A stretch of 64,000 nt of DNA from Bacteroidales bacterium (GTDB taxonomy: Bacteria > Bacteroidota > Bacteroidia > Bacteroidales > UBA932): assembly GCA_017469845.1 (NCBI GenBank), contig JAFUFP010000049.1, forward strand, positions 1 through 64,000. The letters are read 5' to 3'. Made by a program: the position numbers and the translations under genes. Each line of letters starts with the position of its first letter. Within the stretch, counting starts at the first letter, position 1. The notes under the pieces are model-generated. The model saw only the letters and a program-made list of their open reading frames with translations, made no database searches and had not been told where the DNA came from. Of the stretch, positions 1 through 64,000 are shown in pieces.

Positions 1-22
1 AAAAATCTCCGTAAAATCTCCG

Positions 23-30
23 TAACTTTG
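23..30 (+). promoter_or_regulatory. Bacteroidota -7 promoter element
   Basis: TAACTTTG matches the TAnnTTTG -7 consensus of the phylum's primary sigma factor. The -33 part would lie beyond the window edge. It overlaps the second copy of an 11-bp tandem direct repeat (AAAATCTCCGT at 2-12 and 13-23) and precedes an ATG at 46, which suggests the original promoter of the phospholipase remnant. Confidence 0.5.
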
Positions 31-45
31 TCTTTGCCCTCAAAA

Positions 46-442
46 ATGAAGATACACCCTCTACCTTTCAGCGGGTCTCCGTCCCGGTATAGGTTATTAC
101 GGGGATGAACTCACTGTCGACATAATGACCCGATACCTCGGTTTGGCGAAATTCTCCTCCGACCTTTCCCTTTCGAACGGCAGATGGGGCATCTACGTTG
201 AGGCGATTCCTCTTCTCAGTCCGTCGGTAGCGAATGTTACGGCTCAGCTTTCGTGGAGACTTCCGTTCGGAAGGATCAGCCCTTATCTGTTCCTCCAGTA
301 CCACTACGGATATGATGAGTCGCTTCGTGACTGCATGACGGTGGGCGGGCCTTCCATAAGTGATGACGGCACCGTTCCCTATGACAGGGCGGATTCCGCT
401 ATGCTCAGGTCGATGCTCCGCTTCGGGATAATGCTCAAATAG
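46..442 (+). pseudogene. Outer-membrane phospholipase A remnant (C-terminal part)
   Basis: The frame read from about position 50 encodes roughly 130 residues whose end resembles the last strands of outer-membrane phospholipase A (PldA/OMPLA): LQYHYGYDESLRD followed by a terminal LRFGIMLK strand, comparable with the family's QYFNGYGESLIDYN region and final beta-strand. The N-terminal part with signal peptide and the catalytic His/Ser strands is missing. A promoter-like element (23-30) and an ATG at 46 lie upstream, but the ATG opens a different frame that stops after 20 codons, so the promoter-proximal start is out of frame with the barrel. I infer an internal deletion plus frameshift. A shorter product from the ATG at 125 is possible but would be a barrel fragment. 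The family link rests on the C-terminal motif alone. Confidence 0.55.
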
Positions 443-512
443 AGGTCGGCGCCTTCCCTTTTGGACAATGTACGGTAAAAGTATTACCAACCACTCTTAA
501 AAGGTGGCAGAA

Positions 513-528
513 TCCGGGCAAGCCCGGA
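513..528. other. GC-rich hairpin in the 443-634 gap
   Basis: TCCGGGC-aa-GCCCGGA forms a 7-bp stem with a very short loop and no T-tract. It lies between the phospholipase remnant and the convergent lipoprotein gene. It may stop transcription weakly. Nothing else was recognised between 443 and 634. Confidence 0.35.
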
Positions 529-634
529 AGTAAACGAATCAATCAAATGCCAATGATGGAACCGTCTTTACTCTTGGCTGTCGGCATTGAAAAAGACAGA
601 GATTCTCAGTTGAAAATGCCAACGGAAAACGAAT

Positions 635-1264
635 TTAATCATGTCCTTTCACGGAAACCCAAAGGACCTTTTCATTATCAAGATCCAGCATCGCTCGCCA
701 GTATACATCTCCTCCATCAAGAGGAAATTGGAAAGAACGGCTCATCGGGTTTAACAATGGAGGCAGAGGAGGTAGTACGGTGGAGTCATCTTGATCATAG
801 GCAGGATACTCCTTATCTTCCAGGTCAGCCGTTTTTAGAAGGACAAAGTTCACGAAAACATAATTCTCTCCCTTTGGACCTTTCAGAAATGCATATTGCC
901 GAGCATAATTTCGTAGACCGCCTTCCTGAAACAAGTATCCTTCTTTGTCATAAGCCTGCTTTTCCAAAATAGTAGGGTATTCTTTCTGCAGAATAACTTC
1001 TGCTTTTCGTAGATTAGATAAGTTGGGACGGTATAGATGCGAACCTTTCATCAGATTCGGTAACATCCAATTCACAGCCAAAGTATCCACGAAAACATAG
1101 CCGATGACCGTTTTATCCTTGTCTCCCTTTTGAATATCGCAATAGCGGACAGGAAGGTTCGGTCCACTCGTCTCGGGCGGCCAAGAGTCATGCCCACTAC
1201 AAGCAACAATAAGCGCAGTTATGCAGAGGATGAGAAGAAAGGTTTCATGTGTTTTCATAGACAT
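635..1264 (-). CDS. Lipoprotein of unknown function
   Basis: A 209-residue protein with a type II signal peptide: a hydrophobic stretch at about 8-20 followed by the lipobox LIVAC with Cys22, so it is expected to be lipid-anchored and exported. The mature part has no motif I recognise; it contains a Pro-rich turn (LPPLPPLL) and ends in a possible beta-hairpin. A second ATG two codons in (1258) would give an equally good signal peptide. It sits 57 bp after the exported protein encoded upstream on the same strand and is probably cotranscribed with it. Base composition is more AT-rich than in the housekeeping genes further on, consistent with an accessory insertion. I do not recognise the family. 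Confidence 0.75.
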   Translation of the reverse strand: MSMKTHETFLLILCITALIVACSGHDSWPPETSGPNLPVRYCDIQKGDKDKTVIGYVFVDTLAVNWMLPNLMKGSHLYRPNLSNLRKAEVILQKEYPTILEKQAYDKEGYLFQEGGLRNYARQYAFLKGPKGENYVFVNFVLLKTADLEDKEYPAYDQDDSTVLPPLPPLLNPMSRSFQFPLDGGDVYWRAMLDLDNEKVLWVSVKGHD

Positions 1265-1321
1265 GGTATAAAATAGACTCTGATATTCTTCCTCAGAAGA
1301 AGGGGGATAATTGTTGCAGCG

Positions 1322-2134
1322 TCAGTAAATAATTGAGTGGAAAACAACACTCCTTTCCTTCGGGTCCCACTCGATAATATTCTGGGGGAGACGGAATAGG
1401 ACGTTCTGAAAAGAAAACTCTGGACTGAAAACTTGATCATAATCGAAATATAGGGGAAACATTCCGTCATCGAACAAGATGTATCGATTCGTCCTCCCGA
1501 TCTCCCATTCCGGCATACCGACATAAAAATACAACCAGATCTTACCGTCCATTTTAGTTAAGCGTACATATAGTTGATGCCAAAGCCGTTCGGGGAGGTT
1601 ATTGGATTTCGTACTTATCTCGTCATTAAGATAGTATACAATCTTTGTGGAGTCAGTTCTTGAGAAAACTGGAATCTCATTTATCTGGATTGTATTGCGT
1701 ATTCTCCGTTTCGCTTTGAAATGGATGGTTTTTCCGTGAAAAAGAACTGCATGTCTCATGATCAATCCATCCATGTGTCCGGCTGAACCAGGTAAGGAGA
1801 GAGACTGATCTTTAGTGAGAGCGTATGCATCATCGTAGTCTAAGACGACAGGGTAATAGTGGCTTTGAATCTGCAAAAAACGGTTGGATTGTCGAGCGAT
1901 GACGCTCCAACTATCATCACTTAATGTGGTGCAAGCTATGTAATAACCCCGTGATTCAGGTGAATGGTTTCCCATTTGGAAACAGACAGAGTCTTGAAAT
2001 TCACATGGAAGTGTCTGAATCCAATCTGCAACTTTTCTTTCGGTTGATCGGGGGACCTGATAAACGATAGGCTGTGAGTAGCTCGAAAAACTGAAAGAAA
2101 GGATAAGGGTTATGACTGAAAGCGAAAATCTCAT
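1322..2134 (-). CDS. Exported protein of unknown function
   Basis: I chose the ATG at 2134 because it begins a clean type I signal peptide (hydrophobic residues 3-16, then SFSSYSQ as the likely cleavage region). The frame is open upstream to 2185, but those residues are charged and precede the signal. The 270-residue product has no cysteine lipobox and no motif I know; the sequence is rich in Tyr, Phe, Arg and short beta-strand-like stretches, so a soluble periplasmic or surface beta protein is plausible. The lipoprotein gene at 635-1264 follows on the same strand. AT-rich codon use matches its neighbour and differs from most of the window. Function unknown. Confidence 0.7.
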   Translation of the reverse strand: MRFSLSVITLILSFSFSSYSQPIVYQVPRSTERKVADWIQTLPCEFQDSVCFQMGNHSPESRGYYIACTTLSDDSWSVIARQSNRFLQIQSHYYPVVLDYDDAYALTKDQSLSLPGSAGHMDGLIMRHAVLFHGKTIHFKAKRRIRNTIQINEIPVFSRTDSTKIVYYLNDEISTKSNNLPERLWHQLYVRLTKMDGKIWLYFYVGMPEWEIGRTNRYILFDDGMFPLYFDYDQVFSPEFSFQNVLFRLPQNIIEWDPKERSVVFHSIIY

Positions 2135-2195
2135 AATGCCAGGTAATAATGTGGTAAAGATAATCCTTTTTCTCTCACAGCCCAAACATTAATAA

Positions 2196-2321
2196 TTACA
2201 CAAATTCAATGACCGGGAACTATATCGTGCAGACAAGGAAGTCAAGCAGATTGCCGATGGATATTATGACGATCAAATCCGGAAAGTTGAAAACGGATAT
2301 GGAGGTGGAAGGTCGAGATAA
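2196..2321 (+). pseudogene. Possible C-terminal coding remnant
   Basis: This reading frame has no start codon in place and ends with TAA at 2319. It encodes about 41 residues of clearly protein-like, charged helical sequence (RELYRADKEVKQIADGYYDD, then a GYGGGRSR tail). It may be the surviving 3' end of a gene lost when the flanking accessory segment was acquired. I could not assign a family. The rest of the 2,135-2,485 gap shows nothing recognisable. Confidence 0.3.
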
Positions 2322-2485
2322 TGGAACATGAGGCGCTAGGATTCGGGCGATTCCTTCAGCAGTGAAGCGATTTGCAAGGGATTTTTAGTACAATCCGCAT
2401 TTGTGCATCTGACGGGAGGAAGAGTATTTCAATTGGAGCACTGCGATTCGGCATTTAAAGTCTTTAAATAAAAATTTATAACTTA

Positions 2486-2518
2486 TAATTGTACAATTAA
2501 AACAATTAGTTATATTTG
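2486..2518 (+). promoter_or_regulatory. Promoter and palindromic operator of the BlaI/M56 operon
   Basis: TATATTTG at 2511-2518 is a TAnnTTTG -7 element 16 bp before the start codon of the repressor gene. A perfect 14-bp palindrome, TAATTGTACAATTA (2486-2499), lies where the -33 element should be. The TGTACA core resembles the TACA/TGTA core of BlaI/MecI operators. Binding there would block sigma-factor access, so I infer autorepression by the BlaI-type protein just downstream. Confidence 0.65.
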
Positions 2519-2534
2519 CAAAAAAACGCACACC

Positions 2535-2894
2535 ATGAAACGACTGACGAAGAAAGAAGAGATTATTATGAATCATTTCTGGGAGAAGGGACCATTATTC
2601 GTGAGAGAACTTCGTGAACTGTATCCGGAACCCAGGCCACATATTAGCACACTGAGTACACAGGTTCGGATACTCCAGGAGAAGGGATTCATCGACCATA
2701 AATCTTATGGCCCCACATATCAGTACTACGCTATTATTACGCGCGAAGAGTACAAACAGCATTCGCTTATTGGGCTGATTGACGAGTATTTCAACCATTC
2801 ATATATCAACGTCGTTTCCGCGTTGGCGAAGGAAGAGAAAATAACGGTAGATGAATTGAAGGAAATCATCAAACTGCTTGAAAAGGAAAAATAA
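2535..2894 (+). CDS. BlaI/MecI/CopY-family transcriptional repressor
   Basis: A 119-residue protein of the length usual for the family. Residues 1-75 form the winged helix-turn-helix: MKRLTKKEEIIMNHFWEKGP, then VRELRELYP..PHISTLSTQVRILQEKGFIDHK, with recognition helix and wing in the usual order. The C-terminal third is the helical dimerisation segment. Family members dimerise on palindromic operators and are released by proteolysis triggered by a partner M56 membrane peptidase, here encoded 2 bp downstream. The operator at 2486-2499 is the likely target. The link to beta-lactams is not implied: in Bacteroidota this pair often controls unrelated exported proteins, and here no beta-lactamase gene is nearby. 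Confidence 0.93.
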   Translation: MKRLTKKEEIIMNHFWEKGPLFVRELRELYPEPRPHISTLSTQVRILQEKGFIDHKSYGPTYQYYAIITREEYKQHSLIGLIDEYFNHSYINVVSALAKEEKITVDELKEIIKLLEKEK

Positions 2895-2896
2895 AC

Positions 2897-4210
2897 GTGC
2901 TGTCCTTCCTGTTATATGAAAGTAAGGTAGCGCTGTCGCTACTGGTCTTGTACCTGCCCTTCCGCTTCTTTTTGAAGAAAGAGACCTTCCATAGGTTCAA
3001 TCGTGCGGTTCTGGTCGGGACGGCGATCCTGTCTTTCCTGATACCGTTGTGCATTATTACCATTCATAAGCCAATGGTGGCTCCGCCGGTGGTAGAGCCA
3101 AGCATTATTCCTGCGTTACTCAATCAAGATTCGGCAGTGCTTGAACCGGCTTCTGAACCATGGTGGCCGAAGGCTCTTGCTATGATATTCTTGACTGGCG
3201 CATCTTCCGTTCTGCTCAGATTACTTATCTCAACACTTTCCATCATCAAACTCATCCGACAAGGAGAATGTGTCAGAGAAGAGGACGGCTTCAGAATTAT
3301 AGTTTCCAACCGTGACATAGCCCCCCTAAGTTGGATGAATTGTATCGTTCTTTCCCGGGATGATTGGGAAGCTTCAAACGAATACATCCTGACCCACGAG
3401 AAAGCGCATATCAGATTCAACCATTCCGTGGAACTGTTGCTGGTTGATCTGATGTCGGTTCTCCAGTGGTTTAATCCCGTCATATGGATGCTTCGGGTCG
3501 ATTTGCAGGAAATCCATGAATATGAGGCAGACAACGCCGTCCTGCTGAGTGGTGCTAATCGCAATGAGTATCAGACTATTATCATGAGAAGAGCCGTTGG
3601 TAAGAAGGGCTATTCCGTGGCAAGCAGCTTTAATCACAGTATTCTAAGAAGCAGAATAACGATGATGCACCAATCCAAATCCCCCGTGATCAGGAAATTG
3701 CGGGTGCTTTATCTGCTACCTCTTGTTTGCCTAGGAATCAGCTTGCAGGCAAGGACTGTCTATGTCCAATCAGTGAGCGAAGGTGCCTTTACAGAGGAAA
3801 AAAGCGAGGCGATTCTGCAAGAAATCGTCGTGGTCAGATATGATGAACGCTCCGCCAGCCATGAGGAGATCAGGCACGGAGCTAATCTCGAACCCGTCTT
3901 GCTCACTGATGCCCTTGATGTTGATACTATGCCTTATTGTACGGAAAACTTCGCATTCTGGCTTAACGAGAGGTTGCTCTATCCGAAGGAATGTATGTGC
4001 GAAGGAACTGTTTGGGTCCGGTTTACGGTAGGAACAGATGGTCAAGTTAGCGATATCAAGGTTATTCACAGTATTTGCGAGGAACTTGATGATATCGTAG
4101 TGAAACTCATATCCAAGTCCCCGACCTGGGTCCCGGCGAAAAAGGAAGGCAATCCCGTAGCAGTGCAATTGATCCAACCTATCGAATTCCATATCAGAAC
4201 CATAGGATGA
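2897..4210 (+). CDS. BlaR1-type M56 membrane metallopeptidase with TonB-like C-terminus
   Basis: A 437-residue polytopic protein; the GTG at 2897 is 2 bp after the repressor stop, so the two are translationally linked. Membrane helices are predicted near residues 8-26, 38-57, 89-115 and 270-288. The zinc site is complete: H167-E-K-A-H171 with the downstream Glu210 in EYEADNAVL. This is the sensor-protease half of a BlaI/BlaR1-like circuit. Instead of a penicillin-binding sensor, residues from about 355 form a TonB C-terminal-like domain (YPKE, then GTVWVRFTVGTDGQV, then PIEFH). The gene overlaps the next by 4 bp. I infer that the periplasmic TonB-like domain contacts the barrel protein encoded in the same operon, either to sense it or to energise it. 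Confidence 0.9.
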   Translation: MLSFLLYESKVALSLLVLYLPFRFFLKKETFHRFNRAVLVGTAILSFLIPLCIITIHKPMVAPPVVEPSIIPALLNQDSAVLEPASEPWWPKALAMIFLTGASSVLLRLLISTLSIIKLIRQGECVREEDGFRIIVSNRDIAPLSWMNCIVLSRDDWEASNEYILTHEKAHIRFNHSVELLLVDLMSVLQWFNPVIWMLRVDLQEIHEYEADNAVLLSGANRNEYQTIIMRRAVGKKGYSVASSFNHSILRSRITMMHQSKSPVIRKLRVLYLLPLVCLGISLQARTVYVQSVSEGAFTEEKSEAILQEIVVVRYDERSASHEEIRHGANLEPVLLTDALDVDTMPYCTENFAFWLNERLLYPKECMCEGTVWVRFTVGTDGQVSDIKVIHSICEELDDIVVKLISKSPTWVPAKKEGNPVAVQLIQPIEFHIRTIG

Positions 4211-5199
4211 AAGCTAAATGTTTATTGACGATATCCCTTCTTTTTATGGCGATTAACTTCTGCCATGCACAGAGGGTTATGTCTGCGGAAGATGTGATCA
4301 GGTCTTCTGGAGGAAGGATATCTTTCTTTGAAGGGATTTACAGAGAAACCAGACCTCAATTCGTCAGTTGGAGGTTGTTCAATCCAGTTACCTTGGATGA
4401 ATCCAGGATTGTCGTCAAATATGATGTTGACATAAAACTGGATTCTCTATCTGAACAGAGAGTGAAAGACCAGGTACTTACACTCATCGGTCCCAAGATG
4501 ATCCTTAGCTACGGACTTTGGAATTGGAGAGAGTCCGTATCTGTAACAGCGTATTATAGCAAGAAGGACGAAAAACCTTATTTTGATTCTTTGGCCTCTG
4601 AATTTGGAGAACGGCCACGCGGCTATGTTGAAATGATCAACTGGTTCGTTTACCGCGACCTAAAACAAAGGAATATACTGAACAAACATGCCCTTCCTTT
4701 GAGAAGGAATTCCATAGAGTACACCGAACCTCTGCCCAAGATGTCCTGGGAGATACATGAAGAGACGAAAAGCATCCTTGGCTACGACTGCCAGAAAGCG
4801 GAGACCGATTTCAGAGGGCGGCATTGGACGGTCTGGTTTACGCCGGAGGTCCCGGTAGATTGTGGCTTGTGGAAGTTCTCAGGTCTCCCGGGCCTCATCA
4901 TGGAAGCCAGTTCTGCGGATGGCTTCTATATCTTCACGGCCGTGAGTATTGAGAACAGGGTGATGAAGATCCAGTCATATCCGAAAGTGGAAACAAATCG
5001 CCTGACGCGGGAAAAGTTCCGCGCGATGGAGAGGGCGGTTTACACCAACCCGATATCTGGAGGTGTTTTCGACCAGGAAAAAGGACAGGATTATATGATT
5101 GGTGCCCATATTACCGTCGGAGACCCTAAAGACACCGATACGAAGATATTCACGCCGAATACATATCTGGGTCTCTATTTTCCGATGGAACTTGAATAG
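4207..5199 (+). CDS. GLPGLI family exported protein
   Basis: A 330-residue protein with a type I signal peptide (MKAKCLLTISLLFMAINFCHA, cleavage before QR). The family-defining sequence GLPGLI is at residues 226-231, preceded by a typical conserved stretch (GYDCQKAETDFRGRHWTVWF, then a TPEVPVDCGLWKFS segment). Family members are periplasmic or surface-exposed proteins of unknown biochemical function, and they are often encoded beside TonB-dependent-receptor-like barrels, as here. The start overlaps the M56 peptidase stop and the stop is 6 bp from the next start, so it belongs to a four-gene operon. The link between this protein and the barrel is inference from context. Confidence 0.92.
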   Translation: MKAKCLLTISLLFMAINFCHAQRVMSAEDVIRSSGGRISFFEGIYRETRPQFVSWRLFNPVTLDESRIVVKYDVDIKLDSLSEQRVKDQVLTLIGPKMILSYGLWNWRESVSVTAYYSKKDEKPYFDSLASEFGERPRGYVEMINWFVYRDLKQRNILNKHALPLRRNSIEYTEPLPKMSWEIHEETKSILGYDCQKAETDFRGRHWTVWFTPEVPVDCGLWKFSGLPGLIMEASSADGFYIFTAVSIENRVMKIQSYPKVETNRLTREKFRAMERAVYTNPISGGVFDQEKGQDYMIGAHITVGDPKDTDTKIFTPNTYLGLYFPMELE

Positions 5200-5205
5200 C
5201 ACAGG

Positions 5206-7779
5206 ATGAATCATCGTGTTGTCATACTCATCACTCTCCTGACGTTGCCTTTCCGCTCCAATGCCCAGGTATATCCCTTCTCACTGAAGGGAAGGGTTAC
5301 CGATACATCTGGAAAAGGAGTCGATGGAGCCAACGTGATGCTCCGGAAGCCAGGAAGCACAGCCATGATTGGCTTTACCTTGAGCGAACCGGATGGGGCA
5401 TATTCCATCTCTGTCAATACCGAAGCGGATACTCTTCAAGTACTTGTATCCGGTTTCAACATCTCGTCGCATAACAGGACAGTAACAAGAAGTACAGGGA
5501 TAGCCAACTTTACGGTTTCCAACCAGCAACAGACAATTCGGGAGGCAAAAGTGGCCGCCGATCCGATAAAGAGGGGAGGCGATACGCTGACTTACTATGT
5601 CTCGCAGTTCAAGGAAGAAACGGACCGAAGCATCGGTGATGTACTGAAGAAGATGCCAGGAATTGAAGTGTCCTCAAGTGGAGGAATCAAGTACAACGGA
5701 AGAAGTATAAACAAGTTCTATATCGAGGGGCTGGACATGCTTGGGGGTAAGTACGGTATTGCCACCAACAATATCCAAGCCAGCGACATCGCCTCAGTGG
5801 AGATCTATGAGGGCCACCAGCCGATCCGCGTCCTTCAAGACTGGGTCAAGTCCGATGAAGCAGCCCTGAACCTCAAACTCAAGCAGGGGGCCAAGGGCAC
5901 CTGGAACGGGATACTTGAGATAGGCGGCGGATATGCTCCGGCGATGTGGACCGGCAGTTTTACCCCGATGATGTTCAGCAAGAACGTCCAGACAATTCTG
6001 ACTTACAAGACAAACAATACGGGCAATGATGTCGGGCAGGAACTGAAGTCGCAGTTCGGCGGTTTCGGTAGCATCCCGTCACTTGTCAGCTGTGTCTCTC
6101 CCCAAACTCCACCACTGGATGAAAGGTCGTGGCTGAGAAACAATATCCATGCAGTATCCGCAAACGGCATCCTGAAAATCAATGATGACTCAGACATTAC
6201 CGTCAAGACACACTACATCCACGATACACAGAACTCATCAGGAAGCACGAGAACCGAGTACTTCGTATCAGGGATGCCTTCCTTTACCGTAGAAGAGGCG
6301 ACAGGACTGAAGGATAAGTCCGATGAACTTGAGTTGGAATTGCAGTATCGGCTTAACTCAAAGAAGAGATACCTCCTTGATGAAATGTCTGTCAAGACAG
6401 AGAGAACCGAGGATTATGGTACGGTGCAGAAAGGAGGAACAGACATCAGCCAAACGGCCAGTCTCCCGTTCTTCAACGCGACGAACCGTTTTCAATATGT
6501 CAAGACATTCGGGAACTCTCAGATTACCGCCCGTTCAACAACGTCCTTCAGCAAGAGAGATTCATACCTGGACGTGACACCGAATCTTTATGGAGAAATA
6601 CTGGGAGCGCGGGAAACAGTAAGGCAGGATATAAGCTCGAAGAAGCTATATTCCACGAACAGCGTCTCGACTTCATTTAGAACCGGTGGATTGATTATCG
6701 GTTTGACCGCGCAAGGGAACTTTGACATAGAGTCTTTCAAATCCGAACTCGCGCCTGCGGATTCCATGCGTAATGATTTACCATGGAAAAGGTTTGATGC
6801 CAGGCTCGGAACCAGCTTGTCCAATCAGGCTGGGAGGTTTGATTTTGACTTGTCCATTCCGGTCAGCTACATCGTAATCAATGGAGAGGGGCGTCCTCTC
6901 TTCGATCCGAGCGTGTCTGCACGTTACAGGTTGAACCAGAGCCTCACTTTCAGAGCGTCCGCGAGTCAAGCATACTCGTTCTCCGGCCTGTACGACAGCT
7001 ATGGTGGATATGTAATGACCAACTACAGGAACATATCCTCTCGGGGCGGAAAACTCAACAAATCCGCCAACTCATCCGCCTCGTTCGAGATTTCCTATTC
7101 AAATGCGGTCAATTCATTCTTTGTCAACGGAAGTATTGCCTATTCAAAGACGGGCAATGAACTCACATATGGAACCATCTATAACGGGGACTTCACGACC
7201 GTCAAACAGTATGACATGCGCAATGAGAGCGATGTTACTGCCTTGTCCTTGAACGCAAGCAAACGCTTCCAGAGCATTTCCACCACAGTAAAGGCTGGAG
7301 TGGATGCGTCAGAATCACATTACCAGTATCTCCGCCAAGACATACTCATGCCTGTGACGAGGAGGACGCTTTCTGCGAACTGGGGTATTGATTCACGTTT
7401 GGGGCAGTCGATGTTGATTTCATATATGGGAAGGTTTTCTGACGGCGAGAGCCGGTTCGACGGCTCTTCCACGGCAGGCATCAAGACCATGAACCAATTG
7501 CTCTCTATGAGTTTTCTCTTGGGGCAGCATCTGATTGCGAAAGGATCTTTCCGCCACTACTATAATGACAGAAACGAGGGAGAGCAGAGGAATCTTTGCT
7601 TCGTCGATGCGGGGTTGAGCTATGTTTCAGGGCGTATGGAATACACCCTAAGTGCAAACAATCTTCTCAATACGAAGACCTACTCAACCACGACTTTCAA
7701 CACGAATACAATCTATTCAACAGTATACGAATTAAGACCGGTATCAGTCCTTCTCTCTATTAAGTTCAGTTTGAGATGA
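5206..7779 (+). CDS. TonB-dependent-receptor-like outer-membrane barrel
   Basis: An 857-residue protein: signal peptide (residues 1-20), a carboxypeptidase-regulatory-like beta-sandwich (about 24-105, with KGRVTDTSGKGVDGANVMLR), a plug domain (about 125-225, with TDRSIGDVLKKMPGIEV and FYIEGLDMLGGKYGIATNN), then a long beta-barrel to the C-terminus. It belongs to the outer-membrane beta-barrel families found with GLPGLI proteins rather than to SusC. It closes the operon that begins with the BlaI-type repressor. The transported substrate cannot be read from the sequence; no metallophore, haem or glycan gene is adjacent. The TonB-like domain on the M56 peptidase of the same operon could be its dedicated partner. 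Confidence 0.9.
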   Translation: MNHRVVILITLLTLPFRSNAQVYPFSLKGRVTDTSGKGVDGANVMLRKPGSTAMIGFTLSEPDGAYSISVNTEADTLQVLVSGFNISSHNRTVTRSTGIANFTVSNQQQTIREAKVAADPIKRGGDTLTYYVSQFKEETDRSIGDVLKKMPGIEVSSSGGIKYNGRSINKFYIEGLDMLGGKYGIATNNIQASDIASVEIYEGHQPIRVLQDWVKSDEAALNLKLKQGAKGTWNGILEIGGGYAPAMWTGSFTPMMFSKNVQTILTYKTNNTGNDVGQELKSQFGGFGSIPSLVSCVSPQTPPLDERSWLRNNIHAVSANGILKINDDSDITVKTHYIHDTQNSSGSTRTEYFVSGMPSFTVEEATGLKDKSDELELELQYRLNSKKRYLLDEMSVKTERTEDYGTVQKGGTDISQTASLPFFNATNRFQYVKTFGNSQITARSTTSFSKRDSYLDVTPNLYGEILGARETVRQDISSKKLYSTNSVSTSFRTGGLIIGLTAQGNFDIESFKSELAPADSMRNDLPWKRFDARLGTSLSNQAGRFDFDLSIPVSYIVINGEGRPLFDPSVSARYRLNQSLTFRASASQAYSFSGLYDSYGGYVMTNYRNISSRGGKLNKSANSSASFEISYSNAVNSFFVNGSIAYSKTGNELTYGTIYNGDFTTVKQYDMRNESDVTALSLNASKRFQSISTTVKAGVDASESHYQYLRQDILMPVTRRTLSANWGIDSRLGQSMLISYMGRFSDGESRFDGSSTAGIKTMNQLLSMSFLLGQHLIAKGSFRHYYNDRNEGEQRNLCFVDAGLSYVSGRMEYTLSANNLLNTKTYSTTTFNTNTIYSTVYELRPVSVLLSIKFSLR

Positions 7780-7861
7780 TGACAATCTGCACACAAATAT
7801 AGACACGTGTAGAACTCTGTTTGGGGATAAAAATGGGACATTATTTGGGTCACTCTATACG

Positions 7862-7897
7862 AAAAATCCCTCTCAGACTACTCTGAGAGGGATTTTT
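7862..7897. terminator. Bidirectional intrinsic terminator
   Basis: AAAAATCCCTCTCAG (7862-7876), a 6-nt loop, then the perfect complement CTGAGAGGGATTTTT (7883-7897). A/T tracts on both sides let it end both the BlaI/M56 operon from the left and the tRNA transcript from the right. Confidence 0.9.
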
Positions 7898-7898
7898 G

Positions 7899-7971
7899 TG
7901 GAGCATAGGAGAATCGAACTCCTGACCTTTTGAATGCCATTCAAACGCTCTACCAACTGAGCTAATACCCC
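7899..7971 (-). tRNA. tRNA-Ala (anticodon GGC)
   Basis: Read on the minus strand, 73 nt fold as a complete tRNA: acceptor 5' GGGGTAT pairs with 3' ATGCTCC (two G-U pairs), discriminator A, D-arm with AGCTCAGTTGGTAGAGC, anticodon stem TTTGA/TCAAA with loop ATGGCAT, and T-arm with GTTCGATTC. Loop positions 34-36 are GGC, so it reads the Ala codons GCC/GCU. CCA is not encoded. A TATATTTG -7 element lies just upstream. Confidence 0.95.
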
Positions 7972-7982
7972 GTTTGGTTCTG

Positions 7983-7990
7983 CAAATATA
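7983..7990 (-). promoter_or_regulatory. -7 element of the tRNA-Ala promoter
   Basis: TATATTTG on the minus strand (CAAATATA on plus), 11 bp upstream of the mature tRNA 5' end. The surrounding 7,972-8,049 sequence is AT-rich. Confidence 0.7.
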
Positions 7991-8049
7991 CGAAAAAATA
8001 TTATATTCGCATATTCTTCGATGAAAGTTATTCTTTTTTTCGTTGCGGT

Positions 8050-8418
8050 ATGAGTTTTTTGGGAAACATCCTTTGGCTTGTTCTCGGAGGCGCTTTGGTT
8101 GCCGGCATTTATGTCATCATCGGCCTTTTGTTCTGCATCACCATCATCGGGATTCCTTTCGGAGTCCAACTGCTGAAGTTGGCCGGATTGGCTTTGTGGC
8201 CTTTCGGGAAAGATGTCAAAACGAAGCCGGGTGAACCCGGATGCCTTTCTGTTGTGATGAATGTGCTGTGGATCCTTCTGGGGTGGTGGGAGATAGCCCT
8301 TGTTCACCTCTTCTTCGGAATACTGTGCTGCATCACCATCATCGGAATCCCTTTCGGAAAGCAGCATTTCAAGCTGATGCTTTTGGGTGCCACACCTTTC
8401 GGAGTGACATTCCAGTAG
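8050..8418 (+). CDS. YccF-family inner-membrane protein
   Basis: A 122-residue membrane protein with two YccF domains in tandem. Each has a hydrophobic helix followed by the signature CITIIGIPFG (residues about 35-45 and 96-105), with the spacer GKDVKTKPGEPG between them. Family members are small inner-membrane proteins found widely; a transport or envelope role is suspected but not proven. The first ATG of the frame is used. It converges on the DUF819 gene with an 11-bp gap. Confidence 0.93.
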   Translation: MSFLGNILWLVLGGALVAGIYVIIGLLFCITIIGIPFGVQLLKLAGLALWPFGKDVKTKPGEPGCLSVVMNVLWILLGWWEIALVHLFFGILCCITIIGIPFGKQHFKLMLLGATPFGVTFQ

Positions 8419-8429
8419 TGCCTTTCTCC

Positions 8430-9593
8430 CTAAAGTAAAGCAAGCAGGTGGTATATTCCAATACCCAGGTAATTGCCGAGGGCATAACCCATTATACCTG
8501 CGGTAAGGCCGGTAACCATCACTCCCTTGTTGTCCATCGCTTCAGATATGACCGGGACGAACGGGGGAGAGTTTATCAGCGAAACCGAAGTTATCACCAT
8601 GGTGTCGGCATCTATCTTCATAAGCTTGGAAAGAAGTGTGTGAATGAAGAGTGAACCGAACACGGATATTGACAGGAATCCGACCACCCTAGCACTCCCT
8701 TCAACGCTTATTTGGGAAAAGTCGGCCATGGAAGACACGACCATGCTGAATATGTAGATAAGATACATTCCGGCAGTTGAACCGCTCTCTTTGTCCTTTG
8801 GGAATCCCAGATATGACGCCGCGATCCCGAGGGTAGTCACCGACAGGATGAATACCATCATGAAGATGTCCTGCTCCGACAATGTGTCCAGATATGTCGC
8901 TACAAGGTATGATATTCCGACGATGACACCTGATATGGCGACTGACAAGATTCCGTCCCGTAAACCCTTTCCTTTCTTTTTTCCTCCGATGCCGTTGTCA
9001 CCGATTTCACCGGAATCTGTTCCTTCCATTTCACCCTTCGGCAGAATCTTCCTGAAGACCTTTATCCCGAATCCCAGCAGCGCCATCAGATATACGAAAC
9101 TCACCGCCATGTCCGCGGTGTTGGCGATTACAAAAGTTCCTTCATCCACATCAAGCATCCTCTGGATCGAGGCCATGTTCACCGTGCCTCCGGTGTAGGT
9201 TCCCGCCATCATCGCACCCAGTTTTACGCCCGCCTCAGGGTCTTCCGGAGTTGACATCCCTTTCCCGAGAATGAGATATGCCAGGATTACTGCCAAAAGA
9301 GCCGACAGAAATCCGCACCCGATCGCGAGGAGGGATTTCCCGGAACTCTTCCAGTTGATTCGGGAACTCATCAGAAGAAGAGGAATAGAAAGGGGAACGC
9401 ACACATTGCTGAGCGCCTCCTGAATCTCCCCATGCCCTTGGGGAAGAATGCCGGTGTTTCCGATGACCGCACCTAGAAGGTAAAGGATGAAAATCGGACC
9501 TATTTTTCCCAATGAGGGAACCCTCCTGCAGAGGAAGATCACCAGTGCGGGAGTCGCGATGAATAGTGCAACCGTTATGATAGTGCCGACCAT
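8430..9593 (-). CDS. DUF819 family integral membrane protein
   Basis: A 387-residue protein with about ten hydrophobic helices and a central charged loop (KGEMEGTDSGEIGDNG, about 185-215). Gly-rich motifs typical of DUF819 (YjcL-like) are visible: GTYTGGTVNMASI in the first half and SLINSPPFVPVISEAM in the second, one per inverted half. This arrangement suggests a two-repeat secondary transporter, but no substrate is established. It lies downstream of the Na+-pumping decarboxylase operon on the same strand, but a terminator hairpin sits between them, so it is probably a separate unit. Confidence 0.85.
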   Translation of the reverse strand: MVGTIITVALFIATPALVIFLCRRVPSLGKIGPIFILYLLGAVIGNTGILPQGHGEIQEALSNVCVPLSIPLLLMSSRINWKSSGKSLLAIGCGFLSALLAVILAYLILGKGMSTPEDPEAGVKLGAMMAGTYTGGTVNMASIQRMLDVDEGTFVIANTADMAVSFVYLMALLGFGIKVFRKILPKGEMEGTDSGEIGDNGIGGKKKGKGLRDGILSVAISGVIVGISYLVATYLDTLSEQDIFMMVFILSVTTLGIAASYLGFPKDKESGSTAGMYLIYIFSMVVSSMADFSQISVEGSARVVGFLSISVFGSLFIHTLLSKLMKIDADTMVITSVSLINSPPFVPVISEAMDNKGVMVTGLTAGIMGYALGNYLGIGIYHLLALL

Positions 9594-9633
9594 TAGGGGA
9601 AGATTGGGCGTTTGTGATGTCCGCTTTCAAAGG

Positions 9634-9664
9634 AAAAGGAGAGAACACCCGGTCCTCTCCTTTT
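9634..9664 (-). terminator. Intrinsic terminator after the decarboxylase operon
   Basis: AAAAGGAGAG (9634-9643) and CTCTCCTTTT (9655-9664) form a 10-bp stem. It lies 24 bp past the beta-subunit stop on the minus strand and gives a U-rich 3' side. Confidence 0.75.
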
Positions 9665-9687
9665 TCGAAAAAAGCTTTTTCCGTATA

Positions 9688-10830
9688 TTATCCGAGGAAG
9701 CCCAGAAGGATACCGGCAGCAACTGCGGATCCGATGACTCCGGCCACGTTCGGTCCCATGGCATGCATGAGAAGGTGGTTGCTCGGGTCGAATTCCCTTC
9801 CGACAACTTCAGATACTCGTGCGCTGTCCGGAACGGCGGATACACCGGCGTTACCGATGAGCGGGTTGATCTTGCGGCCTTCCTTGAGGAAGAGGTTGAT
9901 CAGCTTCACGAAGAGGACTCCGCAGGTCGTAGCGATGACGAACGACAGAAGACCGAGTCCGAAGATGAGGAGTGACCTTCCGGTGAGGAACTTGTCAGCC
10001 TGGGTGGAGGCACCTACGGTAAGACCGATGAGAGTCGTCACCACGTCAACAAGAGGACCTCTCGCGGTTTCGGCAAGACGGCGTGTGACGCCGCTTTCCT
10101 TGAGGAGGTTACCGAAGAACAGCATACCGAGGAGCGGAAGGCCCGAAGGTACGATGAAGGCGGTAGTGAGGAAGCCCACGATAGGGAAGATGGTCTTCTC
10201 CTTCTGGCTTACCTGACGGGGAGCGGGCATCCTGATGAGCCTTTCCTTCTTGTTCGTGAGAAGGAGCATGATCGGCCTCTGGATGACGGGCACCAATGCC
10301 ATGTAGGAGTAAGCCGAAACGGCGATGGCTCCCATCAGGTCCGGTGCGAGCTTGGAGGAGAGGAAGATGGCGGTAGGGCCGTCAGCTCCTCCGATGATTC
10401 CGATGGCACCGGCCTCGTTGGGAGCGAAACCGAAAGCGAGGGCGAGGAGATAGGCACCGAAGATACCCATCTGGGCGGCGGCGCCGATGAGGATCAGCCT
10501 CGGTTGCGAGATGAGGGCCGAGAAGTCCGTCATCGCACCGATTCCGAGGAAGATCAGAGGCGGATACCATCCCTGGCGGACACCCTGGTAAAGGATGTTC
10601 AGGACTGATCCGTTCTCATAGATACCGATCTGCATTCCGGGGAACATGGGGATGTTTCCCACGATCATACCGAAACCGATGGGCACAAGCAGCAGCGGTT
10701 CCCATTCCTTGAGAATGGCGACCGTTATGAATGTAATTCCGATGGCGATCATCGCGAGATTCTGCCAAGCGAAGTTGGCGAATCCCGTGAACTGCCAGAA
10801 TTGTTGCAGACTGCTGATTATCTGGTCCAT
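9688..10830 (-). CDS. mmdB: Na+-translocating methylmalonyl-CoA decarboxylase, beta subunit
   Basis: A 380-residue multi-pass membrane protein carrying the family signature GGADGPTAIF, plus the C-terminal NHLLMHAMGPNVAGVIGSA. This subunit decarboxylates carboxybiotin and couples it to Na+ export across the inner membrane. I place the start at 10830 (MDQIISSLQQF), 10 bp after the biotin carrier stop; the frame is open further upstream, but those codons lie inside the carrier gene. It is the last gene of the decarboxylase operon, and a terminator follows. Oxaloacetate decarboxylase beta subunits share this sequence; methylmalonyl-CoA is preferred because the alpha subunit is of the acyl-CoA carboxyltransferase type. 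Confidence 0.94.
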   Translation of the reverse strand: MDQIISSLQQFWQFTGFANFAWQNLAMIAIGITFITVAILKEWEPLLLVPIGFGMIVGNIPMFPGMQIGIYENGSVLNILYQGVRQGWYPPLIFLGIGAMTDFSALISQPRLILIGAAAQMGIFGAYLLALAFGFAPNEAGAIGIIGGADGPTAIFLSSKLAPDLMGAIAVSAYSYMALVPVIQRPIMLLLTNKKERLIRMPAPRQVSQKEKTIFPIVGFLTTAFIVPSGLPLLGMLFFGNLLKESGVTRRLAETARGPLVDVVTTLIGLTVGASTQADKFLTGRSLLIFGLGLLSFVIATTCGVLFVKLINLFLKEGRKINPLIGNAGVSAVPDSARVSEVVGREFDPSNHLLMHAMGPNVAGVIGSAVAAGILLGFLG

Positions 10831-10840
10831 CTGCGAAGAA

Positions 10841-11278
10841 TTAACCGATTGAAACGATGTCGGCTCCCTCAAGTACGGAGTCTCCCTTTGCGCAATGGAT
10901 GGCGGTGATTGTTCCGTCCTGGGTCGCTGAGATCTCATTCTCCATCTTCATCGCCTCGATGACTGCGACTTTCTGTCCGGCCTTCACAGCCTGACCTTCC
11001 TTGACGGATACCTCGATGATGACACCGGGAAGGGGAGAGGTGACTTTGACACCTGCTCCGGCGGCTTTGGGTGCTGCGGGAGCGGCTGCAGGAGCGGCAG
11101 CGGGAGCTGCGGCAGCGGCGGGAGCTGCTGCTACGGGAGCGGGTGCGGCTGCGGGGGCATTCTCCAGTTCCACCTGATATGAGGCTCCGTTGACGGTGAC
11201 GTCAGCGATTTTTCCCTCTATTGAATTGATGGCTACTGTGTATTCACCACCGTTGATCTTGAACTTGTACTCTTTCAT
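10841..11278 (-). CDS. mmdC: Biotin carrier subunit of the decarboxylase
   Basis: A 145-residue biotinyl carrier. Residues 1-40 form a small folded N-terminal segment, residues 41-70 are an almost pure Ala/Pro linker, and residues 76-145 are the biotinyl domain with EAMKMENEI; Lys111 is the biotinylation site. The carrier moves CO2 from the carboxyltransferase to the membrane beta subunit. The Ala/Pro linker is typical of swinging carrier arms in these complexes. It is encoded between the gamma-type and beta subunits in a tight operon. Confidence 0.94.
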   Translation of the reverse strand: MKEYKFKINGGEYTVAINSIEGKIADVTVNGASYQVELENAPAAAPAPVAAAPAAAAAPAAAPAAAPAAPKAAGAGVKVTSPLPGVIIEVSVKEGQAVKAGQKVAVIEAMKMENEISATQDGTITAIHCAKGDSVLEGADIVSIG

Positions 11279-11311
11279 ATTGCGTTTATTTTTTATTCTG
11301 TTGATGGGTTC

Positions 11312-12268
11312 CTATTTCTTTTTCGTTGAGGGAAGTCTGCGGAATGTCTGTCCGTGGGTCTTCCATGCGCCTTCCGAAGGCTTGATCGTTATCGTGTAGC
11401 TCTCCGTGTCGTGGACACTCTCACTGAGGTACAGGTGGAGGGCTGTGGCGATGGCCGCGTAGACTTCACCGGAAGTGTCCAGGTCGAGGGCCATTCCGAT
11501 GGCGGCGGCGACTTCAGGAGTGACTGTACCGGGCTTTGCGGTGGTCTTCTTGGGGAGAAGAGCCGCGGCCTGGGCCTCCTTCTTTTTCTTTGCGGGGCGC
11601 TCGAAGAGTACCCAGAAGAGGAACCAAAGGATGGCGAGTGCGCAGAAGACGACACTGATGCTGGTAAGGGCCAGAATGAATCCGTGGGGGTCGGTCCTGG
11701 CCATCTTCTGGGCGTTCGTCTCGGCGTTGGCGTCACCGTTCATCGAACCGGGAGTCGGGGATGAAGGAGTGGGGTCGAGAACGAAGTTCATCTTCTTGTT
11801 GTCGTTCGCGTACTTGCTGAGGGATTTGCCGGCGGGTAGAGTTGTGGGAACGGCTATGGAATCCACTATCGTCCTTCCGTCGTTGCTCACAAGGTAGATT
11901 GTCGAGCCTTTCCTTATCTTGAAATTGAGGTAGAATGTACCTTGGGTGTTGTCACCGCTGCCGTGGAAAACCACCACCTGGCGTTTTCCGATCTGGGCTG
12001 CGAGGTCATTCTTCGATATGATGCTCTTTTTGAGGTTACTCTTGTCGTCTGTGAAATAGCAACCTCCCATATTCACGGTTCCGTAGGATGTGTTCGTGAC
12101 TTCCACCCATCCGTGCCTCTGGCCGTAGTCATCCACGAGGGAGAGGCTGTCGGGATCCGCCATAACCTCGGTTATCTTGAGGTCGATGACGTTCTGTCCC
12201 ATGGCCTGAATTCCACCAAGGATGAGGAGGGTCAGCGGGAAGAGTATTCTCTTTGTTATCCTGTTCAT
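11312..12268 (-). CDS. Lamin-tail domain fused to decarboxylase gamma (OadG-like) subunit
   Basis: A 318-residue protein with a signal peptide (residues 1-24, ending QAMGQ), a lamin-tail (LTD) beta-sandwich at about 26-145 (ITEVMADPDSLS, then GWVEVTNTS, then VVFHGSGD), a membrane helix at about 198-222 (ILALTSISVVFCALAILWFLF) and a cytoplasmic tail rich in Lys and Ala. The helix plus tail matches the small gamma subunit (OadG) that anchors Na+-pumping decarboxylases. The LTD would face the periplasm. Its position between alpha and biotin carrier genes supports a role in the complex. The C-terminal segment (about 250-305) looks like a further short domain after the anchor. What the LTD does is unknown. 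Confidence 0.88.
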   Translation of the reverse strand: MNRITKRILFPLTLLILGGIQAMGQNVIDLKITEVMADPDSLSLVDDYGQRHGWVEVTNTSYGTVNMGGCYFTDDKSNLKKSIISKNDLAAQIGKRQVVVFHGSGDNTQGTFYLNFKIRKGSTIYLVSNDGRTIVDSIAVPTTLPAGKSLSKYANDNKKMNFVLDPTPSSPTPGSMNGDANAETNAQKMARTDPHGFILALTSISVVFCALAILWFLFWVLFERPAKKKKEAQAAALLPKKTTAKPGTVTPEVAAAIGMALDLDTSGEVYAAIATALHLYLSESVHDTESYTITIKPSEGAWKTHGQTFRRLPSTKKK

Positions 12269-12279
12269 CTGCTGTCGGG

Positions 12280-13842
12280 TTAGAGGGGAAGATTGTCGTG
12301 TTTCTTGGCGGGGATGTCCTGCTTCTTGCCGGCGAGCTGCTCAAGAGCGCGGATTACGCGGAAACGGGTGTTCCTCGGTTCGATGACATCGTCGATGTAA
12401 CCCTTCTGGGCTGCCTGGTAGGGATTGTTGAAGAGCTCGTCGTATTCGTCCTTCTTCTCCTGGGCGATCTTGGCTTTCTCTTCGGGAGTCTCTGCGGCCT
12501 TGAGGTCCTTTGCGTAGAGGACGTTGACTGCTCCGTCAGCACCCATCACGGCGATCTGTGAAGAAGGCCATGCGTAGTTGATGTCTCCGCGGAGCTGCTT
12601 GCAGCTCATCACGATGTGCGCTCCACCGTAGGACTTGCGGAGGGTGACGGTGACCTTGGGAACGGTAGCTTCACCGTAAGCGTAGAGAAGTTTCGCGCCG
12701 TTGGTGATGATCGCGCCGTACTCCTGCTGGGTTCCGCAGAGGAATCCGGGAACGTCGACGAGGGTGACGAGAGGAATGTTGAAGGCGTCGCAGAAGCGTA
12801 CGAACCTGGAAGCCTTCCTCGAAGCGTTGATGTCGAGAACACCCGCGAGCATGTTGGGCTGGTTGGCGACGACACCGACGCTCCTTCCGTTCATGTGCGC
12901 GAATCCGACGATGATGTTCTTGGCGAAGTCTTTGTGAACCTCGAAGAACTTTCCGTCGTCGACAATGCTCCTGATGACATAGTACATGTCGTATGCCTTG
13001 TTGGGATTGTCGGGAACTATCTCGTTGAGGGTGTCGTCGACCCTGTTGTAGGGATCAGAAGTGGGAACGACGGGGGCTTCCTCCATGTTGTTCTGGGGAA
13101 GATAGGAAAGGAGCTCCTTGATGGTTGCGATACCTTCCTGCTCGGAGTCGGCTGCGAAATGGGCCACACCGCTCTTGGTTGCGTGCACGCTGGCTCCACC
13201 GAGCTGCTCCTGGTTAACGTCCTCTCCCGTTACGCTCTTAACGACGGCGGGACCGGTGAGGAACATGTAGGAGGTGTTCTTCACCATGAGGGTGAAGTCA
13301 GTGAGGGCGGGGGAGTAGACCGCACCGCCGGCGCAAGGTCCGAAAATACCGGAAATCTGGGGAACCACGCCTGAAGAGAGGATGTTCCTCTCGAAAATCT
13401 CACCGTAACCGGCGAGGGCGTCGATGCCTTCCTGGATACGTGCTCCGCCGGAATCGTTGAGTCCGATGCAGGGGGCACCGTTGCGGACCGCCATGTCCAT
13501 AACTTTGCAGATCTTCTCGGACATGGTCTTGGAAAGGGAACCTCCGGATACCGTGAAATCCTGTGCGAAAACATAGACGAGCCTTCCGTCGATGGTTCCG
13601 CATCCTGTTACGACACCGTCTCCGTCAAAGTGCTGCTTGTCCATTCCGAAGTTCGTGCAACGGTGCTGTACGAACATGTCGTACTCCTCGAAGGAGCCTT
13701 CGTCAAGAAGGAGGGCGAGCCTTTCCCTGGCAGTGAGCTTTCCTTTCTGGTGCTGTGCCTCAATTCTTTTTTCGCCTCCGCCTTTGAGGGCCGATGCCCT
13801 GCGTTCTACCAGGCGGGCGATGTTATCCTGCTGTATACTCAT
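12280..13842 (-). CDS. mmdA: Methylmalonyl-CoA decarboxylase alpha (carboxyltransferase) subunit
   Basis: A 520-residue acyl-CoA carboxyltransferase of the propionyl-CoA carboxylase beta/MmdA family. The N-terminus ([20 protein letters not shown]), the oxyanion-hole Gly-rich stretches ([13 protein letters not shown] and [11 protein letters not shown]) and the [10 protein letters not shown] segment are all present. It transfers the carboxyl group from (S)-methylmalonyl-CoA to the biotin carrier, forming propionyl-CoA. The start at 13842 ([11 protein letters not shown]) matches the usual family N-terminus; an ATG ten codons upstream also exists. First gene of the operon, with a TATATTTG promoter 55 bp upstream. 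It implies succinate-to-propionate fermentation with energy conserved as a Na+ gradient. Confidence 0.95.
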
Positions 13843-13896
13843 ATTGCGGTTTTGATTTTGTTTGTCTTCCAATCGGCCTTATGGGCCATAATCGCG

Positions 13897-13904
13897 CAAA
13901 TATA
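13897..13904 (-). promoter_or_regulatory. -7 element of the methylmalonyl-CoA decarboxylase operon
   Basis: TATATTTG on the minus strand, followed by C, 55 bp upstream of the chosen alpha-subunit start. The intergenic region to 14,069 also serves the divergent plug-lipoprotein gene. Confidence 0.7.
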
Positions 13905-14069
13905 GGGATTTTCCATTGCAATTCTTGATTTTTGAGTCTAAAAAACATGGTCAAAAAATCCAATTTTTGAAAGCCATATTTTCGTTTTCATGTCATTCCG
14001 TTCCGATGGTCGGTCCGGGGGGCATATTAATTGCAGCGATTTCCAGTCGAATTGCAAATACTCCCCATT

Positions 14070-14612
14070 ATGAAAATCACCTCAATTGCCTACCTGTCCC
14101 TTGCCGCCGTTCTGCTGTCATCCTGCGGCAATGCGGCTACAGTTCCGATCGAAAGGAACGAAGACGAAGCTTATATCGGTTTCGGTACTATTGACAGGGA
14201 CAATCTCGCCTTTACCGTGTCCGAGGCCAAGTTCACCCAGGCCGACGAGGACATGTTCGACAATATATTCGATTACATCAGGAACAAAGTTCCCGGCGTA
14301 GTCGTCGGGAATGCCGGAGTCGGAGAAGTGCCTCATATAGAAATAAGGGGAAGACGTATGATCAAAGAAGATGCGCAGGGTGAGCCGCTTTTCCTGGTCG
14401 ACGGGGTGGAGTACCCTTCGATCGAGATCCTCAATCCCCATGAAGTGTATTCCGTCCAGGTCCTCAAAGACGCGGCCGCGTCGGCGTACGGCTCAAGGGG
14501 AGCCAACGGAGTGATAATGTTCACGACCAAGGTAGCCCATGAAGCCGCTCTCCAGAAAGCTGAAGACACGAAAAGGGAAAGACTTGAGCGCAGGGCGGCG
14601 AGGAAACAGTAA
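14070..14612 (+). CDS. Lipoprotein consisting of a lone TonB-receptor plug domain
   Basis: A 180-residue lipoprotein: lipobox LLSSC with Cys19, then at about 50-160 a plug domain as found in SusC-type receptors (IRNKVPGVVVGNAGVGEVPH, IEIRGRR, PLFLVDGVEYPSIEILNP, then VLKDAAASAYGSRGANGVIM). After the plug there is only a charged, Arg/Lys/Glu-rich tail ending RRAARKQ and no beta-barrel. Stop and downstream terminator are clean, so this is a short complete gene and not a truncated receptor. The ATG at 14070 gives the lipoprotein signal. It stands alone between the decarboxylase operon and yebC. It may dock onto a barrel encoded elsewhere or bind TonB; this is inference. Confidence 0.85.
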   Translation: MKITSIAYLSLAAVLLSSCGNAATVPIERNEDEAYIGFGTIDRDNLAFTVSEAKFTQADEDMFDNIFDYIRNKVPGVVVGNAGVGEVPHIEIRGRRMIKEDAQGEPLFLVDGVEYPSIEILNPHEVYSVQVLKDAAASAYGSRGANGVIMFTTKVAHEAALQKAEDTKRERLERRAARKQ

Positions 14613-14670
14613 GGCTTACGCTTCCTCCCCGCTATCTCGGGAGGCGGAAGTGGTGAGGAACAATAAAAAC

Positions 14671-14705
14671 AGAAAAGGAGGGACCGGTCCGGCCTCTCCT
14701 TTTCT
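14671..14705. terminator. Intrinsic terminator between convergent genes
   Basis: AGAAAAGGAG (14671-14680) and CTCCTTTTCT (14696-14705) are perfectly complementary, with A/T tracts on both flanks. It separates the plug lipoprotein from the convergent yebC transcript. Confidence 0.8.
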
Positions 14706-14725
14706 GTCCTGTATTCTGTCGGGGA

Positions 14726-15484
14726 TTATTCCTCGGCGGGTTTCATCGTGTTGTAGACGTTGGTCACGTCCTCATCGTCCTCGAGGAGGTTGGTGAGTTT
14801 TTCGAGGGTAGCCCTCTGCTCGGGGGTAACTTCCTTCAGGTCGACGTTCGGAATCCTCTCGAATCCTCCGGAGATCAGTTCGTAACCGTTGTCCTCGATG
14901 TATTTCTGGATGGCGCCGTAGGCTGAGTACTCACCGTAGATGTTGATTTCCTTGGTCACGTTCTCGTCCTCGTCCTCGACTTCCTGCTCGAAAACTTCAT
15001 CAACTCCGAGGTCGATCAGCTCGAGCTCGAGTTCGTCGATGTCAACGGGCTTTGCGGGATCCTCCTTGATACGGAAGACACACTTGTGGTCGAACATGAA
15101 GCTGACGCTGCCGCTCGTTCCGAGGGTACCGCCGCACTTTGTGAAGTAAGAGCGGACGTTGGCCACTGTACGGGTGTTGTTGTCGGTAGCGGCCTCAACG
15201 AGGAAAGCGATTCCGTGGGGACCGTATCCTTCGTAGGTGAGCTCCTTGAAGTCGCCCTGCTTGCTTTCGGTGGCTTTCTTTATAGCGCGCTCGATGTTCT
15301 CCTTGGGCATCTGCTCGGCACGGGCCTCTGCCATGAGGGCACGGAGACGGGGGTTGCCGGTTACATCAGGACCTCCCTGCTTGACAGCGATGGTGATTTC
15401 CTTTCCGAGTTTGGTGAATACGCGGGCCATGTGACCCCATCTTTTCAATTTCCTTTCCTTGCGGAACTCAAAAGCTCTTCCCAT
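14726..15484 (-). CDS. yebC: YebC/PmpR-family protein
   Basis: A 252-residue protein of normal family length. The N-terminus (MGRAFEFRKERKLKRWGHMA, then VFTKLGKEITIAVKQGG) and the motif GYGPHGIAFLVEAATDNNTR with GSVSFMFDHK are characteristic. YebC proteins were long called transcriptional regulators; recent work on bacterial members supports a role in relieving ribosome stalling at proline-rich stretches. Cytoplasmic. It is encoded 14 bp after the TPR protein on the same strand, so the two are likely cotranscribed. Confidence 0.95.
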   Translation of the reverse strand: MGRAFEFRKERKLKRWGHMARVFTKLGKEITIAVKQGGPDVTGNPRLRALMAEARAEQMPKENIERAIKKATESKQGDFKELTYEGYGPHGIAFLVEAATDNNTRTVANVRSYFTKCGGTLGTSGSVSFMFDHKCVFRIKEDPAKPVDIDELELELIDLGVDEVFEQEVEDEDENVTKEINIYGEYSAYGAIQKYIEDNGYELISGGFERIPNVDLKEVTPEQRATLEKLTNLLEDDEDVTNVYNTMKPAEE

Positions 15485-15498
15485 GTGTCAAAAGTTTT

Positions 15499-16182
15499 TT
15501 ATTTGGTTTCGAGTCTGGAAATGTACTTGTCGATGTCGTATCCCTCGAGAGACTGGGGATACTGCTCACGGATCTTCTTGTAAGCCTCAAGAGCCTTTGC
15601 GTTGTTGCCCATCTCTTCGTAGATGACACCGGCCTTGAGGAGGTAACCTGCGGCGAACATGTTGTCAACGCTGGCGGCAGCCTTCTCGAAGCATGAAACG
15701 GCTTCGTTGTATTTCTCGAGTCCTACATAGGCGTCACCCTGTGCGGCGAGAGCCCTGGCGGCCATGATGGGATCCTTTCCGGAATACTTCTTCAGGTAGG
15801 AAAGTGCGCTGTCGTAGTTTCCGAGATTCAGTTCGCAGGAACCTGCGTACAGATAGACGGCCTTGCCGGCCTTGTTTCCGTACTGGGAAGCGATCTGGGC
15901 GAATCCGAGGTTGTTGCCGTCACCGTTGAGGGCGAGGTCGAACTCACCGTTGCGGAATGCGGACTCCGCGGGGAACATCTGCTCCTGAGCCTCGGCCTTC
16001 TTGGGCTGGAGGTAGAATTTCTGGTAGCCCAAAATGAACAGTCCTACAACTATGAGGGTTCCGAGGCATCCCCAAATCAGTTTCTTGTTCTCGTTGAAGA
16101 ATTTCTCCACTGCGGAGACCCTTTCCTCAACCTTTTCCTGCTGGAGCTTCTCCTGCTCCTTGAGGTCTTCTTTCTTTGCCAT
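15499..16182 (-). CDS. Membrane-anchored tetratricopeptide repeat protein
   Basis: A 227-residue protein with a charged cytoplasmic N-terminus (about 1-30, likely coiled coil), one membrane helix at about 34-53 (LIWGCLGTLIVVGLFILGY) and a periplasmic TPR domain (about 60-225) with at least three repeats; NYDSALSYLKKY and KYNEAVSCFEKAA are helix-A/B signatures. The topology resembles YfgM-type proteins, which work with periplasmic chaperones and the Sec translocon in other bacteria; equivalence is only suggested. First gene of a two-gene unit with yebC; a TAATTTTG promoter element lies upstream. Confidence 0.85.
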   Translation of the reverse strand: MAKKEDLKEQEKLQQEKVEERVSAVEKFFNENKKLIWGCLGTLIVVGLFILGYQKFYLQPKKAEAQEQMFPAESAFRNGEFDLALNGDGNNLGFAQIASQYGNKAGKAVYLYAGSCELNLGNYDSALSYLKKYSGKDPIMAARALAAQGDAYVGLEKYNEAVSCFEKAAASVDNMFAAGYLLKAGVIYEEMGNNAKALEAYKKIREQYPQSLEGYDIDKYISRLETK

Positions 16183-16248
16183 AATATCTTTTACGTTTTT
16201 TGATTATCGTTTCCGTCGCCTCACAATAGGGGTGGGGCGAATAGTCTG

Positions 16249-16279
16249 CAAAATTAATATATTTTGTACAAACCCGCAA
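16249..16279 (-). promoter_or_regulatory. Promoter of the TPR protein-yebC unit
   Basis: On the minus strand TAATTTTG (16249-16256) is the -7 element, and TTG (16277-16279) lies 20 bp further upstream as the -33 element. Confidence 0.55.
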
Positions 16280-16400
16280 GACAAGGGAACAAAAGCCGTG
16301 AGTTTCCTTTTTTCCTTTGCGTTCCGGTGGCATCTTTTTCCCTTCGGTTGAAAAGAGGGAAGAAGATTTTTGACAGTGGCGTTTCCCGTCAAAATTGTTG

Positions 16401-16408
16401 TATCTTTG
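16401..16408 (+). promoter_or_regulatory. -7 element of the recF promoter
   Basis: TATCTTTG followed by C, only 4 bp before the recF start codon. Transcription would start about at the ATG, so the mRNA should be nearly leaderless. Confidence 0.6.
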
Positions 16409-16412
16409 CACT

Positions 16413-17510
16413 ATGGCGACATTATCCAGAATAGTGGTCCAGGATTTCAGGAACATTGCCCTCGGGGAGATATCCTTCTCTCCGAACATCAACTGCATCT
16501 CCGGGAACAACGGTGAAGGCAAGACCAATCTGATGGATGCGATATGGTATCTGTCAATGTGCAAGAGCGCCTTCTCCAATACCGACAAATTCAATTTCAG
16601 ATACGGAACCGACGCTTTCTCCCTGAGCGGGACCTACGTCATGGAGTCCGGCGCCACGAGCGTCTTTTCCCTCAAGGTGACTTCCGGAGGGGAGAAGAAA
16701 CTCCGCCGTGACGACAAACCTTATCCCCGTATCTCCGAACACATCGGGGAACTTCCCATCGTGATGGTATCTCCGTCTGATACTGTCCTTGTGAGCGACA
16801 GCGGCGAAGAGCGGCGCAAGTTCCTCAACGCGGTCCTTTCGCAGTTGGACCGGCAGTATCTTTCGGATGTGCAGCAATACAACCGCCTTCTCCTTCAGCG
16901 TAACAAGGTCCTGAAGGAGGACAATCCGGACCCCTCCCTTCTGGAGGTTTTCGACATGAGGATGGGGCCTTTCGCTTCGAGGATATATCAGGCGAGGAAG
17001 TCCTTCACGGAGAATCTCGCTCCGGTGGTAGCCGGTTACTATTCGATGATTTCGGGACAGAAGGAGTCCATATCGATCTCGTACGATTCGGACCTTTCGA
17101 CGGGGGATTTCGCCGATGTTCTGCGCTCCAGGAGGGAACGGGACTTGGCGCTCCGTTTCACTTCGGCGGGAGTGCATCGCGACGATCTGGAGTTTTCGAT
17201 GGGAGGGTATCCCATCCGCAAGTGCGGCTCCCAGGGGCAGCAGAAATCTTTCCTTGTGGCCCTCAAGTTCGCCCAGTACGAGATAATGAAGGAAGGGTAC
17301 GGATTCCCGCCCATGCTGCTGCTTGACGACGTCTTCGACAAGCTGGACCTCAGCAGGATATCCAATCTTCTTTCGATGGTTGCCGGAACCGAGTTCGGGC
17401 AGATATTCATAACTGACAGCAATAAGGTGAGGCTCCGTTCAATCGTGGACGGGATAACTTCGGACAGGGCTTATATCGAGACTTCCGGAGGCGTTTTCAC
17501 ACGTGAGTAG
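16413..17510 (+). CDS. recF: DNA replication and repair protein RecF
   Basis: A 365-residue SMC-like ATPase. Walker A is GNNGEGKT near residues 32-39, the ABC signature region is KCGSQGQQKSFLVALKFAQY, and Walker B/D-loop is LLLDDVFDKLD. RecF loads RecA with RecO and RecR at gaps in single-strand DNA. I start at 16413 (MATLSRIVVQDFRN) because the N-terminal beta-strand of the family begins there; the TTG-initiated extension overlaps the promoter. The DUF721 gene begins 2 bp after the stop, so the pair is cotranscribed. Confidence 0.96.
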   Translation: MATLSRIVVQDFRNIALGEISFSPNINCISGNNGEGKTNLMDAIWYLSMCKSAFSNTDKFNFRYGTDAFSLSGTYVMESGATSVFSLKVTSGGEKKLRRDDKPYPRISEHIGELPIVMVSPSDTVLVSDSGEERRKFLNAVLSQLDRQYLSDVQQYNRLLLQRNKVLKEDNPDPSLLEVFDMRMGPFASRIYQARKSFTENLAPVVAGYYSMISGQKESISISYDSDLSTGDFADVLRSRRERDLALRFTSAGVHRDDLEFSMGGYPIRKCGSQGQQKSFLVALKFAQYEIMKEGYGFPPMLLLDDVFDKLDLSRISNLLSMVAGTEFGQIFITDSNKVRLRSIVDGITSDRAYIETSGGVFTRE

Positions 17511-17512
17511 AT

Positions 17513-17860
17513 ATGGCGGAAAAGGATTCCAGGACGATCAGGATATCCAGGAAGAATGCCCTGGGGATGGATGAACTCATCCATCAGTACATCCTTGAGA
17601 TGAAACTCGCTTCGGGACTTGACCGCCAGCTGATTTTCGCGGCGTGGGACAAGGTGTCCGGGGCCGCGAACTACACGGGAGGGAAGTTCTTCAAGGACGG
17701 CGTGCTCCATATCAAGGTCAATTCCTCGATGGTTCGCTCGCAGCTCCTCCTGATGAAAAGGGATATCCTCTCGCGCCTCAATGACAGTCTCATGAAGGAG
17801 GAACTCTTTTCGGGAAGAGGGAATGATGCCCCACCGGTCAAGGATATAATCTTGCGCTAG
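17513..17860 (+). CDS. DUF721 (DciA-like) protein
   Basis: A 115-residue protein with the DUF721 core: a helical N-terminal part (MDELIHQYILEMKLASGLDR, then LIFAAWDKVSG) followed by FFKDGVLHIKVNSSMVRSQL. Members related to DciA recruit the replicative helicase DnaB in bacteria lacking DnaC/DnaI, and coupling to recF is common across bacteria. Bacteroidota versions are short, as here. The helicase-loading role in this organism is inferred from family and neighbour, not shown. Confidence 0.88.
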   Translation: MAEKDSRTIRISRKNALGMDELIHQYILEMKLASGLDRQLIFAAWDKVSGAANYTGGKFFKDGVLHIKVNSSMVRSQLLLMKRDILSRLNDSLMKEELFSGRGNDAPPVKDIILR

Positions 17861-17874
17861 AACCCGTAAGAACC

Positions 17875-17897
17875 TCCGGGCCTGGCCCGGAATTTTT
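17875..17897 (+). terminator. Intrinsic terminator after recF-DUF721
   Basis: TCCGGGC (17875-17881), loop CTG, GCCCGGA (17885-17891), then ATTTTT. Compact stem with a T-tract, 14 bp after the DUF721 stop. Confidence 0.85.
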
Positions 17898-17922
17898 ATA
17901 ATGACTATTAAGTCGACAGTGT

Positions 17923-18987
17923 ATGGAAACCGGATCTGAAAACAACAAACGGATCAAAATCGTGGCGGACAGCGGTATACCTTTCCTCAAGGGAGTGTTC
18001 GAGCCGTTCGCCGACGTACTTTACAAGGAAGGGGCCGCCATAACGAGGGAAGACCTCATGGACGCTTCCGCCCTTCTGACCAGAACCCGCACAAAGTGCA
18101 ACCGTGAACTCCTCGAGGGGACATCCGTCAAGATAATAGCTACGGCCACCATCGGGACGGACCATATCGATACCGACTGGTGCAACGAAGCCGGCATTCT
18201 CGTCCGCAACGCCGCGGGATGCAATGCCGGGGGAGTGATGGAATACGTCTTTTCGGCCATCTACGGAACAGCCGCCAGGAAGTCCATCAATCTTTCGGGC
18301 AAGACCCTCGGAATCATCGGGGTCGGCCATGTCGGGAAAAGGGTTCTGCAGATGTTCCGTTACCTGGGCTTCAACGTCCTTCAGTGCGATCCGCCCCGGG
18401 CCGCGGCCGAAGGGGATTTCCAGTTCGTCAGCCAGGAGTATCTTCTTGAGCATTCGGACATCGTGACGATGCATGTCCCTCTGGATGATACCACAAGGGG
18501 AATGTGCGATGAAGCGTTCTTCTCCAAAATGAAGGACGGGACGCTTTTCCTCAACGCTTCGCGTGGTGAGATAGTGGACGAGGACGCCCTCCTGCGTCAC
18601 ATAGGACGCCTTGGCCCCGTCATCATAGACACGTGGAAGAATGAACCCGACATCAATCACGCCCTTATGGAGAAAGTCTATATCGCGACTCCCCATATAG
18701 CCGGTTATTCCTACCAGGGAAAGCAGAACGGCACATCCGCCGCTGTGAGGGCTGTGGCGCATTATTTCGGATTCACCGACCTTTACGAATTCTTCCCTCC
18801 GACCGAGTTCCCGGAAAACGAAGCGGTGAAACTCGACCTCAAAGGCAAAACTCAAGGCGAAATTGCTGCGGTAATTCAATATAATTATCCTATATTTACG
18901 GATGATTTCATGTTCAGGCTCGAACCGGGCGCTTTCGAGCGTCTCCGTACGGAGTACAAATACCGTCGTGAGGTGTACGTGGACTGA
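17923..18987 (+). CDS. pdxB: Erythronate-4-phosphate dehydrogenase
   Basis: A 354-residue D-2-hydroxyacid dehydrogenase. The N-terminus IKIVADSGIPFL, the sequence IIATATIGTDHIDTDWC and the NAD-binding GIIGVGHVGKRVL are characteristic of PdxB. Catalytic residues are recognisable: Arg in LNASRGEIVD, Glu in KNEP, His in ATPHIAGYS. The enzyme oxidises 4-phosphoerythronate in the DXP-dependent route to pyridoxal 5'-phosphate. A C-terminal PdxB dimerisation segment (about 290-354) separates it from other family members. DUF4301 follows by 41 bp on the same strand. Confidence 0.95.
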   Translation: METGSENNKRIKIVADSGIPFLKGVFEPFADVLYKEGAAITREDLMDASALLTRTRTKCNRELLEGTSVKIIATATIGTDHIDTDWCNEAGILVRNAAGCNAGGVMEYVFSAIYGTAARKSINLSGKTLGIIGVGHVGKRVLQMFRYLGFNVLQCDPPRAAAEGDFQFVSQEYLLEHSDIVTMHVPLDDTTRGMCDEAFFSKMKDGTLFLNASRGEIVDEDALLRHIGRLGPVIIDTWKNEPDINHALMEKVYIATPHIAGYSYQGKQNGTSAAVRAVAHYFGFTDLYEFFPPTEFPENEAVKLDLKGKTQGEIAAVIQYNYPIFTDDFMFRLEPGAFERLRTEYKYRREVYVD

Positions 18988-19028
18988 ACGGGACACAATT
19001 CTTGAAACAAAAAACACAGACTATAGCC

Positions 19029-20534
19029 ATGTTCACAAGTGAGGACTTAAAACAGATTGAAAGCAGAGGTGCTACCCTCAAACAGGTCGATGCCCAGATC
19101 GAAAGATTCCGCAAAGGTTTCCCGTGGATGAAGATCGTAGGAGCCGCAACCCCCGAAAGAGGTATTCTCGTCCTTTCCGATGAGGAAGCCGACAAAGCCG
19201 TCAAATACTACGAAGGCGCTTCGATAGCCGGCAAATGCAAGTTCGTTCCCGCATCGGGAGCCGCTTCCAGAATGTTCAAGAGCATCTTCGCGGACCTCAA
19301 GGTCCTTGAGGGTGGTGACGACATTCCCGAGGGAGCCGCCGTCCGCCGCCTCGCAGCGGAAATAGAGAAGTTCGCTTTCTATACTCCGGAACTCTTCGGA
19401 ACGCCCGAGGATACACCCGAATACCGCAAGAGCGTAGCTTCCAAAGTCCTGGGAGAACCTGGACTGGGATACGGCTCCAAGCCCAAAGGCGTGATCAAGT
19501 TCCACCGTTATCCGGACGAGTGCCGGACCGCTTTCGCCGAGCATCTGGTAGAAGCCCAGGATTACATGAGGAACGATGACGGTACGGCATCGCTCGTTGT
19601 CACGATTTCTCCTGAGCACAGGCCCCTTTTTGAAGCGGCTCTCGCCGAGGTGAAGGACAAATATGAGAAGAAGTACGGCATCAGGTACAATATCACTTTC
19701 ACATATCAGGACAAGGCTACGGACACGATAGCCGTCGATGTGAAGAACCGTCCTTTCAGGACTGAAGATGACGTCCTCCTTTTCCGTCCCGCCGGACACG
19801 GTGCCCTCATCTACAACCTCAATGCAGTCCCCGAGGAGATCGTTTCCATAAAGAACATCGACAACGTCTCCAACGAAAGGCTCCTTCCCGTTACCGCCCG
19901 TTACAAGAAGGTCCTTCTGGGCAAATGCCTAGAGCTGAGGGATACTATCTTCGGATATCTCAAAGCATTCGACGGAATTTCGGATCCCGCTTCAGCGGAG
20001 TGCCGCCAGCTGTGCGACAAGGTCGAGTCCTTCCTCGACAAGGTCCTCTGCATCCAGCTTCCTCTCACCACCGATCCCGCTGACAGGGTTGCTCTTCTCC
20101 GCTCCAAGCTCAATCGCCCGATCCGCGTCTGCGGAATGGTGAAGAACGAGGGCGAACCCGGAGGAGGTCCCTTCATAATCGCCGGCAAGGACGGCTCCAG
20201 CAATCTGCAGATTCTCGAAAGCGTCCAGATCAACATGGCTGACGAAAGGTCTGAGAAGATACTTTCCAACGCGACCCATTTCAATCCTGTCGATCTGGTG
20301 TGCTGCCTTCGTGACTACAAGGGAGAGAAGTTCGATCTTCTCAAGTACGTCGACGAGGATGCCGGATTCATAAGCTCCAAGAGCTACCAGGGCAGGGAAC
20401 TCAAGGCCCTTGAACTCCCCGGACTCTGGAACGGAGCCATGAGCGACTGGAACACCCTCTTCGTTGAAGTTCCTCTTGAGACTTTCAACCCCGTGAAGGT
20501 TGTCCTCGATCTCCTCAGACCCGCTCACCAGTAG
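19029..20534 (+). CDS. DUF4301 family protein
   Basis: A 501-residue cytoplasmic protein matching the Bacteroidota family DUF4301. Recognisable segments: TSEDLKQIESRGATLKQVDA at the start, FVPASGAASRMFKSIFADL near residue 75, and GALIYNLNAVPEEIVSIKNI and KNEGEPGGGPF later. The SGAASRM loop resembles the Gly-rich nucleotide-binding loop of nucleotidyltransferases, so an NTP- or sugar-phosphate-using enzyme is conceivable, but the function is unknown. I start at 19029 because the frame upstream opens only from a TTG. It follows pdxB by 41 bp, so a shared transcript is likely. Confidence 0.9.
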   Translation: MFTSEDLKQIESRGATLKQVDAQIERFRKGFPWMKIVGAATPERGILVLSDEEADKAVKYYEGASIAGKCKFVPASGAASRMFKSIFADLKVLEGGDDIPEGAAVRRLAAEIEKFAFYTPELFGTPEDTPEYRKSVASKVLGEPGLGYGSKPKGVIKFHRYPDECRTAFAEHLVEAQDYMRNDDGTASLVVTISPEHRPLFEAALAEVKDKYEKKYGIRYNITFTYQDKATDTIAVDVKNRPFRTEDDVLLFRPAGHGALIYNLNAVPEEIVSIKNIDNVSNERLLPVTARYKKVLLGKCLELRDTIFGYLKAFDGISDPASAECRQLCDKVESFLDKVLCIQLPLTTDPADRVALLRSKLNRPIRVCGMVKNEGEPGGGPFIIAGKDGSSNLQILESVQINMADERSEKILSNATHFNPVDLVCCLRDYKGEKFDLLKYVDEDAGFISSKSYQGRELKALELPGLWNGAMSDWNTLFVEVPLETFNPVKVVLDLLRPAHQ

Positions 20535-20580
20535 GATTGATTCCCTTGCCCTTTACGGGCACACTTATATAATATATTAA

Positions 20581-20612
20581 GATGACCGTCACTTCGATGG
20601 CCATCTTTTTTT
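20581..20612 (+). terminator. Intrinsic terminator after DUF4301
   Basis: GATGACC (20581-20587) pairs with GGCCATC (20599-20605), one mismatch, followed by seven Ts. Confidence 0.7.
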
Positions 20613-20653
20613 GACCGGGAAAGAAAAAATTGCAAAAAAATTCTACCGAAGTG

Positions 20654-20707
20654 TTGCGGAAAAGAAAAAAGTATCTATCTTTGCAGTGTACTAATAAACT
20701 AATACAC
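20654..20707 (+). promoter_or_regulatory. Promoter with GntR(YtrA)-type operator
   Basis: The -33 TTG (20654-20656), a 19-bp spacer and -7 TATCTTTG (20676-20683) make a good Bacteroidota promoter. Starting 3 bp later is a 22-bp imperfect inverted repeat (20686-20707) with arms GTGTA and TACAC and an internal direct repeat CTAATA. It covers the expected transcription start. The operon encodes a GntR protein of the YtrA subfamily, whose operators are GTGTA...TACAC-type repeats, so I infer autorepression. Confidence 0.75.
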
Positions 20708-20758
20708 CATATGACCGGACTCGGTCTATGATGAATCAAGCAACAAACAACTGTAAAG

Positions 20759-21586
20759 ATGATATCAATAAATTCGTTGGCATTCAGTTACCGCTCGCAT
20801 AGGGTACTGAGTAACATTACGATGACTCTCGAGGAGGGCAAGATTTATGGCCTTCTCGGAGAGAATGGAGTGGGGAAGACAACTCTTCTCACTCTTCTTG
20901 CCGGGCTCAAGGCTCCACAGGAAGGTTCCATCCTTATTGAAGGTGTCGAGCCCTTCAAACGTCTCCCATCCATACTTCAGCAGCAGTACTATCTTCCTGA
21001 TGAGGTCATGCCCAGAAATATGGTGGCATCCGTGTGGGCGAAAAGTTCGGGCGTTTTCTGGCCGAACTTCTCCTTTGAGAAATTCCTCACCATCATGGAG
21101 GAATTCGAACTGTTGCCTCAGATGAGGATGAACGCGATGAGTGCCGGGCAGCTCAAGAAAACTTATCTGTGTTTCGCCCTGGCCACCAACGCGAAATATC
21201 TTTTCATGGATGAACCGACGAACGGTCTCGACATCCCGTCGAAGACCCAGTTCAGAAGCGCCATTACGAAGTACACTTCGGATGATTCGGTGATAGTGAT
21301 TTCAACTCACCAGGTGAGGGACCTTGAGAACATAATAGATCCCATCATCATTCTCGACCACAGGGAGGTTCTTCTCAGTGCTGATCTTGAGACTATCACC
21401 TCCAAACTGTACTTCGACTACGGAAACGTCATCGTTCCGGACGCCTTGTACAGCGAGAGGCTTCCCGGAGGTTTCATTCAGGTGTATCCCAACAAGGACG
21501 GCCTTGAAAGCAAGGTAAACATCGAGGCTCTTTTCAATGCCATGCATTCGAACAAGGAACTCATCAAAAACATGTTCAAGGCTTAA
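20759..21586 (+). CDS. ABC transporter ATP-binding protein
   Basis: A 275-residue ATPase. Walker A is GENGVGKT (residues 34-41), the signature is the variant MSAGQLKK instead of LSGGQ, Walker B is LFMDEPTNGLD and the switch His is in STHQVRDLENI. The C-terminal 60 residues extend past the nucleotide-binding domain. It powers the membrane partner encoded 15 bp downstream. Operons of this make-up (ABC pair, YtrA-type GntR, DUF2807 protein) are linked to envelope or antimicrobial-peptide stress in other bacteria; the substrate here cannot be read. Confidence 0.93.
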   Translation: MISINSLAFSYRSHRVLSNITMTLEEGKIYGLLGENGVGKTTLLTLLAGLKAPQEGSILIEGVEPFKRLPSILQQQYYLPDEVMPRNMVASVWAKSSGVFWPNFSFEKFLTIMEEFELLPQMRMNAMSAGQLKKTYLCFALATNAKYLFMDEPTNGLDIPSKTQFRSAITKYTSDDSVIVISTHQVRDLENIIDPIIILDHREVLLSADLETITSKLYFDYGNVIVPDALYSERLPGGFIQVYPNKDGLESKVNIEALFNAMHSNKELIKNMFKA

Positions 21587-21601
21587 ATAGGAGGAATCAT
21601 T

Positions 21602-22453
21602 ATGGAAACAAATACCAAGAACAACGTTTTCGACTTCGGACGTTTCGGAAAGTACCTCACTTTCGACCTCCGGAACGCATGGTCCAACTTCGGACCCGGC
21701 ATCCTTATTCTGGCCGCGATGCCGCTCATCATTTATATTGGGAATATCCTCTTCAACAATATGTGGGGTGGTTCATGGTCATCTCCGGCCTTACTGACAA
21801 GGTTGAGTTTCTTATCGGTAACGGTGGTCCTTACTTCCATAGTCTTTCCTTCGAAACTGTACGGAATGCTGACATCGAAAAAGGAGGGTACTGACTATCT
21901 CATGGTGCCGGCTTCGACGCTGGAGAAATTCTGCTCGATGATTCTCGTGAGCGTAGTCATCGTTCCCGTAGTTTTCCTCGTCGCATACTACTGCCTTGAC
22001 GGACTGCTTTCACTTTGCGACCCCACTTATGGACAGGCCCTCTTGAACTACAAGATGAAATCCCTCGGTGACATTATGGTGTCATCCTCTTTCGCTGAAA
22101 ATGATGTGAATGATGTGATTTCTTTCACCGGTGGCGGATTTTTGGCAATTGTGCCCAAGATGGCCATTACCATAATATTGTTCCTTCTCGGGGCCCTTTG
22201 CTTCCGCAAGTGGAAAATATTCGGAACCATCTCCGCCATGATCGCCGTCTCGATAGTTCTGTCACTGTTGTTCTACGCTCTTGCTGAAGCCGGGCTCCTG
22301 AATTTCCTTGAGAGCTTCATCGAAAATATGCAGGATAAGGATCCCGACACTCTGTTCGGTATCGCCAAGACCGTTTCTGTCGTCGTTAATCTTCTCCTGG
22401 GAGTCGGACTCATGGTCGCGATATTCTTCCGTCTCAAAACCTTAAAGCATTAG
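21602..22453 (+). CDS. ABC-2 type transporter membrane subunit
   Basis: A 283-residue polytopic protein with about six hydrophobic helices (for example NFGPGILILAAMPLIIYIGNI near 25-45 and VSVVVNLLLGVGLMVAIFF near the C-terminus). No extracytoplasmic substrate-binding domain is visible. It is the likely permease partner of the ATPase upstream. The GntR start is 3 bp after its stop. Family membership is inferred from topology and operon context, because the sequence itself has few conserved motifs. Confidence 0.8.
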   Translation: METNTKNNVFDFGRFGKYLTFDLRNAWSNFGPGILILAAMPLIIYIGNILFNNMWGGSWSSPALLTRLSFLSVTVVLTSIVFPSKLYGMLTSKKEGTDYLMVPASTLEKFCSMILVSVVIVPVVFLVAYYCLDGLLSLCDPTYGQALLNYKMKSLGDIMVSSSFAENDVNDVISFTGGGFLAIVPKMAITIILFLLGALCFRKWKIFGTISAMIAVSIVLSLLFYALAEAGLLNFLESFIENMQDKDPDTLFGIAKTVSVVVNLLLGVGLMVAIFFRLKTLKH

Positions 22454-22456
22454 GAT

Positions 22457-22807
22457 ATGGATTTCGATTCTAACAAACCGATATACCTTCAGATCAGCGA
22501 TTCGCTTTGCGAGAGGATTCTTGGGGGAGAATTCAAGGAGGAGGAGAGGATCCCTTCCGTACGCGAATACGGATCTTCGATAGGCGTGAATCCCAATACC
22601 GTCATGAGGACCTACGAGTTCCTCACCCAGGATGGGATCATCTACAACAAAAGGGGAATTGGTTACTTCGTCTCCTCCGGAGCGAAGGACCTCATCCTCG
22701 CGAGGCAGCGCAAGGCCTTCCTCGAGGAGGAACTTCCCGAAATCGTCCGCAGGATGAAGATCCTCGGAATACCGATGTCGGTATTTGCCGATCAGGAGGA
22801 AAAATAA
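22457..22807 (+). CDS. GntR-family regulator, YtrA subfamily
   Basis: A 116-residue protein: a winged helix-turn-helix at 1-72 (YLQISDSLCERILGGEFKEE, then PSVREYGSSIGVNPNTVMRT, then GIIYNKRGIGYFV) followed by a short helical dimerisation tail. The short length without a ligand-binding domain is the hallmark of the YtrA group. It is encoded inside the ABC operon it probably represses through the repeat at 20686-20707. The inducing signal is unknown. Confidence 0.93.
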   Translation: MDFDSNKPIYLQISDSLCERILGGEFKEEERIPSVREYGSSIGVNPNTVMRTYEFLTQDGIIYNKRGIGYFVSSGAKDLILARQRKAFLEEELPEIVRRMKILGIPMSVFADQEEK

Positions 22808-22900
22808 TCTTCCGTAGGTGCAACAATTGACGGATGATTCCGTCATAGTAAATGGAGAACCGGAAAAGGTTCAATTTGGAGATATAATGACATTTTCGAT

Positions 22901-23608
22901 ATGAAACATTCAAAGACTGTACTTTCACTGATTTTATCCGCGATCGTTTTGGCCGCTTCAGCCACATCCTGCGTAGTGAGGATCAATATGAACGATCAGA
23001 AGGCGGTGTCTCCCCAAGGGAATGTGGTGACACGGACCGTTGTCCCTGAAAAGGATTTCACGACGACATCAATGGCGGGAAGTTTCGATCTGGAGATAAT
23101 CCAGTCCGAAGGAGACCCCAGAATAGAAGTTACCACTTACGAGAATATTCAGGACCTTTTCCGTCCGGTGGTGAAAAACGGCAATCTCGGCCTTTCCTTC
23201 GGAAACGATTCCGTAAGGGTAGTGAATCTCAAGGATACGAGGGTCGTGCTTTATGTGAGCGACCTTCGCGGAGTCTCTCTCGCCGGTTCCGGTGACCTTT
23301 CCGTCCCTTCGATGTCGACGGAGAAGGATTTCAGAGTGGCGTTGGCCGGTTCAGGTGACATTTCCATCGGAAGTCTTTCCTGCGGAGAACTTTCCTTCAG
23401 CGTCGCCGGTTCAGGTGACATTTCAGCGAAAGGGATTTCCTGCGGTTCTCTCGAGGCAAGCGTGGCCGGATCCGGAGATGTCACCCTGTCAGGTACAGCC
23501 GAAACTGCCAAGTACAGTGTCGCAGGCTCAGGTGACATCAATGCGAAGGGCCTCAAGTCCGGAGATGTCAAGACATCAAAGGCCGGTTCGGGAACGATTT
23601 CGTACTAG
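22901..23608 (+). CDS. DUF2807 (GIN-domain) lipoprotein
   Basis: A 235-residue lipoprotein with signal peptide and Cys24 (SATSC). The domain shows the repeated AGSGD signature: VSLAGSGDLSV, VALAGSGDISI, SVAGSGDISA, SVAGSGDVTL and SVAGSGDINA, each a turn of a right-handed beta-helix. It is exported and lipid-anchored; the function of this family is unknown, but it often accompanies GntR-controlled ABC transporters in Bacteroidota. It follows the GntR gene by 93 bp and most likely belongs to the same operon. The AGSGD repeats give short DNA repeats at 23,283-23,560. Confidence 0.9.
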   Translation: MKHSKTVLSLILSAIVLAASATSCVVRINMNDQKAVSPQGNVVTRTVVPEKDFTTTSMAGSFDLEIIQSEGDPRIEVTTYENIQDLFRPVVKNGNLGLSFGNDSVRVVNLKDTRVVLYVSDLRGVSLAGSGDLSVPSMSTEKDFRVALAGSGDISIGSLSCGELSFSVAGSGDISAKGISCGSLEASVAGSGDVTLSGTAETAKYSVAGSGDINAKGLKSGDVKTSKAGSGTISY

Positions 23609-23719
23609 GAAACGACCAATACATGAAATACTTTTTTCATCTACAGAATCTACAGAATAAGTAAGTCACATTGACCTCTATGGAAATGCTTCTTCCGGAA
23701 AACCTCCGGAAAGAAAATA

Positions 23720-23759
23720 TAAAGGGAACCGTCACCTGTGAAGGCCGCGGTTCCTTTTT
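23720..23759 (+). terminator. Intrinsic terminator after the GntR/ABC operon
   Basis: The arm AAAGGGAACCG pairs with CGGTTCCTTTTT (one bulged G), closing a GC-rich loop and ending in a T-run. Confidence 0.75.
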
Positions 23760-23824
23760 CCGTTACAGATAAAGGGATGATCGCGGAGGATGGATGTGTA
23801 GGCAGGCGGGCCGGGAGGAGAGTT

Positions 23825-23855
23825 TTTGCGTTTTTTGTTCTTTTTGCTATCTTTG
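23825..23855 (+). promoter_or_regulatory. Promoter of the lipoprotein gene at 23,900
   Basis: -33 TTTG (23825-23828), 19-bp spacer, -7 TATCTTTG (23848-23855) followed by C. This decides the start: transcription begins after the upstream ATG of the frame, so 23,900 is used. Confidence 0.75.
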
Positions 23856-23899
23856 CGCCGTACTTTTACCTGACCTGGTTTATTGTTATACCAGATCAA

Positions 23900-24346
23900 A
23901 TGAATATCAGACATTTATCTTGGCTTTTAGCCATTTTTGCGATAGGTCTTCCGCTTCTTTCGGGATGCTCGAAGGAGACCGGCGATAAAGAAGAAGGCGC
24001 TACCGTGGTCGTCCACGGGAGAACCCTTGACAAAGCGACCGTTGCTCCGATCATGGGCATTAGGGTCGTTCTCAACGCATACAGTACGTCCGATTCCAGG
24101 ACCAGGAAACCCGTGCAGAGTGATACGACCTACACGAGGACGGACGGTCTTTTCGAGATCATAACCACCGAGAACCATTCTTCTTTGACGTACGAACTGG
24201 TGGCGACCGATGTCGAGGAACTCACCGGCGGACGTTACTCCGAATCCGTTATCGGGATATCCCTTTCTCCGGACAGCCCTTCCTTCAATCCGACCACCAA
24301 CACTTACCATATGGAAGGGAACGATTTCTATATGGAGAAAAAGTGA
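23900..24346 (+). CDS. Lipoprotein with carboxypeptidase-regulatory-like fold
   Basis: A 148-residue lipoprotein with lipobox LLSGC (Cys23). The mature part resembles a small beta-sandwich: VVVHGRTLDKATVAPIMGIR, then SDTTYTRTDGLFEIIT, like the GxVxD...DxxG-F pattern of carboxypeptidase-regulatory domains. Similar small lipoproteins in Bacteroidota accompany radical-SAM genes, but none is adjacent here. The start is set by the promoter at 23825-23855. Probably outer-membrane or surface anchored; function unknown. Confidence 0.8.
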   Translation: MNIRHLSWLLAIFAIGLPLLSGCSKETGDKEEGATVVVHGRTLDKATVAPIMGIRVVLNAYSTSDSRTRKPVQSDTTYTRTDGLFEIITTENHSSLTYELVATDVEELTGGRYSESVIGISLSPDSPSFNPTTNTYHMEGNDFYMEKK

Positions 24347-24380
24347 TTTCCGGACCGGAGCCTTTCAGCGGAAAAACAAT

Positions 24381-24416
24381 GACGGCCACCCTTGGAGGGC
24401 GGCCGCCGTCTTTTTT
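24381..24416 (+). terminator. Intrinsic terminator between convergent genes
   Basis: GACGGC (24381-24386) and GCCGTC (24405-24410) close a GC-rich hairpin followed by six Ts. It ends the lipoprotein transcript before the convergent deoxyhypusine synthase-like gene. Confidence 0.8.
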
Positions 24417-24435
24417 ACGCTTTCGCGCCTTTGTC

Positions 24436-25410
24436 TTACCAGCCCAGAACGTAGGCGAAGATGAGGGGAGCTACGATGGTAGCGTCGGACTCCACGATGA
24501 ATTTGGGAGTCTCGGGAGCGAGCTTGCCCCAAGTGATCTTCTCGTTCGGAACAGCTCCTGAATAGGAACCGTAGGAAGTGGTGCTGTCTGAAATCTGGCA
24601 GAAGTAAGCCCAGAGGGGAGTGCCCTTCCATCCGAGGTCCTGCTCCATCATAGGAACGCAGCAGATGGGGAAGTCTCCGGCGGTACCTCCACCGATCTGG
24701 AAGAAGCCTACGCCGGCTCCCTTGGAGTTCTCCTTGTACCAGTCAACGAGGAACATCATTACCTCGACACCCTGGATCACCAGGTCGGGTTTGAATTCAC
24801 CCCTGATGACATGGGCGGTGAAGATGTTTCCGGTGGTGCAGTCTTCCCAAGCGGGGCAGATGATGGGGATGTTCTTCTCGCATGCCGCCATTACCCAGCT
24901 GTCCTTGGGGTCGATCTCGTAGTACTGCTCGAGAACGCCGCTGCGGAGGATCTGGTAGATATATTCGTAAGGGAGATACCTCTTACCCTCGGCCTGTGCC
25001 TTCTTCCATACGTCGACGAGAGCTCCTTCGAGACGGCGGAAAGCCTCCTCCTCGGGAATGCAGGTGTCGGTGACGCGGTTGTAGTGGTTGTCGAGAAGTT
25101 CCTGCTCCTGTTCTGCGGTGAGGTTCCTGTAGCCCGGTACCCTGTAGTAGTGGGAGTGGGCGACGAGGTTCATGATGTCCTCCTCGAGGTTGTTTGCTGA
25201 GCAGCAGACGAATGAGAACTTGTCCTGACGGATCATCTCAGCGAGGGAGAGTCCGAGTTCCGCGGTACTCATGGCACCGGCCATGGCGAGGAACATCTTT
25301 CCTCCCTTGGCGAGGAGTTCGTCGTATGCCTTGGCGGCATCAACGAGGGCCGCTGAATTGAAGTGGCGGTAATTGTGGGTAATGAAATTTGAAATAGGTC
25401 CCTTTTCCAT
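24436..25410 (-). CDS. Deoxyhypusine synthase-family enzyme
   Basis: A 324-residue NAD-dependent spermidine-binding fold. The C-terminal ITWGKLAPETPKF carries Lys296 at the position of the catalytic lysine of deoxyhypusine synthase (WGK motif), and the NAD-binding GVGFFQIGGGTAGDFPICCV is present. Bacteria lack the eIF5A substrate, so bacterial members are thought to make modified polyamines such as homospermidine-type products. Here no eIF5A-like gene is nearby. A TACTTTTG promoter element lies at 25,494-25,501. The exact product cannot be read from sequence; lysA lies next door but divergent. Confidence 0.9.
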   Translation of the reverse strand: MEKGPISNFITHNYRHFNSAALVDAAKAYDELLAKGGKMFLAMAGAMSTAELGLSLAEMIRQDKFSFVCCSANNLEEDIMNLVAHSHYYRVPGYRNLTAEQEQELLDNHYNRVTDTCIPEEEAFRRLEGALVDVWKKAQAEGKRYLPYEYIYQILRSGVLEQYYEIDPKDSWVMAACEKNIPIICPAWEDCTTGNIFTAHVIRGEFKPDLVIQGVEVMMFLVDWYKENSKGAGVGFFQIGGGTAGDFPICCVPMMEQDLGWKGTPLWAYFCQISDSTTSYGSYSGAVPNEKITWGKLAPETPKFIVESDATIVAPLIFAYVLGW

Positions 25411-25493
25411 TTTGGATCACCTTGTTTTTAAGTTCATCCGGACTCTCGGCGAAACTCTTCACACGAATATTTCCCAGCCGGAGTCCCGAATGG

Positions 25494-25501
25494 CAAAAGT
25501 A
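25494..25501 (-). promoter_or_regulatory. -7 element upstream of the deoxyhypusine synthase-like gene
   Basis: TACTTTTG on the minus strand (CAAAAGTA on plus), 84 bp before the start codon. No clear -33 element was found. Confidence 0.4.
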
Positions 25502-25608
25502 CGCATTTTTTTGCGGGTATTGTACCCGAAGAAACGTTTTTATTGTGCCTTTATGTCCTTTAGGCCCGTTATTTCCTCTCCGCTTATGGGAACATCTGAA
25601 AAAAGATG

Positions 25609-25616
25609 TACATTTG
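25609..25616 (+). promoter_or_regulatory. -7 element of the lysA promoter
   Basis: TACATTTG followed by C, 22 bp before the lysA ATG. It excludes the TTG start at 25,606. Confidence 0.65.
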
Positions 25617-25638
25617 CAGCATTACCCCCTTTCAGATT

Positions 25639-26820
25639 ATGCCAATTAGAAACGGACTTATCAAAAAATTCAGTTCCATCCAGACCCCATTCTATTTCTA
25701 TGACATGGAACTGCTGAGAAAGACCCTGGACCGTCTCCAGAGCGCTTCCTCAAAGTACGGCATTGATTGCCATTACGCCATCAAGGCGAATTCCGAACCG
25801 AGAATAATGCAGATGATATCGGCCCGTGGACTCGGAGCCGACTGCGTCAGCGGAAACGAGATCCTCCATGCCGTGAGGTACGGGTTCAAACCCGAGGGAA
25901 TCGTTTACGCCGGTGTCGGAAAAACCGACAGGGAGATTGACATAGCCCTTTCCGTAGGAAGCTCTTTCAACTGCGAATCCATCCCCGAAATCAAGGTCAT
26001 TTCGCAGAGGGCTGCCGCGATGGGCGTCAAAGCCAAACTCTCCGTCAGGGTGAATCCCAACATCGATGCGCACACACACCGCTACATCACCACAGGACTG
26101 GACGAGAACAAGTTCGGAATCCCCGTGAGTGATTTCGATTCGGTGATCGACATCATAAAGGAATCCGACAATCTGGAGTTCATGGGACTCCACTTCCATG
26201 TCGGTTCCCAGATCATGGACGTGAAGGAGGTCTTCGGCCTCGCTTGCGTACGTGCCGCCAATGAAGTGAAGTATTTCGAGGAGCACGAACTTGAAGTCAA
26301 GAACATCGACTTCGGAGGAGGACTCGGAATCGATTACGAGTATCCCGACATCCGTCCTTATCCGGATTTCACGACATGGTTCGACACCGTATCGAAGATG
26401 CAGAGGCGTCCCGGTCAGAAACTCCATCTTGAACCCGGAAGAAGTCTCGTAGGACAGTGCGGCTCGCTGATAACGAGGGTCATTTTCGTCAAGGCCGGTG
26501 AAACCAGGAACTTCCTCATCGTCGACGCCGGTATGACGGACCTCATCCGCCCCGCCCTTTACGGAGCTTACCACAAGATCGACAACCTCTCATCCATACT
26601 CCGCGGAATGGACCCCGATGCCGATGACGAGCTCCAGTACTATGATGTCGTCGGTCCCATCTGCGAATCCAGCGACGTTTGGGGTAACGGACGTCAGCTG
26701 CCGGTGAGCTACCGCGGCGATCTCATCGCTATCCGCAGCGCAGGAGCCTACGGCCAGACGATGGCAAGCCAGTACAACATGAGGGATCTTGCCCCGGCGG
26801 TCTTCTCCGACCAGATGTAG
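25639..26820 (+). CDS. lysA: Diaminopimelate decarboxylase
   Basis: A 393-residue fold-type III PLP enzyme. The PLP lysine is in HYAIKANS, the phosphate-binding Gly-rich loop is DFGGGLGIDY, the substrate-binding EPGRSLVG is present, and the second active-site Cys is in GPICESSDVWG. It converts meso-diaminopimelate to L-lysine in the last step of lysine synthesis. The start at 25639 follows the promoter at 25609-25616. It stands alone, with a terminator at 26,860. Confidence 0.96.
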   Translation: MPIRNGLIKKFSSIQTPFYFYDMELLRKTLDRLQSASSKYGIDCHYAIKANSEPRIMQMISARGLGADCVSGNEILHAVRYGFKPEGIVYAGVGKTDREIDIALSVGSSFNCESIPEIKVISQRAAAMGVKAKLSVRVNPNIDAHTHRYITTGLDENKFGIPVSDFDSVIDIIKESDNLEFMGLHFHVGSQIMDVKEVFGLACVRAANEVKYFEEHELEVKNIDFGGGLGIDYEYPDIRPYPDFTTWFDTVSKMQRRPGQKLHLEPGRSLVGQCGSLITRVIFVKAGETRNFLIVDAGMTDLIRPALYGAYHKIDNLSSILRGMDPDADDELQYYDVVGPICESSDVWGNGRQLPVSYRGDLIAIRSAGAYGQTMASQYNMRDLAPAVFSDQM

Positions 26821-26859
26821 GAAAGGTACCGCATCTTTTGAGGCAGGACAGAATACGCG

Positions 26860-26885
26860 CAAAGCCCCGGAATGCCGGGGCTTTG
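26860..26885. terminator. Bidirectional intrinsic terminator
   Basis: CAAAGCCCCGG (26860-26870), loop AATG, CCGGGGCTTTG (26875-26885). An 11-bp perfect stem between lysA and the convergent DUF4251 gene. Confidence 0.85.
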
Positions 26886-26920
26886 TCATGTAAAAATCTC
26901 AAGAGCGGATCAGCTCAGGG

Positions 26921-27457
26921 TCATTTCTTGTCGAAATCGGGCTGATCGTCCGGGTCGAGCTCTCCCCAGAAGGAGATGGATTCCCTCTTCTTCGCCCTGA
27001 CGTCGACCGAGGACTTTCCGTTCGAAAAGACGGTCAGCAGGTAGTAAAGGACATCCTCACCGTTGTCGGTCATAATCGAGATCAGTTCCTCACCTTTCTT
27101 TCCGGTCTTGCGGTTGTATTCCTTTATGGTTGATTCGAAATTCAGGCTCTTGCCTCCTCCGTAGGGAACATCGTAGGCTACACCGAAGTAGGGGAGATAT
27201 GAGATCAGTTTGTCTCCGTCGACGGTGACGCTGTATGGCGTGGTTAGATGTTGGGCTGAGCCTCTTCTCGGAATCATGGTGTCGACCCCGATGCGGTAAC
27301 GGCCGCTGTCAAGTGCCTTGTAAACACCTTCTTCCACTCTCTGTTCTTCGGCCTCTTTCTGTTGGGGAGTCATTCTGGAAGCGGAGCATCCGGACAGAAT
27401 CACGGCGGATACCGCTATCGCGGCCACCGCTGAAAGTATATCTGGAATCTTCTTCAT
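26921..27457 (-). CDS. DUF4251 family lipoprotein
   Basis: A 178-residue lipoprotein with lipobox ILSGC (Cys24). The core AQHLTTPYSVTVDGDKLISY followed by LPYFGVAYDVPYGGGKSLNF is the DUF4251 signature, a Bacteroidota family of exported proteins of unknown function. The C-terminal end is acidic (DPDDQPDFDKK). Monocistronic by position; divergent from ffh. Confidence 0.9.
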   Translation of the reverse strand: MKKIPDILSAVAAIAVSAVILSGCSASRMTPQQKEAEEQRVEEGVYKALDSGRYRIGVDTMIPRRGSAQHLTTPYSVTVDGDKLISYLPYFGVAYDVPYGGGKSLNFESTIKEYNRKTGKKGEELISIMTDNGEDVLYYLLTVFSNGKSSVDVRAKKRESISFWGELDPDDQPDFDKK

Positions 27458-27580
27458 AGCACTGAAATTTGTGGTCTGGCTAAAGGTAGCAAATATTTTC
27501 CATATTTATCTTTTTCTCGCGGAAAATGTTTCATCATTCCATCAGTGCGGGTTCGCTGACTCACGCTCTTATGATTGGGG

Positions 27581-27611
27581 TTGAAAAAGTCTTCGGAAAG
27601 CAGTAACTTTG
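27581..27611 (+). promoter_or_regulatory. ffh promoter
   Basis: -33 TTG (27581-27583), 20-bp spacer, -7 TAACTTTG (27604-27611) followed by C. It leaves a leader of about 45 nt before the ffh ATG. Confidence 0.7.
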
Positions 27612-27661
27612 CATGATTTGCCGCCCCAGGTGGCGTTACATGATCCGATAAACACAGAGAT

Positions 27662-28984
27662 ATGTTCGAGAATTTGTCAGAAAGGCTTGAGAGGTCTTTC
27701 AAGATACTTAAGGGTGAAGGTAAGATCACCGAAATAAACGTCGCCGAAACCGTCAAGGATATCCGTAGGGCTCTGCTCGACGCGGATGTGAGCTACAAGG
27801 TCGCCAAGGAGTTCTGCGACAGGGTGAAGGTCAAGGCTATGGGACATGATGTGCTTACCGCCGTCAAGCCCCAGCAGATGATGGTGAAGATCGTCCATGA
27901 CGAGCTCGCCGACTTCATGGGAAGCGCTTCATCCGACATCAACATCAAGGGAAATCCCGCCGTCGTCCTCGTCGCCGGTCTCAACGGTTCCGGTAAGACC
28001 ACCTTCTCCGGAAAGCTCGCCCTCCATATCAAGAGCAAGAGGGGAATGAAGGTCCTTCTCGCCGCCTGCGACACTTTCCGTCCCGCCGCCATCGAACAGC
28101 TCAAAGTGCTCGGAGAGCAGATCGGAGTTCCCGTCTACACCGAGGAAGGTGAGAAGGATCCCATCAAGCTCGCTGAAAACGCCATCAGGAAGGCAAGGGC
28201 CGAAGGTTATTCCGTCGTCATCGTCGATACCGCCGGACGTCTCGCCGTCGACCAGCAGCTGATGGACGAGATTTCAGCTCTGCACAAGGCGGTGAAGCCT
28301 ACGGAGACCCTCTTCGTCGTCGACGCCATGACAGGACAGGACGCCGTCGAAACGGCCAAGGCCTTCAACGACCGTCTTGACTTCGACGGAGTTGTCCTCA
28401 CCAAGATGGACGGTGACACCAGGGGTGGTGCCGCGCTTTCCATCAAGGCCGTTGTCGGCAAACCCATCAAGTTCGTATCCTCGGGAGAAAAGATGGAGGC
28501 TCTCGACGTATTCCATCCCGCCCGTATCGCTGACCGTATCCTCGGCATGGGTGATGTCGTCACCCTCGTTGAGAAGGCACAGGAGCAGTTCGACGAGAAG
28601 CAGGCCAGGGAACTGAAGAAAAAGATCGCCAAGGACCAGTTCACCTTCATGGATTTCTACAACCAGATCCAGCAGGTCAAGTCCATGGGTAACATCAAGG
28701 ACGTGGCATCGATGATCCCCGGAATGGGCAAACTCATCAAGGATGTCGACATAGACAACAACGCCTTCAAGAGCACTGAGGCCATCATAATGTCCATGAC
28801 CCCTTACGAGAGGGAGCATCCCGAAGCCATCAACGGCAGCCGCCGTAAGAGGATAGCCGACGGTTCCGGCACCTCCGTTCCCGAGGTCAACCGCCTCATC
28901 AAGCAGTTCGAGACAACTAGAAAGGCCATGAAGAGCGTCATGACCGGAGGTCTCGCCCAGAAGATGAGGGGATTCAGAAGGTAG
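27662..28984 (+). CDS. ffh: Signal recognition particle protein Ffh
   Basis: A 440-residue SRP54 GTPase. The N domain covers about 1-85 (RRALLDADVSYKVAKEF); the G domain has P-loop GLNGSGKT, DTFRPAAIEQL, DTAGRL and TKMDG; the M domain from about 300 has the Met-rich helices (MGNIKDVASMIPGMGKLI, then SRRKRIADGSGTSVPEVNRL). It binds 4.5S RNA and signal sequences of nascent membrane proteins and delivers them to FtsY. Normal length, no anomalies. Confidence 0.97.
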   Translation: MFENLSERLERSFKILKGEGKITEINVAETVKDIRRALLDADVSYKVAKEFCDRVKVKAMGHDVLTAVKPQQMMVKIVHDELADFMGSASSDINIKGNPAVVLVAGLNGSGKTTFSGKLALHIKSKRGMKVLLAACDTFRPAAIEQLKVLGEQIGVPVYTEEGEKDPIKLAENAIRKARAEGYSVVIVDTAGRLAVDQQLMDEISALHKAVKPTETLFVVDAMTGQDAVETAKAFNDRLDFDGVVLTKMDGDTRGGAALSIKAVVGKPIKFVSSGEKMEALDVFHPARIADRILGMGDVVTLVEKAQEQFDEKQARELKKKIAKDQFTFMDFYNQIQQVKSMGNIKDVASMIPGMGKLIKDVDIDNNAFKSTEAIIMSMTPYEREHPEAINGSRRKRIADGSGTSVPEVNRLIKQFETTRKAMKSVMTGGLAQKMRGFRR

Positions 28985-29016
28985 TTCCCTTCGTCCGGAC
29001 ACAAAGCGAAAGAAAG

Positions 29017-29046
29017 AGCGGCATCCTGAGCAATCGGGATGCCGCT
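29017..29046. terminator. Hairpin between convergent genes
   Basis: AGCGGCATCC (29017-29026) and GGATGCCGCT (29037-29046) form a 10-bp stem between ffh and the convergent membrane protein gene. The T-tract is poor. Confidence 0.65.
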
Positions 29047-29072
29047 TCAAGTAAGAGTCATTCGGAAGAAGA

Positions 29073-30059
29073 TCATTCCATAGGAAGTCCTTTTTCATTC
29101 CTGTACTTTTCGATCGCCTCGGCGAGGGTATCGAGTATCGCGTTCCTTTCATATTTGTTCCGACCCTGTACCGGAGCCATTATGCCGCGGTAGAAGTCGA
29201 AGTCGTAGTACCGGGACGCGATCCTTTTTGTGGGAAGGACATCCTTCTCTCCTTCGTAAGTGAAGAAGAGGGCGTCGTCTATTCTCGCGCTTTTCCCGCT
29301 TCCCATCACCATCTTCATTTTCCTTACCGACCGGATCCATCTGTAGGGATAATTCCTGACGACGTAGTCGAACTGGTCAAAGAACTCGGCATGGTCGGGG
29401 TATATCGTGAGAATGGAACGGTGGTGATTCCTGAAGTAAAAATACAGGCTCCCGACAACCAATCCGCAAAGGAGTATTCCGAGGGCTTCTCCCTCGAGTG
29501 CGGATCCGCCTGGCTCCAATGCTGAAAAGTAGGTGATTCCCGCTGAGACAATCATCATTCCTGCGAAAAACAGGAATCCCCTCTGGGAGTTTTTGCCTAC
29601 GGCAAGGGGCTTTCCGCTTTCGGGTGCGGGAGCGCCGGGGGCTTGAAGGGATCCTTCGGCGTTGGCCTTGAAGATTTCAAGGAGGGTGTGCCGGGTAAGG
29701 ACTTCACCGGGGAAAGGGGTGATGCCTTCAGGCGTTTCGCTTATGGGAACGGTGGGACCGTTGGGCACGTGGATCGACTCCCCGCGGCGGAGAAATACCC
29801 TCGAAGGATTCATGACGGGATCGGCCACGCCTTCCTTTTTGCAGAATTCCTTCGCTCCGAGCATGTTCATGTGCGTTATGAGGAGTATTTCTCCGGAGAG
29901 AACTTCACTGAGCGAGGGATTGTCCCATTCCACGTAACTTTTACGGAAGATGGCGATGAGGGAGGGCGTTCCCGGTTCAGTCACGTCCTTACGCAGAAGC
30001 ACCTGGAAATAGTGCTTCTTTCCGCCGGCCTTGGCCGAATATACTGTTCCGATACGCAT
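29073..30059 (-). CDS. Membrane protein of unknown function with PH-like C-terminal region
   Basis: A 328-residue protein. Residues 1-165 are soluble and contain alternating charged beta-strand-like sequence; about 172-192 and 203-222 are two membrane helices (FLFFAGMMIVSAGITYFSA and ALGILLCGLVVGSLYFYF). After the helices, residues 224-310 (HHRSILTIYPDHAEFFDQFD, then YPYRWIRSVRKMKM) have the look of a bacterial PH-like domain as in YdbT-type proteins. A short helix closes the protein. I do not recognise the family. It is encoded 18 bp downstream of the 5'-nucleotidase gene and is probably cotranscribed with it. Confidence 0.65.
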   Translation of the reverse strand: MRIGTVYSAKAGGKKHYFQVLLRKDVTEPGTPSLIAIFRKSYVEWDNPSLSEVLSGEILLITHMNMLGAKEFCKKEGVADPVMNPSRVFLRRGESIHVPNGPTVPISETPEGITPFPGEVLTRHTLLEIFKANAEGSLQAPGAPAPESGKPLAVGKNSQRGFLFFAGMMIVSAGITYFSALEPGGSALEGEALGILLCGLVVGSLYFYFRNHHRSILTIYPDHAEFFDQFDYVVRNYPYRWIRSVRKMKMVMGSGKSARIDDALFFTYEGEKDVLPTKRIASRYYDFDFYRGIMAPVQGRNKYERNAILDTLAEAIEKYRNEKGLPME

Positions 30060-30077
30060 GGTCCGTTGAAGAGGGGT

Positions 30078-31829
30078 TTATCTTCCGAAGAGAAGAGCCA
30101 TGTCACGGTCGAGGGCCTTGGATGCCATCTTTTCGGGAATGAAAGACCATTTTCCGATGACCTTGGGGTCTCCGATAACTTCGGGGTCGATCGAGCCGTT
30201 GTCCATTACGTAGTTGTAGAGGAGTTCGCGGATTTCGGGATAACGCTCAACGACGAGGTCGTCGATGTGGTCGGTGTCGATTCCGGTCTCTTTCATGAGG
30301 TTTCCGCCGCCGCTGGCCCTGTAGGAAGTCATCGCGACATTGTAGGTCCTCTCTTCGTCGAAGGGCTCGCCCTTGACGGTAGTCGTTATGTTGATCCTCT
30401 GTCCGAATGGCTTGGTGACGTCGACGGTGTAGTTGATTCCGGCGGCTGAATCGAAGTTGTATGACCTGGCGATGAAGGACCATCCCTTCTGTCCGGTCCT
30501 TGGATCGTCATTCGCCTGGATGTTGAGGATGTGGTCATTCTCGCCGGATATCGTCCTTATCCAGTTGTTGTACGAATGCTCCAGGTAATCCTTTATCTGC
30601 TTTCCGGTCATCTTCACTACGAAGAGCTGGTTCTCGAACGGATATATCGTGAAAAGGTCGTTGTACACGAGGATGCCGCTTTTGACCGTTCCGTTGTAGG
30701 TGAGGGGAGCGGCGAAGGAGATCTCGGCGGGGGTGCAGCCGATGCTGAGAGTGTGGATGAGGTTGATGTAGTCGCTCATTCCCCTGTATGCGTCACGGGT
30801 GCGGAGGTCTGTGTTGAGGATGCCGACTTCCTGGAGGGTGAATGCCCTCACCGCCTCGAATTCCTTCCTGAAGGTATCCCTCATCACGGGATCGGCCGCT
30901 TGGGCCTTGACGGGGATGAGTTCGGCGTCGAAAGTCTTCGACACTATCTTCCTCTTCTCGACTTTGAGGTTGAGGGTTCCGTGGGCCACGTAGCGGGAGT
31001 GGCTTCCGGAGTTCAGAAGGGCTGTTGAGTCCCTGGCCTCGACAACGGGCCTATGGTCATGGCCGCAAAGAAGGAAGTCTATTCCCTTTATGGAGTTGAA
31101 GATGTCGAGCGCCTCGCTCTCGAGGATGGTTCCGTCACCCTGTCCGCAGCCGGAGTGCATCGACACTATCATCACGTCGGGTTTTTCCTTGGCCTTCACC
31201 ATGTCAATGTCCTTCTGGACAAGGTCGATGATGGGCTGGAATGTCATTCCGCTCCAGAGGCTCTCGGTAAGCCAGGCCTTCATATTGGCGTTGGTGTAGC
31301 CGAGGATGGCTACCTTGAGGCCCGCCCTTTTCACTATCTTGTAGAGAGGGAAATAGGTCTTCCCGTTGTCGTTGCGGATGGCGTTTCCTCCGAGGAAAGG
31401 CGCTCCGACCTTCTCGAGGTCCCTTGTCACCCTGTCGTAAACCGGATGACCGGTCTCGATGTCATGGTTTCCGACGGCTACGGCATCGTACTTCATGTAC
31501 TCCAGAAGACGGGGGAACAGGTGGGGAGTCAGAGTGTCCACGTAGTTGAAGTAGTATGCGGCGTTGTCACCCTGGAGGCAGTCTCCCGCGTCGATGAGGA
31601 CTACGTTCTCAGCTCCGAAACGGGTTCTGACGCTGTCGATGTAGTGGTTCATCGCGAAGATCGAGTTCTTGATCCCGCCTCCGACATAGGTGGAGTCGAA
31701 CCATGTGCTGTGCACGTCATTGGTTGAAAGGACCTGGAGAGTGTATTCACCGTCCTTGAGGGCATGATTGCAGGATACCGCGGCTCCCAGAAGGACCGCC
31801 GATGCGATCAGTGCTGATTTTTTCATCAT
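30078..31829 (-). CDS. 5'-nucleotidase/metallophosphatase lipoprotein
   Basis: A 583-residue exported lipoprotein (Cys20 in AAVSC). The N-terminal calcineurin-like metallophosphatase has LSTNDVHSTW, DAGDCLQGD, VGNHDIETGHPVYD and LLCGHDHRP, giving the full set of metal ligands. The C-terminal 5'-nucleotidase domain (about 345-560) has the substrate-binding Phe in YPFENQLFVV and the motif TSYRASGGGNLM. These enzymes strip phosphate from nucleotides or UDP-sugars outside the cytoplasm for salvage. Two consecutive ATGs allow 31829 or 31826. Exact substrate preference cannot be inferred. Confidence 0.93.
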   Translation of the reverse strand: MMKKSALIASAVLLGAAVSCNHALKDGEYTLQVLSTNDVHSTWFDSTYVGGGIKNSIFAMNHYIDSVRTRFGAENVVLIDAGDCLQGDNAAYYFNYVDTLTPHLFPRLLEYMKYDAVAVGNHDIETGHPVYDRVTRDLEKVGAPFLGGNAIRNDNGKTYFPLYKIVKRAGLKVAILGYTNANMKAWLTESLWSGMTFQPIIDLVQKDIDMVKAKEKPDVMIVSMHSGCGQGDGTILESEALDIFNSIKGIDFLLCGHDHRPVVEARDSTALLNSGSHSRYVAHGTLNLKVEKRKIVSKTFDAELIPVKAQAADPVMRDTFRKEFEAVRAFTLQEVGILNTDLRTRDAYRGMSDYINLIHTLSIGCTPAEISFAAPLTYNGTVKSGILVYNDLFTIYPFENQLFVVKMTGKQIKDYLEHSYNNWIRTISGENDHILNIQANDDPRTGQKGWSFIARSYNFDSAAGINYTVDVTKPFGQRINITTTVKGEPFDEERTYNVAMTSYRASGGGNLMKETGIDTDHIDDLVVERYPEIRELLYNYVMDNGSIDPEVIGDPKVIGKWSFIPEKMASKALDRDMALLFGR

Positions 31830-31875
31830 ATATGAGATTTAATGTGGTACTTGGATGTTGCCGTTTGCTTATGTG

Positions 31876-34128
31876 CTACGCTTTCATCAGGGCCGAAACG
31901 TTGTCCTTCTCTCCGACCACCCAAAGGATGTCTCCCTCGCTGAAGGGGACGCCGACGGTGGGGGCGTGGAGAGTTCCGTCAGAAGACTCGACTCCGGCTA
32001 CGAGACAGTGGTAGTCGTCCCTTATGCCGCAGTTCCGGATGTCCTTTCCGGCGAAGGCGGAACCTTCACCGATGAGGAACTGATGGAGGACCATTTCGCT
32101 TTTCTCCATCGTTTCGGGGTCGGCCTTGACGGCGCTTGACGAAATCTGCTCCCCGAGGGCTTCGAGCTGCTGGTCGGTGCCGATCACCTGGATGCGGTCA
32201 CAGGGGTAAATCCTGTCGCTGGCCTTTGGGATGTTGAGTCTCAGAGTGCCCCTCAGGATTGAAACGACGTGTACGCCGAACCTTTTTCCGAGGGCGAGCT
32301 GCGATAGGCTTTCACCCACCCACGGGGCTTCGGCGGGGATGTCGAACTCCGCGAGGTGCATATCCTTCGACAGCAGTTCACCCGCATACTGGGGCCTCTG
32401 CTGCCCGAGGTATTCGTTCCTCACGTCCTTTGCCCGGAGGTTGTTCATGAAGGTCTTCTCGATTATGATGGACTGCTTCTTGAGTTTCTTGCTCATTATC
32501 ATGACCGAGATGATGCCGGCGGCGAGAACGACTACAAGGCCCACCGACAGGTGGAAGTACCTTCCCAGAACGTAGAACACGAACATCATCGCGAGAACGA
32601 TTCTGGCGAAGATGCTCGCAAGGAGAGCCGGGCGGTTGGCCCTGCTTTCCTCCCAAAGGGCGTTGAATTCGTCCGAGCGGTTCTTCTTTATCATTATCGA
32701 GCGGAGGAACGGGGACATGAAAACGATCATCACCGTTACGGCGACGACGTCACCCCAGATTCCGGGGAGGAGCCCCTTCAGGAGCGGCTCGAGGAAATTG
32801 GTCCCGATGAGGATGATGGCAAGGCATATGATCGAATAAACGACCGTGAACTTCACTATCTCCACAAGGTATGTCTTCCAGTAGTTCTGCTTCGATGCCG
32901 CCGGGGCGCTGCCTGAAGCGTACCTGTCGAGGAATCGCTTCCATTTGTCGGGTAGCTTCTTTTCAACAAGGGCGTAGGCGGGTTCCGCCAGCCTTATCAT
33001 ATAAGGGGTGAGGAAGATCGTTATGACGGACACCGCGACCACTATCGGGTAGAGGAAGTCGCTGGTGACGCCGAGCGACACACCGAGCGAAGCGATGATG
33101 AAGGCGAACTCACCGATCTGCGTGAGCGAGAATCCGCACTGCATGGCGGTCTTCAGGGACTTTCCCGAGAAAAGGACTCCGAGGGTGGCGAAAGTGGCCT
33201 GTCCGACAAGGACGGTGAGAGTTATCGCTATGATGGGAAGGGCGTACTCGACGATCATCGAAGGATCGACCATCATTCCGACGGAGACGAAGAATATCGC
33301 CCCGAAGAGGTCCTTCACCGGTTTGACGAGCTTGTCGATCTTCTCGGACTCGAGGGTCTCGGCGAGGATGGAACCCATGATGAAGGCTCCGAAGGCGGCG
33401 GAGAATCCCGTCTTGGCGGCGATGACGACCATTCCGAAGCAAAGGCCCAGCGATACGACCAGAAGGGTCTCGTCGTTCATGAGATTCCTGGCCCACTTGA
33501 GGAAGAGCGGGATGATGTACAGGCCGACGACTATCCAGAGGATGAGGAAGAAAACGAGCTTGAGGATGCTCTGGAGCATCTCCATACCTTCCACGGAGTT
33601 ACTGACCGCCATCGTCGAAAGCATGACCATGAGAACTACGGCGAGGATGTCCTCCAGGATGAGGATGCTCATCACGAGGGATGCGAATCCCTTCTTGCTG
33701 AGGCCCAGATCCTCGAAAGCCTTGTATATGATAGTTGTTGAGGACATTGCGATCATTCCACCGAGGAAAATGGCGTCCATCTTCTTCCATCCGAAGGCCG
33801 TTCCCACGGTTATTCCGAGGAAGATCATACCAATTATGATGGTGAGGGCGGCTATGATCGCCGGTCCTCCCACCTTCACTATCTTCTTGAAACTGAACTC
33901 GAGTCCCAGCGCGAAAAGCAGGAAGATAACTCCTATGTCGGCCCATGTCTGGATATTGGCCGTGTCTACGACTGAAGGGGTGAGACCGAAATGCGGGCTG
34001 GCCAGAAAGCCGGCCACTATGTAGCCCAGGACGAGGGGCTGTTTGAGTTTCTTGAAAAGGATGGTCATCGCGCCGGCCAGGATGAGGATCAGCGCGAGGT
34101 CCGCTATTATTGGTGCGAGTTCTGACAT
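31876..34128 (-). CDS. KefB-type cation:proton antiporter with two RCK_C domains
   Basis: A 750-residue protein. Residues 1-390 form the CPA2 antiporter with about twelve helices; ALGLEFSFKKIVKVGGPAII and GFSAAFGAFIMGSILAET are typical. A second hydrophobic block at about 420-570 adds more helices. The C-terminus has two RCK_C (TrkA-C) domains (about 605-675 and 690-750; the first ends CDRIQVIGTDQQLEALG). The NAD-binding RCK_N domain of KefB/KefC is not seen. It probably exchanges K+ or Na+ for H+ in the inner membrane. Divergent from the GSCFA gene. Confidence 0.9.
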   Translation of the reverse strand: MSELAPIIADLALILILAGAMTILFKKLKQPLVLGYIVAGFLASPHFGLTPSVVDTANIQTWADIGVIFLLFALGLEFSFKKIVKVGGPAIIAALTIIIGMIFLGITVGTAFGWKKMDAIFLGGMIAMSSTTIIYKAFEDLGLSKKGFASLVMSILILEDILAVVLMVMLSTMAVSNSVEGMEMLQSILKLVFFLILWIVVGLYIIPLFLKWARNLMNDETLLVVSLGLCFGMVVIAAKTGFSAAFGAFIMGSILAETLESEKIDKLVKPVKDLFGAIFFVSVGMMVDPSMIVEYALPIIAITLTVLVGQATFATLGVLFSGKSLKTAMQCGFSLTQIGEFAFIIASLGVSLGVTSDFLYPIVVAVSVITIFLTPYMIRLAEPAYALVEKKLPDKWKRFLDRYASGSAPAASKQNYWKTYLVEIVKFTVVYSIICLAIILIGTNFLEPLLKGLLPGIWGDVVAVTVMIVFMSPFLRSIMIKKNRSDEFNALWEESRANRPALLASIFARIVLAMMFVFYVLGRYFHLSVGLVVVLAAGIISVMIMSKKLKKQSIIIEKTFMNNLRAKDVRNEYLGQQRPQYAGELLSKDMHLAEFDIPAEAPWVGESLSQLALGKRFGVHVVSILRGTLRLNIPKASDRIYPCDRIQVIGTDQQLEALGEQISSSAVKADPETMEKSEMVLHQFLIGEGSAFAGKDIRNCGIRDDYHCLVAGVESSDGTLHAPTVGVPFSEGDILWVVGEKDNVSALMKA

Positions 34129-34231
34129 GAGTTGGATTTATGGGACGTAGCCGCCCTGGTGGCGGTCTTTCTTATCCCACAAAATTACAAAAAAAACTCA
34201 TCGCTCCGGTCGGGACTGTGATAATATTGGA

Positions 34232-34239
34232 TATCTTTG
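34232..34239 (+). promoter_or_regulatory. -7 element of the GSCFA gene
   Basis: TATCTTTG followed by C, 32 bp before the ATG at 34272. It argues against the longer reading frame starting at 34140. Confidence 0.65.
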
Positions 34240-34271
34240 CGAAGACGTCCTCCCATGGACACTTTTCCGTT

Positions 34272-35135
34272 ATGCAGTTCTCAACTCCCGTTTCCGTCAA
34301 GGAACCTTCCCAGCGCATCGGCCTCGGGGAAAAGATCCTCGTTCTGGGCAGCTGCTTCGCCGATTCCGTCGGTGAAAGGATGGTGCGTTCAGGTCTTCAT
34401 GCCCTCGTCAATCCTTTCGGGACCCTCTACAATCCTGTCAGCATCTCGAATTCCGTTTCGCGCCTTCAATGCGGCATCCCGTTCCGAGAGGAGGAATGCG
34501 TCAGGATGGGAGCCGGGGCTGACCTTGTCTGCTCGTTCAGCCACCACACTTCCTTCGCCAGAGCTTCGGAGGAGGAGTTCCTCCTCAATGCCAACCGGGC
34601 TTTGGAGGAAGCATCGGCTTTCTACAGGGAATGTTCCCTTGTGATAATCACTCTCGGTACGGCCTGGTGCTTCTGGAGGGAGGGGGAAGTCGTATCGAAT
34701 TGCCTCAAGAGGAACGCTTCCGAGTTCCAGCGGAAGCTTCTTTCGCCCGAGCACGTGAGAATCGTCCTCGACCGGATGACGGAAGGAATTTCCGAAGGAG
34801 GGAAGAGGAGAGTCATTTTCACGGTAAGTCCGGTAAGGCACCTCGCCGACACCGCCCACGGAAACCAGATCAGCAAGTCCACCCTTCTTCTGGGAGTCGA
34901 TTCCGTGATGGCGAAGAATCCGTCCTCGGTGGAATATTTCCCGTCATATGAAATCATGATGGACGAACTCCGTGACTACCGCTTCTACGATGCCGACATG
35001 GTCCACCCTTCGGACGTGGCTGTGGAATACATATGGGAGAGGTTCCGTGAAACTTATTTCACACCTTCCGATATCGAAAAGATGAAGGAGGCGGAAAGGG
35101 CTTGGAAAAGAAGCCGTCATAGGCCGATGCACTGA
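34272..35135 (+). CDS. GSCFA domain protein
   Basis: A 288-residue protein with the family name motif GSCFADSVGERM near residue 27, followed by NPFGTLYNPVSIS and later ITLGTAWCFW, FTVSPVRHLADTAHGNQISK and MVHPSDVAVEYIWERF. The GSC...D...H layout resembles an SGNH/GDSL-type hydrolase with Ser nucleophile and a C-terminal D-x-V-H-P. Cytoplasmic, no signal peptide. Substrate unknown. The start follows the promoter at 34232-34239. Confidence 0.92.
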   Translation: MQFSTPVSVKEPSQRIGLGEKILVLGSCFADSVGERMVRSGLHALVNPFGTLYNPVSISNSVSRLQCGIPFREEECVRMGAGADLVCSFSHHTSFARASEEEFLLNANRALEEASAFYRECSLVIITLGTAWCFWREGEVVSNCLKRNASEFQRKLLSPEHVRIVLDRMTEGISEGGKRRVIFTVSPVRHLADTAHGNQISKSTLLLGVDSVMAKNPSSVEYFPSYEIMMDELRDYRFYDADMVHPSDVAVEYIWERFRETYFTPSDIEKMKEAERAWKRSRHRPMH

Positions 35136-35160
35136 TCATCCTTCTGATAAGAGTTCATCT

Positions 35161-35194
35161 CGGGTGGCCATTTTTCCGGTCATCCGTTTTTTTT
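35161..35194 (+). terminator. Intrinsic terminator after the GSCFA gene
   Basis: CGGGTGGCC (35161-35169) pairs with GGTCATCCG (35178-35186) through two G-U pairs, followed by eight Ts. Confidence 0.75.
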
Positions 35195-35261
35195 GAGTTT
35201 TTTTTGTAACCGGAAGGCCTCCGCGATTGTATTGATGGTGTAATTACTTTCTGACTCATAT

Positions 35262-35720
35262 ATGAGAATCGCTACGGAAATACTGATCGGAAAATACCGG
35301 GACTCAGTCTTCGCCCTTTCCTTCTGCATATGCAAGGACCGTGAGGATGCGGATGACGTCGTTCAGGAGGTTTTCGTGAAGTATCACTTCAGTGGCAAGG
35401 AGTTCGAATCGGAGCGGCACATCCGCTCGTGGCTCTGCAAAGTGGCGGTGAACCTTTCCAGAAACCGTGTAAAGTGTTTCTGGAGAAGCCACAAGGAATC
35501 AATCGAAGAATACAAGAAGACACTCTCTTTCGGGACGGAAGAGGACGGCGAACTTTTCAGCGCAGTGATGTCACTTCCCCGGAAGTACAGGACCGCTCTT
35601 CACCTTCATTACTTCGAAGGATATTCCGTGAAGGAGATTTCCAAGATGCTGGGCATCTCGGAATCAAACGCCAAAGCGAGGCTCAGCCGTGGGCGGAAGG
35701 CGCTCAAGTCAATCATCTGA
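35262..35720 (+). CDS. ECF-type RNA polymerase sigma factor
   Basis: A 152-residue sigma-70 family protein. Sigma region 2 lies at about 1-60 (FALSFCICKDREDADDVVQE, then WLCKVAVNLSRNR), and region 4 at about 95-152 (LPRKYRTALHLHYFEGYSVK, then ISKMLGISESNAKARLSRGR). The start follows a TATATGAG context. The gene 15 bp downstream encodes a single-pass membrane protein that probably serves as anti-sigma factor. The regulon cannot be read from this window; no clear autoregulated promoter was found in 35,195-35,261. Confidence 0.93.
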   Translation: MRIATEILIGKYRDSVFALSFCICKDREDADDVVQEVFVKYHFSGKEFESERHIRSWLCKVAVNLSRNRVKCFWRSHKESIEEYKKTLSFGTEEDGELFSAVMSLPRKYRTALHLHYFEGYSVKEISKMLGISESNAKARLSRGRKALKSII

Positions 35721-35735
35721 AAATTCAGTTCAATT

Positions 35736-36323
35736 ATGGAAAAAGCATCAGAAAAGGAAAGATACATCCGGGCGTTCTCCGTCCTTCATCATGAAGGTGA
35801 AGTCAATCTGGAGAGGAAGCGCTTTCACCTCAGGCCTGCGGCTTCGGTAGGTATCGCACTGGCTCTTGCCGTCGGCTGCACGGCGGCGGTAGTCACATCT
35901 TACCGTACGATCAGGAGTTTCTTCACCTTCGGCAACAACGCGACTGTCTCAATCGTGGAGGAAGAAGACGGGACAAGGGGAACACAGGTGCAGCTCCACA
36001 CGGAGAACTTGACTCCTCCTGTGGAACTTCGGGACGGAAGACTCATCTTTACGGCCTACGGAGAGAATATCGACATATCCGACAAAGTCTCGGTCCGGGA
36101 GGGATATGTACATACCCACGAAGAAAACGGGATGGTGAGCTGGATAGTTGTGGGTCTCAACGAAGAGAACAACCTTAAGAACTTCGGATTCGCGGAATAT
36201 TTCCGGACGGAAGAAGGCAAGGTGACGGGTTATTCCGCCATGACGAATCTGGACAAAAAAGGGCATGGCCCGGAGTGGCTCGAGAAAGTCAAAAAGGAGC
36301 TCGGGGTCTTGGGGGCTGATTGA
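35736..36323 (+). CDS. Probable anti-sigma factor (single-pass membrane protein)
   Basis: A 195-residue protein: a charged cytoplasmic N-terminus (about 1-30), one helix at about 35-54 (ASVGIALALAVGCTAAVVTS) and a periplasmic beta-rich domain. No zinc-binding anti-sigma motif (HxxxCxxC) is visible, so recognition rests on topology and on the 15-bp gap to the ECF sigma gene. I infer that the N-terminal segment holds the sigma factor at the membrane and the outer domain senses an envelope signal. Confidence 0.6.
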   Translation: MEKASEKERYIRAFSVLHHEGEVNLERKRFHLRPAASVGIALALAVGCTAAVVTSYRTIRSFFTFGNNATVSIVEEEDGTRGTQVQLHTENLTPPVELRDGRLIFTAYGENIDISDKVSVREGYVHTHEENGMVSWIVVGLNEENNLKNFGFAEYFRTEEGKVTGYSAMTNLDKKGHGPEWLEKVKKELGVLGAD

Positions 36324-36345
36324 TCCAAGGGAAAAAGTGTCAAAG

Positions 36346-36391
36346 AAAAGGACGGCGGATAACCTCTAGAGAGGCTCCGCCGTCCTTTTTT
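36346..36391. terminator. Strong terminator between sigma operon and dsbD
   Basis: AAAAGGACGGCGGA (36346-36359) and TCCGCCGTCCTTTT (36376-36389) are a perfect 14-bp stem with T-tracts on both strands, ending both convergent transcripts. Confidence 0.92.
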
Positions 36392-36416
36392 CAATCGCTG
36401 TGTCCCAGTCGTAGGA

Positions 36417-38432
36417 TTACTTTGCCGCATTCGCCTCAAGTCCCGACTGGAGGAACTGCACGAATCCGTCCACGTCAAGGTTGTAGCCCCTTATCGGGAC
36501 GAGCTGCTCACCTTCGGGTGAAAGGAGTGCGTAGTTGGGCTGTGCGTTCACACCGAAGCGGGTCCTCACGATGTAGGAATTGACCCTTCCGAAGTCCTTC
36601 AGCACTTTCCCGTTCTCGGTCGTGACCCATTCGTTTTCATTGAGCTTCGACTTGTCGTCGGTATATAGGGCCACGATCACGTAGTCGTTACGGAGTATTT
36701 CAAGGACCCTCGGATCACTCCAGACCCTCTGCTCCATTTCGCGGCAGTTGACGCAGCCGTGCCCCGTGATGTCGACGAAGATGGGTTTTCCCTGCTGCTT
36801 CGCCGCTTCCATACCTTCTTCCAGGGTGAAGTATCCCGAAAGACCGAGGGGAAGTTCCAGGCCGAACCTTTCCGCAGTACTGCTCTTCGCCTGGGCGGCT
36901 GAGCCGGATGATACGGCCAAAGGGCCGTCAGCGTGGTTGTACACCACAAAATCCTGCGTCTGTATCGGAGGAAGATATCCGGAGAGGGCTTTGAGAGGGG
37001 CTCCCCACATTCCGGGGATGAGGTACACGACGAAAGTGAAGACCGCAATGACGAGGGTGAGGCGGAAGACCGAGAGGGGCTTTTCCTCGGGGTCGTCGTT
37101 CTTGAAACGGATCTTTCCGAGAAGGTACAGTCCCAGGAGCGAGAATGTGACTATCCAGATGGCGAGGTAGATCTCCCTGTCGAGAAGTCCCCAGTGGTAG
37201 GTCTGGTCAGCGGTGGAGAGGAACTTGAATCCCAGCGCAACCTCTATGAATCCGAGCACCACCTTGACGGAGTTGAGCCAGCTTCCGCTCTTGAGTTTCT
37301 TAAGGAGCGAAGGGAACATCGCGAAGATGGTGAAGGGGAGTGCGAATGCCACGGAGAACGCGAGCATCGTTATCATCGGTGTCCAGAATTCTCCCTGGGT
37401 GGACTTGATGAGGACCGAACCAACGATGGGACCCGTGCAGGAGAACGACACCAGAACGAGGGTCAGAGCCATGAAGAAGATTCCGGCGAGACCGGCCTTG
37501 TCGGACTTGGCGTCACTCTTGTTCACAAGCGAAGAGGGGAGTGTGATCTCGAACGCTCCGAAGAAGGAGGCGGCGAATACCATGAACACGATGAAGAATA
37601 TGATGTTCGGCAGCCAGTGCGTCGCAAGCCAGTTGAAGATGTCGGCCGTGACGGCGTCTCCTCCAAGGATCCTCGTCAGGAGAATGATTATCGAAATCGG
37701 CACCGTGTAGAGGAGCACTATGAAGAGCCCGTACATGAACGCCTTGAACCTTCCGGCGGCGGGAGTTGAAGAACCCTTCATGAAGAAGGATATCGTCATG
37801 GGCACCATCGGGAATACGCAGGGGGTAAGCAACATCGCGAAGCCCCACAGAATAGCCTCTATGATGAGGCCCCAAAGGGAATTGGAAGAATCTGAACCCT
37901 CGGTGGGATCTTCTATGATTGTCGAGTGTGAATCCTCCGCAAGTGCCTTTTTGTCAGCGCGTGAAACTTTTTTGTTTTGGTCGCTAACATTTTTGTTAGG
38001 CTTGCCGTTTACCTCGAGACTGAACTCATAGTCGGTGGGAGGGGTGCAGAAACTGTCCGAGCAAGCGATCCAGGATACCATTCCTTTGACGGAAGGATTC
38101 TTCGCGGTGAGGCGGATCTTCTGGCCCAGTTTGATCTCTCCGAAGAAGACCTTGTCTCCGTCGAGTTCCTGGCTCTGCGACAGCTCGTAGGGCTCGCCCT
38201 CGAGGGTGTATCCGACGGGGGAGTCGAACTCCAAGGTGGTTGCGGAATATTTGTTCGTCAGGTCATAGGTGTGCAGTCCGTCAGCGATCTTGCCGGTAAG
38301 CACCACCTCGTAAAGGTCTCCTTCGACCTGACGGGTTTCCGTCCTCCACTTTATGGTCTCTTCCGGAGCCTGCGCGAAAATGCTCGTGAAGGCGAAGACG
38401 AGGACCGACGCTATTGAAAGTATGCGTTTCAT
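36417..38432 (-). CDS. dsbD: Thiol:disulfide interchange protein DsbD
   Basis: A 671-residue protein: signal peptide (to about 20), periplasmic N-terminal DsbD-alpha-like domain (to about 135), eight-helix CcdA-like core (about 185-480; LTPCVFPMVPMTISFFMKG carries one redox Cys and FSCTGPIVGSVL the other) and a C-terminal thioredoxin domain with HGCVNCREME (Cys560/Cys563). It passes electrons from cytoplasmic thioredoxin to periplasmic thiol proteins. All three modules and their cysteines are present. The linker at about 140-180 is charged and probably flexible. Confidence 0.94.
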   Translation of the reverse strand: MKRILSIASVLVFAFTSIFAQAPEETIKWRTETRQVEGDLYEVVLTGKIADGLHTYDLTNKYSATTLEFDSPVGYTLEGEPYELSQSQELDGDKVFFGEIKLGQKIRLTAKNPSVKGMVSWIACSDSFCTPPTDYEFSLEVNGKPNKNVSDQNKKVSRADKKALAEDSHSTIIEDPTEGSDSSNSLWGLIIEAILWGFAMLLTPCVFPMVPMTISFFMKGSSTPAAGRFKAFMYGLFIVLLYTVPISIIILLTRILGGDAVTADIFNWLATHWLPNIIFFIVFMVFAASFFGAFEITLPSSLVNKSDAKSDKAGLAGIFFMALTLVLVSFSCTGPIVGSVLIKSTQGEFWTPMITMLAFSVAFALPFTIFAMFPSLLKKLKSGSWLNSVKVVLGFIEVALGFKFLSTADQTYHWGLLDREIYLAIWIVTFSLLGLYLLGKIRFKNDDPEEKPLSVFRLTLVIAVFTFVVYLIPGMWGAPLKALSGYLPPIQTQDFVVYNHADGPLAVSSGSAAQAKSSTAERFGLELPLGLSGYFTLEEGMEAAKQQGKPIFVDITGHGCVNCREMEQRVWSDPRVLEILRNDYVIVALYTDDKSKLNENEWVTTENGKVLKDFGRVNSYIVRTRFGVNAQPNYALLSPEGEQLVPIRGYNLDVDGFVQFLQSGLEANAAK

Positions 38433-38490
38433 ATTGGGTGATGGGATGGGGTGAAAAGTGTTTGTCCGTTTATGTGTTCAAAAAAAAGTA

Positions 38491-38515
38491 TGCGGCCTCC
38501 ATGGGGAAGGCCGCA
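38491..38515 (-). terminator. Intrinsic terminator of rny
   Basis: TGCGGCCT (38491-38498) and AGGCCGCA (38508-38515). On the minus strand the stem is followed by a seven-T run, 12 bp after the rny stop codon. Confidence 0.85.
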
Positions 38516-38526
38516 CGCTTGTGGGA

Positions 38527-40068
38527 TTATTTCGCGTAGGCGACGGAACGGGTCTCCCGGATGACGGTTATCTTGACCTGTCCGGGGTAAGTCATCTCGT
38601 TCTGGATCTTCATCGCTATGTCTGAAGAGAGGGCTGCGGCCTGCTGGTCGGAGACTTCCTCCGCACCGACGATGACCCTGAGTTCCCTTCCGGCCTGGAT
38701 GGCGTAGCTCTTGGTGACTCCGGGGTAGGAGGCTGCGAGGTCTTCCATACCCTTGAGACGTTTGATGTATGACTCGATGACTTCACGTCTCGCACCGGGC
38801 CTTGCGCCTGAGATGGCGTCTCCGACCATCACGATGGGGGAGATGATGGATGTCATCTCCATCTCCTCGTGGTGAGCTCCGATTGCGTTGCAGATCTCGG
38901 GACGCTCCTTGTACTGCTCTGCAAGCTTCATTCCGAGGATAGCGTGAGGAAGTTCAGGCTCTTCTTCGGAAACCTTTCCGATATCGTGGAGAAGTCCGGC
39001 CCTCTTCGCGATCTTGGGATTGAGACCGAGTTCGGAAGCCATGATGGCGCAGATGTTCGCAACCTCACGTGAGTGCTGCAGAAGGTTCTGTCCGTACGAA
39101 GAACGGTATTTCATTCGACCTATGAGGCGGACAAGTTCGATGTTCATTCCGTGGATTCCCAGGTCGATGCAGGTCCTCTTTCCGGTTTCGAGGATCTCGT
39201 CCTCGAGCTGCTTCTGGACCTTGGCCACGACCTCCTCGATCCTTGCGGGGTGGATCCTTCCGTCGGTCACGAGCTGGTGGAGTGAAAGCCTTGCGACCTC
39301 CCTTCTTACCGGATCGAATGCGGAAAGGAGGATTGCGTCGGGAGTGTCGTCCACGACGATTTCAACACCGGTGGCTGCCTCGAGGGCACGGATGTTTCGT
39401 CCTTCACGGCCGATGATCCTTCCCTTTATCTCATCGTTCTCGATGGGGAAGGTGGTGACGGCGTTCTCGATGGCGGTTTCGGTGGCTGTCCTCTGGATGG
39501 TGTTGATCACGATCCTCTTGGCTTCCCTGGCCGCATTGAGCCTGGCCTCGTCCATTGTGTCGTTGATATAGGCCTGAGCCTCGGTGCGGGCTTCAGCCTT
39601 CATGTTCTCGACGAGAACGGCTTTGGCCTCCGCAGCGGTCATTCCGGCTATGGATTCGATCTGCCTGTTGGCTTCGGCCATCAGACGGTCGTATTCCTCG
39701 GCCTTCTTTGTAAGGTTGTCCCTCTGCTGGTTGAGGCTGTTCTTGGCGTTCTCGGCGTCGCGGAGTTTCTTCTGGAGTTCGTTGTTCTGCTGTCCGAGGT
39801 TGTTCTCCTTCTGTTTGATGCGGTTTTCGGCATCCTTTATCGCGCTGTTCTTCTCGTTGACCCATTTCTCGTGGTCGGACTTGAGCTGGAGGTATTTCTC
39901 CTTGGCCTGGAGAATCTTCTCCTTCTTGATGTTCTCGCCCTCGAGTTCGGCCTTCTCGATGATCTCGTCGCGACGTCCTTTGAGGATTATCCTGCGGACT
40001 ATGAGGAAAGCGCCCAGGGCGATTATGGCCCCGATGACAGCGCCGATCAGTAATGATAGAAAGTCCAT
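38527..40068 (-). CDS. rny: Ribonuclease Y
   Basis: A 513-residue membrane-anchored endoribonuclease. An N-terminal helix ([19 protein letters not shown]) is followed by a long coiled coil (about 28-200), a KH domain ([20 protein letters not shown]) and an HD domain with [10 protein letters not shown] and a downstream GAHHEE. It starts mRNA decay at the inner membrane. Full length, no anomalies. The upstream intergenic region holds the probable 6S RNA, and zapA lies beyond it on the same strand. Confidence 0.96.
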
Positions 40069-40151
40069 GTCTTTACATGAATTTTAAGATGTATATATTG
40101 AGTGTTTGTGTTCCACGTCTTCGGGAATCGGTCCGCTCATCAAACGATGAA

Positions 40152-40187
40152 ACGGTGGCCTTCCCCTTTTCGGGAAACAGCCACCGT
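40152..40187 (-). terminator. Stem-loop between the structured RNA and rny
   Basis: ACGGTGG (40152-40158) and CCACCGT (40181-40187) with an inner CCTTCCCC/GGGAAA pairing make a long hairpin in the rny leader. There is no strong U-tract, so it may be a leader structure rather than a terminator. Confidence 0.5.
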
Positions 40188-40223
40188 CAGTGGAATATAG
40201 GCCCAAGGCCTGATCATAGAAGG

Positions 40224-40408
40224 AAAAAGCCGCCCGGTCGCAGGTCAGAAAAGTCTCTGATACAGGATTTGGGCTCCGTGCCGTTTCAGTAATCCGGTGT
40301 TCCGCAATAGCGGAATCCCCTCCGAGAGGGTACTCCGGCCCGCCCTCCACGGCTCAAGTTCACCCGGTTCCGAAGAACGTGTTGTTTTCAGCCCAGGTAC
40401 CGGCGGCT
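40224..40408 (-). ncRNA. ssrS: Structured RNA, probable 6S RNA
   Basis: On the minus strand AGCCGCCGGT (40408-40399) at the 5' end pairs with ACCGGGCGGCT (40238-40228) at the 3' end (one bulge), and the 3' arm runs into UUUUU, as in an intrinsic terminator. The closed molecule is about 185 nt, the usual 6S RNA length. Inside, GGGCU/AGCCC and CCGUG/CACGG form further long-range stems, with local hairpins GUUC-UUCG-GAAC, CCCUC/GAGGG and UUCCGC-UAUU-GCGGAA. It lies 9 nt after the zapA stop, and zapA-ssrS adjacency is known in other bacteria. The region has no plausible protein. The 6S name is inference from size, closing stem and neighbour; a clear central bubble was not traced. Confidence 0.6.
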
Positions 40409-40416
40409 ATTTTCCG

Positions 40417-40698
40417 TCAATTATTGTCAAGATAAGAATCAGTCTCTTCCTGTAGGGCCTTCAGGTCATTCTGCAGGGCTTCCAACTTCCTCTGCAGGTT
40501 GAGGCTGCCGATTGTCTCGTTGAGGGCGACGAAGGACATGATGTCGACCATGTTCTTTCCGGGGTATTTCGCCAAATATCCCGAAAGTCTTCTGTTGATC
40601 GCATTCGCGGCCTGACGGATCAACTCCTCCTGCTCCGCGTCTGCGGCATTGAAGGCATAATCCCTTTCCGCTATGCGAACTGTGATCTTTTGTGCCAT
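40417..40698 (-). CDS. zapA: Cell division protein ZapA
   Basis: A 93-residue protein with the ZapA fold: N-terminal beta-strands with KITVRIAERDYAFNAADAEQ, then a long helical coiled-coil tail. The motif AANAINRRLSGY is near residue 30. ZapA cross-links FtsZ filaments at the division ring. The gene starts 3 bp after the stop of the ZapB-like coiled-coil gene, so the two form an operon; the structured RNA follows 9 nt downstream. Confidence 0.92.
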   Translation of the reverse strand: MAQKITVRIAERDYAFNAADAEQEELIRQAANAINRRLSGYLAKYPGKNMVDIMSFVALNETIGSLNLQRKLEALQNDLKALQEETDSYLDNN

Positions 40699-40701
40699 GT
40701 C

Positions 40702-40974
40702 CTATTTCTCAAGAAGGGAAATGCACTTGTCGATTTCCCTTATCAACTTATCAATCTTCTCCTTCGCCGCCGACTTGTCGGGGGAAGAACCGGTAAAGGC
40801 TTCAGTAAGTTTCAGATTCTCGACTTGTCTTTCCAATTCGGTAATCCGTTTCCCATAGACCTCATTGAGGGCCTGAAGGCGCTTCACTTCCTCCTCGAGG
40901 GCGATGCGCTCCGAGCGCTCGCTTTCGTATCGGGCAATGAGCCTTTCTATGCTTTTTTTGATTCCTTCCAGCAT
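40702..40974 (-). CDS. ZapB-like coiled-coil protein
   Basis: A 90-residue, almost entirely helical protein with heptad-like Leu/Ile/Val spacing (IALEEEVKRLQALNEVYGKR, then ITELERQVENLKL) interrupted by a short Gly-Ser turn (FTGSSPDKS). It resembles ZapB-type division coiled coils in length, composition and position just upstream of zapA. No enzyme motif. Function is inferred from the operon. Confidence 0.75.
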   Translation of the reverse strand: MLEGIKKSIERLIARYESERSERIALEEEVKRLQALNEVYGKRITELERQVENLKLTEAFTGSSPDKSAAKEKIDKLIREIDKCISLLEK

Positions 40975-41002
40975 CTTCCTCAGTTTTTTGGTCTATTTCA
41001 TG

Positions 41003-41032
41003 CAAAATTACTAATAAATTTTTTGAAATCAA
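41003..41032 (-). promoter_or_regulatory. Promoter of the ZapB-like/zapA operon
   Basis: On the minus strand -7 TAATTTTG (41003-41010) and -33 TTG (41030-41032) with a 19-bp spacer; the operon's first ATG is at 40974. Confidence 0.7.
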
Positions 41033-41183
41033 GAAGTTTTTTGTCCTTGTCGGAAGCAGCGCATCAAAATCCCGCTCAGAAGCATTTCAGTACGATTCGT
41101 TCTTCTCCGGAATGCGAACGGCACGATTTTGGGAATGAATGCTTTCGGGCGATATGCCCTTTTGCCCACAAAAATCAACTACG

Positions 41184-41705
41184 ATGAAAAAACTGCTCAT
41201 AATGATTCTGACTGCGATGCTCGCTTTCGCCGCATTGCCCAGCTTCGCACAGTCTTCAAATAATGCCGCAAAGGACTCCGGAGTGGCTTCTCTCCTTACC
41301 AGGAACCGCGAAATGAAGGGACTGAGGATGAAGTCCCTTGGCGGAGTGTGGATAAAGATGCTCGGCCGTCTTGCGGGCGCCGGTAGCGAAGATCCGAACG
41401 TCGAAAGGATACTTTCCGGTGTCGGTGGAATAAACCGCATCCTGGTTGTGGACTTCGCCGACTGCTCCGAATCCGACCGCAAGGAGTTCATCTCCGAATT
41501 GGAAGCTCTCATATCCAAGTCGGAGAAGATGTTCGAAGGAAAGGACAGGGGTGACACTCTCGGAATTTACGGCATTCCCGATTCGGGAGAAGGCAAGGTT
41601 CGTGACCTTATCGTAAGGCAGAGGGGAGGCAAGACGGTGGTTTTCGCCATCGGAAGCGCGACTTCCGCCATACTTTCTGAAATTCTTTCGGCTGATACGG
41701 TATAG
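41184..41705 (+). CDS. DUF4252-like exported protein (first of tandem pair)
   Basis: A 173-residue protein with a type I signal peptide (MKKLLIMILTAMLAFAALPS, then FAQ). The mature part fits DUF4252: RMKSLGGVWIKMLGR, then INRILVVDFADCSESDRKEF and ALISKSEKMFE. DUF4252 genes often sit with ECF sigma factor genes in Bacteroidota; here the nearest sigma gene is about 6 kb away. The frame is open upstream to 41139, but the ATG at 41184 opens the signal peptide. The second gene of the pair starts 10 bp after this stop. Confidence 0.8.
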   Translation: MKKLLIMILTAMLAFAALPSFAQSSNNAAKDSGVASLLTRNREMKGLRMKSLGGVWIKMLGRLAGAGSEDPNVERILSGVGGINRILVVDFADCSESDRKEFISELEALISKSEKMFEGKDRGDTLGIYGIPDSGEGKVRDLIVRQRGGKTVVFAIGSATSAILSEILSADTV

Positions 41706-41715
41706 AAGTTTTGAA

Positions 41716-42231
41716 ATGAAAAGATCCATTCTATTGGCGGCTGCGCTTGCCGCACTTTTCTTCATCCCTTCACTGAGGGCAGCTGCCCAGGACTCTGACA
41801 AGGAGGTTTCCGCATTGGTCGAGCGGTGGGGAAATGTTCCCGGAATGAGGGTTTCCACTCTGGGAAAGAGTCTTGTGCCCCTTATGCAGGGGATGTCGTC
41901 GTTTCTTGCCGAACTTACCGGAGAGAATCAGGAGGTTCCCGATGTGTCCGGTGCCGACAGGATAATCATCATGGATTATTCCGGAATGGAAGACGGGATT
42001 GCGGGAGAATTCTCTTCGGCGCTTACTTCCCTTCTTTCCAAGGGGAAGATGATTCTGGGAACAGGAGACGGTGACCGGAGGACAGGAGTATGGTCCTTCA
42101 AAAAGGACGGTGAGGGGGACGGCTCAGTCATTGTCCATTATCCCGATATGCGGCGTGTGCTTGTCTTTGTGGGAGATTCCGAGTACGAAGACAAGGAAAG
42201 TGCCGTTGACGACCCGGACAGGCTGTTCTAG
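41716..42231 (+). CDS. DUF4252-like exported protein (second of tandem pair)
   Basis: A 171-residue exported protein with signal peptide (residues 1-24, ending LRAAAQ). It shares the layout of the upstream gene: GMRVSTLGKSLVPLMQGM aligns with RMKSLGGVWIKMLGR, and ADRIIIMDYSGMEDGIAGEF with the RILVVDFADCSESDRKEF segment. They look like products of a tandem duplication that have diverged. Probably periplasmic; role unknown. The tail is acidic (EYEDKESAVDDPD). Confidence 0.8.
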   Translation: MKRSILLAAALAALFFIPSLRAAAQDSDKEVSALVERWGNVPGMRVSTLGKSLVPLMQGMSSFLAELTGENQEVPDVSGADRIIIMDYSGMEDGIAGEFSSALTSLLSKGKMILGTGDGDRRTGVWSFKKDGEGDGSVIVHYPDMRRVLVFVGDSEYEDKESAVDDPDRLF

Positions 42232-42264
42232 CATTCCAGCTTACCCCGAGGTACGGAAATGATG

Positions 42265-42298
42265 ATCCCGCTTCCTGATTGTGTTCAGAAAGCGGGAT
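42265..42298. terminator. Hairpin between convergent genes
   Basis: ATCCCGCTT (42265-42273) and AAGCGGGAT (42290-42298) form a 9-bp perfect stem between the DUF4252-like pair and the GH78 gene. T-tract weak. Confidence 0.65.
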
Positions 42299-42321
42299 AC
42301 TTACTTCAAGTCGATGCTTGA

Positions 42322-45300
42322 CTACTTGGTCACATAGCCGCTCTTGAGGCTGACGGTTATCCTGGATCCGTCGGAAGCGAAGTCATATCCACCGCTCTGC
42401 AGACGGAATACCATAACGTCGATGCCGTTCCTCTTCGCGGTTCCGCGGTAGGTGACACCTGCGCAGGTCTTTACCTTCCTTGCCGCCTGGAGGGAGAATT
42501 TTCCGCTGACGGGGAGATAAAGGGTGGCGGAGGTGTTGGCCGGAACAGTGGCGCTGTAGGTGGAAAGGGCGCTCACTCCATGGGAGTCGACGCTCTTCGG
42601 ATCCGCTGTCCATGCGCTCTCGATAAGACCGTTGGAGGACTTGTAGGCCACCTTCGCGTGGTCGAGAGAACCTCCGGGAACGGGCTGGAGTACGAAGTCG
42701 GAGAATCCGACCGCATCGTAGATTCCGTTGTCACCCCTCTGGATTCCGCCGACGCTTGTTATCATGAAAGCGGCAGCCACTCCGAATCCGTAGTGGTTCC
42801 ATGAGTTCATCGACTGGTTGATGGGACCGTACTCGGTCTCGGTGTTCCACCTTTCCCAGAGGGAAGTGGCGCCGAGGGTGACGGGATACAGCCATGAGGA
42901 GTACTTCTCGTTTTCGAGCATCTTGTAGGCCGCTCCGAACTCTCCGTTCTTTCCGAGGGCTCCGAGGATACAGGGAGTTCCGGTGAAACCGGAAGTGACG
43001 CTCCATTCATGCAGAGGCATGTCAACTCCGTTCACTGCGGCCGTGAGTTCGGTTCCTTCGAACTGGCACCTCTCGAGGTAGTTCTTCACGAAATTCGGAT
43101 GCTTCGCGTAGTCGATCATGTCGTAGTAGATCGCGATTGCGTATGAGGACTGTGCGGTCGTGGGATTGCCGTTGTAATCCAGAGGAATGTCAAGGTCGCT
43201 GATCATATTGTCGTTGAACTCTTCCTTCAGTTTGAGGAAGTAGTCGCGGTAGTATGCCGCCTCGTCCTTCTTTCCGAGGGCGTCGGCCATCGTGGCCATG
43301 TACATGAGGGTTCGGCCGAACTCGCAGATCTGGTCGTATCCGGAGTTGGAACTCTTCGACATCTCAAGATGGTTGGAAAGTCCGCCTCCCTGGAAGAGGT
43401 AGTTGTACTTGGGATCCTGCTTTCCGGCGTTGATGAACTGCTGGGTGTACATGACGAACGAATCCCAGCTTTCCCTGAGGGCTGAAAGGTCACCGTTGTT
43501 TGCGTAGATGTCCCAGATCATCGTGAGACCTCCCATAGGCCATGCCACGTTGGTGGCCTTGCCGTCGGGATTCTGCGGCACACCTTCCTTGGTGTAGTAT
43601 CTGCCTCGTCCGGTCATCGAAGCCTGGTAGTCACGTGATGCCGAATTCAGCTGCACATCCCTTCCTAGCTGGGCGTAGTTGCTGTAGAACTGGGTCATGT
43701 CAGCCATGTAGACGGATGTCTCGCTGTAGATCTGCTGGTCTCCGAGGAAGGGGAGACGCTCGTTCCTCTGGGGGCAGTCTGTTCCGACGGAGACGTGGTT
43801 TCCGTAGTGGGAACGCGCCACATTGAGGAAGAAACGGTCCAGAAGGGGATTCGAGGACTCGAAGGTGGTGGTGATGTCCGTGAGTGAAGAAAGCACCAGT
43901 CCGTCAACCTGGACTCCGGCGAGCAGCGCCTGCTGCTGGGCCTTGGAGAGATTGCCGTTGATGCTGATGTCGATGTAACGCCATCCGTGGAAGGTGAGGG
44001 AAGGGGTGAATGTCTCGCCCGCACCGCCTTTGGCGATGTAGCGGTCGATCGACCTCGCTCCACGGTAGTTCTCGGTGTAGATCATTCCGTCCATCTGGGC
44101 AGAGTTGAAAGGATAGAGGAAATCCCTCTTCACCCTTGTCTCTCCGTAACGGAGAACGACTTCCGTACCTTCGGGGAGGGGAGTGCGGAACTTCACTCTC
44201 GGAACTCCGACCATGTTCTCACCCATGTCAAAGATGTAGGAGATGTGTTCCGGATTGTCCCTGAACTTGAGCGAAGGGGTGTGGATATGCTTTCCGGGAA
44301 GCACCTGGACAACGTGGATCGGGTAGTCTATCCTTCCTTCGTAGTCGGGATTCTCGCTGCCCTGGTCAGCCGCGGGAGTGAATGCGGCCTTCTTCCATGC
44401 GGAGTCGTCGTAAGATGCGGTGGACCATCCTTCGATGGCTTTTTCCTTCCTGGCGTCATAGAATTCACCGTGATAGAGGCTGCTGTAGGTGATGGGACCT
44501 CCGAGGAATGACTTCCAATCCTTGTCGTTGGTCACGATTTCCTGGACTGAACCGTCTTCGTAGGTGATGACGAGTTTCGCCATGACACCCCATCTCTCGC
44601 CGTACCAGTTCCAGTAGGTGGGGCTGTAGACGTATTCGTCACCCCACCATCCGGGACCCATGACAGCGCCCATGGCGTTGTCTCCGTTCGAGATGATTCC
44701 GGAAGTCACATCGTAGGTGACATACCTCATCGTTCCGTAGAACTGGAGCATACCGGGGGAGAGGAAGTCCCTTGAGTGGGCGGTGCCGTCATTTTCCTTG
44801 GAGTAGACTCTTCCGGCTTCTACCCTTTTACCGTTGAGGAAGAATTCGTTCACACCCCTGGAGGTGACATAGAGTTTCGCGTCGGCAACCTTGCCGGTAG
44901 TGCGGAACTTGGTCCTGACCATGGGCTCGGATCCGAACGAAGGGTCGGCGTAGGCCACGGTCGCGGTCGCCTTGATGGTGCCGCCGTTCACCTCGACTCC
45001 GGGAAGGTCCTTGAAGATGGCATAGGTCGCTCCGATGTTCTCACCGAATACGGTCGAGGCCGGTTTGTTTATGTAGTTGACCTTGATTCCGCTGAATTCC
45101 GCGGTTCCCTTTACGCTGAATCCGATCTGGCCGAGGTGGGGATACTTGCATGAGTCTCCGCCCCTTCCGAGGGGATTGGTGAAGAGCTGCGGCTGGGCGT
45201 TGCCCCTACCGAATCCTGCGGGTGCGGCTGCGGCCTGACCACCGAACGGGTTGGCGGCGGGGGCGTCGGGTTTCTGGAAAGCGACTCCGTCAAGGGTGCA

Positions 45301-46161
45301 GTTGATGAGGTTTCCGCCGGTGCAGCTGAGGTACACCGTATGGGTGTCGTACATGTTTTCGACGGTGATGTTCTCGAGGTCGTATGCCTTCAGAAGGGAG
45401 GTGTTGTCGGGCCTTTCGCAGTCGATCGGGCTGTATCCCTTGCGATAGATCTTGATCTGGGCGGGACCCCTGCCTTGGACGAGTTTCGAGATGTCGTAGA
45501 CGACGTTGATGTAGTTCTCTCCTTCGATCAGGTAGTCATTGTACATGGCGTTGGAGAAGCGCATCTCGTTCGCGGCGTAGATGAAACCTCCTTCGGTCGT
45601 ACCCTTTTCGAGTCTTATGTTGTATGTGATGTTGTACACCGTAAGTGATGCGGCGTCGAGGGTGACGTCGGGGCTTCCGATGAACATGGCTTCACGACCG
45701 AAAACGGCGTCCTTGACGTTGTCGAAGTCGGCAGTGTTGTATGTGCACAGTTCGTATGCGAGTCCCGTTGAAAATCTCGCCTCCGGTGAGGTGTGGGCCT
45801 TGCCCTTCTTGTCCCAAACGGTGACGTTCCAGAAGTAGTCTGTTCCGTTTTTGAGATTCCGGGCCTTGGAGTAATCGAGTTCGACATTCGAAGAGCGTGA
45901 AGAAGGAACTTTGCCCGTATCCCATACGGGATTTCCGGCCTTGTCCTTTATCACTATCCGATAGGCGCTCTGGCCTTCTCCCACTATGTTGGATTCGATG
46001 TCCCATCCGAAGACGGGGACTTCATCGAGTCCCAGCGGGGTGACCATGTTGTCGGTGAGGGGGTTGGTGACATTGAAATACCCTTGGGCTTTCGCTCCCG
46101 GGGCACCGATGAGAACCATTCCCACTACAGAAGATAGGAAGTAGAGGAATTTTTTCGTCAT
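42322..46161 (-). CDS. GH78 alpha-L-rhamnosidase
   Basis: A 1279-residue exported glycoside hydrolase: signal peptide (about 1-25), N-terminal fibronectin-like domain (about 30-130), an extra beta-rich insertion (about 140-380) with a disordered Gly/Ala/Pro/Asn loop (GGQAAAAPAGFGRGNAQPQ), a rhamnosidase N-terminal domain (about 385-560; FFLNGKRVEAGRV), a concanavalin-like domain, the (alpha/alpha)6 catalytic barrel and a C-terminal beta domain. The catalytic motif is DCPQRNERLPFLGD: acid Glu801 and Asp808 are conserved, with Asn where many members have Asp. The predicted base is Glu1103 in LWERWN. It removes terminal alpha-L-rhamnose; the only CAZyme in this locus. Confidence 0.93.
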   Translation of the reverse strand: MTKKFLYFLSSVVGMVLIGAPGAKAQGYFNVTNPLTDNMVTPLGLDEVPVFGWDIESNIVGEGQSAYRIVIKDKAGNPVWDTGKVPSSRSSNVELDYSKARNLKNGTDYFWNVTVWDKKGKAHTSPEARFSTGLAYELCTYNTADFDNVKDAVFGREAMFIGSPDVTLDAASLTVYNITYNIRLEKGTTEGGFIYAANEMRFSNAMYNDYLIEGENYINVVYDISKLVQGRGPAQIKIYRKGYSPIDCERPDNTSLLKAYDLENITVENMYDTHTVYLSCTGGNLINCTLDGVAFQKPDAPAANPFGGQAAAAPAGFGRGNAQPQLFTNPLGRGGDSCKYPHLGQIGFSVKGTAEFSGIKVNYINKPASTVFGENIGATYAIFKDLPGVEVNGGTIKATATVAYADPSFGSEPMVRTKFRTTGKVADAKLYVTSRGVNEFFLNGKRVEAGRVYSKENDGTAHSRDFLSPGMLQFYGTMRYVTYDVTSGIISNGDNAMGAVMGPGWWGDEYVYSPTYWNWYGERWGVMAKLVITYEDGSVQEIVTNDKDWKSFLGGPITYSSLYHGEFYDARKEKAIEGWSTASYDDSAWKKAAFTPAADQGSENPDYEGRIDYPIHVVQVLPGKHIHTPSLKFRDNPEHISYIFDMGENMVGVPRVKFRTPLPEGTEVVLRYGETRVKRDFLYPFNSAQMDGMIYTENYRGARSIDRYIAKGGAGETFTPSLTFHGWRYIDISINGNLSKAQQQALLAGVQVDGLVLSSLTDITTTFESSNPLLDRFFLNVARSHYGNHVSVGTDCPQRNERLPFLGDQQIYSETSVYMADMTQFYSNYAQLGRDVQLNSASRDYQASMTGRGRYYTKEGVPQNPDGKATNVAWPMGGLTMIWDIYANNGDLSALRESWDSFVMYTQQFINAGKQDPKYNYLFQGGGLSNHLEMSKSSNSGYDQICEFGRTLMYMATMADALGKKDEAAYYRDYFLKLKEEFNDNMISDLDIPLDYNGNPTTAQSSYAIAIYYDMIDYAKHPNFVKNYLERCQFEGTELTAAVNGVDMPLHEWSVTSGFTGTPCILGALGKNGEFGAAYKMLENEKYSSWLYPVTLGATSLWERWNTETEYGPINQSMNSWNHYGFGVAAAFMITSVGGIQRGDNGIYDAVGFSDFVLQPVPGGSLDHAKVAYKSSNGLIESAWTADPKSVDSHGVSALSTYSATVPANTSATLYLPVSGKFSLQAARKVKTCAGVTYRGTAKRNGIDVMVFRLQSGGYDFASDGSRITVSLKSGYVTK

Positions 46162-46273
46162 GGTATAGTTGTTTTGTGTGTTTGTGAGTTTGAGGTTTTT
46201 TCATAGGTCGGTTTATGAGGTCGGTTTTGCGAATATACTGTCGATAACCGTATAGTGCAAATTTTCGGAATAA

Positions 46274-46300
46274 CCGGTACCGCCTTTTCGGCGGCACCGG
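46274..46300 (-). terminator. Stem-loop between susD and the GH78 gene
   Basis: The arms CCGGTACCGCC (46274-46284) and GGCGGCACCGG (46290-46300) pair with one wobble. Without a clear U-tract it may only attenuate read-through from susCD into the rhamnosidase gene. Confidence 0.55.
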
Positions 46301-46334
46301 CATCCATGAAATTATTAACCACAATTGTTATATA

Positions 46335-47990
46335 CTACCATCCCGGGTTCTGTACCAAGTTGGGATTGGCGGTAAGTTCAGTGGTGGGATAAGGGAAGAG
46401 CCTGTACTTGGTGTCGTAGCCTACCCAGTTGGTGACGTCCTCGGAAGTCACTGAAACAGTGTAAGTGGCAGGGTCTCCGGCTGTCTTGTAGGTGTATTTG
46501 CCGACCTCCTTGAAGGCTTCCTGGTCGATACCCCAGCGGCGGCAGTCCCAGAACCTTTCGCCCTCGAAGAAGAACTCGGACCTTCTTTCGTCCTGGATGT
46601 CCTTGAGGGTGTAGCTGGAGACTGTGGGCATACCGGCACGGGTACGGACCTGGTTGAATGCGGCCAGACCGGCCTGGCTGTCGACTGTGGCTTCGGCGTA
46701 GAGAAGGAGAACGTCAGCGTACCTCATGAATGCGAAGTTTGCCTTGCTCCAGAGGTCCTTGTCGTTCGTGGCGGTGTACATGTCCGAATGCCAGAAGTAG
46801 AACTTGGTTCCGAGGTAGCCCTGGCACTGGTCAAGAAGCGGCTGCACGAATCCTCCCCAGAGGAGATACATTCCTGCCTGCTTTTCGGTCATGCCTTTCG
46901 CGAGAAGGGGATTGACGTTGTCGCCCTCGTAGTTGGGGGTGTCCTTGTACTCATCACCGGCGAGCTCGATGAACTTGTCAGCCGCCTCTTCGAAGGTCCA
47001 TACGTTTCCTTTCTGGCGGGGTGTTCCGATCTCACCGCGGGCCACGAGGAAGTCGTAGAAGTTCTTTGAGGGGAAGTCCTGCTCGTATCCCTGGTTGAAT
47101 CCCGTAAGGTGGATTCCGCCGGGCATCGTGACGTATTCGCTACGCCATACGTAGTTCTGGTAGCTCATCCTAGCCTCGGTGGCGCGCATGTCGTCGTCAG
47201 CATCGGAAGCGTTGAATTCCCAGAGGTATTCGTCGCACCAGTCGGCTTTGAGGGTATAGAGATCGAAATACTCGTCTATGAGTTTGTATTTGCCGGAATC
47301 GATGACCTGCTTGAGGTAGGTGGCCGCATTGGCCTTGTCACCCGCTGCGAGGTATGCTTTTCCCTTCCATGCTTTTGCGGTTTCAACGGTGACCCTCGCT
47401 CCGAGAGCCTTCTGGCCACCGAGACCGGATTTGCTGGGGAGACCCTTGATGGCCTCGTCGAGGCTGGTCTGTACGTAGTTCCAAAGGTCAGCCGCGGTAG
47501 CGTTGGCGGGCTGCAGTTCGTCACTTGAGAGGACATGGTCAACGAGAGGGGGAGTGCCCCATCCCATGATGAGGTAGTAGTAAGCCCAGGCCCTCATGAA
47601 ATAGGCTTCGGCGATGACCCTCTTCTTTGCGGCTGTGTCATCCTTCAGTTTCTCGATGATCATGTTCGCCTTGTAGTTGATCTGGTACAAGGTCGTGAAG
47701 CTCAATCCTGCCGTGGAAACGGGACCGGAGAGGAATGTGTCGTTGTTGTATGTCTTCCAGACGTTGTTGTTCACCACATCGTCCGTAAGAACGCTGGAGT
47801 TCGTGATCCTCTGTCCCCAAACGGAGGTGTATATGGAGGATATCAGGGCTTCAGCCTCGGAATCGTTCGCGTTTGCGTAGTAGGAGTCGGTACCGAGTGC
47901 TCCGAGCTGCTCGACGCTGTCAAGCTTTTCGGTGCAGGAAACAGCCGAAAGGGCGAGGACCGACGCTATTATATATATGTACTTTTTCAT
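46335..47990 (-). CDS. SusD/RagB-family outer-membrane lipoprotein
   Basis: A 551-residue surface lipoprotein with Cys19 (LSAVSC). The TPR-like helical scaffold is evident, with family motifs: RVIAEAYFMRAWAYYYLIMG, GAVT-type ARVTVETAKAWKGKAYLAAG, and near the end MRYADVLLLYAEA, AGMPTVSSYTLKDIQDERR, EFFFEGERFWDCRRWG. SusD proteins cap the SusC barrel and bind the glycan at the surface. The gene starts 18 bp after the susC stop. The ligand is presumably a rhamnose-containing oligosaccharide given the GH78 neighbour. Confidence 0.95.
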   Translation of the reverse strand: MKKYIYIIASVLALSAVSCTEKLDSVEQLGALGTDSYYANANDSEAEALISSIYTSVWGQRITNSSVLTDDVVNNNVWKTYNNDTFLSGPVSTAGLSFTTLYQINYKANMIIEKLKDDTAAKKRVIAEAYFMRAWAYYYLIMGWGTPPLVDHVLSSDELQPANATAADLWNYVQTSLDEAIKGLPSKSGLGGQKALGARVTVETAKAWKGKAYLAAGDKANAATYLKQVIDSGKYKLIDEYFDLYTLKADWCDEYLWEFNASDADDDMRATEARMSYQNYVWRSEYVTMPGGIHLTGFNQGYEQDFPSKNFYDFLVARGEIGTPRQKGNVWTFEEAADKFIELAGDEYKDTPNYEGDNVNPLLAKGMTEKQAGMYLLWGGFVQPLLDQCQGYLGTKFYFWHSDMYTATNDKDLWSKANFAFMRYADVLLLYAEATVDSQAGLAAFNQVRTRAGMPTVSSYTLKDIQDERRSEFFFEGERFWDCRRWGIDQEAFKEVGKYTYKTAGDPATYTVSVTSEDVTNWVGYDTKYRLFPYPTTELTANPNLVQNPGW

Positions 47991-48008
47991 ATCCGTATTC
48001 TTTTGGGA

Positions 48009-51000
48009 TTAGAATGAGAAGTTGAGACCGAAGATGAAATTCCTCGTTGAAGGGTAAGAGATACGGTCGACTGCGAGGTTCTGACCGTAGGAAGCCTGCT
48101 GTGACTCAGGATCGTTTCCTTTGTACTTGGTGAGGGTGAGGAGGTTCTCGGCTGATGCGTAAACCCTCAGGCCCTTGATATGGAGGGCGTCAAGCACCTT
48201 CTTGGGCATGGTGTATCCGAGTTGGAGCTGTTTGAGCTTGAAGTAGGATGCGTCATACACGAAGAAGTCGGAGTTCGGGAACTCGGTGGACCTTACGACG
48301 GTAGGCTTGGGATAGGTGGCGTTGGCCTTGTTGGATGCCGTCCACCTTCCTTCGTACATGAAGACGGGGAGGTTCATCATGGGGAGGTCGTCACGATAGA
48401 CGCCCAGCCACCTGCTGACGCCCTGGACACCGCTTCCGAATACAGTGAAGTCAACGTTCTTGTACTTGAGATTTATGGTAAGACCGTAGGTGAAGTCGGG
48501 GATACCGCTTCCGAGGTAATCACGGCCGTCATCGGTTCCGAGTTCCTCGCCGGTCATGTAGATGGCGTTACCCTCGTCGTTGAACCCTTTGTGACGGTAT
48601 CCGCGGATGTACCAGGCAGGATAGCCTTCCTCAAGGCAGGCGATTCCGCTCATTGCCCTCTGGGGACCGCGGGGGGATTCGATGACCTCGTTGTGAACTG
48701 TGGCGAGGTTCGCTGAAATCGAGTAATTGAAGTCCTTGGTGACGTTCTGCTTCCAGGTCGCGTCGAATTCCCAACCGGAGTTGAGGACTTTTCCTCTGTT
48801 CACATAAGTCGTGGAGGCACCGGAGACTGCGGGAGCGGTGATGGACTGGAGCATGTTGGTCGTCACCTTTCTGTAGTAGTCGACTCCGAGGGTGAGCTTG
48901 TCGTTGAAGAAACGGGCATCGAGACCTACGTCAACCTGCCTTGTCTCCTCCCATTTGAGGTTATCATTGGCGAGGATGGTTGAAGGGTTGGCGTTTGTGA
49001 TGAGACCTGTGTCATTCATGTTGTACTGTCCGCTCAGAGACATGGCCGTGGTGTACTGGAAGTCGCTCAGGGAGTTGATGTTACCATTGATACCCCAAGA
49101 TGCTCTCAGTTTGAGGAAGGAGATGGCGTTGCGGCCGATGTTGTTCTTGAAGAATCCTTCGTTGGAGATTGTCCATCCGGCGGAAACCGAAGGGAAGTAT
49201 CCCCAGCGGCTCTTCTTGGAGAGCTTGGAGGAGTCGTATGCGTCGGCACGGAAGCTGGCCTGGACGTTGTACCTGTCGTCATAGGTGTAACCCACACGGG
49301 TGAAGTATGACATGTTGTAGCGGCTGTAATCGGATCCTCCCATCACCCTTGTTGAAGCGGTGGAGAGATAGTACTGCAGATAGCGGAAGTTCTCGGCTGT
49401 GTTGGTAAGACCATTGGCCCTTGCGTTGATGCTCTCGTAGCGGGTCTGAGAGAAGTCCATACCGGCCATGACGTTGAGGTCATGCTTGCCTGCGAAGGTG
49501 TGGTTCCAGTTCGCGAAGTTCTCCCACTGGTAGTAGATGTTGTTGGATGAGGTTCCCATGATGACCGGGCTGGTCATTGACTGGGAAGGGTTGATCCAGT
49601 AGGTGGGGTGGTAACCCTTTCCGTAGGTGTTGCCCATGCGGTAACCCAGGCGCGATGTGAAAACAACCTCCTTGAAGAGGGTGGCGTTGGCGTAGATGGT
49701 TCCGTTGATGTTGAACCTGTAAGTCTCGAAAGGCTGGTTGGTGAAGAAGAATGAGGTGACGACGTGCCTCATGAGGAGAGGGTTCCAGAGGTTGGAGTTG
49801 AAAAGGAGTGACTGTCCGTACATCCTTCCCTGGTCGTCACGCCATACGGGGAATCCTGCTGCCTCGGCCTGGAGAAGTCCGGTGGCTGAGGGGATTTCGC
49901 TGTCGTTTTCGTAGAAGACGGGAGTTGTAGGGTCATAGTAGTATGCACCTCCGATGGCTGAACCTGTGGAAGCGAATACGACGTTCGAGGAAACGGTGTG
50001 AGTGTAACCCCTTTCGATGGAGTTGGTGGTTCCGACCTTGAGCCAAGGCTTCACCTGGTAGCTGACGTTGATCTGTCCGGATACCCTCCTGTTGACATCG
50101 TAGTCACCGGTGACAAGACCGTTGTTGTCCATGTAAGTGGCGTCGACATAGTAGGAGAAGCGGTTGTTTCCGCCCTGGAATCCTACAGTGTGGCGCTGCA
50201 TGATACCGGTCTCGAATACGACATCCTGCCAGTTGGTATCGGCGTTCTGGAACAGGTCATCGGTGTAGTTGACGTTTGCTTCCTGCCAGTATGTCTTGAA
50301 CTGGGAAGCGTTCATCATCTTGATGTTCTGCAGAGGCTTCTGGAAGGTTACCATGGCGTTGTAGAACACCCTGACGTTTCCTTCGCTTCCGTTCTTGGTG
50401 GTGATCAGGACAACTCCGTTACCTGCCTGTGATCCGTAGATGGCCGCTGAGGCGGCGTCCTTGAGGACCTCGATGGACTCTACGGATTCGGGGTCGAGAT
50501 AGTCGATGTCCCTGACTTTCAGTCCGTCGACGATGAGTAGCGGGTCAGGGGAGGAGTTTGTAGAAGAAAATCCTCTGATACGGAAGGATGACGATGCTCC
50601 CGGAGCTCCTGAAGTGTTGAGAATCTGGACACCGGCGAGCTTACCCTGGAGGGCGCTTCCGACGGTTTCATTGGAGCGGTTCTCGATGGCCTCAGACTTG
50701 ACCTGGGCGATAGCTCCGGTGACGTTGCTCTTCTTCTGCACACCGTAACCGACGACGACAGTCTCTTCGATGAATTCATTGTCCTCGACGAGGGTCACGG
50801 TCGCGGGAACATTGGCTGCGGCGTAGGTCTGTGTGCCGTAGCCGATGCAGCTGATCTCGACGGTGGAGTTGTTCCCTACGGTGAGGGTGAAAGTTCCGTC
50901 AAGACCTGTGGAAGTACCGTTGGTGGTACCCCTTTCAATTACAGTGGCGCCGACCACGGGTCCGGCCGCGTCCACTACTGTTCCCTTGATTGTCCTTTGG

Positions 51001-51077
51001 GCGAATGCCGAAAAAGCTGTCGCCAACAGAAGGACAACACCCAGGATCAGGTGTTTTGTGTGATTGTTTTGGTACAT
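48009..51077 (-). CDS. SusC/RagA-family TonB-dependent receptor
   Basis: A 1022-residue outer-membrane transporter: signal peptide (residues to about 28, ending AFAQ), carboxypeptidase-regulatory-like domain (KGTVVDAAGPVVGATVIERG), TonB-box region (EETVVVGYGVQKKSNVTGAI), plug domain (SVESIEVLKDAASAAIYGSQ) and C-terminal barrel ending NFIFGLNFSF. It imports glycan fragments with TonB energy. I start at the ATG at 51077; the frame upstream opens only from a TTG. First gene of the susC-susD-GH78 unit, with a TAACTTTG promoter upstream. Confidence 0.96.
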   Translation of the reverse strand: MYQNNHTKHLILGVVLLLATAFSAFAQRTIKGTVVDAAGPVVGATVIERGTTNGTSTGLDGTFTLTVGNNSTVEISCIGYGTQTYAAANVPATVTLVEDNEFIEETVVVGYGVQKKSNVTGAIAQVKSEAIENRSNETVGSALQGKLAGVQILNTSGAPGASSSFRIRGFSSTNSSPDPLLIVDGLKVRDIDYLDPESVESIEVLKDAASAAIYGSQAGNGVVLITTKNGSEGNVRVFYNAMVTFQKPLQNIKMMNASQFKTYWQEANVNYTDDLFQNADTNWQDVVFETGIMQRHTVGFQGGNNRFSYYVDATYMDNNGLVTGDYDVNRRVSGQINVSYQVKPWLKVGTTNSIERGYTHTVSSNVVFASTGSAIGGAYYYDPTTPVFYENDSEIPSATGLLQAEAAGFPVWRDDQGRMYGQSLLFNSNLWNPLLMRHVVTSFFFTNQPFETYRFNINGTIYANATLFKEVVFTSRLGYRMGNTYGKGYHPTYWINPSQSMTSPVIMGTSSNNIYYQWENFANWNHTFAGKHDLNVMAGMDFSQTRYESINARANGLTNTAENFRYLQYYLSTASTRVMGGSDYSRYNMSYFTRVGYTYDDRYNVQASFRADAYDSSKLSKKSRWGYFPSVSAGWTISNEGFFKNNIGRNAISFLKLRASWGINGNINSLSDFQYTTAMSLSGQYNMNDTGLITNANPSTILANDNLKWEETRQVDVGLDARFFNDKLTLGVDYYRKVTTNMLQSITAPAVSGASTTYVNRGKVLNSGWEFDATWKQNVTKDFNYSISANLATVHNEVIESPRGPQRAMSGIACLEEGYPAWYIRGYRHKGFNDEGNAIYMTGEELGTDDGRDYLGSGIPDFTYGLTINLKYKNVDFTVFGSGVQGVSRWLGVYRDDLPMMNLPVFMYEGRWTASNKANATYPKPTVVRSTEFPNSDFFVYDASYFKLKQLQLGYTMPKKVLDALHIKGLRVYASAENLLTLTKYKGNDPESQQASYGQNLAVDRISYPSTRNFIFGLNFSF

Positions 51078-51174
51078 GGTTTTGAACAATTGTTGGTTGT
51101 TAGTAATATGGGTGTAAAGTTTTGTCGCTTTTGTGGTGGAAGGTGCGTCTCACGACGGTCTTCCCAAAACGTTA

Positions 51175-51182
51175 CAAAGTTA
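51175..51182 (-). promoter_or_regulatory. -7 element of the susC promoter
   Basis: TAACTTTG on the minus strand (CAAAGTTA on plus), about 97 bp upstream of the susC ATG. The long leader could hold regulatory structure. No clear -33 was found, as expected for an activator-dependent promoter. Confidence 0.6.
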
Positions 51183-51223
51183 AGATTTGCGCACTGCAGT
51201 CGTTTTCAAAATTCTTCCGAAGA

Positions 51224-51256
51224 TTTGTACAATTCTACAAATTTGAACTATCTTTG
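51224..51256 (+). promoter_or_regulatory. Promoter of the hybrid two-component system gene
   Basis: -33 TTTG (51224-51227), 21-bp spacer, -7 TATCTTTG (51249-51256). It is divergent from the susC promoter and leaves a leader of about 70 nt. In that leader AGGGGAA-aa-TTCCCCT (51281-51296) forms an inverted repeat. Confidence 0.7.
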
Positions 51257-51333
51257 AAATCGGAAAAGAAAACGTCCGGGAGGGGAAAATTCCCCTTTTC
51301 GCTGATACTTACTCCAATCCAAACCAAGAGACT

Positions 51334-54300
51334 GTGATCCGACTGTTCCATACCGCTTTTTCCGAGGTGGCGCTTGCGCTTGTCCTTTTGTCTTCGCTTT
51401 GCGGTTGCACCGATTCTTCTGTCGGAAACGACATATCCGTGCGGCAGGGGTATTTTCTTTCGAGTCCTTCAATATCATATTCCGAACCATCCGGAGCCGC
51501 GACAGCTTTCGCAACGGATTCTCTCGGGAGGATTTGGATAGGGAAGGGGGACGGCCTGAGTTGCTACAACGGCTCCTTCTACATGGTCTACGGAAAGGAC
51601 GGGTCCGGTATTTCCTTTCCCGACGCTCATATCCGGGACCTGTTTTTCTCATCCGAAGGAAAGCTCTGGATCGCTGACAACAGCGGACTCCGGTATATGG
51701 AGGACGGGAAAATCACGACGGTTGAATCCGCCGGAAACGCCGTTGTGATGAGGGTGAAGGAAGGCCTTGACGGAAAGATATTCTTCACGACCCTGAAGGG
51801 TATCGGATGCTATGAGATCGGGGGAGAGACGGTTTTTTTCAGCCGCAGCGGCCTTGAGTATACCTCTTTTATAGATATAGCCCCTTCCGGGGAAATATGG
51901 TGTTCGACCCATTTGAGGGAAGTCAACAGCGTGGTTGTGATTTCTCCCGGTATGGAACTCCTGGAGGAGTATCCTCTGGGGAGGTATGCCGAAGTCCGGG
52001 ACCTCCGCATCATGGATGACGGCACCGTCTGGGTGCTGTGCGATACGGGATTGACGGTTTTTGATGCGTCAACCCGAAAGCCTCTTCCAGTTCCTTCGGG
52101 CCTTTCTTCCCTTTTGGAGGGAGAAGATCCCGTTTTCGTCAGGCAGTTCACGGATGACAATGTACTTGTAGGACTGAGGGGAAAAGGCTTTTTCTCCTAT
52201 TCAAGGAGCGCTGACGCCGCCACGAGAATCTTCCCTAATCTCGCCCTTCCGGCGGGATATTACACCTGCGATGTGTCTCCGGACGGGAAAGTCTTTCTGT
52301 CGGACGATGTCGGGCCGTCGATGCGCATATGGTCGCGGAAGGAATTCAGGAACATAATCTCCTCCATCCAGCCGGACTATTATTCCAGCTCCAATGAAAT
52401 CTGCGCGGACGGCTGGGGCAACATCTGGATCGCTAGGGGCAAGTGGCTTCTCGGTTATGACCCTTCTTCCGGAGAAGTGTTCCGGAGGATCCATAACGAC
52501 GAGGGCTTCATTTCCGTGATAAGTGACGGCAAAAACTCCATTTGGGCCAATGTCGGAAGGGAAGCCATAGTAAAGTACCGGATCAGAGGGAAAGAAACGG
52601 AGTATCTGGGGACGAGGAGATTCCCCGACCAGTCGATAAATCGGATTTATGTCTCTTCTGAAGGGATGCTTTGGTTTACCGTCAGCGGCCACGTACGTTC
52701 GATCGACACTTTGAACGGCGATGAGAAAGAATATGATTTGGGACAGCCCTCCAGCATCATACAGGACAGGGGAAACGGACGGATTTATCTTATCGGCCCC
52801 GGAGGACAATATGAGTGCACCGACACTTTGGAAAGTGTTTCGCTCTTTTCCGGTGTAGAAGGAAGGGTTTCATGCCTGGCGACCATATCGGACGGAAGGA
52901 CTTTCATCGGCACGAGGTCGGACGGAATCCAGATAGTCACTCCTTCGGGGGAGGTCTTTCGTGTAGGAAAGGATGAAGGTCTTCCTTCCATGGAAATAAG
53001 GTCCATCATCGAGGACCGCGGCGGCATGATCTGGGTGGCGACTCCGGACCGCATAACGAGGTATGACCCTTCCAACGGGGCGGTACGTTCTTATTCATGT
53101 TCAGGTTTTTCTTCGGCCAGACCTTTTTCCTGGAACCAGGCGTATGTCGGGTCTGACGGGAACGTTTATTTCTGCGGCGAGGGCGGGGTGGCCAAGGTGG
53201 ACACTTCGATGGCAGGTGAGATGGAATCGGAACATTCCGTGAGGATCGAGTATCTGTCCGTCGGCGGTGAAGTCAGAATGCCGGTTCCCCAGTCACTCAC
53301 TCTTTCAAACAAGGAACGCGATCTGAGGTTCGGATTCGCTTCGTATTCCGAAGACGGGCCGACCGAGTCGGTTTATTCATACCGTTTGGAAGGACTCGAT
53401 CGGGATTGGATCTTCTCGGTATCCCCGGAAGTCACATACCCTTCCCTCCAGCCCGGAAGGTATAAGTTCGTCTTACGTTCCGGCATCGCTTGGGAAGGAT
53501 CCGAGGTCGAGACCTCCATTCCGTTCCGGATCAAACCCCATCCGCTCGCTTCTACTCCGGCTCTTTTGCTGTACTTCGCTCTGGCTCTGCTGCTTGCCAT
53601 ACAGCTTGTCAAGTTGTATACTGACCGGAAGATTCACAGGGAACAGCTTTCTGCCGCCAATGAAAGGGAGAAGATGAAGCAGGATGTGATAGACTACCTC
53701 ACCAATGTCGCCCATGAACTGAGGAATCCCCTCACGATGATCTACGGCCCGATAGGCCAATTGTCGGAGGATGACAATGTCCCAGAAGAAGAGCGCGGAA
53801 TGCTGCAGGTGGCGAAGAATGCGGCCTTACGCCTTAAGAACCTGACGGACGAGATCCTCAACATCTCTTCCGACCGTGAGGTCAAGGAGACTTTGAAAGT
53901 CTCCATGACGGACCTTTCCACCCTTGTGAGCGCCCTGGCTGAGAATTACCGCTACGCCTTCAATGAAAAGGGTGTGTCCCTTCAGTCGGATGTTCCCAAG
54001 GGGATAAAAGGATGGGCGGATGAGGACAAGGTCTACAAGATCCTCACGAATCTTCTGTCGAACGCGGTGAAGTATACCCCGGAAGGAGGGAAGGTCGCGG
54101 TCGGTCTGTCTATGGTCGACGACGGCAAGGCCGCCATCTCCGTTTCCGACAACGGTCCCGGAGTCCCGGAAGGGAAGAGGGAAGAGATTTTCGGGAGATT
54201 CGAAAGGGCTGAAGCCGATCAGAGGGTTGAAGGAAGCGGCGTCGGGCTCAATTACGCCAAGGCCCTTTCCGAAGTGCACAAAGGTACCCTAGAGTATTCG

Positions 54301-55242
54301 CCGTCGTCTTCGGGAGGTTCGGTTTTCACTCTCACCGTTCCCGTTTCGGAAGATGCATACACAGAATCGGAAAAGGTTGAGCGTACTTCCTCCAGCGAGA
54401 TCCTTTCGCACGTCATAGATTCCAGAATGGGCGGAGACCCTTCTAGGAAGACCGTCGTGGTGGTGGAGGACAATCCCGAGATAAACCTTTACCTTAAGTA
54501 CCTATTCAGCGGAAAGTACAACGTGATTTCGGATTCTGACGGCAAATCCGCCTTCGATACATTGAAGACCATCATACCCGATCTGGTGGTGAGCGACCTG
54601 ATGATGCCGGGAATGGACGGGATGCAGCTTTGTGCGGCGATAAAGGAGGACGAGAACCTCCGTCATATCCCCGTCATCCTTCTTACCGCCAAGACGGACG
54701 ATGATACCGCTGTCGAGAGTCTTCGTGGAGGGGCGGATGCATTCATCCCGAAACCTTTCGACCCTTCAATTCTTCTGGCTTCCGTGGAAAACCTCATCCG
54801 GAACCGTGAGCGTATGCAGGAAAAAGCCCTCAAGGTGGTTTCCAAGGCTTTGGCTGAAGAAGATTCTCCGGCGAACACTTCGCCCGATTCCTCTTTCAGC
54901 GACCGTGACAGGGAGTTCCTCGGGAAACTTTCCGGCATCATATCGGACAACATCTCCAACGCGAAATTCACTATCGACGATCTGGCGAAACAGTTGTTCA
55001 TGAGCTACAGTTCCCTTTATGCGAGCACGAAGACCCTTACCGGACTTACGCCGATGGCCTTCCTTGTCCGCAACAGGATGACAAAAGCCAAGGAACTCAT
55101 CGAAGAAGGACGTCTTTCGATGACGGAGATAGCCGACAAGGTCGGATACGGATCGTTGTCCCACTTCTCGAGGGAGTTCAAGAAATTCTACGGCGAGAAC
55201 CCCACTTCAATCCAGAAGAAGGGAACGAAAAACGCTGAATGA
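51334..55242 (+). CDS. Hybrid two-component system sensor/regulator (HTCS)
   Basis: A 1302-residue one-protein phosphorelay. After an N-terminal signal (to about 25) there are two beta-propeller blocks of Reg_prop repeats (about 45-640; for example DSLGRIWIGKGDGL), a Y_Y_Y domain (about 650-735), a membrane helix near 746-765 (LLYFALALLLAIQL), the kinase with phospho-accepting His794 in VAHELRNPL and ATPase N/G boxes (DNGPGVPEG, GSGVGLNYAK), a receiver with Asp1088 (VVSDLMMPGMDG) and an AraC DNA-binding domain (about 1195-1300). It senses an oligosaccharide in the periplasm and activates the adjacent susC operon. It starts with GTG. Confidence 0.95.
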   Translation: MIRLFHTAFSEVALALVLLSSLCGCTDSSVGNDISVRQGYFLSSPSISYSEPSGAATAFATDSLGRIWIGKGDGLSCYNGSFYMVYGKDGSGISFPDAHIRDLFFSSEGKLWIADNSGLRYMEDGKITTVESAGNAVVMRVKEGLDGKIFFTTLKGIGCYEIGGETVFFSRSGLEYTSFIDIAPSGEIWCSTHLREVNSVVVISPGMELLEEYPLGRYAEVRDLRIMDDGTVWVLCDTGLTVFDASTRKPLPVPSGLSSLLEGEDPVFVRQFTDDNVLVGLRGKGFFSYSRSADAATRIFPNLALPAGYYTCDVSPDGKVFLSDDVGPSMRIWSRKEFRNIISSIQPDYYSSSNEICADGWGNIWIARGKWLLGYDPSSGEVFRRIHNDEGFISVISDGKNSIWANVGREAIVKYRIRGKETEYLGTRRFPDQSINRIYVSSEGMLWFTVSGHVRSIDTLNGDEKEYDLGQPSSIIQDRGNGRIYLIGPGGQYECTDTLESVSLFSGVEGRVSCLATISDGRTFIGTRSDGIQIVTPSGEVFRVGKDEGLPSMEIRSIIEDRGGMIWVATPDRITRYDPSNGAVRSYSCSGFSSARPFSWNQAYVGSDGNVYFCGEGGVAKVDTSMAGEMESEHSVRIEYLSVGGEVRMPVPQSLTLSNKERDLRFGFASYSEDGPTESVYSYRLEGLDRDWIFSVSPEVTYPSLQPGRYKFVLRSGIAWEGSEVETSIPFRIKPHPLASTPALLLYFALALLLAIQLVKLYTDRKIHREQLSAANEREKMKQDVIDYLTNVAHELRNPLTMIYGPIGQLSEDDNVPEEERGMLQVAKNAALRLKNLTDEILNISSDREVKETLKVSMTDLSTLVSALAENYRYAFNEKGVSLQSDVPKGIKGWADEDKVYKILTNLLSNAVKYTPEGGKVAVGLSMVDDGKAAISVSDNGPGVPEGKREEIFGRFERAEADQRVEGSGVGLNYAKALSEVHKGTLEYSPSSSGGSVFTLTVPVSEDAYTESEKVERTSSSEILSHVIDSRMGGDPSRKTVVVVEDNPEINLYLKYLFSGKYNVISDSDGKSAFDTLKTIIPDLVVSDLMMPGMDGMQLCAAIKEDENLRHIPVILLTAKTDDDTAVESLRGGADAFIPKPFDPSILLASVENLIRNRERMQEKALKVVSKALAEEDSPANTSPDSSFSDRDREFLGKLSGIISDNISNAKFTIDDLAKQLFMSYSSLYASTKTLTGLTPMAFLVRNRMTKAKELIEEGRLSMTEIADKVGYGSLSHFSREFKKFYGENPTSIQKKGTKNAE

Positions 55243-55249
55243 CGGGGAG

Positions 55250-56380
55250 CTATTTCAGTAGACCTTCGATCTTTTCCCAATAGGCGGGGGACAGCTCGAA
55301 ATATGACTTCTGCTCCAGACCGTAGTTGTTCACGAAGCGCATCTCGTCCTGCTTGTCCGCGGTAAGGGCCTGTCCCGCCAATTCCTCCATCCCGAAGGCT
55401 TCCCTGAGGAAAAAGTATTCGTCATCGACGCATATGACGTGGAAGGGACTCTTGGGGGAGATGCCGTCACCGGATGAAGATATGGCATTCAGAAGGGAGC
55501 GGAGTCTGAAAAGGATGCCTTCGTCCTCCTTTCCGAGGGAAACGGAAGCCAAGTAGCAGCCATAAAGGGCCCTTATCGATACGGGATACTCCTCCAGAAC
55601 CGTTTTGAATTCTGTAAGGGCTTCCGAGTATTTCCCTTCAGCGTAGAGATCTTCACCCTTCTTTGTCAGGGAAGATACACCGTCGTACATATGGAGGAAG
55701 GCGCCTGCGTAGTAGATGTCGGAGAGTTCCTTATCCGTAAGGGATGTGTCGGCTCTTTTGAATCTTTCCAGAAGGGCGGAGTATTCACCGGAGCGGGAAA
55801 ATTTCTTCAGGGCGGTGTGGTCAGGGACTATCCTTCCCTCCTGCATCTGTGAAATGGCGGATTGAAGCCCCTCCCTGGCCTGCGCGGCGTAGGATGAAAG
55901 GTCCTCGTCAGTGGATGAAGAGAGCTTGTCGAGGTAGAAAAATGCGCTGTCAAGGTCGCTCTTCAGCACATAAAGGTCCACGTAAAATGGCCATACGCTT
56001 TCTTCGTCGAATCCCTTCGAAATGATTTCCTGCCTGGCCTCGTCGGCCTCGGAGTAAAGACCGGTGTCCATGTAGGCCTCAAGGGACTTGTACAGAAGAA
56101 GATCGTTGTCGGGATATTTGGAGCGCCCCTTTTCCACCCACTCCAGCGCCCTTTCGGCCCAACGGGTATCTTCCGTCAGTTCGTATTTCTTCAGCAGGTA
56201 TCCTGTCCAGGCGCTGTACAGATGGGGAGTTTCCTCACCCCAGGAAGAGAGCATCCGACTCATCGATAGGGTGTCGCCGGAATTTCTCAGTTCCTTGAAC
56301 ATTTCGTACTTCTCGCTTTGGGCGGAAAGCGTCAATGCGAGAGTAACGGCAATAATGAAGGAAAGAAAGCGTTTCATCAT
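55250..56380 (-). CDS. DUF4919-like exported TPR protein
   Basis: A 376-residue protein with a signal peptide (residues 1-20, ending TLSAQ). The middle is TPR-like helical sequence (DTRWAERALEWVEKGRSKYP; KYSEALTEFKTVLEEYPVSI). The C-terminal 110 residues fit DUF4919: YPVSIRALYGCYLASVSLGK, then ISSSGDGISPKSPFHVICVD. Function unknown; probably periplasmic. The stop lies 7 bp from the convergent HTCS stop with no terminator between them. Confidence 0.8.
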   Translation of the reverse strand: MMKRFLSFIIAVTLALTLSAQSEKYEMFKELRNSGDTLSMSRMLSSWGEETPHLYSAWTGYLLKKYELTEDTRWAERALEWVEKGRSKYPDNDLLLYKSLEAYMDTGLYSEADEARQEIISKGFDEESVWPFYVDLYVLKSDLDSAFFYLDKLSSSTDEDLSSYAAQAREGLQSAISQMQEGRIVPDHTALKKFSRSGEYSALLERFKRADTSLTDKELSDIYYAGAFLHMYDGVSSLTKKGEDLYAEGKYSEALTEFKTVLEEYPVSIRALYGCYLASVSLGKEDEGILFRLRSLLNAISSSGDGISPKSPFHVICVDDEYFFLREAFGMEELAGQALTADKQDEMRFVNNYGLEQKSYFELSPAYWEKIEGLLK

Positions 56381-56591
56381 GCGGGAGAGTTTGACACAAT
56401 ATGAGTTTTATGCAAAAAATGTGCTACCGGTTCATTGAAGACGGGACACTCGATAAATATATTTGTGTTAATGAAAAAAGGAGCCCGATTTTGTCATTTT
56501 GTCGAAAATTGCTACCTTGCGGTGTGATTAGGACGTTTTCCCCGTCGTCCTGTCCGTGTACAATTGTGCTAAAACCAAGAAAACAGATCTT

Positions 56592-58286
56592 ATGAACTTA
56601 AAAAGCATGTTGGTGGCCAATACTCTTCTGGGTATGGCCGGAGGTGTCCAGTACCTGGGTCTAAAGAGCGCCACCAAGAATCCTGCCGCTTCTTCCGAAA
56701 AGACACTCCGTTCTATTCTGGAATTCGCCAAGGACACCGTTTACGGCAAAGAACACGATTTCGCGTACATCCTTTCCGCTTCTTCTGACAAGGAACTGTA
56801 CCGCAGATACCAGGAAAAAGTCCCGACTAATGATTACGAGGCTCTCCGCCCCTATGTGGAGCGCCACAAGCACGGCGAAACCGATATCCTTTTCCCCGGT
56901 AAGCCTGTCCTGTACGCCACCACTTCCGGAACCACTTCGGAGCCCAAGTGGATCCCCATCACTGAGAAGTACCTCAAGACCATCTACGGCAAGATGACCA
57001 AGTGTTGGCTCTTCAATTTCATAAAGTGCAAGCCAAAGGTCTTCAGCGGAAAGATCCTTTCTATCGTAGGCAAGGTCATCGAAGGTTACGCTCCTGACGG
57101 AACGGTGTTCGGATCCGTTTCCGGAGTGACCCAGAGGGACTGCCCCGGCTTCGTGAAGGCCCTATACTCAAATCCTCAGTGCGTCTATTCGATAGCGGAC
57201 TACCATGCCAGGTATTACGTTCTGATGAGGATGGCCATCGAGCAGGACATAACCCTCATAGTGACGGCCAACCCTTCGACAATCGTCGAGCTCCAGAACA
57301 ACGTCAACGTCTTCTACGATGAGTACGTCAAAGACATAGAGAACGGAACCCTGAGCGACCGTATCAACATCGATCCCGAAATCCGCAAGGAAATCGAGGC
57401 CTGCCTCAAACCGAATCCCAAAAGGGCGGCCGAACTGCGCGCTCTCAAGGAAAAGTACGGAACGGTACTTCCCAAACACTACTGGCCGAACATCCAGATA
57501 CTCAACACATGGAAGTGCGGAAATACTGCCGTGTATATCGACAAGTTCAAGGACTCATTCCCCGAGACGATGCTCTATCAGGAGTTCGGATACTTCTCCT
57601 CGGAGTGCCGCTTCGGTCTGGTGCTGGACGACACCGTCAATACGGTACTTTTCCCCCATTTCCATTACTACGAGTTCATAAAGGAGGAGGATCTCGACAA
57701 TCCCGATCCCAAATACTATCAGCTCTCCGAACTTGAGCAGGGCAAACGCTACTGTCCTTTCGTCACGACTTTCGCGGGACTGTACCGCTACAACATGAAC
57801 GACCTTCTGGAAGTCGGCCCTTGTTTCGGCAACACTCCTACCGTGCACATGATACAGAAAGTGAACGGTATCGTCACCATCACCGGAGAGAAACTCCACG
57901 AGAGGCAGTTCATCTCGGCGGTGAAGAAGGTGGAAGAGGAGATGGGACTTCCGCTGCGTTTCTTCATCGGATTCGCCGATCTGCAGGCTTCCGCCTACAG
58001 GTGGTATTTCGAGTTCACGGACAATGATTCGGTGACCCAGGAACAGGCCGAGGAGTTCTCAAGGAAGGTTGACGCCCAGCTCATGAAGGACAACGTCGAG
58101 TACAAGACGAAGAGGGATTCCCTCCGACTGAAGGATCCCTTCACTTATCGTCTCGTCAAGGAATCATTCGAGAAGTTCAAGGCCGAGTGCATCGCCGAAG
58201 GCGCCAGGGACGGACAGTTCAAGCTCCAGCTTCTCCTCCAGGACGAGAAACGTCACGAGAAGTTCAAGAAACTTGTGATCAAGTAA
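56592..58286 (+). CDS. GH3-family acyl-adenylating protein
   Basis: A 564-residue protein of the GH3 family (the plant auxin-conjugating group, unrelated to glycoside hydrolase family 3). ATP-binding motifs are visible: TTSGTTSEPKWIPIT near residue 98, QEFGYFSSECRFGL and LYRYNMNDLLEV with GEKLHERQF. Plant members adenylate a carboxylate and join it to an amino acid; the bacterial substrate is unknown. The ATG at 56592 begins a short N-terminal helix. A HAD hydrolase gene starts 19 bp downstream, so the two are probably cotranscribed. Confidence 0.92.
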   Translation: MNLKSMLVANTLLGMAGGVQYLGLKSATKNPAASSEKTLRSILEFAKDTVYGKEHDFAYILSASSDKELYRRYQEKVPTNDYEALRPYVERHKHGETDILFPGKPVLYATTSGTTSEPKWIPITEKYLKTIYGKMTKCWLFNFIKCKPKVFSGKILSIVGKVIEGYAPDGTVFGSVSGVTQRDCPGFVKALYSNPQCVYSIADYHARYYVLMRMAIEQDITLIVTANPSTIVELQNNVNVFYDEYVKDIENGTLSDRINIDPEIRKEIEACLKPNPKRAAELRALKEKYGTVLPKHYWPNIQILNTWKCGNTAVYIDKFKDSFPETMLYQEFGYFSSECRFGLVLDDTVNTVLFPHFHYYEFIKEEDLDNPDPKYYQLSELEQGKRYCPFVTTFAGLYRYNMNDLLEVGPCFGNTPTVHMIQKVNGIVTITGEKLHERQFISAVKKVEEEMGLPLRFFIGFADLQASAYRWYFEFTDNDSVTQEQAEEFSRKVDAQLMKDNVEYKTKRDSLRLKDPFTYRLVKESFEKFKAECIAEGARDGQFKLQLLLQDEKRHEKFKKLVIK

Positions 58287-58305
58287 TTCCTTCCCGGGAC
58301 AGCGC

Positions 58306-58923
58306 ATGACCAAGGCCGTCATATTCGATCTTGACGGGACCCTTTACGACAAGAAGGGTCTCGCCCGGCGCTTGATCATTTCCCAGATACCGTATATGGG
58401 TGTGGGGCTTCTTTCCTCCGAGAGGGAAGCCAGGAAAATCCTTCGAGGAAAGGAATTTCCCGACGGGGAAGCTTTCTACCGGGAGTTCTTCCGCACGATC
58501 GGGAGAGGAAGGGATATCCCTAGGGTCCCCAAGTGGTACAATGACTACTACATGAGCTCGATGGTGAGGATCCTTACCCGTCACTACAACGCTTACCCTT
58601 GGGTCGAAAGGACGATTTTCACCTTGAAGACCAAAGGAATAAAGGTGGCTCTTCTGTCGGATTACGGGAAGGTGGAGGAAAAGCTCTTCGCTTTGGGCCT
58701 CTCTCCGGACCTTTTTGACGGAGGGATATTCGCCGCTCCGGACCTCGGCGGTCTGAAACCTTGTCCCTCTCCATTCCTCAAGGTTGCTTCCTCAATGGGA
58801 GTGGCCCCGGGGGAGACAGTATTTGTCGGAGACAGGGAAGATACCGACGGTGACGGAGCCAGGGCGGCGGGTATGATTTTCATCCCCGCAAACGGTGACA
58901 CCCCTCCGGAAATTCCCCTTTAG
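58306..58923 (+). CDS. HAD-superfamily hydrolase
   Basis: A 205-residue phosphatase-type protein. Motif I is IFDLDGTLYD with nucleophile Asp, motif II is ALLSDYGK, motif III Lys is in GGLKPCPSPF and motif IV is FVGDREDTDGDGARAAG. A helical cap lies between motifs I and II (about 20-100). Substrate unknown. The motifs place it among haloacid-dehalogenase phosphatases similar to phosphoglycolate or 5'-nucleotide phosphatases. Likely cotranscribed with the GH3-family gene. Confidence 0.9.
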   Translation: MTKAVIFDLDGTLYDKKGLARRLIISQIPYMGVGLLSSEREARKILRGKEFPDGEAFYREFFRTIGRGRDIPRVPKWYNDYYMSSMVRILTRHYNAYPWVERTIFTLKTKGIKVALLSDYGKVEEKLFALGLSPDLFDGGIFAAPDLGGLKPCPSPFLKVASSMGVAPGETVFVGDREDTDGDGARAAGMIFIPANGDTPPEIPL

Positions 58924-58949
58924 CGTCTCTTCGCCAAAGAAATCGCTTC

Positions 58950-58983
58950 AAGCCCCTTCGGATATTCTTCCGTCGGGGCTTTT
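58950..58983 (+). terminator. Intrinsic terminator after the HAD gene
   Basis: AAGCCCC (58950-58956) and GGGGCTT (58975-58981) with an inner CGG/CCG pairing, then T-rich sequence. Confidence 0.75.
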
Positions 58984-59008
58984 GTGTTTCTTCTTCGCCT
59001 TCATTCCC

Positions 59009-59039
59009 TTTGCTGGCACTGAAAAATAATGTACTTTTG
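59009..59039 (+). promoter_or_regulatory. murB promoter
   Basis: -33 TTTG (59009-59012), 19-bp spacer, -7 TACTTTTG (59032-59039). It excludes upstream starts and leaves a leader of about 45 nt before the ATG at 59091. Confidence 0.75.
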
Positions 59040-59090
59040 TATATTATTGGTTTCATCGGGGTCAACTTTTCTTCCCGGCAGCCGTTCCTT

Positions 59091-60155
59091 ATGATAACAA
59101 AGACAGAAAACTGCGATCTCACATCCCGCAACACCTTCGGAATGAAGGTGAAGTGCCGTCTTTTCGTTGAGATGACCTCCGAGCGGGACCTCCTTTCCCT
59201 TGACTGGGACTCTCTCCCTGAGCCTATCTTCGTTATGGGAGGAGGCTCCAATCTGCTTTTTACGGGAGATTTCCCCGGGACGGTCATACACCTGGGAGGG
59301 AACTCCATCGAAACGGTGGGGGAGAACCCTTCGGAAGGCACGGTCAGAGTGAAGGCGTCCTCCGGAGTCGTTTTCGATGACCTTTGCGCCTGGGCCGCGA
59401 AAAGGGGCCTTTGGGGACTTGAGAATCTTTCCCTCATTCCCGGAGAAGTCGGAGCCTCTGCCGTCCAGAATGTCGGAGCGTACGGAGTGGAAGCCAAGGA
59501 TGTGATCCTTTCGGTCCACGTGTTCGACAGGGATACTTCCTCCTTTGAAGATATCGGCTGCTCCCTTTGCGGTTACGGATACAGGGCTTCCAACTTCAAG
59601 ACCGTATGGAAAGGAAGATATGTCGTCACCGGAGTCACTTTCACACTTTCATCAATCCCTTGTCCGAAGCTCGATTACGGCGGAGTGAGGAAGGCGGTGG
59701 CCCAAAGGTACGGTGAAGACTGTACCCTTACTCCGTCAATGGTGCGCGATACCGTCATTTCGATAAGGCGGGAAAAGCTTCCCGATCCTAAGGTGACAGG
59801 AAGCGCGGGAAGTTTCTTCTGCAATCCCGTCATCAGTAGGGAACACTTCCATAGGATTGAGATGGAGGCGAAATCCGACAACGGGGAAGATTATTCCGTG
59901 CCCCATTATGAAGTGGGGGATATGGTGAAAGTCCCCGCGGCATGGATGATTGACCAGTGCGGATTCAAGGGGAAGACCCTCGGGGGAGCGCAGGTCTATC
60001 CCAAGCAGCCGCTTGTCATAGTGAACGCTACGGGGGAGGCTTCACCTTCGGAGATAATCGCCCTTGAAAAGGAGGTAATCGAAAGAGTGAAAGCCAAATA
60101 CGGAATAGAACTCCATCCGGAAGTCGAGCATGTGGGATGCGACTTTTCCAGTTAG
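59091..60155 (+). CDS. murB: UDP-N-acetylenolpyruvoylglucosamine reductase
   Basis: A 354-residue FAD enzyme of the second step of peptidoglycan precursor synthesis. FAD-binding motifs are MGGGSNLLFTGDFPG and IPGEVGASAVQNVGAYG; the proton-donor Ser is in GSAGSFFCNPV, and the C-terminal Glu is in HPEVEHVG. It belongs to the longer type I MurB form. Start fixed by the promoter at 59009-59039. murA begins 27 bp downstream, giving a two-gene murB-murA unit. Confidence 0.96.
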   Translation: MITKTENCDLTSRNTFGMKVKCRLFVEMTSERDLLSLDWDSLPEPIFVMGGGSNLLFTGDFPGTVIHLGGNSIETVGENPSEGTVRVKASSGVVFDDLCAWAAKRGLWGLENLSLIPGEVGASAVQNVGAYGVEAKDVILSVHVFDRDTSSFEDIGCSLCGYGYRASNFKTVWKGRYVVTGVTFTLSSIPCPKLDYGGVRKAVAQRYGEDCTLTPSMVRDTVISIRREKLPDPKVTGSAGSFFCNPVISREHFHRIEMEAKSDNGEDYSVPHYEVGDMVKVPAAWMIDQCGFKGKTLGGAQVYPKQPLVIVNATGEASPSEIIALEKEVIERVKAKYGIELHPEVEHVGCDFSS

Positions 60156-60182
60156 AATACAAATCATACTACCTGCCTCATT

Positions 60183-61493
60183 ATGGGTAAATTCATCATA
60201 GAAGGGGGACACACCCTCTCGGGGGAGATAACTCCCCAAGGAGCGAAGAACGAAGCTCTGGAAGTTATCAGCGCCGTCCTTCTGACCGCTGATCCGGTCG
60301 TCATAACAAATGTCCCGGAAATCCTGGACGTGAAGAACCTGATCGGTCTTCTTCAAGGAATGGGTGTCAAGGTCGAGCATCTGGAAAAAGGAACTTACCG
60401 CTTCCAGGCCGATCAGGTCGACACTTCCTACATCGAGACCGAAGAGTTCGTGCGCAAGTGCGCGGCGCTGAGGGGATCGGTGATGGTCGTCGGTCCGCTT
60501 CTGGCACGTTTCGGCCATGCGTGGTTCGCCAAGCCGGGCGGAGACAAGATCGGACGCCGTAGGGTGGACACCCACCTTGCCGGAATGGTGGCCCTCGGGG
60601 CGGATATGGAATATGACGCTTCCAGAAGGGCTTTCCACCTTACGAGGAAAGAACGTCTTATGGGAAAATACATGCTCCTGGAGGAGGCGTCAGTTACCGG
60701 TACCGCCAACATAATAATGGCAGCCGTCATGGCCAGCGGAACAACGACGATCTACAACGCCGCCTGCGAACCCTATATCCAGCAGCTTTGCAAGATGCTC
60801 AACCGCATGGGAGCCTTCATTGACGGAGTCGGGTCGAATCTTCTCCGCATCCATGGAGTTGTGAAGCTCTTCGGCACCAACCACCGAATCCTTCCGGACA
60901 TGATCGAGGTCGGTTCCTTCATCGGAATGGCCGCCATAAACCGCAGCGAAATTACCATCAAGGATGTATCGTGGTATGATCTGGGGATAATTCCCGACGC
61001 GTTCAGACGTCTTGGGGTCAATCTCCAGCAGAGGGGGGATGACATCTATGTCCCCGCCCAGGAAAGCTACGAGATCGATTCCTTCCTCGACGGCTCCATA
61101 ATGACTCTGGCCGACGCTCCATGGCCGGGACTCACACCGGACCTTCTGTCGGTCATGCTGGTCGTGGCGACCCAGTGCAAGGGAAGTGTCCTCATTCACC
61201 AGAAGATGTTCGAATCCAGGCTCTTCTTCGTCGACAAACTCATCGATATGGGAGCCCAGATCATCCTCTGCGATCCCCATAGGGCGGTCGTCATCGGACA
61301 CGATCACCGCATAACGCTTAAAGCATCGAGGCTGGTATCTCCCGATATCAGGGCCGGTATCGCAATGCTCCTTGCCGCCATGAGCGCCAAAGGCACGTCG
61401 GTCATCGAGAATATCGAACAGATAGATCGCGGATATGAAGACATCGAGGGCCGACTAAACGCCCTCGGAGCCAATATAAAAAGGGAGCCTTAG
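60183..61493 (+). CDS. murA: UDP-N-acetylglucosamine 1-carboxyvinyltransferase
   Basis: A 436-residue EPSP-synthase-fold enzyme that transfers enolpyruvate from PEP to UDP-GlcNAc, the first committed step of peptidoglycan synthesis. The active-site loop reads KPGGDKIGRRRVDTHL: Asp121 stands where the E. coli enzyme has Cys115, the residue alkylated by fosfomycin. Other motifs (QGAKNEAL at the start with its catalytic Lys; DRGYEDIEGRLNALGA at the end) are intact. The Asp form is catalytically active and fosfomycin-insensitive in other bacteria; it seems to be normal in Bacteroidota. Confidence 0.96.
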   Translation: MGKFIIEGGHTLSGEITPQGAKNEALEVISAVLLTADPVVITNVPEILDVKNLIGLLQGMGVKVEHLEKGTYRFQADQVDTSYIETEEFVRKCAALRGSVMVVGPLLARFGHAWFAKPGGDKIGRRRVDTHLAGMVALGADMEYDASRRAFHLTRKERLMGKYMLLEEASVTGTANIIMAAVMASGTTTIYNAACEPYIQQLCKMLNRMGAFIDGVGSNLLRIHGVVKLFGTNHRILPDMIEVGSFIGMAAINRSEITIKDVSWYDLGIIPDAFRRLGVNLQQRGDDIYVPAQESYEIDSFLDGSIMTLADAPWPGLTPDLLSVMLVVATQCKGSVLIHQKMFESRLFFVDKLIDMGAQIILCDPHRAVVIGHDHRITLKASRLVSPDIRAGIAMLLAAMSAKGTSVIENIEQIDRGYEDIEGRLNALGANIKREP

Positions 61494-61505
61494 GGCTCCT
61501 TTTTT
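61478..61505. terminator. Intrinsic terminator after murA
   Basis: GGAGCC (61484-61489) and GGCTCC (61494-61499), flanked by A and T tracts. The stem includes the murA stop codon and also ends the convergent acyltransferase gene. Confidence 0.85.
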
Positions 61506-61530
61506 ATCGAGGTATGTCCGGAAAAGAGAT

Positions 61531-62403
61531 TCAGGCGTCGGTGACGAGACTCTCCTGGGGCCAGGCGTTCCGGAGGATACCGCCGGCCTTTTCCATCCTT
61601 TCCCGGCAAAGGGTTATCATTCTTACCGAGTCCTTCTTCCTGTCAAGACCGGGGTCGGGGAGTACCGGTTCGCAGACGTGTACCGTCAAAAGGGGCTCGC
61701 TTTCTTTTCCGAACCATTTGTAGATGCCTTTTCTTTCCCTGCAGGTGATGAAACACGGCACGACGGGGCAGTTCCATTTGTGTGCGAGGGTGAAGGCTCC
61801 CTTTCTGAAAGGACGCAGAAGGGGATAGAAGTCCCATCTCACCGCTTCAGGGAATACGAGGGCCCAACGTCCCTTTTCGTGGAAGTGGTCCATGGCTTCA
61901 TCGAATTTTCTCATGCCGTCCCTTGTCTCAGCGACGGGGATTCCTCCCACGTAGCGCAGGAACCACACGTCCGAACCGTTGAAATGCTTCGAGTACATCG
62001 GGATTATGAACCGTTTGAGTGGCTGAAGGGCCATGTTGACGCATACGGCGTCCATCCGGTAGACGTGGTTGCTGACGGCGACGGCTCCCTTTTGCCGAAG
62101 TGCCTTCCTGTAGGGACGGAGGTTTTTCTTGCCTTCGATCCTCAGTCCGAACTTCACCTTGTTCACAAGAGCCGCTCCGAACCACAGGACAAAGAATCCT
62201 ATGAACCAGTTGAAACGGAACCCAAGGCTCCTGTCGATATACGGGTAGGAACTGTCGAAAGAGAATCCGCCCTCGACGTCATCGGGATTTTCCACTTCGA
62301 CAAGACGTCTGAATGGATCGGTCGGGTATTCTGAGATGTCCTTCGGGATGAAGATGTCGTCTTCAATTCCGTACGGGCGGCCTTCAATGTTGCCTTGGGT
62401 CAT
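61531..62403 (-). CDS. PlsC-type 1-acylglycerol-3-phosphate acyltransferase
   Basis: A 290-residue lysophosphatidate-type acyltransferase. The catalytic HX4D is NHVYRMD; the later blocks FPEAVRWDFYPLLRPFRKGA and WNCPVVPCFITC follow in the usual order. A hydrophobic segment near residue 90 (FNWFIGFFVLWFGAALV) anchors it to the inner membrane. It would add the second acyl chain in phosphatidate synthesis or acylate a related lipid. I start at 62403, just after the TATATTTG promoter; the TTG-initiated extension would contain that promoter. Confidence 0.9.
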   Translation of the reverse strand: MTQGNIEGRPYGIEDDIFIPKDISEYPTDPFRRLVEVENPDDVEGGFSFDSSYPYIDRSLGFRFNWFIGFFVLWFGAALVNKVKFGLRIEGKKNLRPYRKALRQKGAVAVSNHVYRMDAVCVNMALQPLKRFIIPMYSKHFNGSDVWFLRYVGGIPVAETRDGMRKFDEAMDHFHEKGRWALVFPEAVRWDFYPLLRPFRKGAFTLAHKWNCPVVPCFITCRERKGIYKWFGKESEPLLTVHVCEPVLPDPGLDRKKDSVRMITLCRERMEKAGGILRNAWPQESLVTDA

Positions 62404-62426
62404 TTCTGAAAGTGAATTGATTGACG

Positions 62427-62457
62427 CAAATATAGCATTTTGTCTTCCTTTTGACAA
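62427..62457 (-). promoter_or_regulatory. Promoter of the acyltransferase gene
   Basis: On the minus strand -7 TATATTTG (62427-62434), 20-bp spacer and -33 TTG (62455-62457). Confidence 0.7.
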
Positions 62458-62567
62458 TATGAGGAGAGTTTTTGCACAAAAGGCTACGGTATCCCTCCCG
62501 GGTGAGAAAGGAAAAGGTCCGCCCTCCCTAAAGAAAACGGACCCGTATCAATGAGTGGATAAGGACG

Positions 62568-62801
62568 TCATTCGCTCACAACGATCCTCATCTTTCCGAG
62601 GTTCGGGATGCAGGTGTAGGGAGTCTCCCTGTCACCTTTCCTTTCGGAGAATACCTTGACGGTGGGGAAGAAGGTGCCCGCCTTGTCGTAGGACACTTCG
62701 GTATCGGATTCCATGTGAGCGCCGCCATTGCTTACGCTCGCCTTGGAAAGGTCGACGCGGATTCCGACGCCGCCGCGGATGCCATTGTCAGGGTGGGGCA
62801 T
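62568..62801 (-). CDS. Small protein of unknown function
   Basis: A 77-residue product from the ATG at 62801 (MPHPDNGIRGGVGIRVDLSK). It has no signal peptide or membrane helix; the middle is Gly-rich and the C-terminal half has beta-strand-like sequence ending GKMRIVVSE. A longer frame reaches 62870 but would overlap the promoter of the divergent gene. I do not recognise a family. It could be a genuine small conserved protein or the N-terminally shortened remnant of a larger one. Confidence 0.5.
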   Translation of the reverse strand: MPHPDNGIRGGVGIRVDLSKASVSNGGAHMESDTEVSYDKAGTFFPTVKVFSERKGDRETPYTCIPNLGKMRIVVSE

Positions 62802-62822
62802 CACTTTTGCTGAAAAAAGTTG

Positions 62823-62830
62823 TAAATTTG
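62823..62830 (+). promoter_or_regulatory. -7 element of the coiled-coil membrane protein gene
   Basis: TAAATTTG, 24 bp before the ATG at 62855. No properly spaced -33 element is obvious. Confidence 0.45.
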
Positions 62831-62854
62831 AAAATTCTGAAAAAATTCTTCTGA

Positions 62855-63925
62855 ATGGACATTTCATCAAAAGATTTTTCGCGTCTTGCCATGGGCAAGG
62901 CCCGTACGGTGAAAAGCTATATCTGGATGGCCGCCTGCATCCTTCTGGTGGGCGTGAACATCGCGGCTTTCCTTCTGATGCCGCATCTGCTTTCGTCCGT
63001 TGCCATCATCCTGTCGAACGTCATCACCCTCATCATAGCCCTTCTTGCCTACAAGCCGGTCAACTCCCTTCTGCAGGATGCCCTTGTTGAGCGTCAGAAG
63101 GAACTCATCGAGAAACTGGAGAAGGACAAGGAACTTGAGCTGAAGGTGGAGAGGCTGGAAAGGGAGAACAGGGATCTTACCGACAAGCTTGATACGAAGA
63201 CTCAGACGTCTTCTCTTCCTACCGACATCGGATACACCTTCAAGCTCGAACAGCTCGAGTACACGAAGAAGGGCTATGTCGTCAAGGAGGAGGACCTTGA
63301 GACCCTTGATGACGGAATCTATCCCATTCCCCAGAAGAAGTTCGAAGCCTTCCTTTCCGAGCTTCTTTCCAAGGATCCCGGGCAGAAGAAGATCCTCTAC
63401 ATCCATAAGCACTACTACAAGGCTTCGATCGGAATCGATTTCGGTGAAATCATGTACGCAAGGGAAGAAGACCGCCTTCTTTTCTACGGGGTGGATTTCC
63501 GTAAGCTCCATGACATAAGCAGCGAACTTGACAAGGATCCCTTCGACATCGACCGCTGCGAGATCCTGAAGATTTCAGGGGACAGGACCGAGATAACGAA
63601 CGACAAGGATTACGAGGAGCTCAAGGAACTCTACCGTCAGGAGCAGACCGCCGAGGTGAAGGCGAGCATGGAGGAGGAGATGAACGGCATGTGCCGTCAG
63701 TACACCCTCGCCCTCCAAGGCAGCATCCGTGACCGTTTCGGCGAGGGGATAGATTTCGTGGATACGATAGAGGGTCACAGGGACGTGAACTGGTACACCC
63801 TCAAGGGAAGTTCCGACCCTCTCGTTAGGGAAGTCGCGGGAGCGATGCTGATGCTCACTTCGGTGATGAACAAGACCCGTGAAATCGGTGAAGGCGGAAT
63901 GCTCGAAAGTGTTGACAACCAGTAG
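62855..63925 (+). CDS. Membrane protein with coiled coil, function unknown
   Basis: A 356-residue protein. Two hydrophobic helices at about 24-43 and 46-66 form a hairpin (YIWMAACILLVGVNIAAFLL; SSVAIILSNVITLIIALLAY). Residues 72-112 are a charged coiled coil (ELIEKLEKDKELELKVERLE), and the rest is a soluble mixed domain with a Lys/Asp/Glu-rich surface. I recognise no catalytic motif. The soluble part probably faces the cytoplasm. A new gene starts 40 bp downstream on the same strand. Confidence 0.7.
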   Translation: MDISSKDFSRLAMGKARTVKSYIWMAACILLVGVNIAAFLLMPHLLSSVAIILSNVITLIIALLAYKPVNSLLQDALVERQKELIEKLEKDKELELKVERLERENRDLTDKLDTKTQTSSLPTDIGYTFKLEQLEYTKKGYVVKEEDLETLDDGIYPIPQKKFEAFLSELLSKDPGQKKILYIHKHYYKASIGIDFGEIMYAREEDRLLFYGVDFRKLHDISSELDKDPFDIDRCEILKISGDRTEITNDKDYEELKELYRQEQTAEVKASMEEEMNGMCRQYTLALQGSIRDRFGEGIDFVDTIEGHRDVNWYTLKGSSDPLVREVAGAMLMLTSVMNKTREIGEGGMLESVDNQ

Positions 63926-63965
63926 GGAAGAAGAGTTCCGGAAGAAAAGAAACAATTCAACATAT

Positions 63966-64000
63966 ATGCTTGAAACAGGAATAAAAGGATACAGGGAAGC
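63966..64000 (+). CDS. Start of a gene cut by the window edge (possible thioesterase)
   Basis: An ATG at 63966 opens a frame that stays open to the end of the window: MLETGIKGYREA. A short N-terminus of this type (MLExGIKG) occurs in hot-dog-fold acyl-CoA thioesterases, but twelve residues are too few for a firm call. The start lies 40 bp after the previous gene on the same strand. Confidence 0.35.
   Translation, partial: MLETGIKGYRE

Follow-up and report, generated by a model that had tools for sequence, protein, structure and literature searches.

A probable BlaI/BlaR1-type switch controlling a GLPGLI–barrel outer-membrane module in a Bacteroidales genome

BlaI–M56 pairs in which the protease carries a TonB-like or plug-like sensor half are common in Bacteroidota, and our literature search turned up no work on the signals they detect. 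In the genome of a gut Bacteroidales bacterium, such a pair shares an operon with an outer-membrane barrel and a GLPGLI protein, a family for which we know of no function. The locus, studied within a 64,000-nucleotide stretch of one contig (hereafter the window), raises two questions: what turns on the GLPGLI–barrel module, and does the receptor interface act as the sensor? The operon, matching operators in trans and the deduced operator sequence provide a concrete set of targets that makes these questions testable.

The answer we favour, with a probability of roughly two in three, is a derepression switch of the BlaI/BlaR1 type that controls the GLPGLI–barrel module. In such a switch, BlaI would bind an AACTA/TAGTT-type operator that covers the -33 and -7 boxes, and would repress its own operon. 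Four helices would anchor the M56 protein in the inner membrane, its zinc peptidase facing the cytoplasm and its TonB-like domain lying in the periplasm. On binding a periplasmic ligand, this domain would activate the peptidase, which would cut BlaI and release the operon, so that the GLPGLI protein and the barrel are made. Repression, periplasmic signal, cleavage and induction are all modelled here on BlaR1/BlaI biology.

Architecture of the operon and its protease

The BlaI, M56–TonB_C, GLPGLI and plug-barrel genes span positions 2535–7779 on the plus strand, with junctions of 2, -4 and 6 bp (Table 1). A preliminary description had already recognised a tight four-gene unit, and profile matches bear out its reading frames and families. 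In the barrel, the CarboxypepD_reg match (5.3e-07) falls 2 bits below the family cut-off and the Plug match (6.1e-05, 23.9 bits) lies exactly at it; a sequence search of the PDB at E 1 found no relative of the protein. The GLPGLI protein has a signal-peptide-like N-terminus and the GLPGLI motif, as read from the translation, and its sole PDB match, to PNGF-II, is marginal. As its structure prediction, made from three near-identical sequences, reached a pLDDT of 36.7, we claim no fold for it. Two MAG loci (L011 and L012) contain the same operon with the same gene junctions and an M56 protein 97% identical to that of the window. Against these homologues, dN/dS is 0.11–0.52 for all four window genes, the BlaI values reflecting 3–4 changes only, and the four genes thus appear to be kept by purifying selection. 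Upstream, at 635–2185 on the minus strand, lie two divergent genes of 209 and 287 aa, the larger of which starts like a secretion signal; they have no Pfam or NCBIfam match above cut-off and hardly any relative among the first 81 loci collected.

Table 1. Features of the operon and of the proteins it encodes, with positions in the window.
Feature	Position	Strand	Basis
Predicted BlaI-type operator, three half-sites	2486..2512	+	Sequence comparison; pattern TAGTTnnATAACTA-N7-TAGTTA
Operator half-sites TAATT, AATTA, TAGTT	2486-2490, 2495-2499, 2507-2511	+	First two form the 14-bp palindrome 2486-2499
-33 element TTG, within left dyad	2489..2491	+	Read from sequence
-7 element TATATTTG	2511..2518	+	Read from sequence; meets third operator half-site
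BlaI/MecI/CopY-type repressor, 119 aa	2535..2894	+	PF03965 (Penicillinase_R) 1.4e-25
Membrane metallopeptidase of the M56 family (BlaR1-type), 437 aa, ending in TonB_C	2897..4210	+	Peptidase_M56 2.3e-13
HEKAH zinc motif, residues 167-171	3395..3409	+	H167, E168, H171 strictly conserved across 66 homologues
EYEAD motif, residues 208-212, probably completing the zinc site	3518..3532	+	E208, D212 strictly conserved across 66 homologues
Low-confidence periplasmic linker, residues 288-339	3758..3913	+	pLDDT < 50
TonB_C domain, about residues 350-435	3944..4201	+	PF03544 8.6e-12; Foldseek match 6i97
GLPGLI family protein, 330 aa	4207..5199	+	TIGR01200 1.4e-41, 142.7 bits vs curated cut-off 50
Outer-membrane barrel of 857 aa; N-terminal part with a carboxypeptidase-regulatory-like domain and a plug	5206..7779	+	PF13620, PF07715, A3 profile
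Probable terminator (long stem, T run) in common with convergent tRNA-Ala (7898-7971, -)	7862..7897	.	Read directly; not called by terminator scanner

The M56 protein has four hydrophobic segments (residues 1–19, 38–56, 93–111 and 270–288). Based on these and on the analogy with BlaR1, the zinc domain is predicted to be cytoplasmic and the C-terminal domain periplasmic. In Foldseek searches, the model of the protein (mean pLDDT 75) matched BlaR1 structures (8exq, E = 3.0e-07; 8exr, TM 0.64; also 8exp), and its C-terminal part matched the TonB C-terminal domain in the FoxA complex (6i97_D, TM 0.70, E = 9e-4) and TonB in the TbpA complex (9dc4_T, TM 0.71, E = 0.06). Judged by this model, the periplasmic domain truly adopts the fold of a TonB C-terminal domain, in agreement with the TonB-like sensor half described initially from the sequence.

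As in the staphylococcal BlaI/BlaR1 and MecI/MecR1 systems, a Penicillinase_R repressor adjoins a four-helix HExxH M56 protease, and the zinc site of the window protein is intact. However, BlaR1 senses with a penicillin-binding domain; because TonB_C replaces it in the window protein, this is not a BlaR1 that senses beta-lactams, although its architecture suggests that it works in a BlaR1-like manner. The output differs as well, being beta-lactamase for BlaI/BlaR1 and the GLPGLI protein and barrel in the window operon. The TonB energy transducer shares the C-terminal fold, but its single N-terminal, ExbB/ExbD-coupled anchor is absent, and four helices and a protease precede the domain instead. 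Other Bacteroidota M56–TonB fusions, annotated as M56 family metallopeptidase or TonB family protein, have the same architecture and the same BlaI neighbour, whereas the linked output of the window protein is the GLPGLI–barrel pair. For these fusions and for GLPGLI function, we found passing mentions in the literature and no functional study. In the paralogue L095 of the window's own genome (C68, 4701–6713) and in L013 (8001–9989), TonB_C is followed by an ExbD-like domain (below cut-off in L013), so that two periplasmic parts of the TonB machinery are fused to one protease. Paraprevotella xylaniphila (L028, 8001–11385) encodes tandem duplicate M56–TonB_C genes behind a single BlaI.

A predicted operator over the promoter

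The preliminary description had placed the operator on a palindrome at the -33 region. The palindrome is indeed perfect and covers the -33 element, but it is too short, as the predicted operator extends to position 2512. The -33 element lies at a distance from the -7 box that we take to suit Bacteroidota promoters. Allowing up to 2 mismatches, the palindrome matches the window only once; perfect 14-bp palindromes are not rare per se (n = 2 in the 64 kb window), and the palindrome alone is therefore not significant. When up to 3 mismatches are tolerated, the longer pattern TAGTTnnATAACTA-N7-TAGTTA has one match in the window (2486–2512) and was found in 0 of 100 shuffles.

The pattern follows a motif of Bacteroidota BlaI promoters. 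In 70 non-redundant BlaI upstream regions from the collected Bacteroidota loci, the dyad AACTA-N5-8-TAGTT is present in 49 (0.35 in shuffles), TAGTT-N3-6-AACTA in 28 (0.37 in shuffles) and the -7 box TAnnTTTG in 53 (7.4 in shuffles), and the right half-site often overlaps this box. Moreover, the window operator aligns with TAGTTGCATAACTA-N7-TAGTTA upstream of L013, the closest homologue outside such operons, at 27 of 35 positions (TAGTTGCATAACTAAAAAAATTAGTTACCTTTG in L013, TAATTGTACAATTAAAACAATTAGTTATATTTG in the window). Given the promoter motif and this alignment, the palindrome is best read as the left dyad with its arms symmetrically changed from TAGTT/AACTA to TAATT/AATTA, and a symmetric change is the behaviour expected of a selected dyad. 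Both 97% homologues retain the arms but carry TAATTGTCCAATTA, so that the centre of the left dyad is free to vary.

In sequence, the regulator's operon thus has a predicted dyad operator across its own promoter, as in the staphylococcal pairs. The half-sites differ, being AACTA/TAGTT in the Bacteroidota BlaI promoters and TACA/TGTA in the operators of staphylococcal BlaI and MecI. An operator of the staphylococcal type, TACAnnTGTA, was ruled out for the Bacteroidota loci, as it occurs in 3 of 93 upstream regions. Upstream of the related operon L089, no operator was recognisable.

Recurrence in one operon and at separate loci

Among 100 genomes of the window's family, 34 contain GLPGLI and 69 contain M56 genes, and in nine of them, including that of the window, the two lie on the same strand a few kb apart. 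All eight further genomes (six of genus g22 and two of g17) have the BlaI–M56–GLPGLI–barrel arrangement; in two g22 genomes an extra gene separates M56 from GLPGLI, which is M1-peptidase-like in the one scanned. The co-occurrence that the preliminary description had proposed to check thus recurs in cis and, in two genomes, in trans (see below). Outside the family, an order-level search of 119 genomes returned a single weak case, G133, in which the gene after M56–TonB_C is weakly GLPGLI-like and no barrel accompanies it. On the M56 tree, the operon label needs four changes, at least three of which are forced by well-supported branches. The window M56 groups with L013 and L095, neither of which adjoins a GLPGLI–barrel pair, and members with and without M56 are intermixed in the barrel and GLPGLI trees, although long branches leave exact placements in these trees unsure. 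GLPGLI and barrel genes also form a unit of their own: of the 71 such barrels in the window's family, 54 are preceded by a GLPGLI gene within 500 bp and 63 within 3 kb, and only 9 have an M56 gene nearby.

Judged by the operators, the same wiring appears between unlinked loci. In the window's own genome (3.66 Mb), the AACTA-N5-8-TAGTT dyad occurs at five places, among them upstream of a BlaI–M56 pair with two TonB_C stretches on contig C2 and of an unlinked GLPGLI–barrel pair on C63; the two promoters are copies of each other (163 of 169 bases identical, 96%). Another barrel gene, on C26, is preceded by a third copy that has diverged (76% over 114 bp); at this locus (L167, G000:C26:56715-56822), the dyad has one mismatch (AACTAAAATTAATCGTT) and the barrel downstream measures about 990 aa. 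In a second genome, G003, a near-identical double operator, AACTAAAAAAAATAGTTGTATAACTAATnnnnTTAGTTAnATTTG, precedes BlaI–M56–TonB_C on C12 and a GLPGLI–barrel pair on C10, with no further occurrence in that genome. These operator matches in trans are the strongest evidence for the barrel module as a putative target of the switch. They also qualify the view of the operon as self-contained, which is correct locally, but in these two genomes matching operators appear to connect separate loci in the same wiring.

Standalone GLPGLI–barrel pairs do not generally carry the operator: of the 57 GLPGLI upstream regions tested, only that of G003 has the operator (0.31 in shuffles). With 56 regions lacking it, control by the switch is a minority wiring. 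Since the wiring returns in relatives, both within single operons and between separate loci with matching operators, a proteolytic switch that controls the barrel is likely. We consider this a new form of BlaI/BlaR1 regulation that is real and conserved; its parts, the predicted topology, the operator motif and its conservation, and the repeated link of BlaI–M56 to GLPGLI–barrel in cis and trans can all be read from sequence.

Peptide clusters and candidate signals

GLPGLI–barrel genes are also found in clusters for ribosomal peptides. In G003 and G004, such clusters include double-glycine precursors (TIGR04149), a maturase (TIGR04148), a pseudo-rSAM protein (TIGR04150) and peptidase-containing ABC exporters, and the GLPGLI–barrel pairs of L179, L180, L182 and L183 are embedded in these TIGR04149/TIGR04148 RiPP clusters, suggesting that GLPGLI–barrel forms the outer-membrane step of peptide traffic. 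All genomes with TIGR04148 (n = 11) also encode GLPGLI, with p about 2e-6 under independence, which the relatedness of these genomes violates. Barrels of pfam14905 have been noted in Bacteroidetes clusters by a survey of graspetide loci (PMC8939145). The frequent presence of the pairs in RiPP clusters makes a role in peptide handling or movement across the outer membrane plausible. In GG-samocin type clusters of Bacteroidota (TIGR04148/TIGR04149), the pairs accompany a radical SAM enzyme, double-glycine precursors and peptidase-containing ABC exporters, whereas the window operon contains no precursor, maturase, exporter or other biosynthetic gene; a pattern search found no double-glycine precursor near it, and the window's genome has no TIGR04148 maturase. 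GLPGLI gains a firmer context, with a plug-barrel partner, a frequent place in peptide clusters and, in some cases, a proteolytic repressor above it. In a separate locus (L090, G083:C199:4000-20000, 312–13705), a GLPGLI–barrel pair is clustered with two YcaO genes, an ABC transporter and an M48 peptidase.

What the switch would respond to can be guessed from these clusters: because they so often include GLPGLI–barrel pairs, the most likely ligand would be strand-like or a peptide in the periplasm, either a substrate peptide or the barrel itself when unassembled or engaged. Direct sensing of the outer membrane is possible. Two other readings address the ligand as well and overlap with the switch itself, so that the probabilities given to the three do not add up to one.

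The first, which we hold as a tentative alternative, is that the domain senses envelope damage, misassembled outer-membrane proteins or, as BlaR1 does, a cell-envelope drug, with GLPGLI–barrel as one effector and without direct contact to its own barrel. BlaI–M56 pairs of Bacteroidota precede many unrelated genes, including those for TPR proteins, an esterase and a lanthipeptide cluster, and this variable output behind a constant switch would suit a stress response. However, the repeated, tree-independent pairing with GLPGLI–barrel in cis and trans is more specific than general stress predicts.

The second takes up the circuit of the preliminary description: the TonB-like domain would dock directly on the barrel, at its TonB box or plug, and engagement of the barrel would set off the peptidase, so that the outer membrane signals with positive feedback. 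The TonB fold with its matches to TonB bound to FoxA and TbpA, the plug and N-terminal domain of the barrel, and a disordered linker of about 50–60 residues that could bridge much of the periplasm are consistent with docking. Furthermore, the accessory domains in 66 M56 homologues (TonB_C, n = 38; Plug, n = 13; ExbD, n = 4; CarbopepD_reg_2, n = 3) form a sensor vocabulary that fits a TonB-receptor theme. We still regard docking as unlikely. In the six g22 operons, M56 ends in a plug-like fragment (LVIVDGKE...IGTISVLKD...YG.KA.NGVIIVETK; Plug model above cut-off in two of three scanned) instead of TonB_C, and profile comparison found no hidden TonB_C in the C-terminal parts of these six proteins. 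In L089, TonB_C begins about 13 residues past the last membrane helix; so close to the inner membrane, it could reach a plug in the outer membrane only if the N-terminal domain of the barrel or GLPGLI bridged the gap. Given the plug-like fragments and this short spacing, direct contact between TonB_C and the plug is unlikely to be the mechanism common to all these operons. Most M56–TonB_C genes have no barrel nearby, and inspection of the barrel alignment by eye revealed no canonical TonB box in the stretch from the N-terminal domain to the plug.

A broader version, in which Bacteroidota BlaR1-type proteases with TonB_C, plug-fragment or ExbD sensors generally dock on barrel receptors and report engagement to the repressor by cutting BlaI, seems doubtful. 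If true, it would be an anti-sigma-free counterpart of cell-surface signalling. Like FecA–FecR–FecI, it would couple an outer-membrane receptor to transcription through a periplasmic docking domain and proteolysis, but the window operon encodes neither a sigma factor nor FecR, its barrel has CarboxypepD_reg and Plug only and no STN domain, and the proposed cleavage of a repressor would replace that of an anti-sigma factor.

Finally, a generic BlaI–M56 pair might precede the GLPGLI–barrel pair by coincidence, which the independence of the latter module would allow but which is very improbable given nine cases in 100 genomes against about 0.2 M56/GLPGLI pairs expected by chance (our estimate from the counts listed above), the overlapping and 6-bp gene junctions and the matching operators in trans.

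A BlaI–M56 pair is also found at the head of a class I lanthipeptide-like cluster in the window's own genome (L097, C48:6000-20000, 1795–7969). This cluster encodes a LanC-like protein, a glycosyltransferase, Lant_dehydr_N and Lant_dehydr_C, and a proteolytic repressor switch thus apparently governs a RiPP cluster here.

Follow-up and report, generated by a model that had tools for sequence, protein, structure and literature searches.

A very probable divergent 6S RNA between zapA and rny in a Bacteroidales bacterium

What does the intergenic stretch between zapA and rny encode in this Bacteroidales genome? On the minus strand of the window (the whole 64,000-nt stretch of DNA analysed here), a zapB-like gene, zapA, the stretch in question, rny and a DsbD-like gene follow one another (Table 1). 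The original prediction, made from the letters alone, placed here a probable 6S RNA of about 185 nt, starting 9 nt past the zapA stop in a region where no protein can be read. The start is borne out on the minus strand, with the RNA running from 40408 to about 40222, and so is the lack of a readable protein at 40224-40408: the two ORFs that overlap it, 88 and 79 aa long, yield nothing in Pfam at E≤0.1, and the 88-aa frame is interrupted by a stop in the near relative L008, so that a coding reading of the stretch was judged unlikely. Covariation, a match to RF01693 and a conserved linkage to zapA support the RNA assignment, and minus-strand positions 40222-40408 are very probably a divergent 6S RNA of this bacterium.

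Table 1. Features of the zapA-rny region in the window, with the basis of each assignment.
Feature	Positions	Strand	Basis
DsbD-like gene	36417..38432	minus	Pfam DsbD membrane domain above cut-off
rny (RNase Y)	38527..40068	minus	Pfam RNase_Y_N, HD and KH_1 above cut-off
Terminator-like hairpin ACGGUGGC...GCCACCGU, 3' of RNA	40152..40187	minus	Inverted repeat; poor U tract
6S RNA gene (very probable)	40222..40408	minus	RF01693 and R1 matches; mature RNA about 185 nt, putative ends
U-run at end of closing stem	40224..40228	minus	Sequence; conserved in A2
Closing stem P1, 3' arm GGCGGCU	40228..40234	minus	Inverted repeat, covariation
Helix P2, 3' arm UUUUC	40248..40252	minus	Strand-swap test
Central bubble 3' strand, AAAUC...GACUUUU	40248..40270	minus	Sequence strongly conserved; local hairpin possible
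Interrupted terminal stem	40271..40365	minus	Covariation in A2
Small hairpin GUUC-UUCG-GAAC, central bubble 5' strand	40367..40378	minus	Columns 74-78% paired
Helix P2, 5' arm GAAAA	40385..40389	minus	Strand-swap test across clades; weak in window's genus
Closing stem P1, 5' arm AGCCGCC	40402..40408	minus	Inverted repeat, covariation
zapA	40417..40698	minus	Pfam ZapA 44 bits, cut-off 23.8
zapB-like coiled-coil gene	40702..40974	minus	Pfam ZapB 22.2 bits, below cut-off 31.5

At its curated cut-offs, Rfam reported only a tRNA in the window and nothing at the RNA locus. A permissive search of positions 40060-40420 gave two matches up to E 10, both to 6S families. The best was to RF01693 (Bacteroidales-1, annotated "6S-Bacteroidales RNA suggested"), the 6S family of the Bacteroidales, at 40222-40408 on the minus strand; it spans model positions 1-179 of 179, that is, the full length, and scores 47.2 bits (E 7.7e-7), below the curated cut-off of 60. 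The sole other match, likewise on the minus strand, was to RF01685 (6S-Flavo), also a Bacteroidota 6S family, with 19 bits (E 4.2) against a cut-off of 85. The covariance-model search proposed with the original prediction thus led to a 6S family, and no better match to another RNA family, the outcome named as refuting, emerged. RF00013 (6S) had no match at E≤10 in the whole genome. The window's genus behaves alike: RF01693 is found at E≤1 in 24 of 41 genomes and over its cut-off in none, and RF01685 is found at E≤0.001 in none of the 37 genus genomes drawn. By the cut-offs of RF01693 (0/41) and RF01685 (0/37), this genus would therefore be scored as lacking 6S RNA though the RNA is present.

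Covariation in related genomes had been named beforehand as a test of the prediction. A first alignment of 21 Rfam-trimmed matches (A1) gave a weak consensus fold (-2.44 kcal/mol, 16 pairs), a weakness that probably came in part from four rows lacking their 5' ends, and was replaced. For its successor, A2, the RNA was extracted by sequence anchors from 120 loci, 100 of which carried both (7 had no 3' anchor and 13 no 5' anchor). Removal of those more than 92% alike left 68 loci, and exclusion of L116 (cut short) and L076 (overlong) left the 66 sequences of A2, among them seven (L109, L113, L114, L119, L121, L123 and L125) from genomes without an RF01693 match at E≤1.

The result in these 66 relatives is clearly positive. 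A 38-pair structure leaves 87.4% of cells paired compared with 78.1% in shuffles, with 264 both-side changes against 89.4, and pairs showing a both-side change number 23 against 18.5 (reached by 2 of 500 shuffles). Its covariation score of 0.306 compares with 0.157 after shuffling (0/500 as high) and with at most 0.092 for versions slid along the alignment, the latter advantage being favoured by the partial derivation of the structure from A2 itself. The interrupted terminal stem is backed by compensatory change: columns 62 and 164 hold 37 G-C, 27 A-U and 2 G-U pairs with none broken, and columns 91 and 136 show all four Watson-Crick types (19, 16, 15 and 11 cases, with 3 unpaired and 2 gapped). 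The closing stem P1 is 95.8% paired across the 66 relatives, with both-side changes in five of nine pairs. Where an end stem of 10 bp had been claimed, we find seven continuous pairs and, by eye, two more past a bulged G, a stem of nearly that length; the U-run is present as described and kept in A2. Closing stem, central bubble and terminal stem are thus backed by covariation, and the two bubble hairpins only partly so: the small 5' hairpin shows some compensatory change, and the 3' bubble hairpin keeps its two outer A-U pairs with poorly supported inner ones (68.5% of cells). Core positions of bubble and stem are almost invariant throughout the 66 sequences.

Fold energy was rejected as evidence. 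The minus strand folds to -72.4 kcal/mol, which 9 of 200 shuffles match (z -1.99), and the plus strand about equally well (z -2.50), the two being comparable against shuffles. The closed structure of about 185 nt is real, and it is covariation and the covariance-model matches, not energy, that lift it above chance.

The relation of this RNA to the described families was then approached from the opposite direction, with a covariance model (R1) built from A2 alone. On the window, whose RNA is a training sequence, R1 scores 153.8 bits at 40221-40412 and finds nothing else up to E 10. The assembly holds one copy of a dedicated 6S RNA gene: R1 has one match in the genome at 8.8e-41 and the next at E 1.76 (150 of the 727 first-look candidates were scored). 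Outside A2, R1 matched all 62 test loci in the position expected, with E values between 3.4e-17 and 0.0074, though partially in the case of L154, which lies at a contig end. Of these, 30 had been found with RF01693 (29 above its cut-off), all of which R1 recovers, and 32 with RF01685 (12 above its cut-off). For a negative control, R1 was run on 25 rny loci (112,583 bases) whose genomes carry the RNA elsewhere; its single match (E 0.49) lay beyond rny. In 148 Bacteroidales genomes, at E≤0.001, R1 finds 56 and RF01693 39; both find 31, R1 alone 25, RF01693 alone 8 and neither 84. Since weak matches are lost to the strict filters of both searches, the 84 match-free genomes cannot be called 6S-free.

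The homology of the window RNA to both described Bacteroidota 6S families follows from these computations, and the genus bridges two families that are catalogued separately. With RF01693 the RNA shares its core, the order of its elements and the full-length match, the structure of the RF01693 model leaving the closing stem and helix P2 (described below) unpaired. The 6S-Flavo copies occupy the same genomic place, and R1 finds all 30 of their phylum-level loci; they have a shorter terminal stem and a stronger P2.

Gene order offers a second line of evidence. The order zapA-RNA-rny recurs in the genus, in other Bacteroidales and in 6S-Flavo-matching genomes. Many of the named relatives, which are recorded as MAGs of Bacteroidales or Bacteroidia, come from rumen or faeces; one of them (L042) is Candidatus Cryptobacteroides faecihippi. 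Among 25 RF01693-matching places in the genus, zapA adjoins 23 and rny too in 20 (L021 and L024 lie at contig ends and L011 has zapA only). The remaining two, L025 and L027, have neither gene beside them and look like chance matches. Further loci were collected through rny itself: the top 80 of 408 candidates on named contigs, and 20 places in 18 of 20 genomes (17 without an RF01693 match, 3 with a weak one). Over all 127 loci collected by then, in sets which overlap (L008 and L028, for example) and are not independent genomes, rny is present in 122 and zapA lies upstream in 110, with a gap of 170-453 nt.

Beyond the genus, rny adjoins the RNA in 30 of 30 phylum-level RF01685 loci and zapA in 29 of 30; these genomes belong to the same class and another order, presumably Flavobacteria. 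In L001 the order is zapB-like ORF, zapA, RNA, rny. The order-level search kept 30 R1 loci, of which 14 have rny adjoining (L188-L190, L199, L201, L203, L205, L206, L208, L210, L213, L215, L216 and L217), and in eight of these tblastn shows zapA as well; neither gene adjoins the RNA in the remaining 16. The 30 RF01693 loci L128-L157 likewise have neither neighbour (0/30), the RNA lying elsewhere, and upstream of rny in 25 of those genomes (L218-L242) R1 finds no match (25/25). In the eight relocated-RNA genomes inspected, zapB-like and zapA-like ORFs still precede rny, with a zapA-rny gap of about 47-127 nt, and the three zapA-like ORFs tested are ZapA by Pfam. The RNA either left a persisting zapBA-rny order or never joined it; since the linked order is widely spread, leaving is favoured.

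How is the RNA made? Promoters of Bacteroidetes carry TAnnTTTG at -7 (PMC7366714). As the original prediction held, no promoter of its own was found: the perfect box is absent from the 60 nt upstream of the RNA, and the best candidate in the window has two mismatches. A sigma-70 promoter scan, which returned one plus-strand site, was unhelpful for the strand of the RNA and for this phylum. Across relatives, the perfect box within 60 nt distinguishes the two arrangements. Of the 29 relocated copies counted (without L154), 24 have it where shuffles would give 1.3, as against none of the 68 genus copies (0.4 expected), none of the 13 linked copies of the order search, one of them from the same genus (0.4 expected), and one of the 30 phylum-level linked copies (0.7 expected), a contrast that covers 60 nt only, in the genus mostly zapA coding sequence. 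The 41 genus genomes drawn all fall below the RF01693 cut-off, and the window RNA lies between zapA and rny with no near -7 box, whereas the RF01693 loci lie away from that place (30/30) with a box in 24 of 29. In the relocated copies the distance from box to modelled 5' end varies from 13 to 56 nt instead of being a fixed -7, so that these RNAs would start upstream of that end.

Downstream of the RNA, a strict scan found terminator-like hairpins before rny in 29 of 66 loci and in 1 of 66 shuffled ones (one shuffle each; the set differs slightly from A2, as it takes in L076 and L116). The hairpin of the window, with its poor U tract, fails the scan. Upstream, the RNA abuts zapA: in several relatives (e.g. 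L003, L009, L012 and L048) the zapA stop codon, by eye, overlaps the first base of the RNA. Because the 5' end abuts the zapA stop, no box is near and a terminator-like hairpin is frequent downstream, we consider it fairly likely that the RNA is processed from the zapBA transcript, of which it would perhaps be the last cistron (zapB-zapA-6S). The earlier suggestion of cutting from a zapA transcript thereby gains indirect support: linked copies generally have no box within 60 nt where most relocated ones do, and the downstream hairpin is frequent.

Alternatively, the 6S RNA might have a promoter to itself within zapA and not be processed from the longer transcript. E. coli 6S RNA has own promoters, 7 of 68 genus loci and 6 of 13 order-search linked loci carry a one-mismatch box in the 60 nt before the RNA, and the comparison reaches 60 nt only. 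We regard this as unlikely, given that the perfect box is absent from all 68 genus and 13 linked loci against 24 of 29 relocated ones, and that the conserved stretch upstream of the RNA reads, by eye, as the C-terminus of zapA.

A separate motif was seen in the phylum-level linked loci (L158-L187), where a GTTCWTT element, which we take to resemble boxA of rRNA leaders, precedes the 6S RNA in 26 of 30, at 21-27 nt from the modelled start. The same element occurs in 1.8% of random 60-nt windows of these loci, in 2 of 29 relocated copies and in none of the 68 genus copies. A similar GTTCATT lies upstream of 16S rRNA, at varying distances, in three of five phylum-level genomes.

Turning to function, the 5' and 3' strands immediately interior to the closing stem can pair to form P2, as with UUGGUAAACUC and GAGUUUACACAA in L156. 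An attempt to evaluate this helix on the model-fitted alignment A3 was abandoned, as gaps split the helix, and strand swapping was used instead, on 63 sequences (13 from the genus and 1 from a sister genus, 13 other linked Bacteroidales, 20 relocated and 16 phylum-level; the antisense match of L017 was dropped). The mean duplex energy is -8.32 kcal/mol, compared with -6.39 when strands are swapped among all sequences and -7.39 when swapped within clades, and none of 5000 swaps of either kind was as low. P2 is weak in the window's genus (mean -5.0 versus -4.5 kcal/mol swapped within the group). With closing stem and P2, the modelled RNA has the usual 6S plan of interrupted closing stem, bubble and terminal stem.

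The bubble of a 6S RNA mimics melted promoter DNA and binds RNA polymerase with its primary sigma factor as growth slows; the RNA is released as the polymerase uses the 5' bubble strand as template for a short pRNA. By analogy, we infer polymerase binding and pRNA synthesis for the window RNA as well: its bubble would mimic melted promoter DNA and hold RNA polymerase with the primary sigma factor at slow growth, and the RNA would be freed by synthesis of a short pRNA that begins in the 5' bubble strand and proceeds outward into P2. The putative template lies just 3' of the P2 5' arm, and the predicted pRNA would start in the CAACA stretch (40380-40384), run into P2 and read GUUGUUUUCAGCCC or a shorter form. 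Within the phylum, 6S RNA with two pRNA classes has been described by dRNA-seq in B. thetaiotaomicron (PMC7366714), and 6S RNA has been detected in F. psychrophilum (PMC9723704).

The fold might instead have been kept in the window's clade with a changed partner or function, as its divergence (all 41 genomes miss the RF01693 cut-off) and its weaker P2 could suggest; the near-invariant core in 66 relatives would hardly be expected had the partner changed, and we consider such a change very improbable. A cis-acting leader or attenuator that controls the RNase Y gene at the transcriptional or translational level, with no free 6S RNA, is likewise very improbable: the location between zapA and rny would suit it, and Weinberg et al. 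list cis-regulation by Bacteroidales-1 with a '?', yet the RNA is missing upstream of rny in all 25 relocated-RNA loci examined with R1, none of the 30 RF01693 loci has zapA or rny adjoining, and terminator-like hairpins separate RNA from rny in 29 of 66 loci.

A 6S RNA in this setting recalls the Proteobacteria. The E. coli 6S structure consists of closing stem, bubble and terminal stem, all of which the window RNA has in common with the proteobacterial family (RF00013, E. coli ssrS). There, too, the gene lies directly downstream of zapA: the order in E. coli K-12 is zapA, ssrS, fau, with fau in the place that rny takes here. The likeness to the zapA-ssrS linkage noted in the original prediction is therefore real, and conserved over the genus, the phylum-level loci and E. 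coli. Since R1 has no match to ssrS and RF00013 finds nothing in the window's genome, kinship with proteobacterial 6S RNA rests on general architecture and synteny. A zapB-zapA-ssrS array has been described for beta- and gamma-proteobacteria (PMC7641849). Our literature search, little of it aimed at zapA, yielded no paper that we recognised on a zapA-6S linkage in Bacteroidota, and we make no claim of priority for the synteny.

These observations can be drawn together in a joint reading, which we put forward tentatively and, taken as a whole, as somewhat less likely than not. In it, zapB-zapA-6S would be an ancient unit that predates the split of Bacteroidota and Proteobacteria; Bacteroidota 6S RNA would by default be cut from the transcript of Z-ring genes; some Bacteroidales (presumably the Bacteroides lineage) would have moved the RNA out and added a sigma-ABfr promoter; and RF01685 and RF01693 would be one family split only by divergence. 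If true, the supply of a polymerase silencer would be tied to cell-division genes. The gene order of the window's genus looks like the older one, and the genus thereby makes testable both a 6S RNA as part of a cell-division transcript and the gain of promoters by relocated copies.

Elsewhere in the window, a DUF4252-like small protein, below the Pfam cut-off, is encoded at 41139-41705, next to an ORF at 41716-42231 with no Pfam match at E≤0.1. A large alpha-L-rhamnosidase with five Pfam domains above cut-off lies at 42322-46161, and a tRNA-Ala (GGC) at 7898-7971 on the minus strand.
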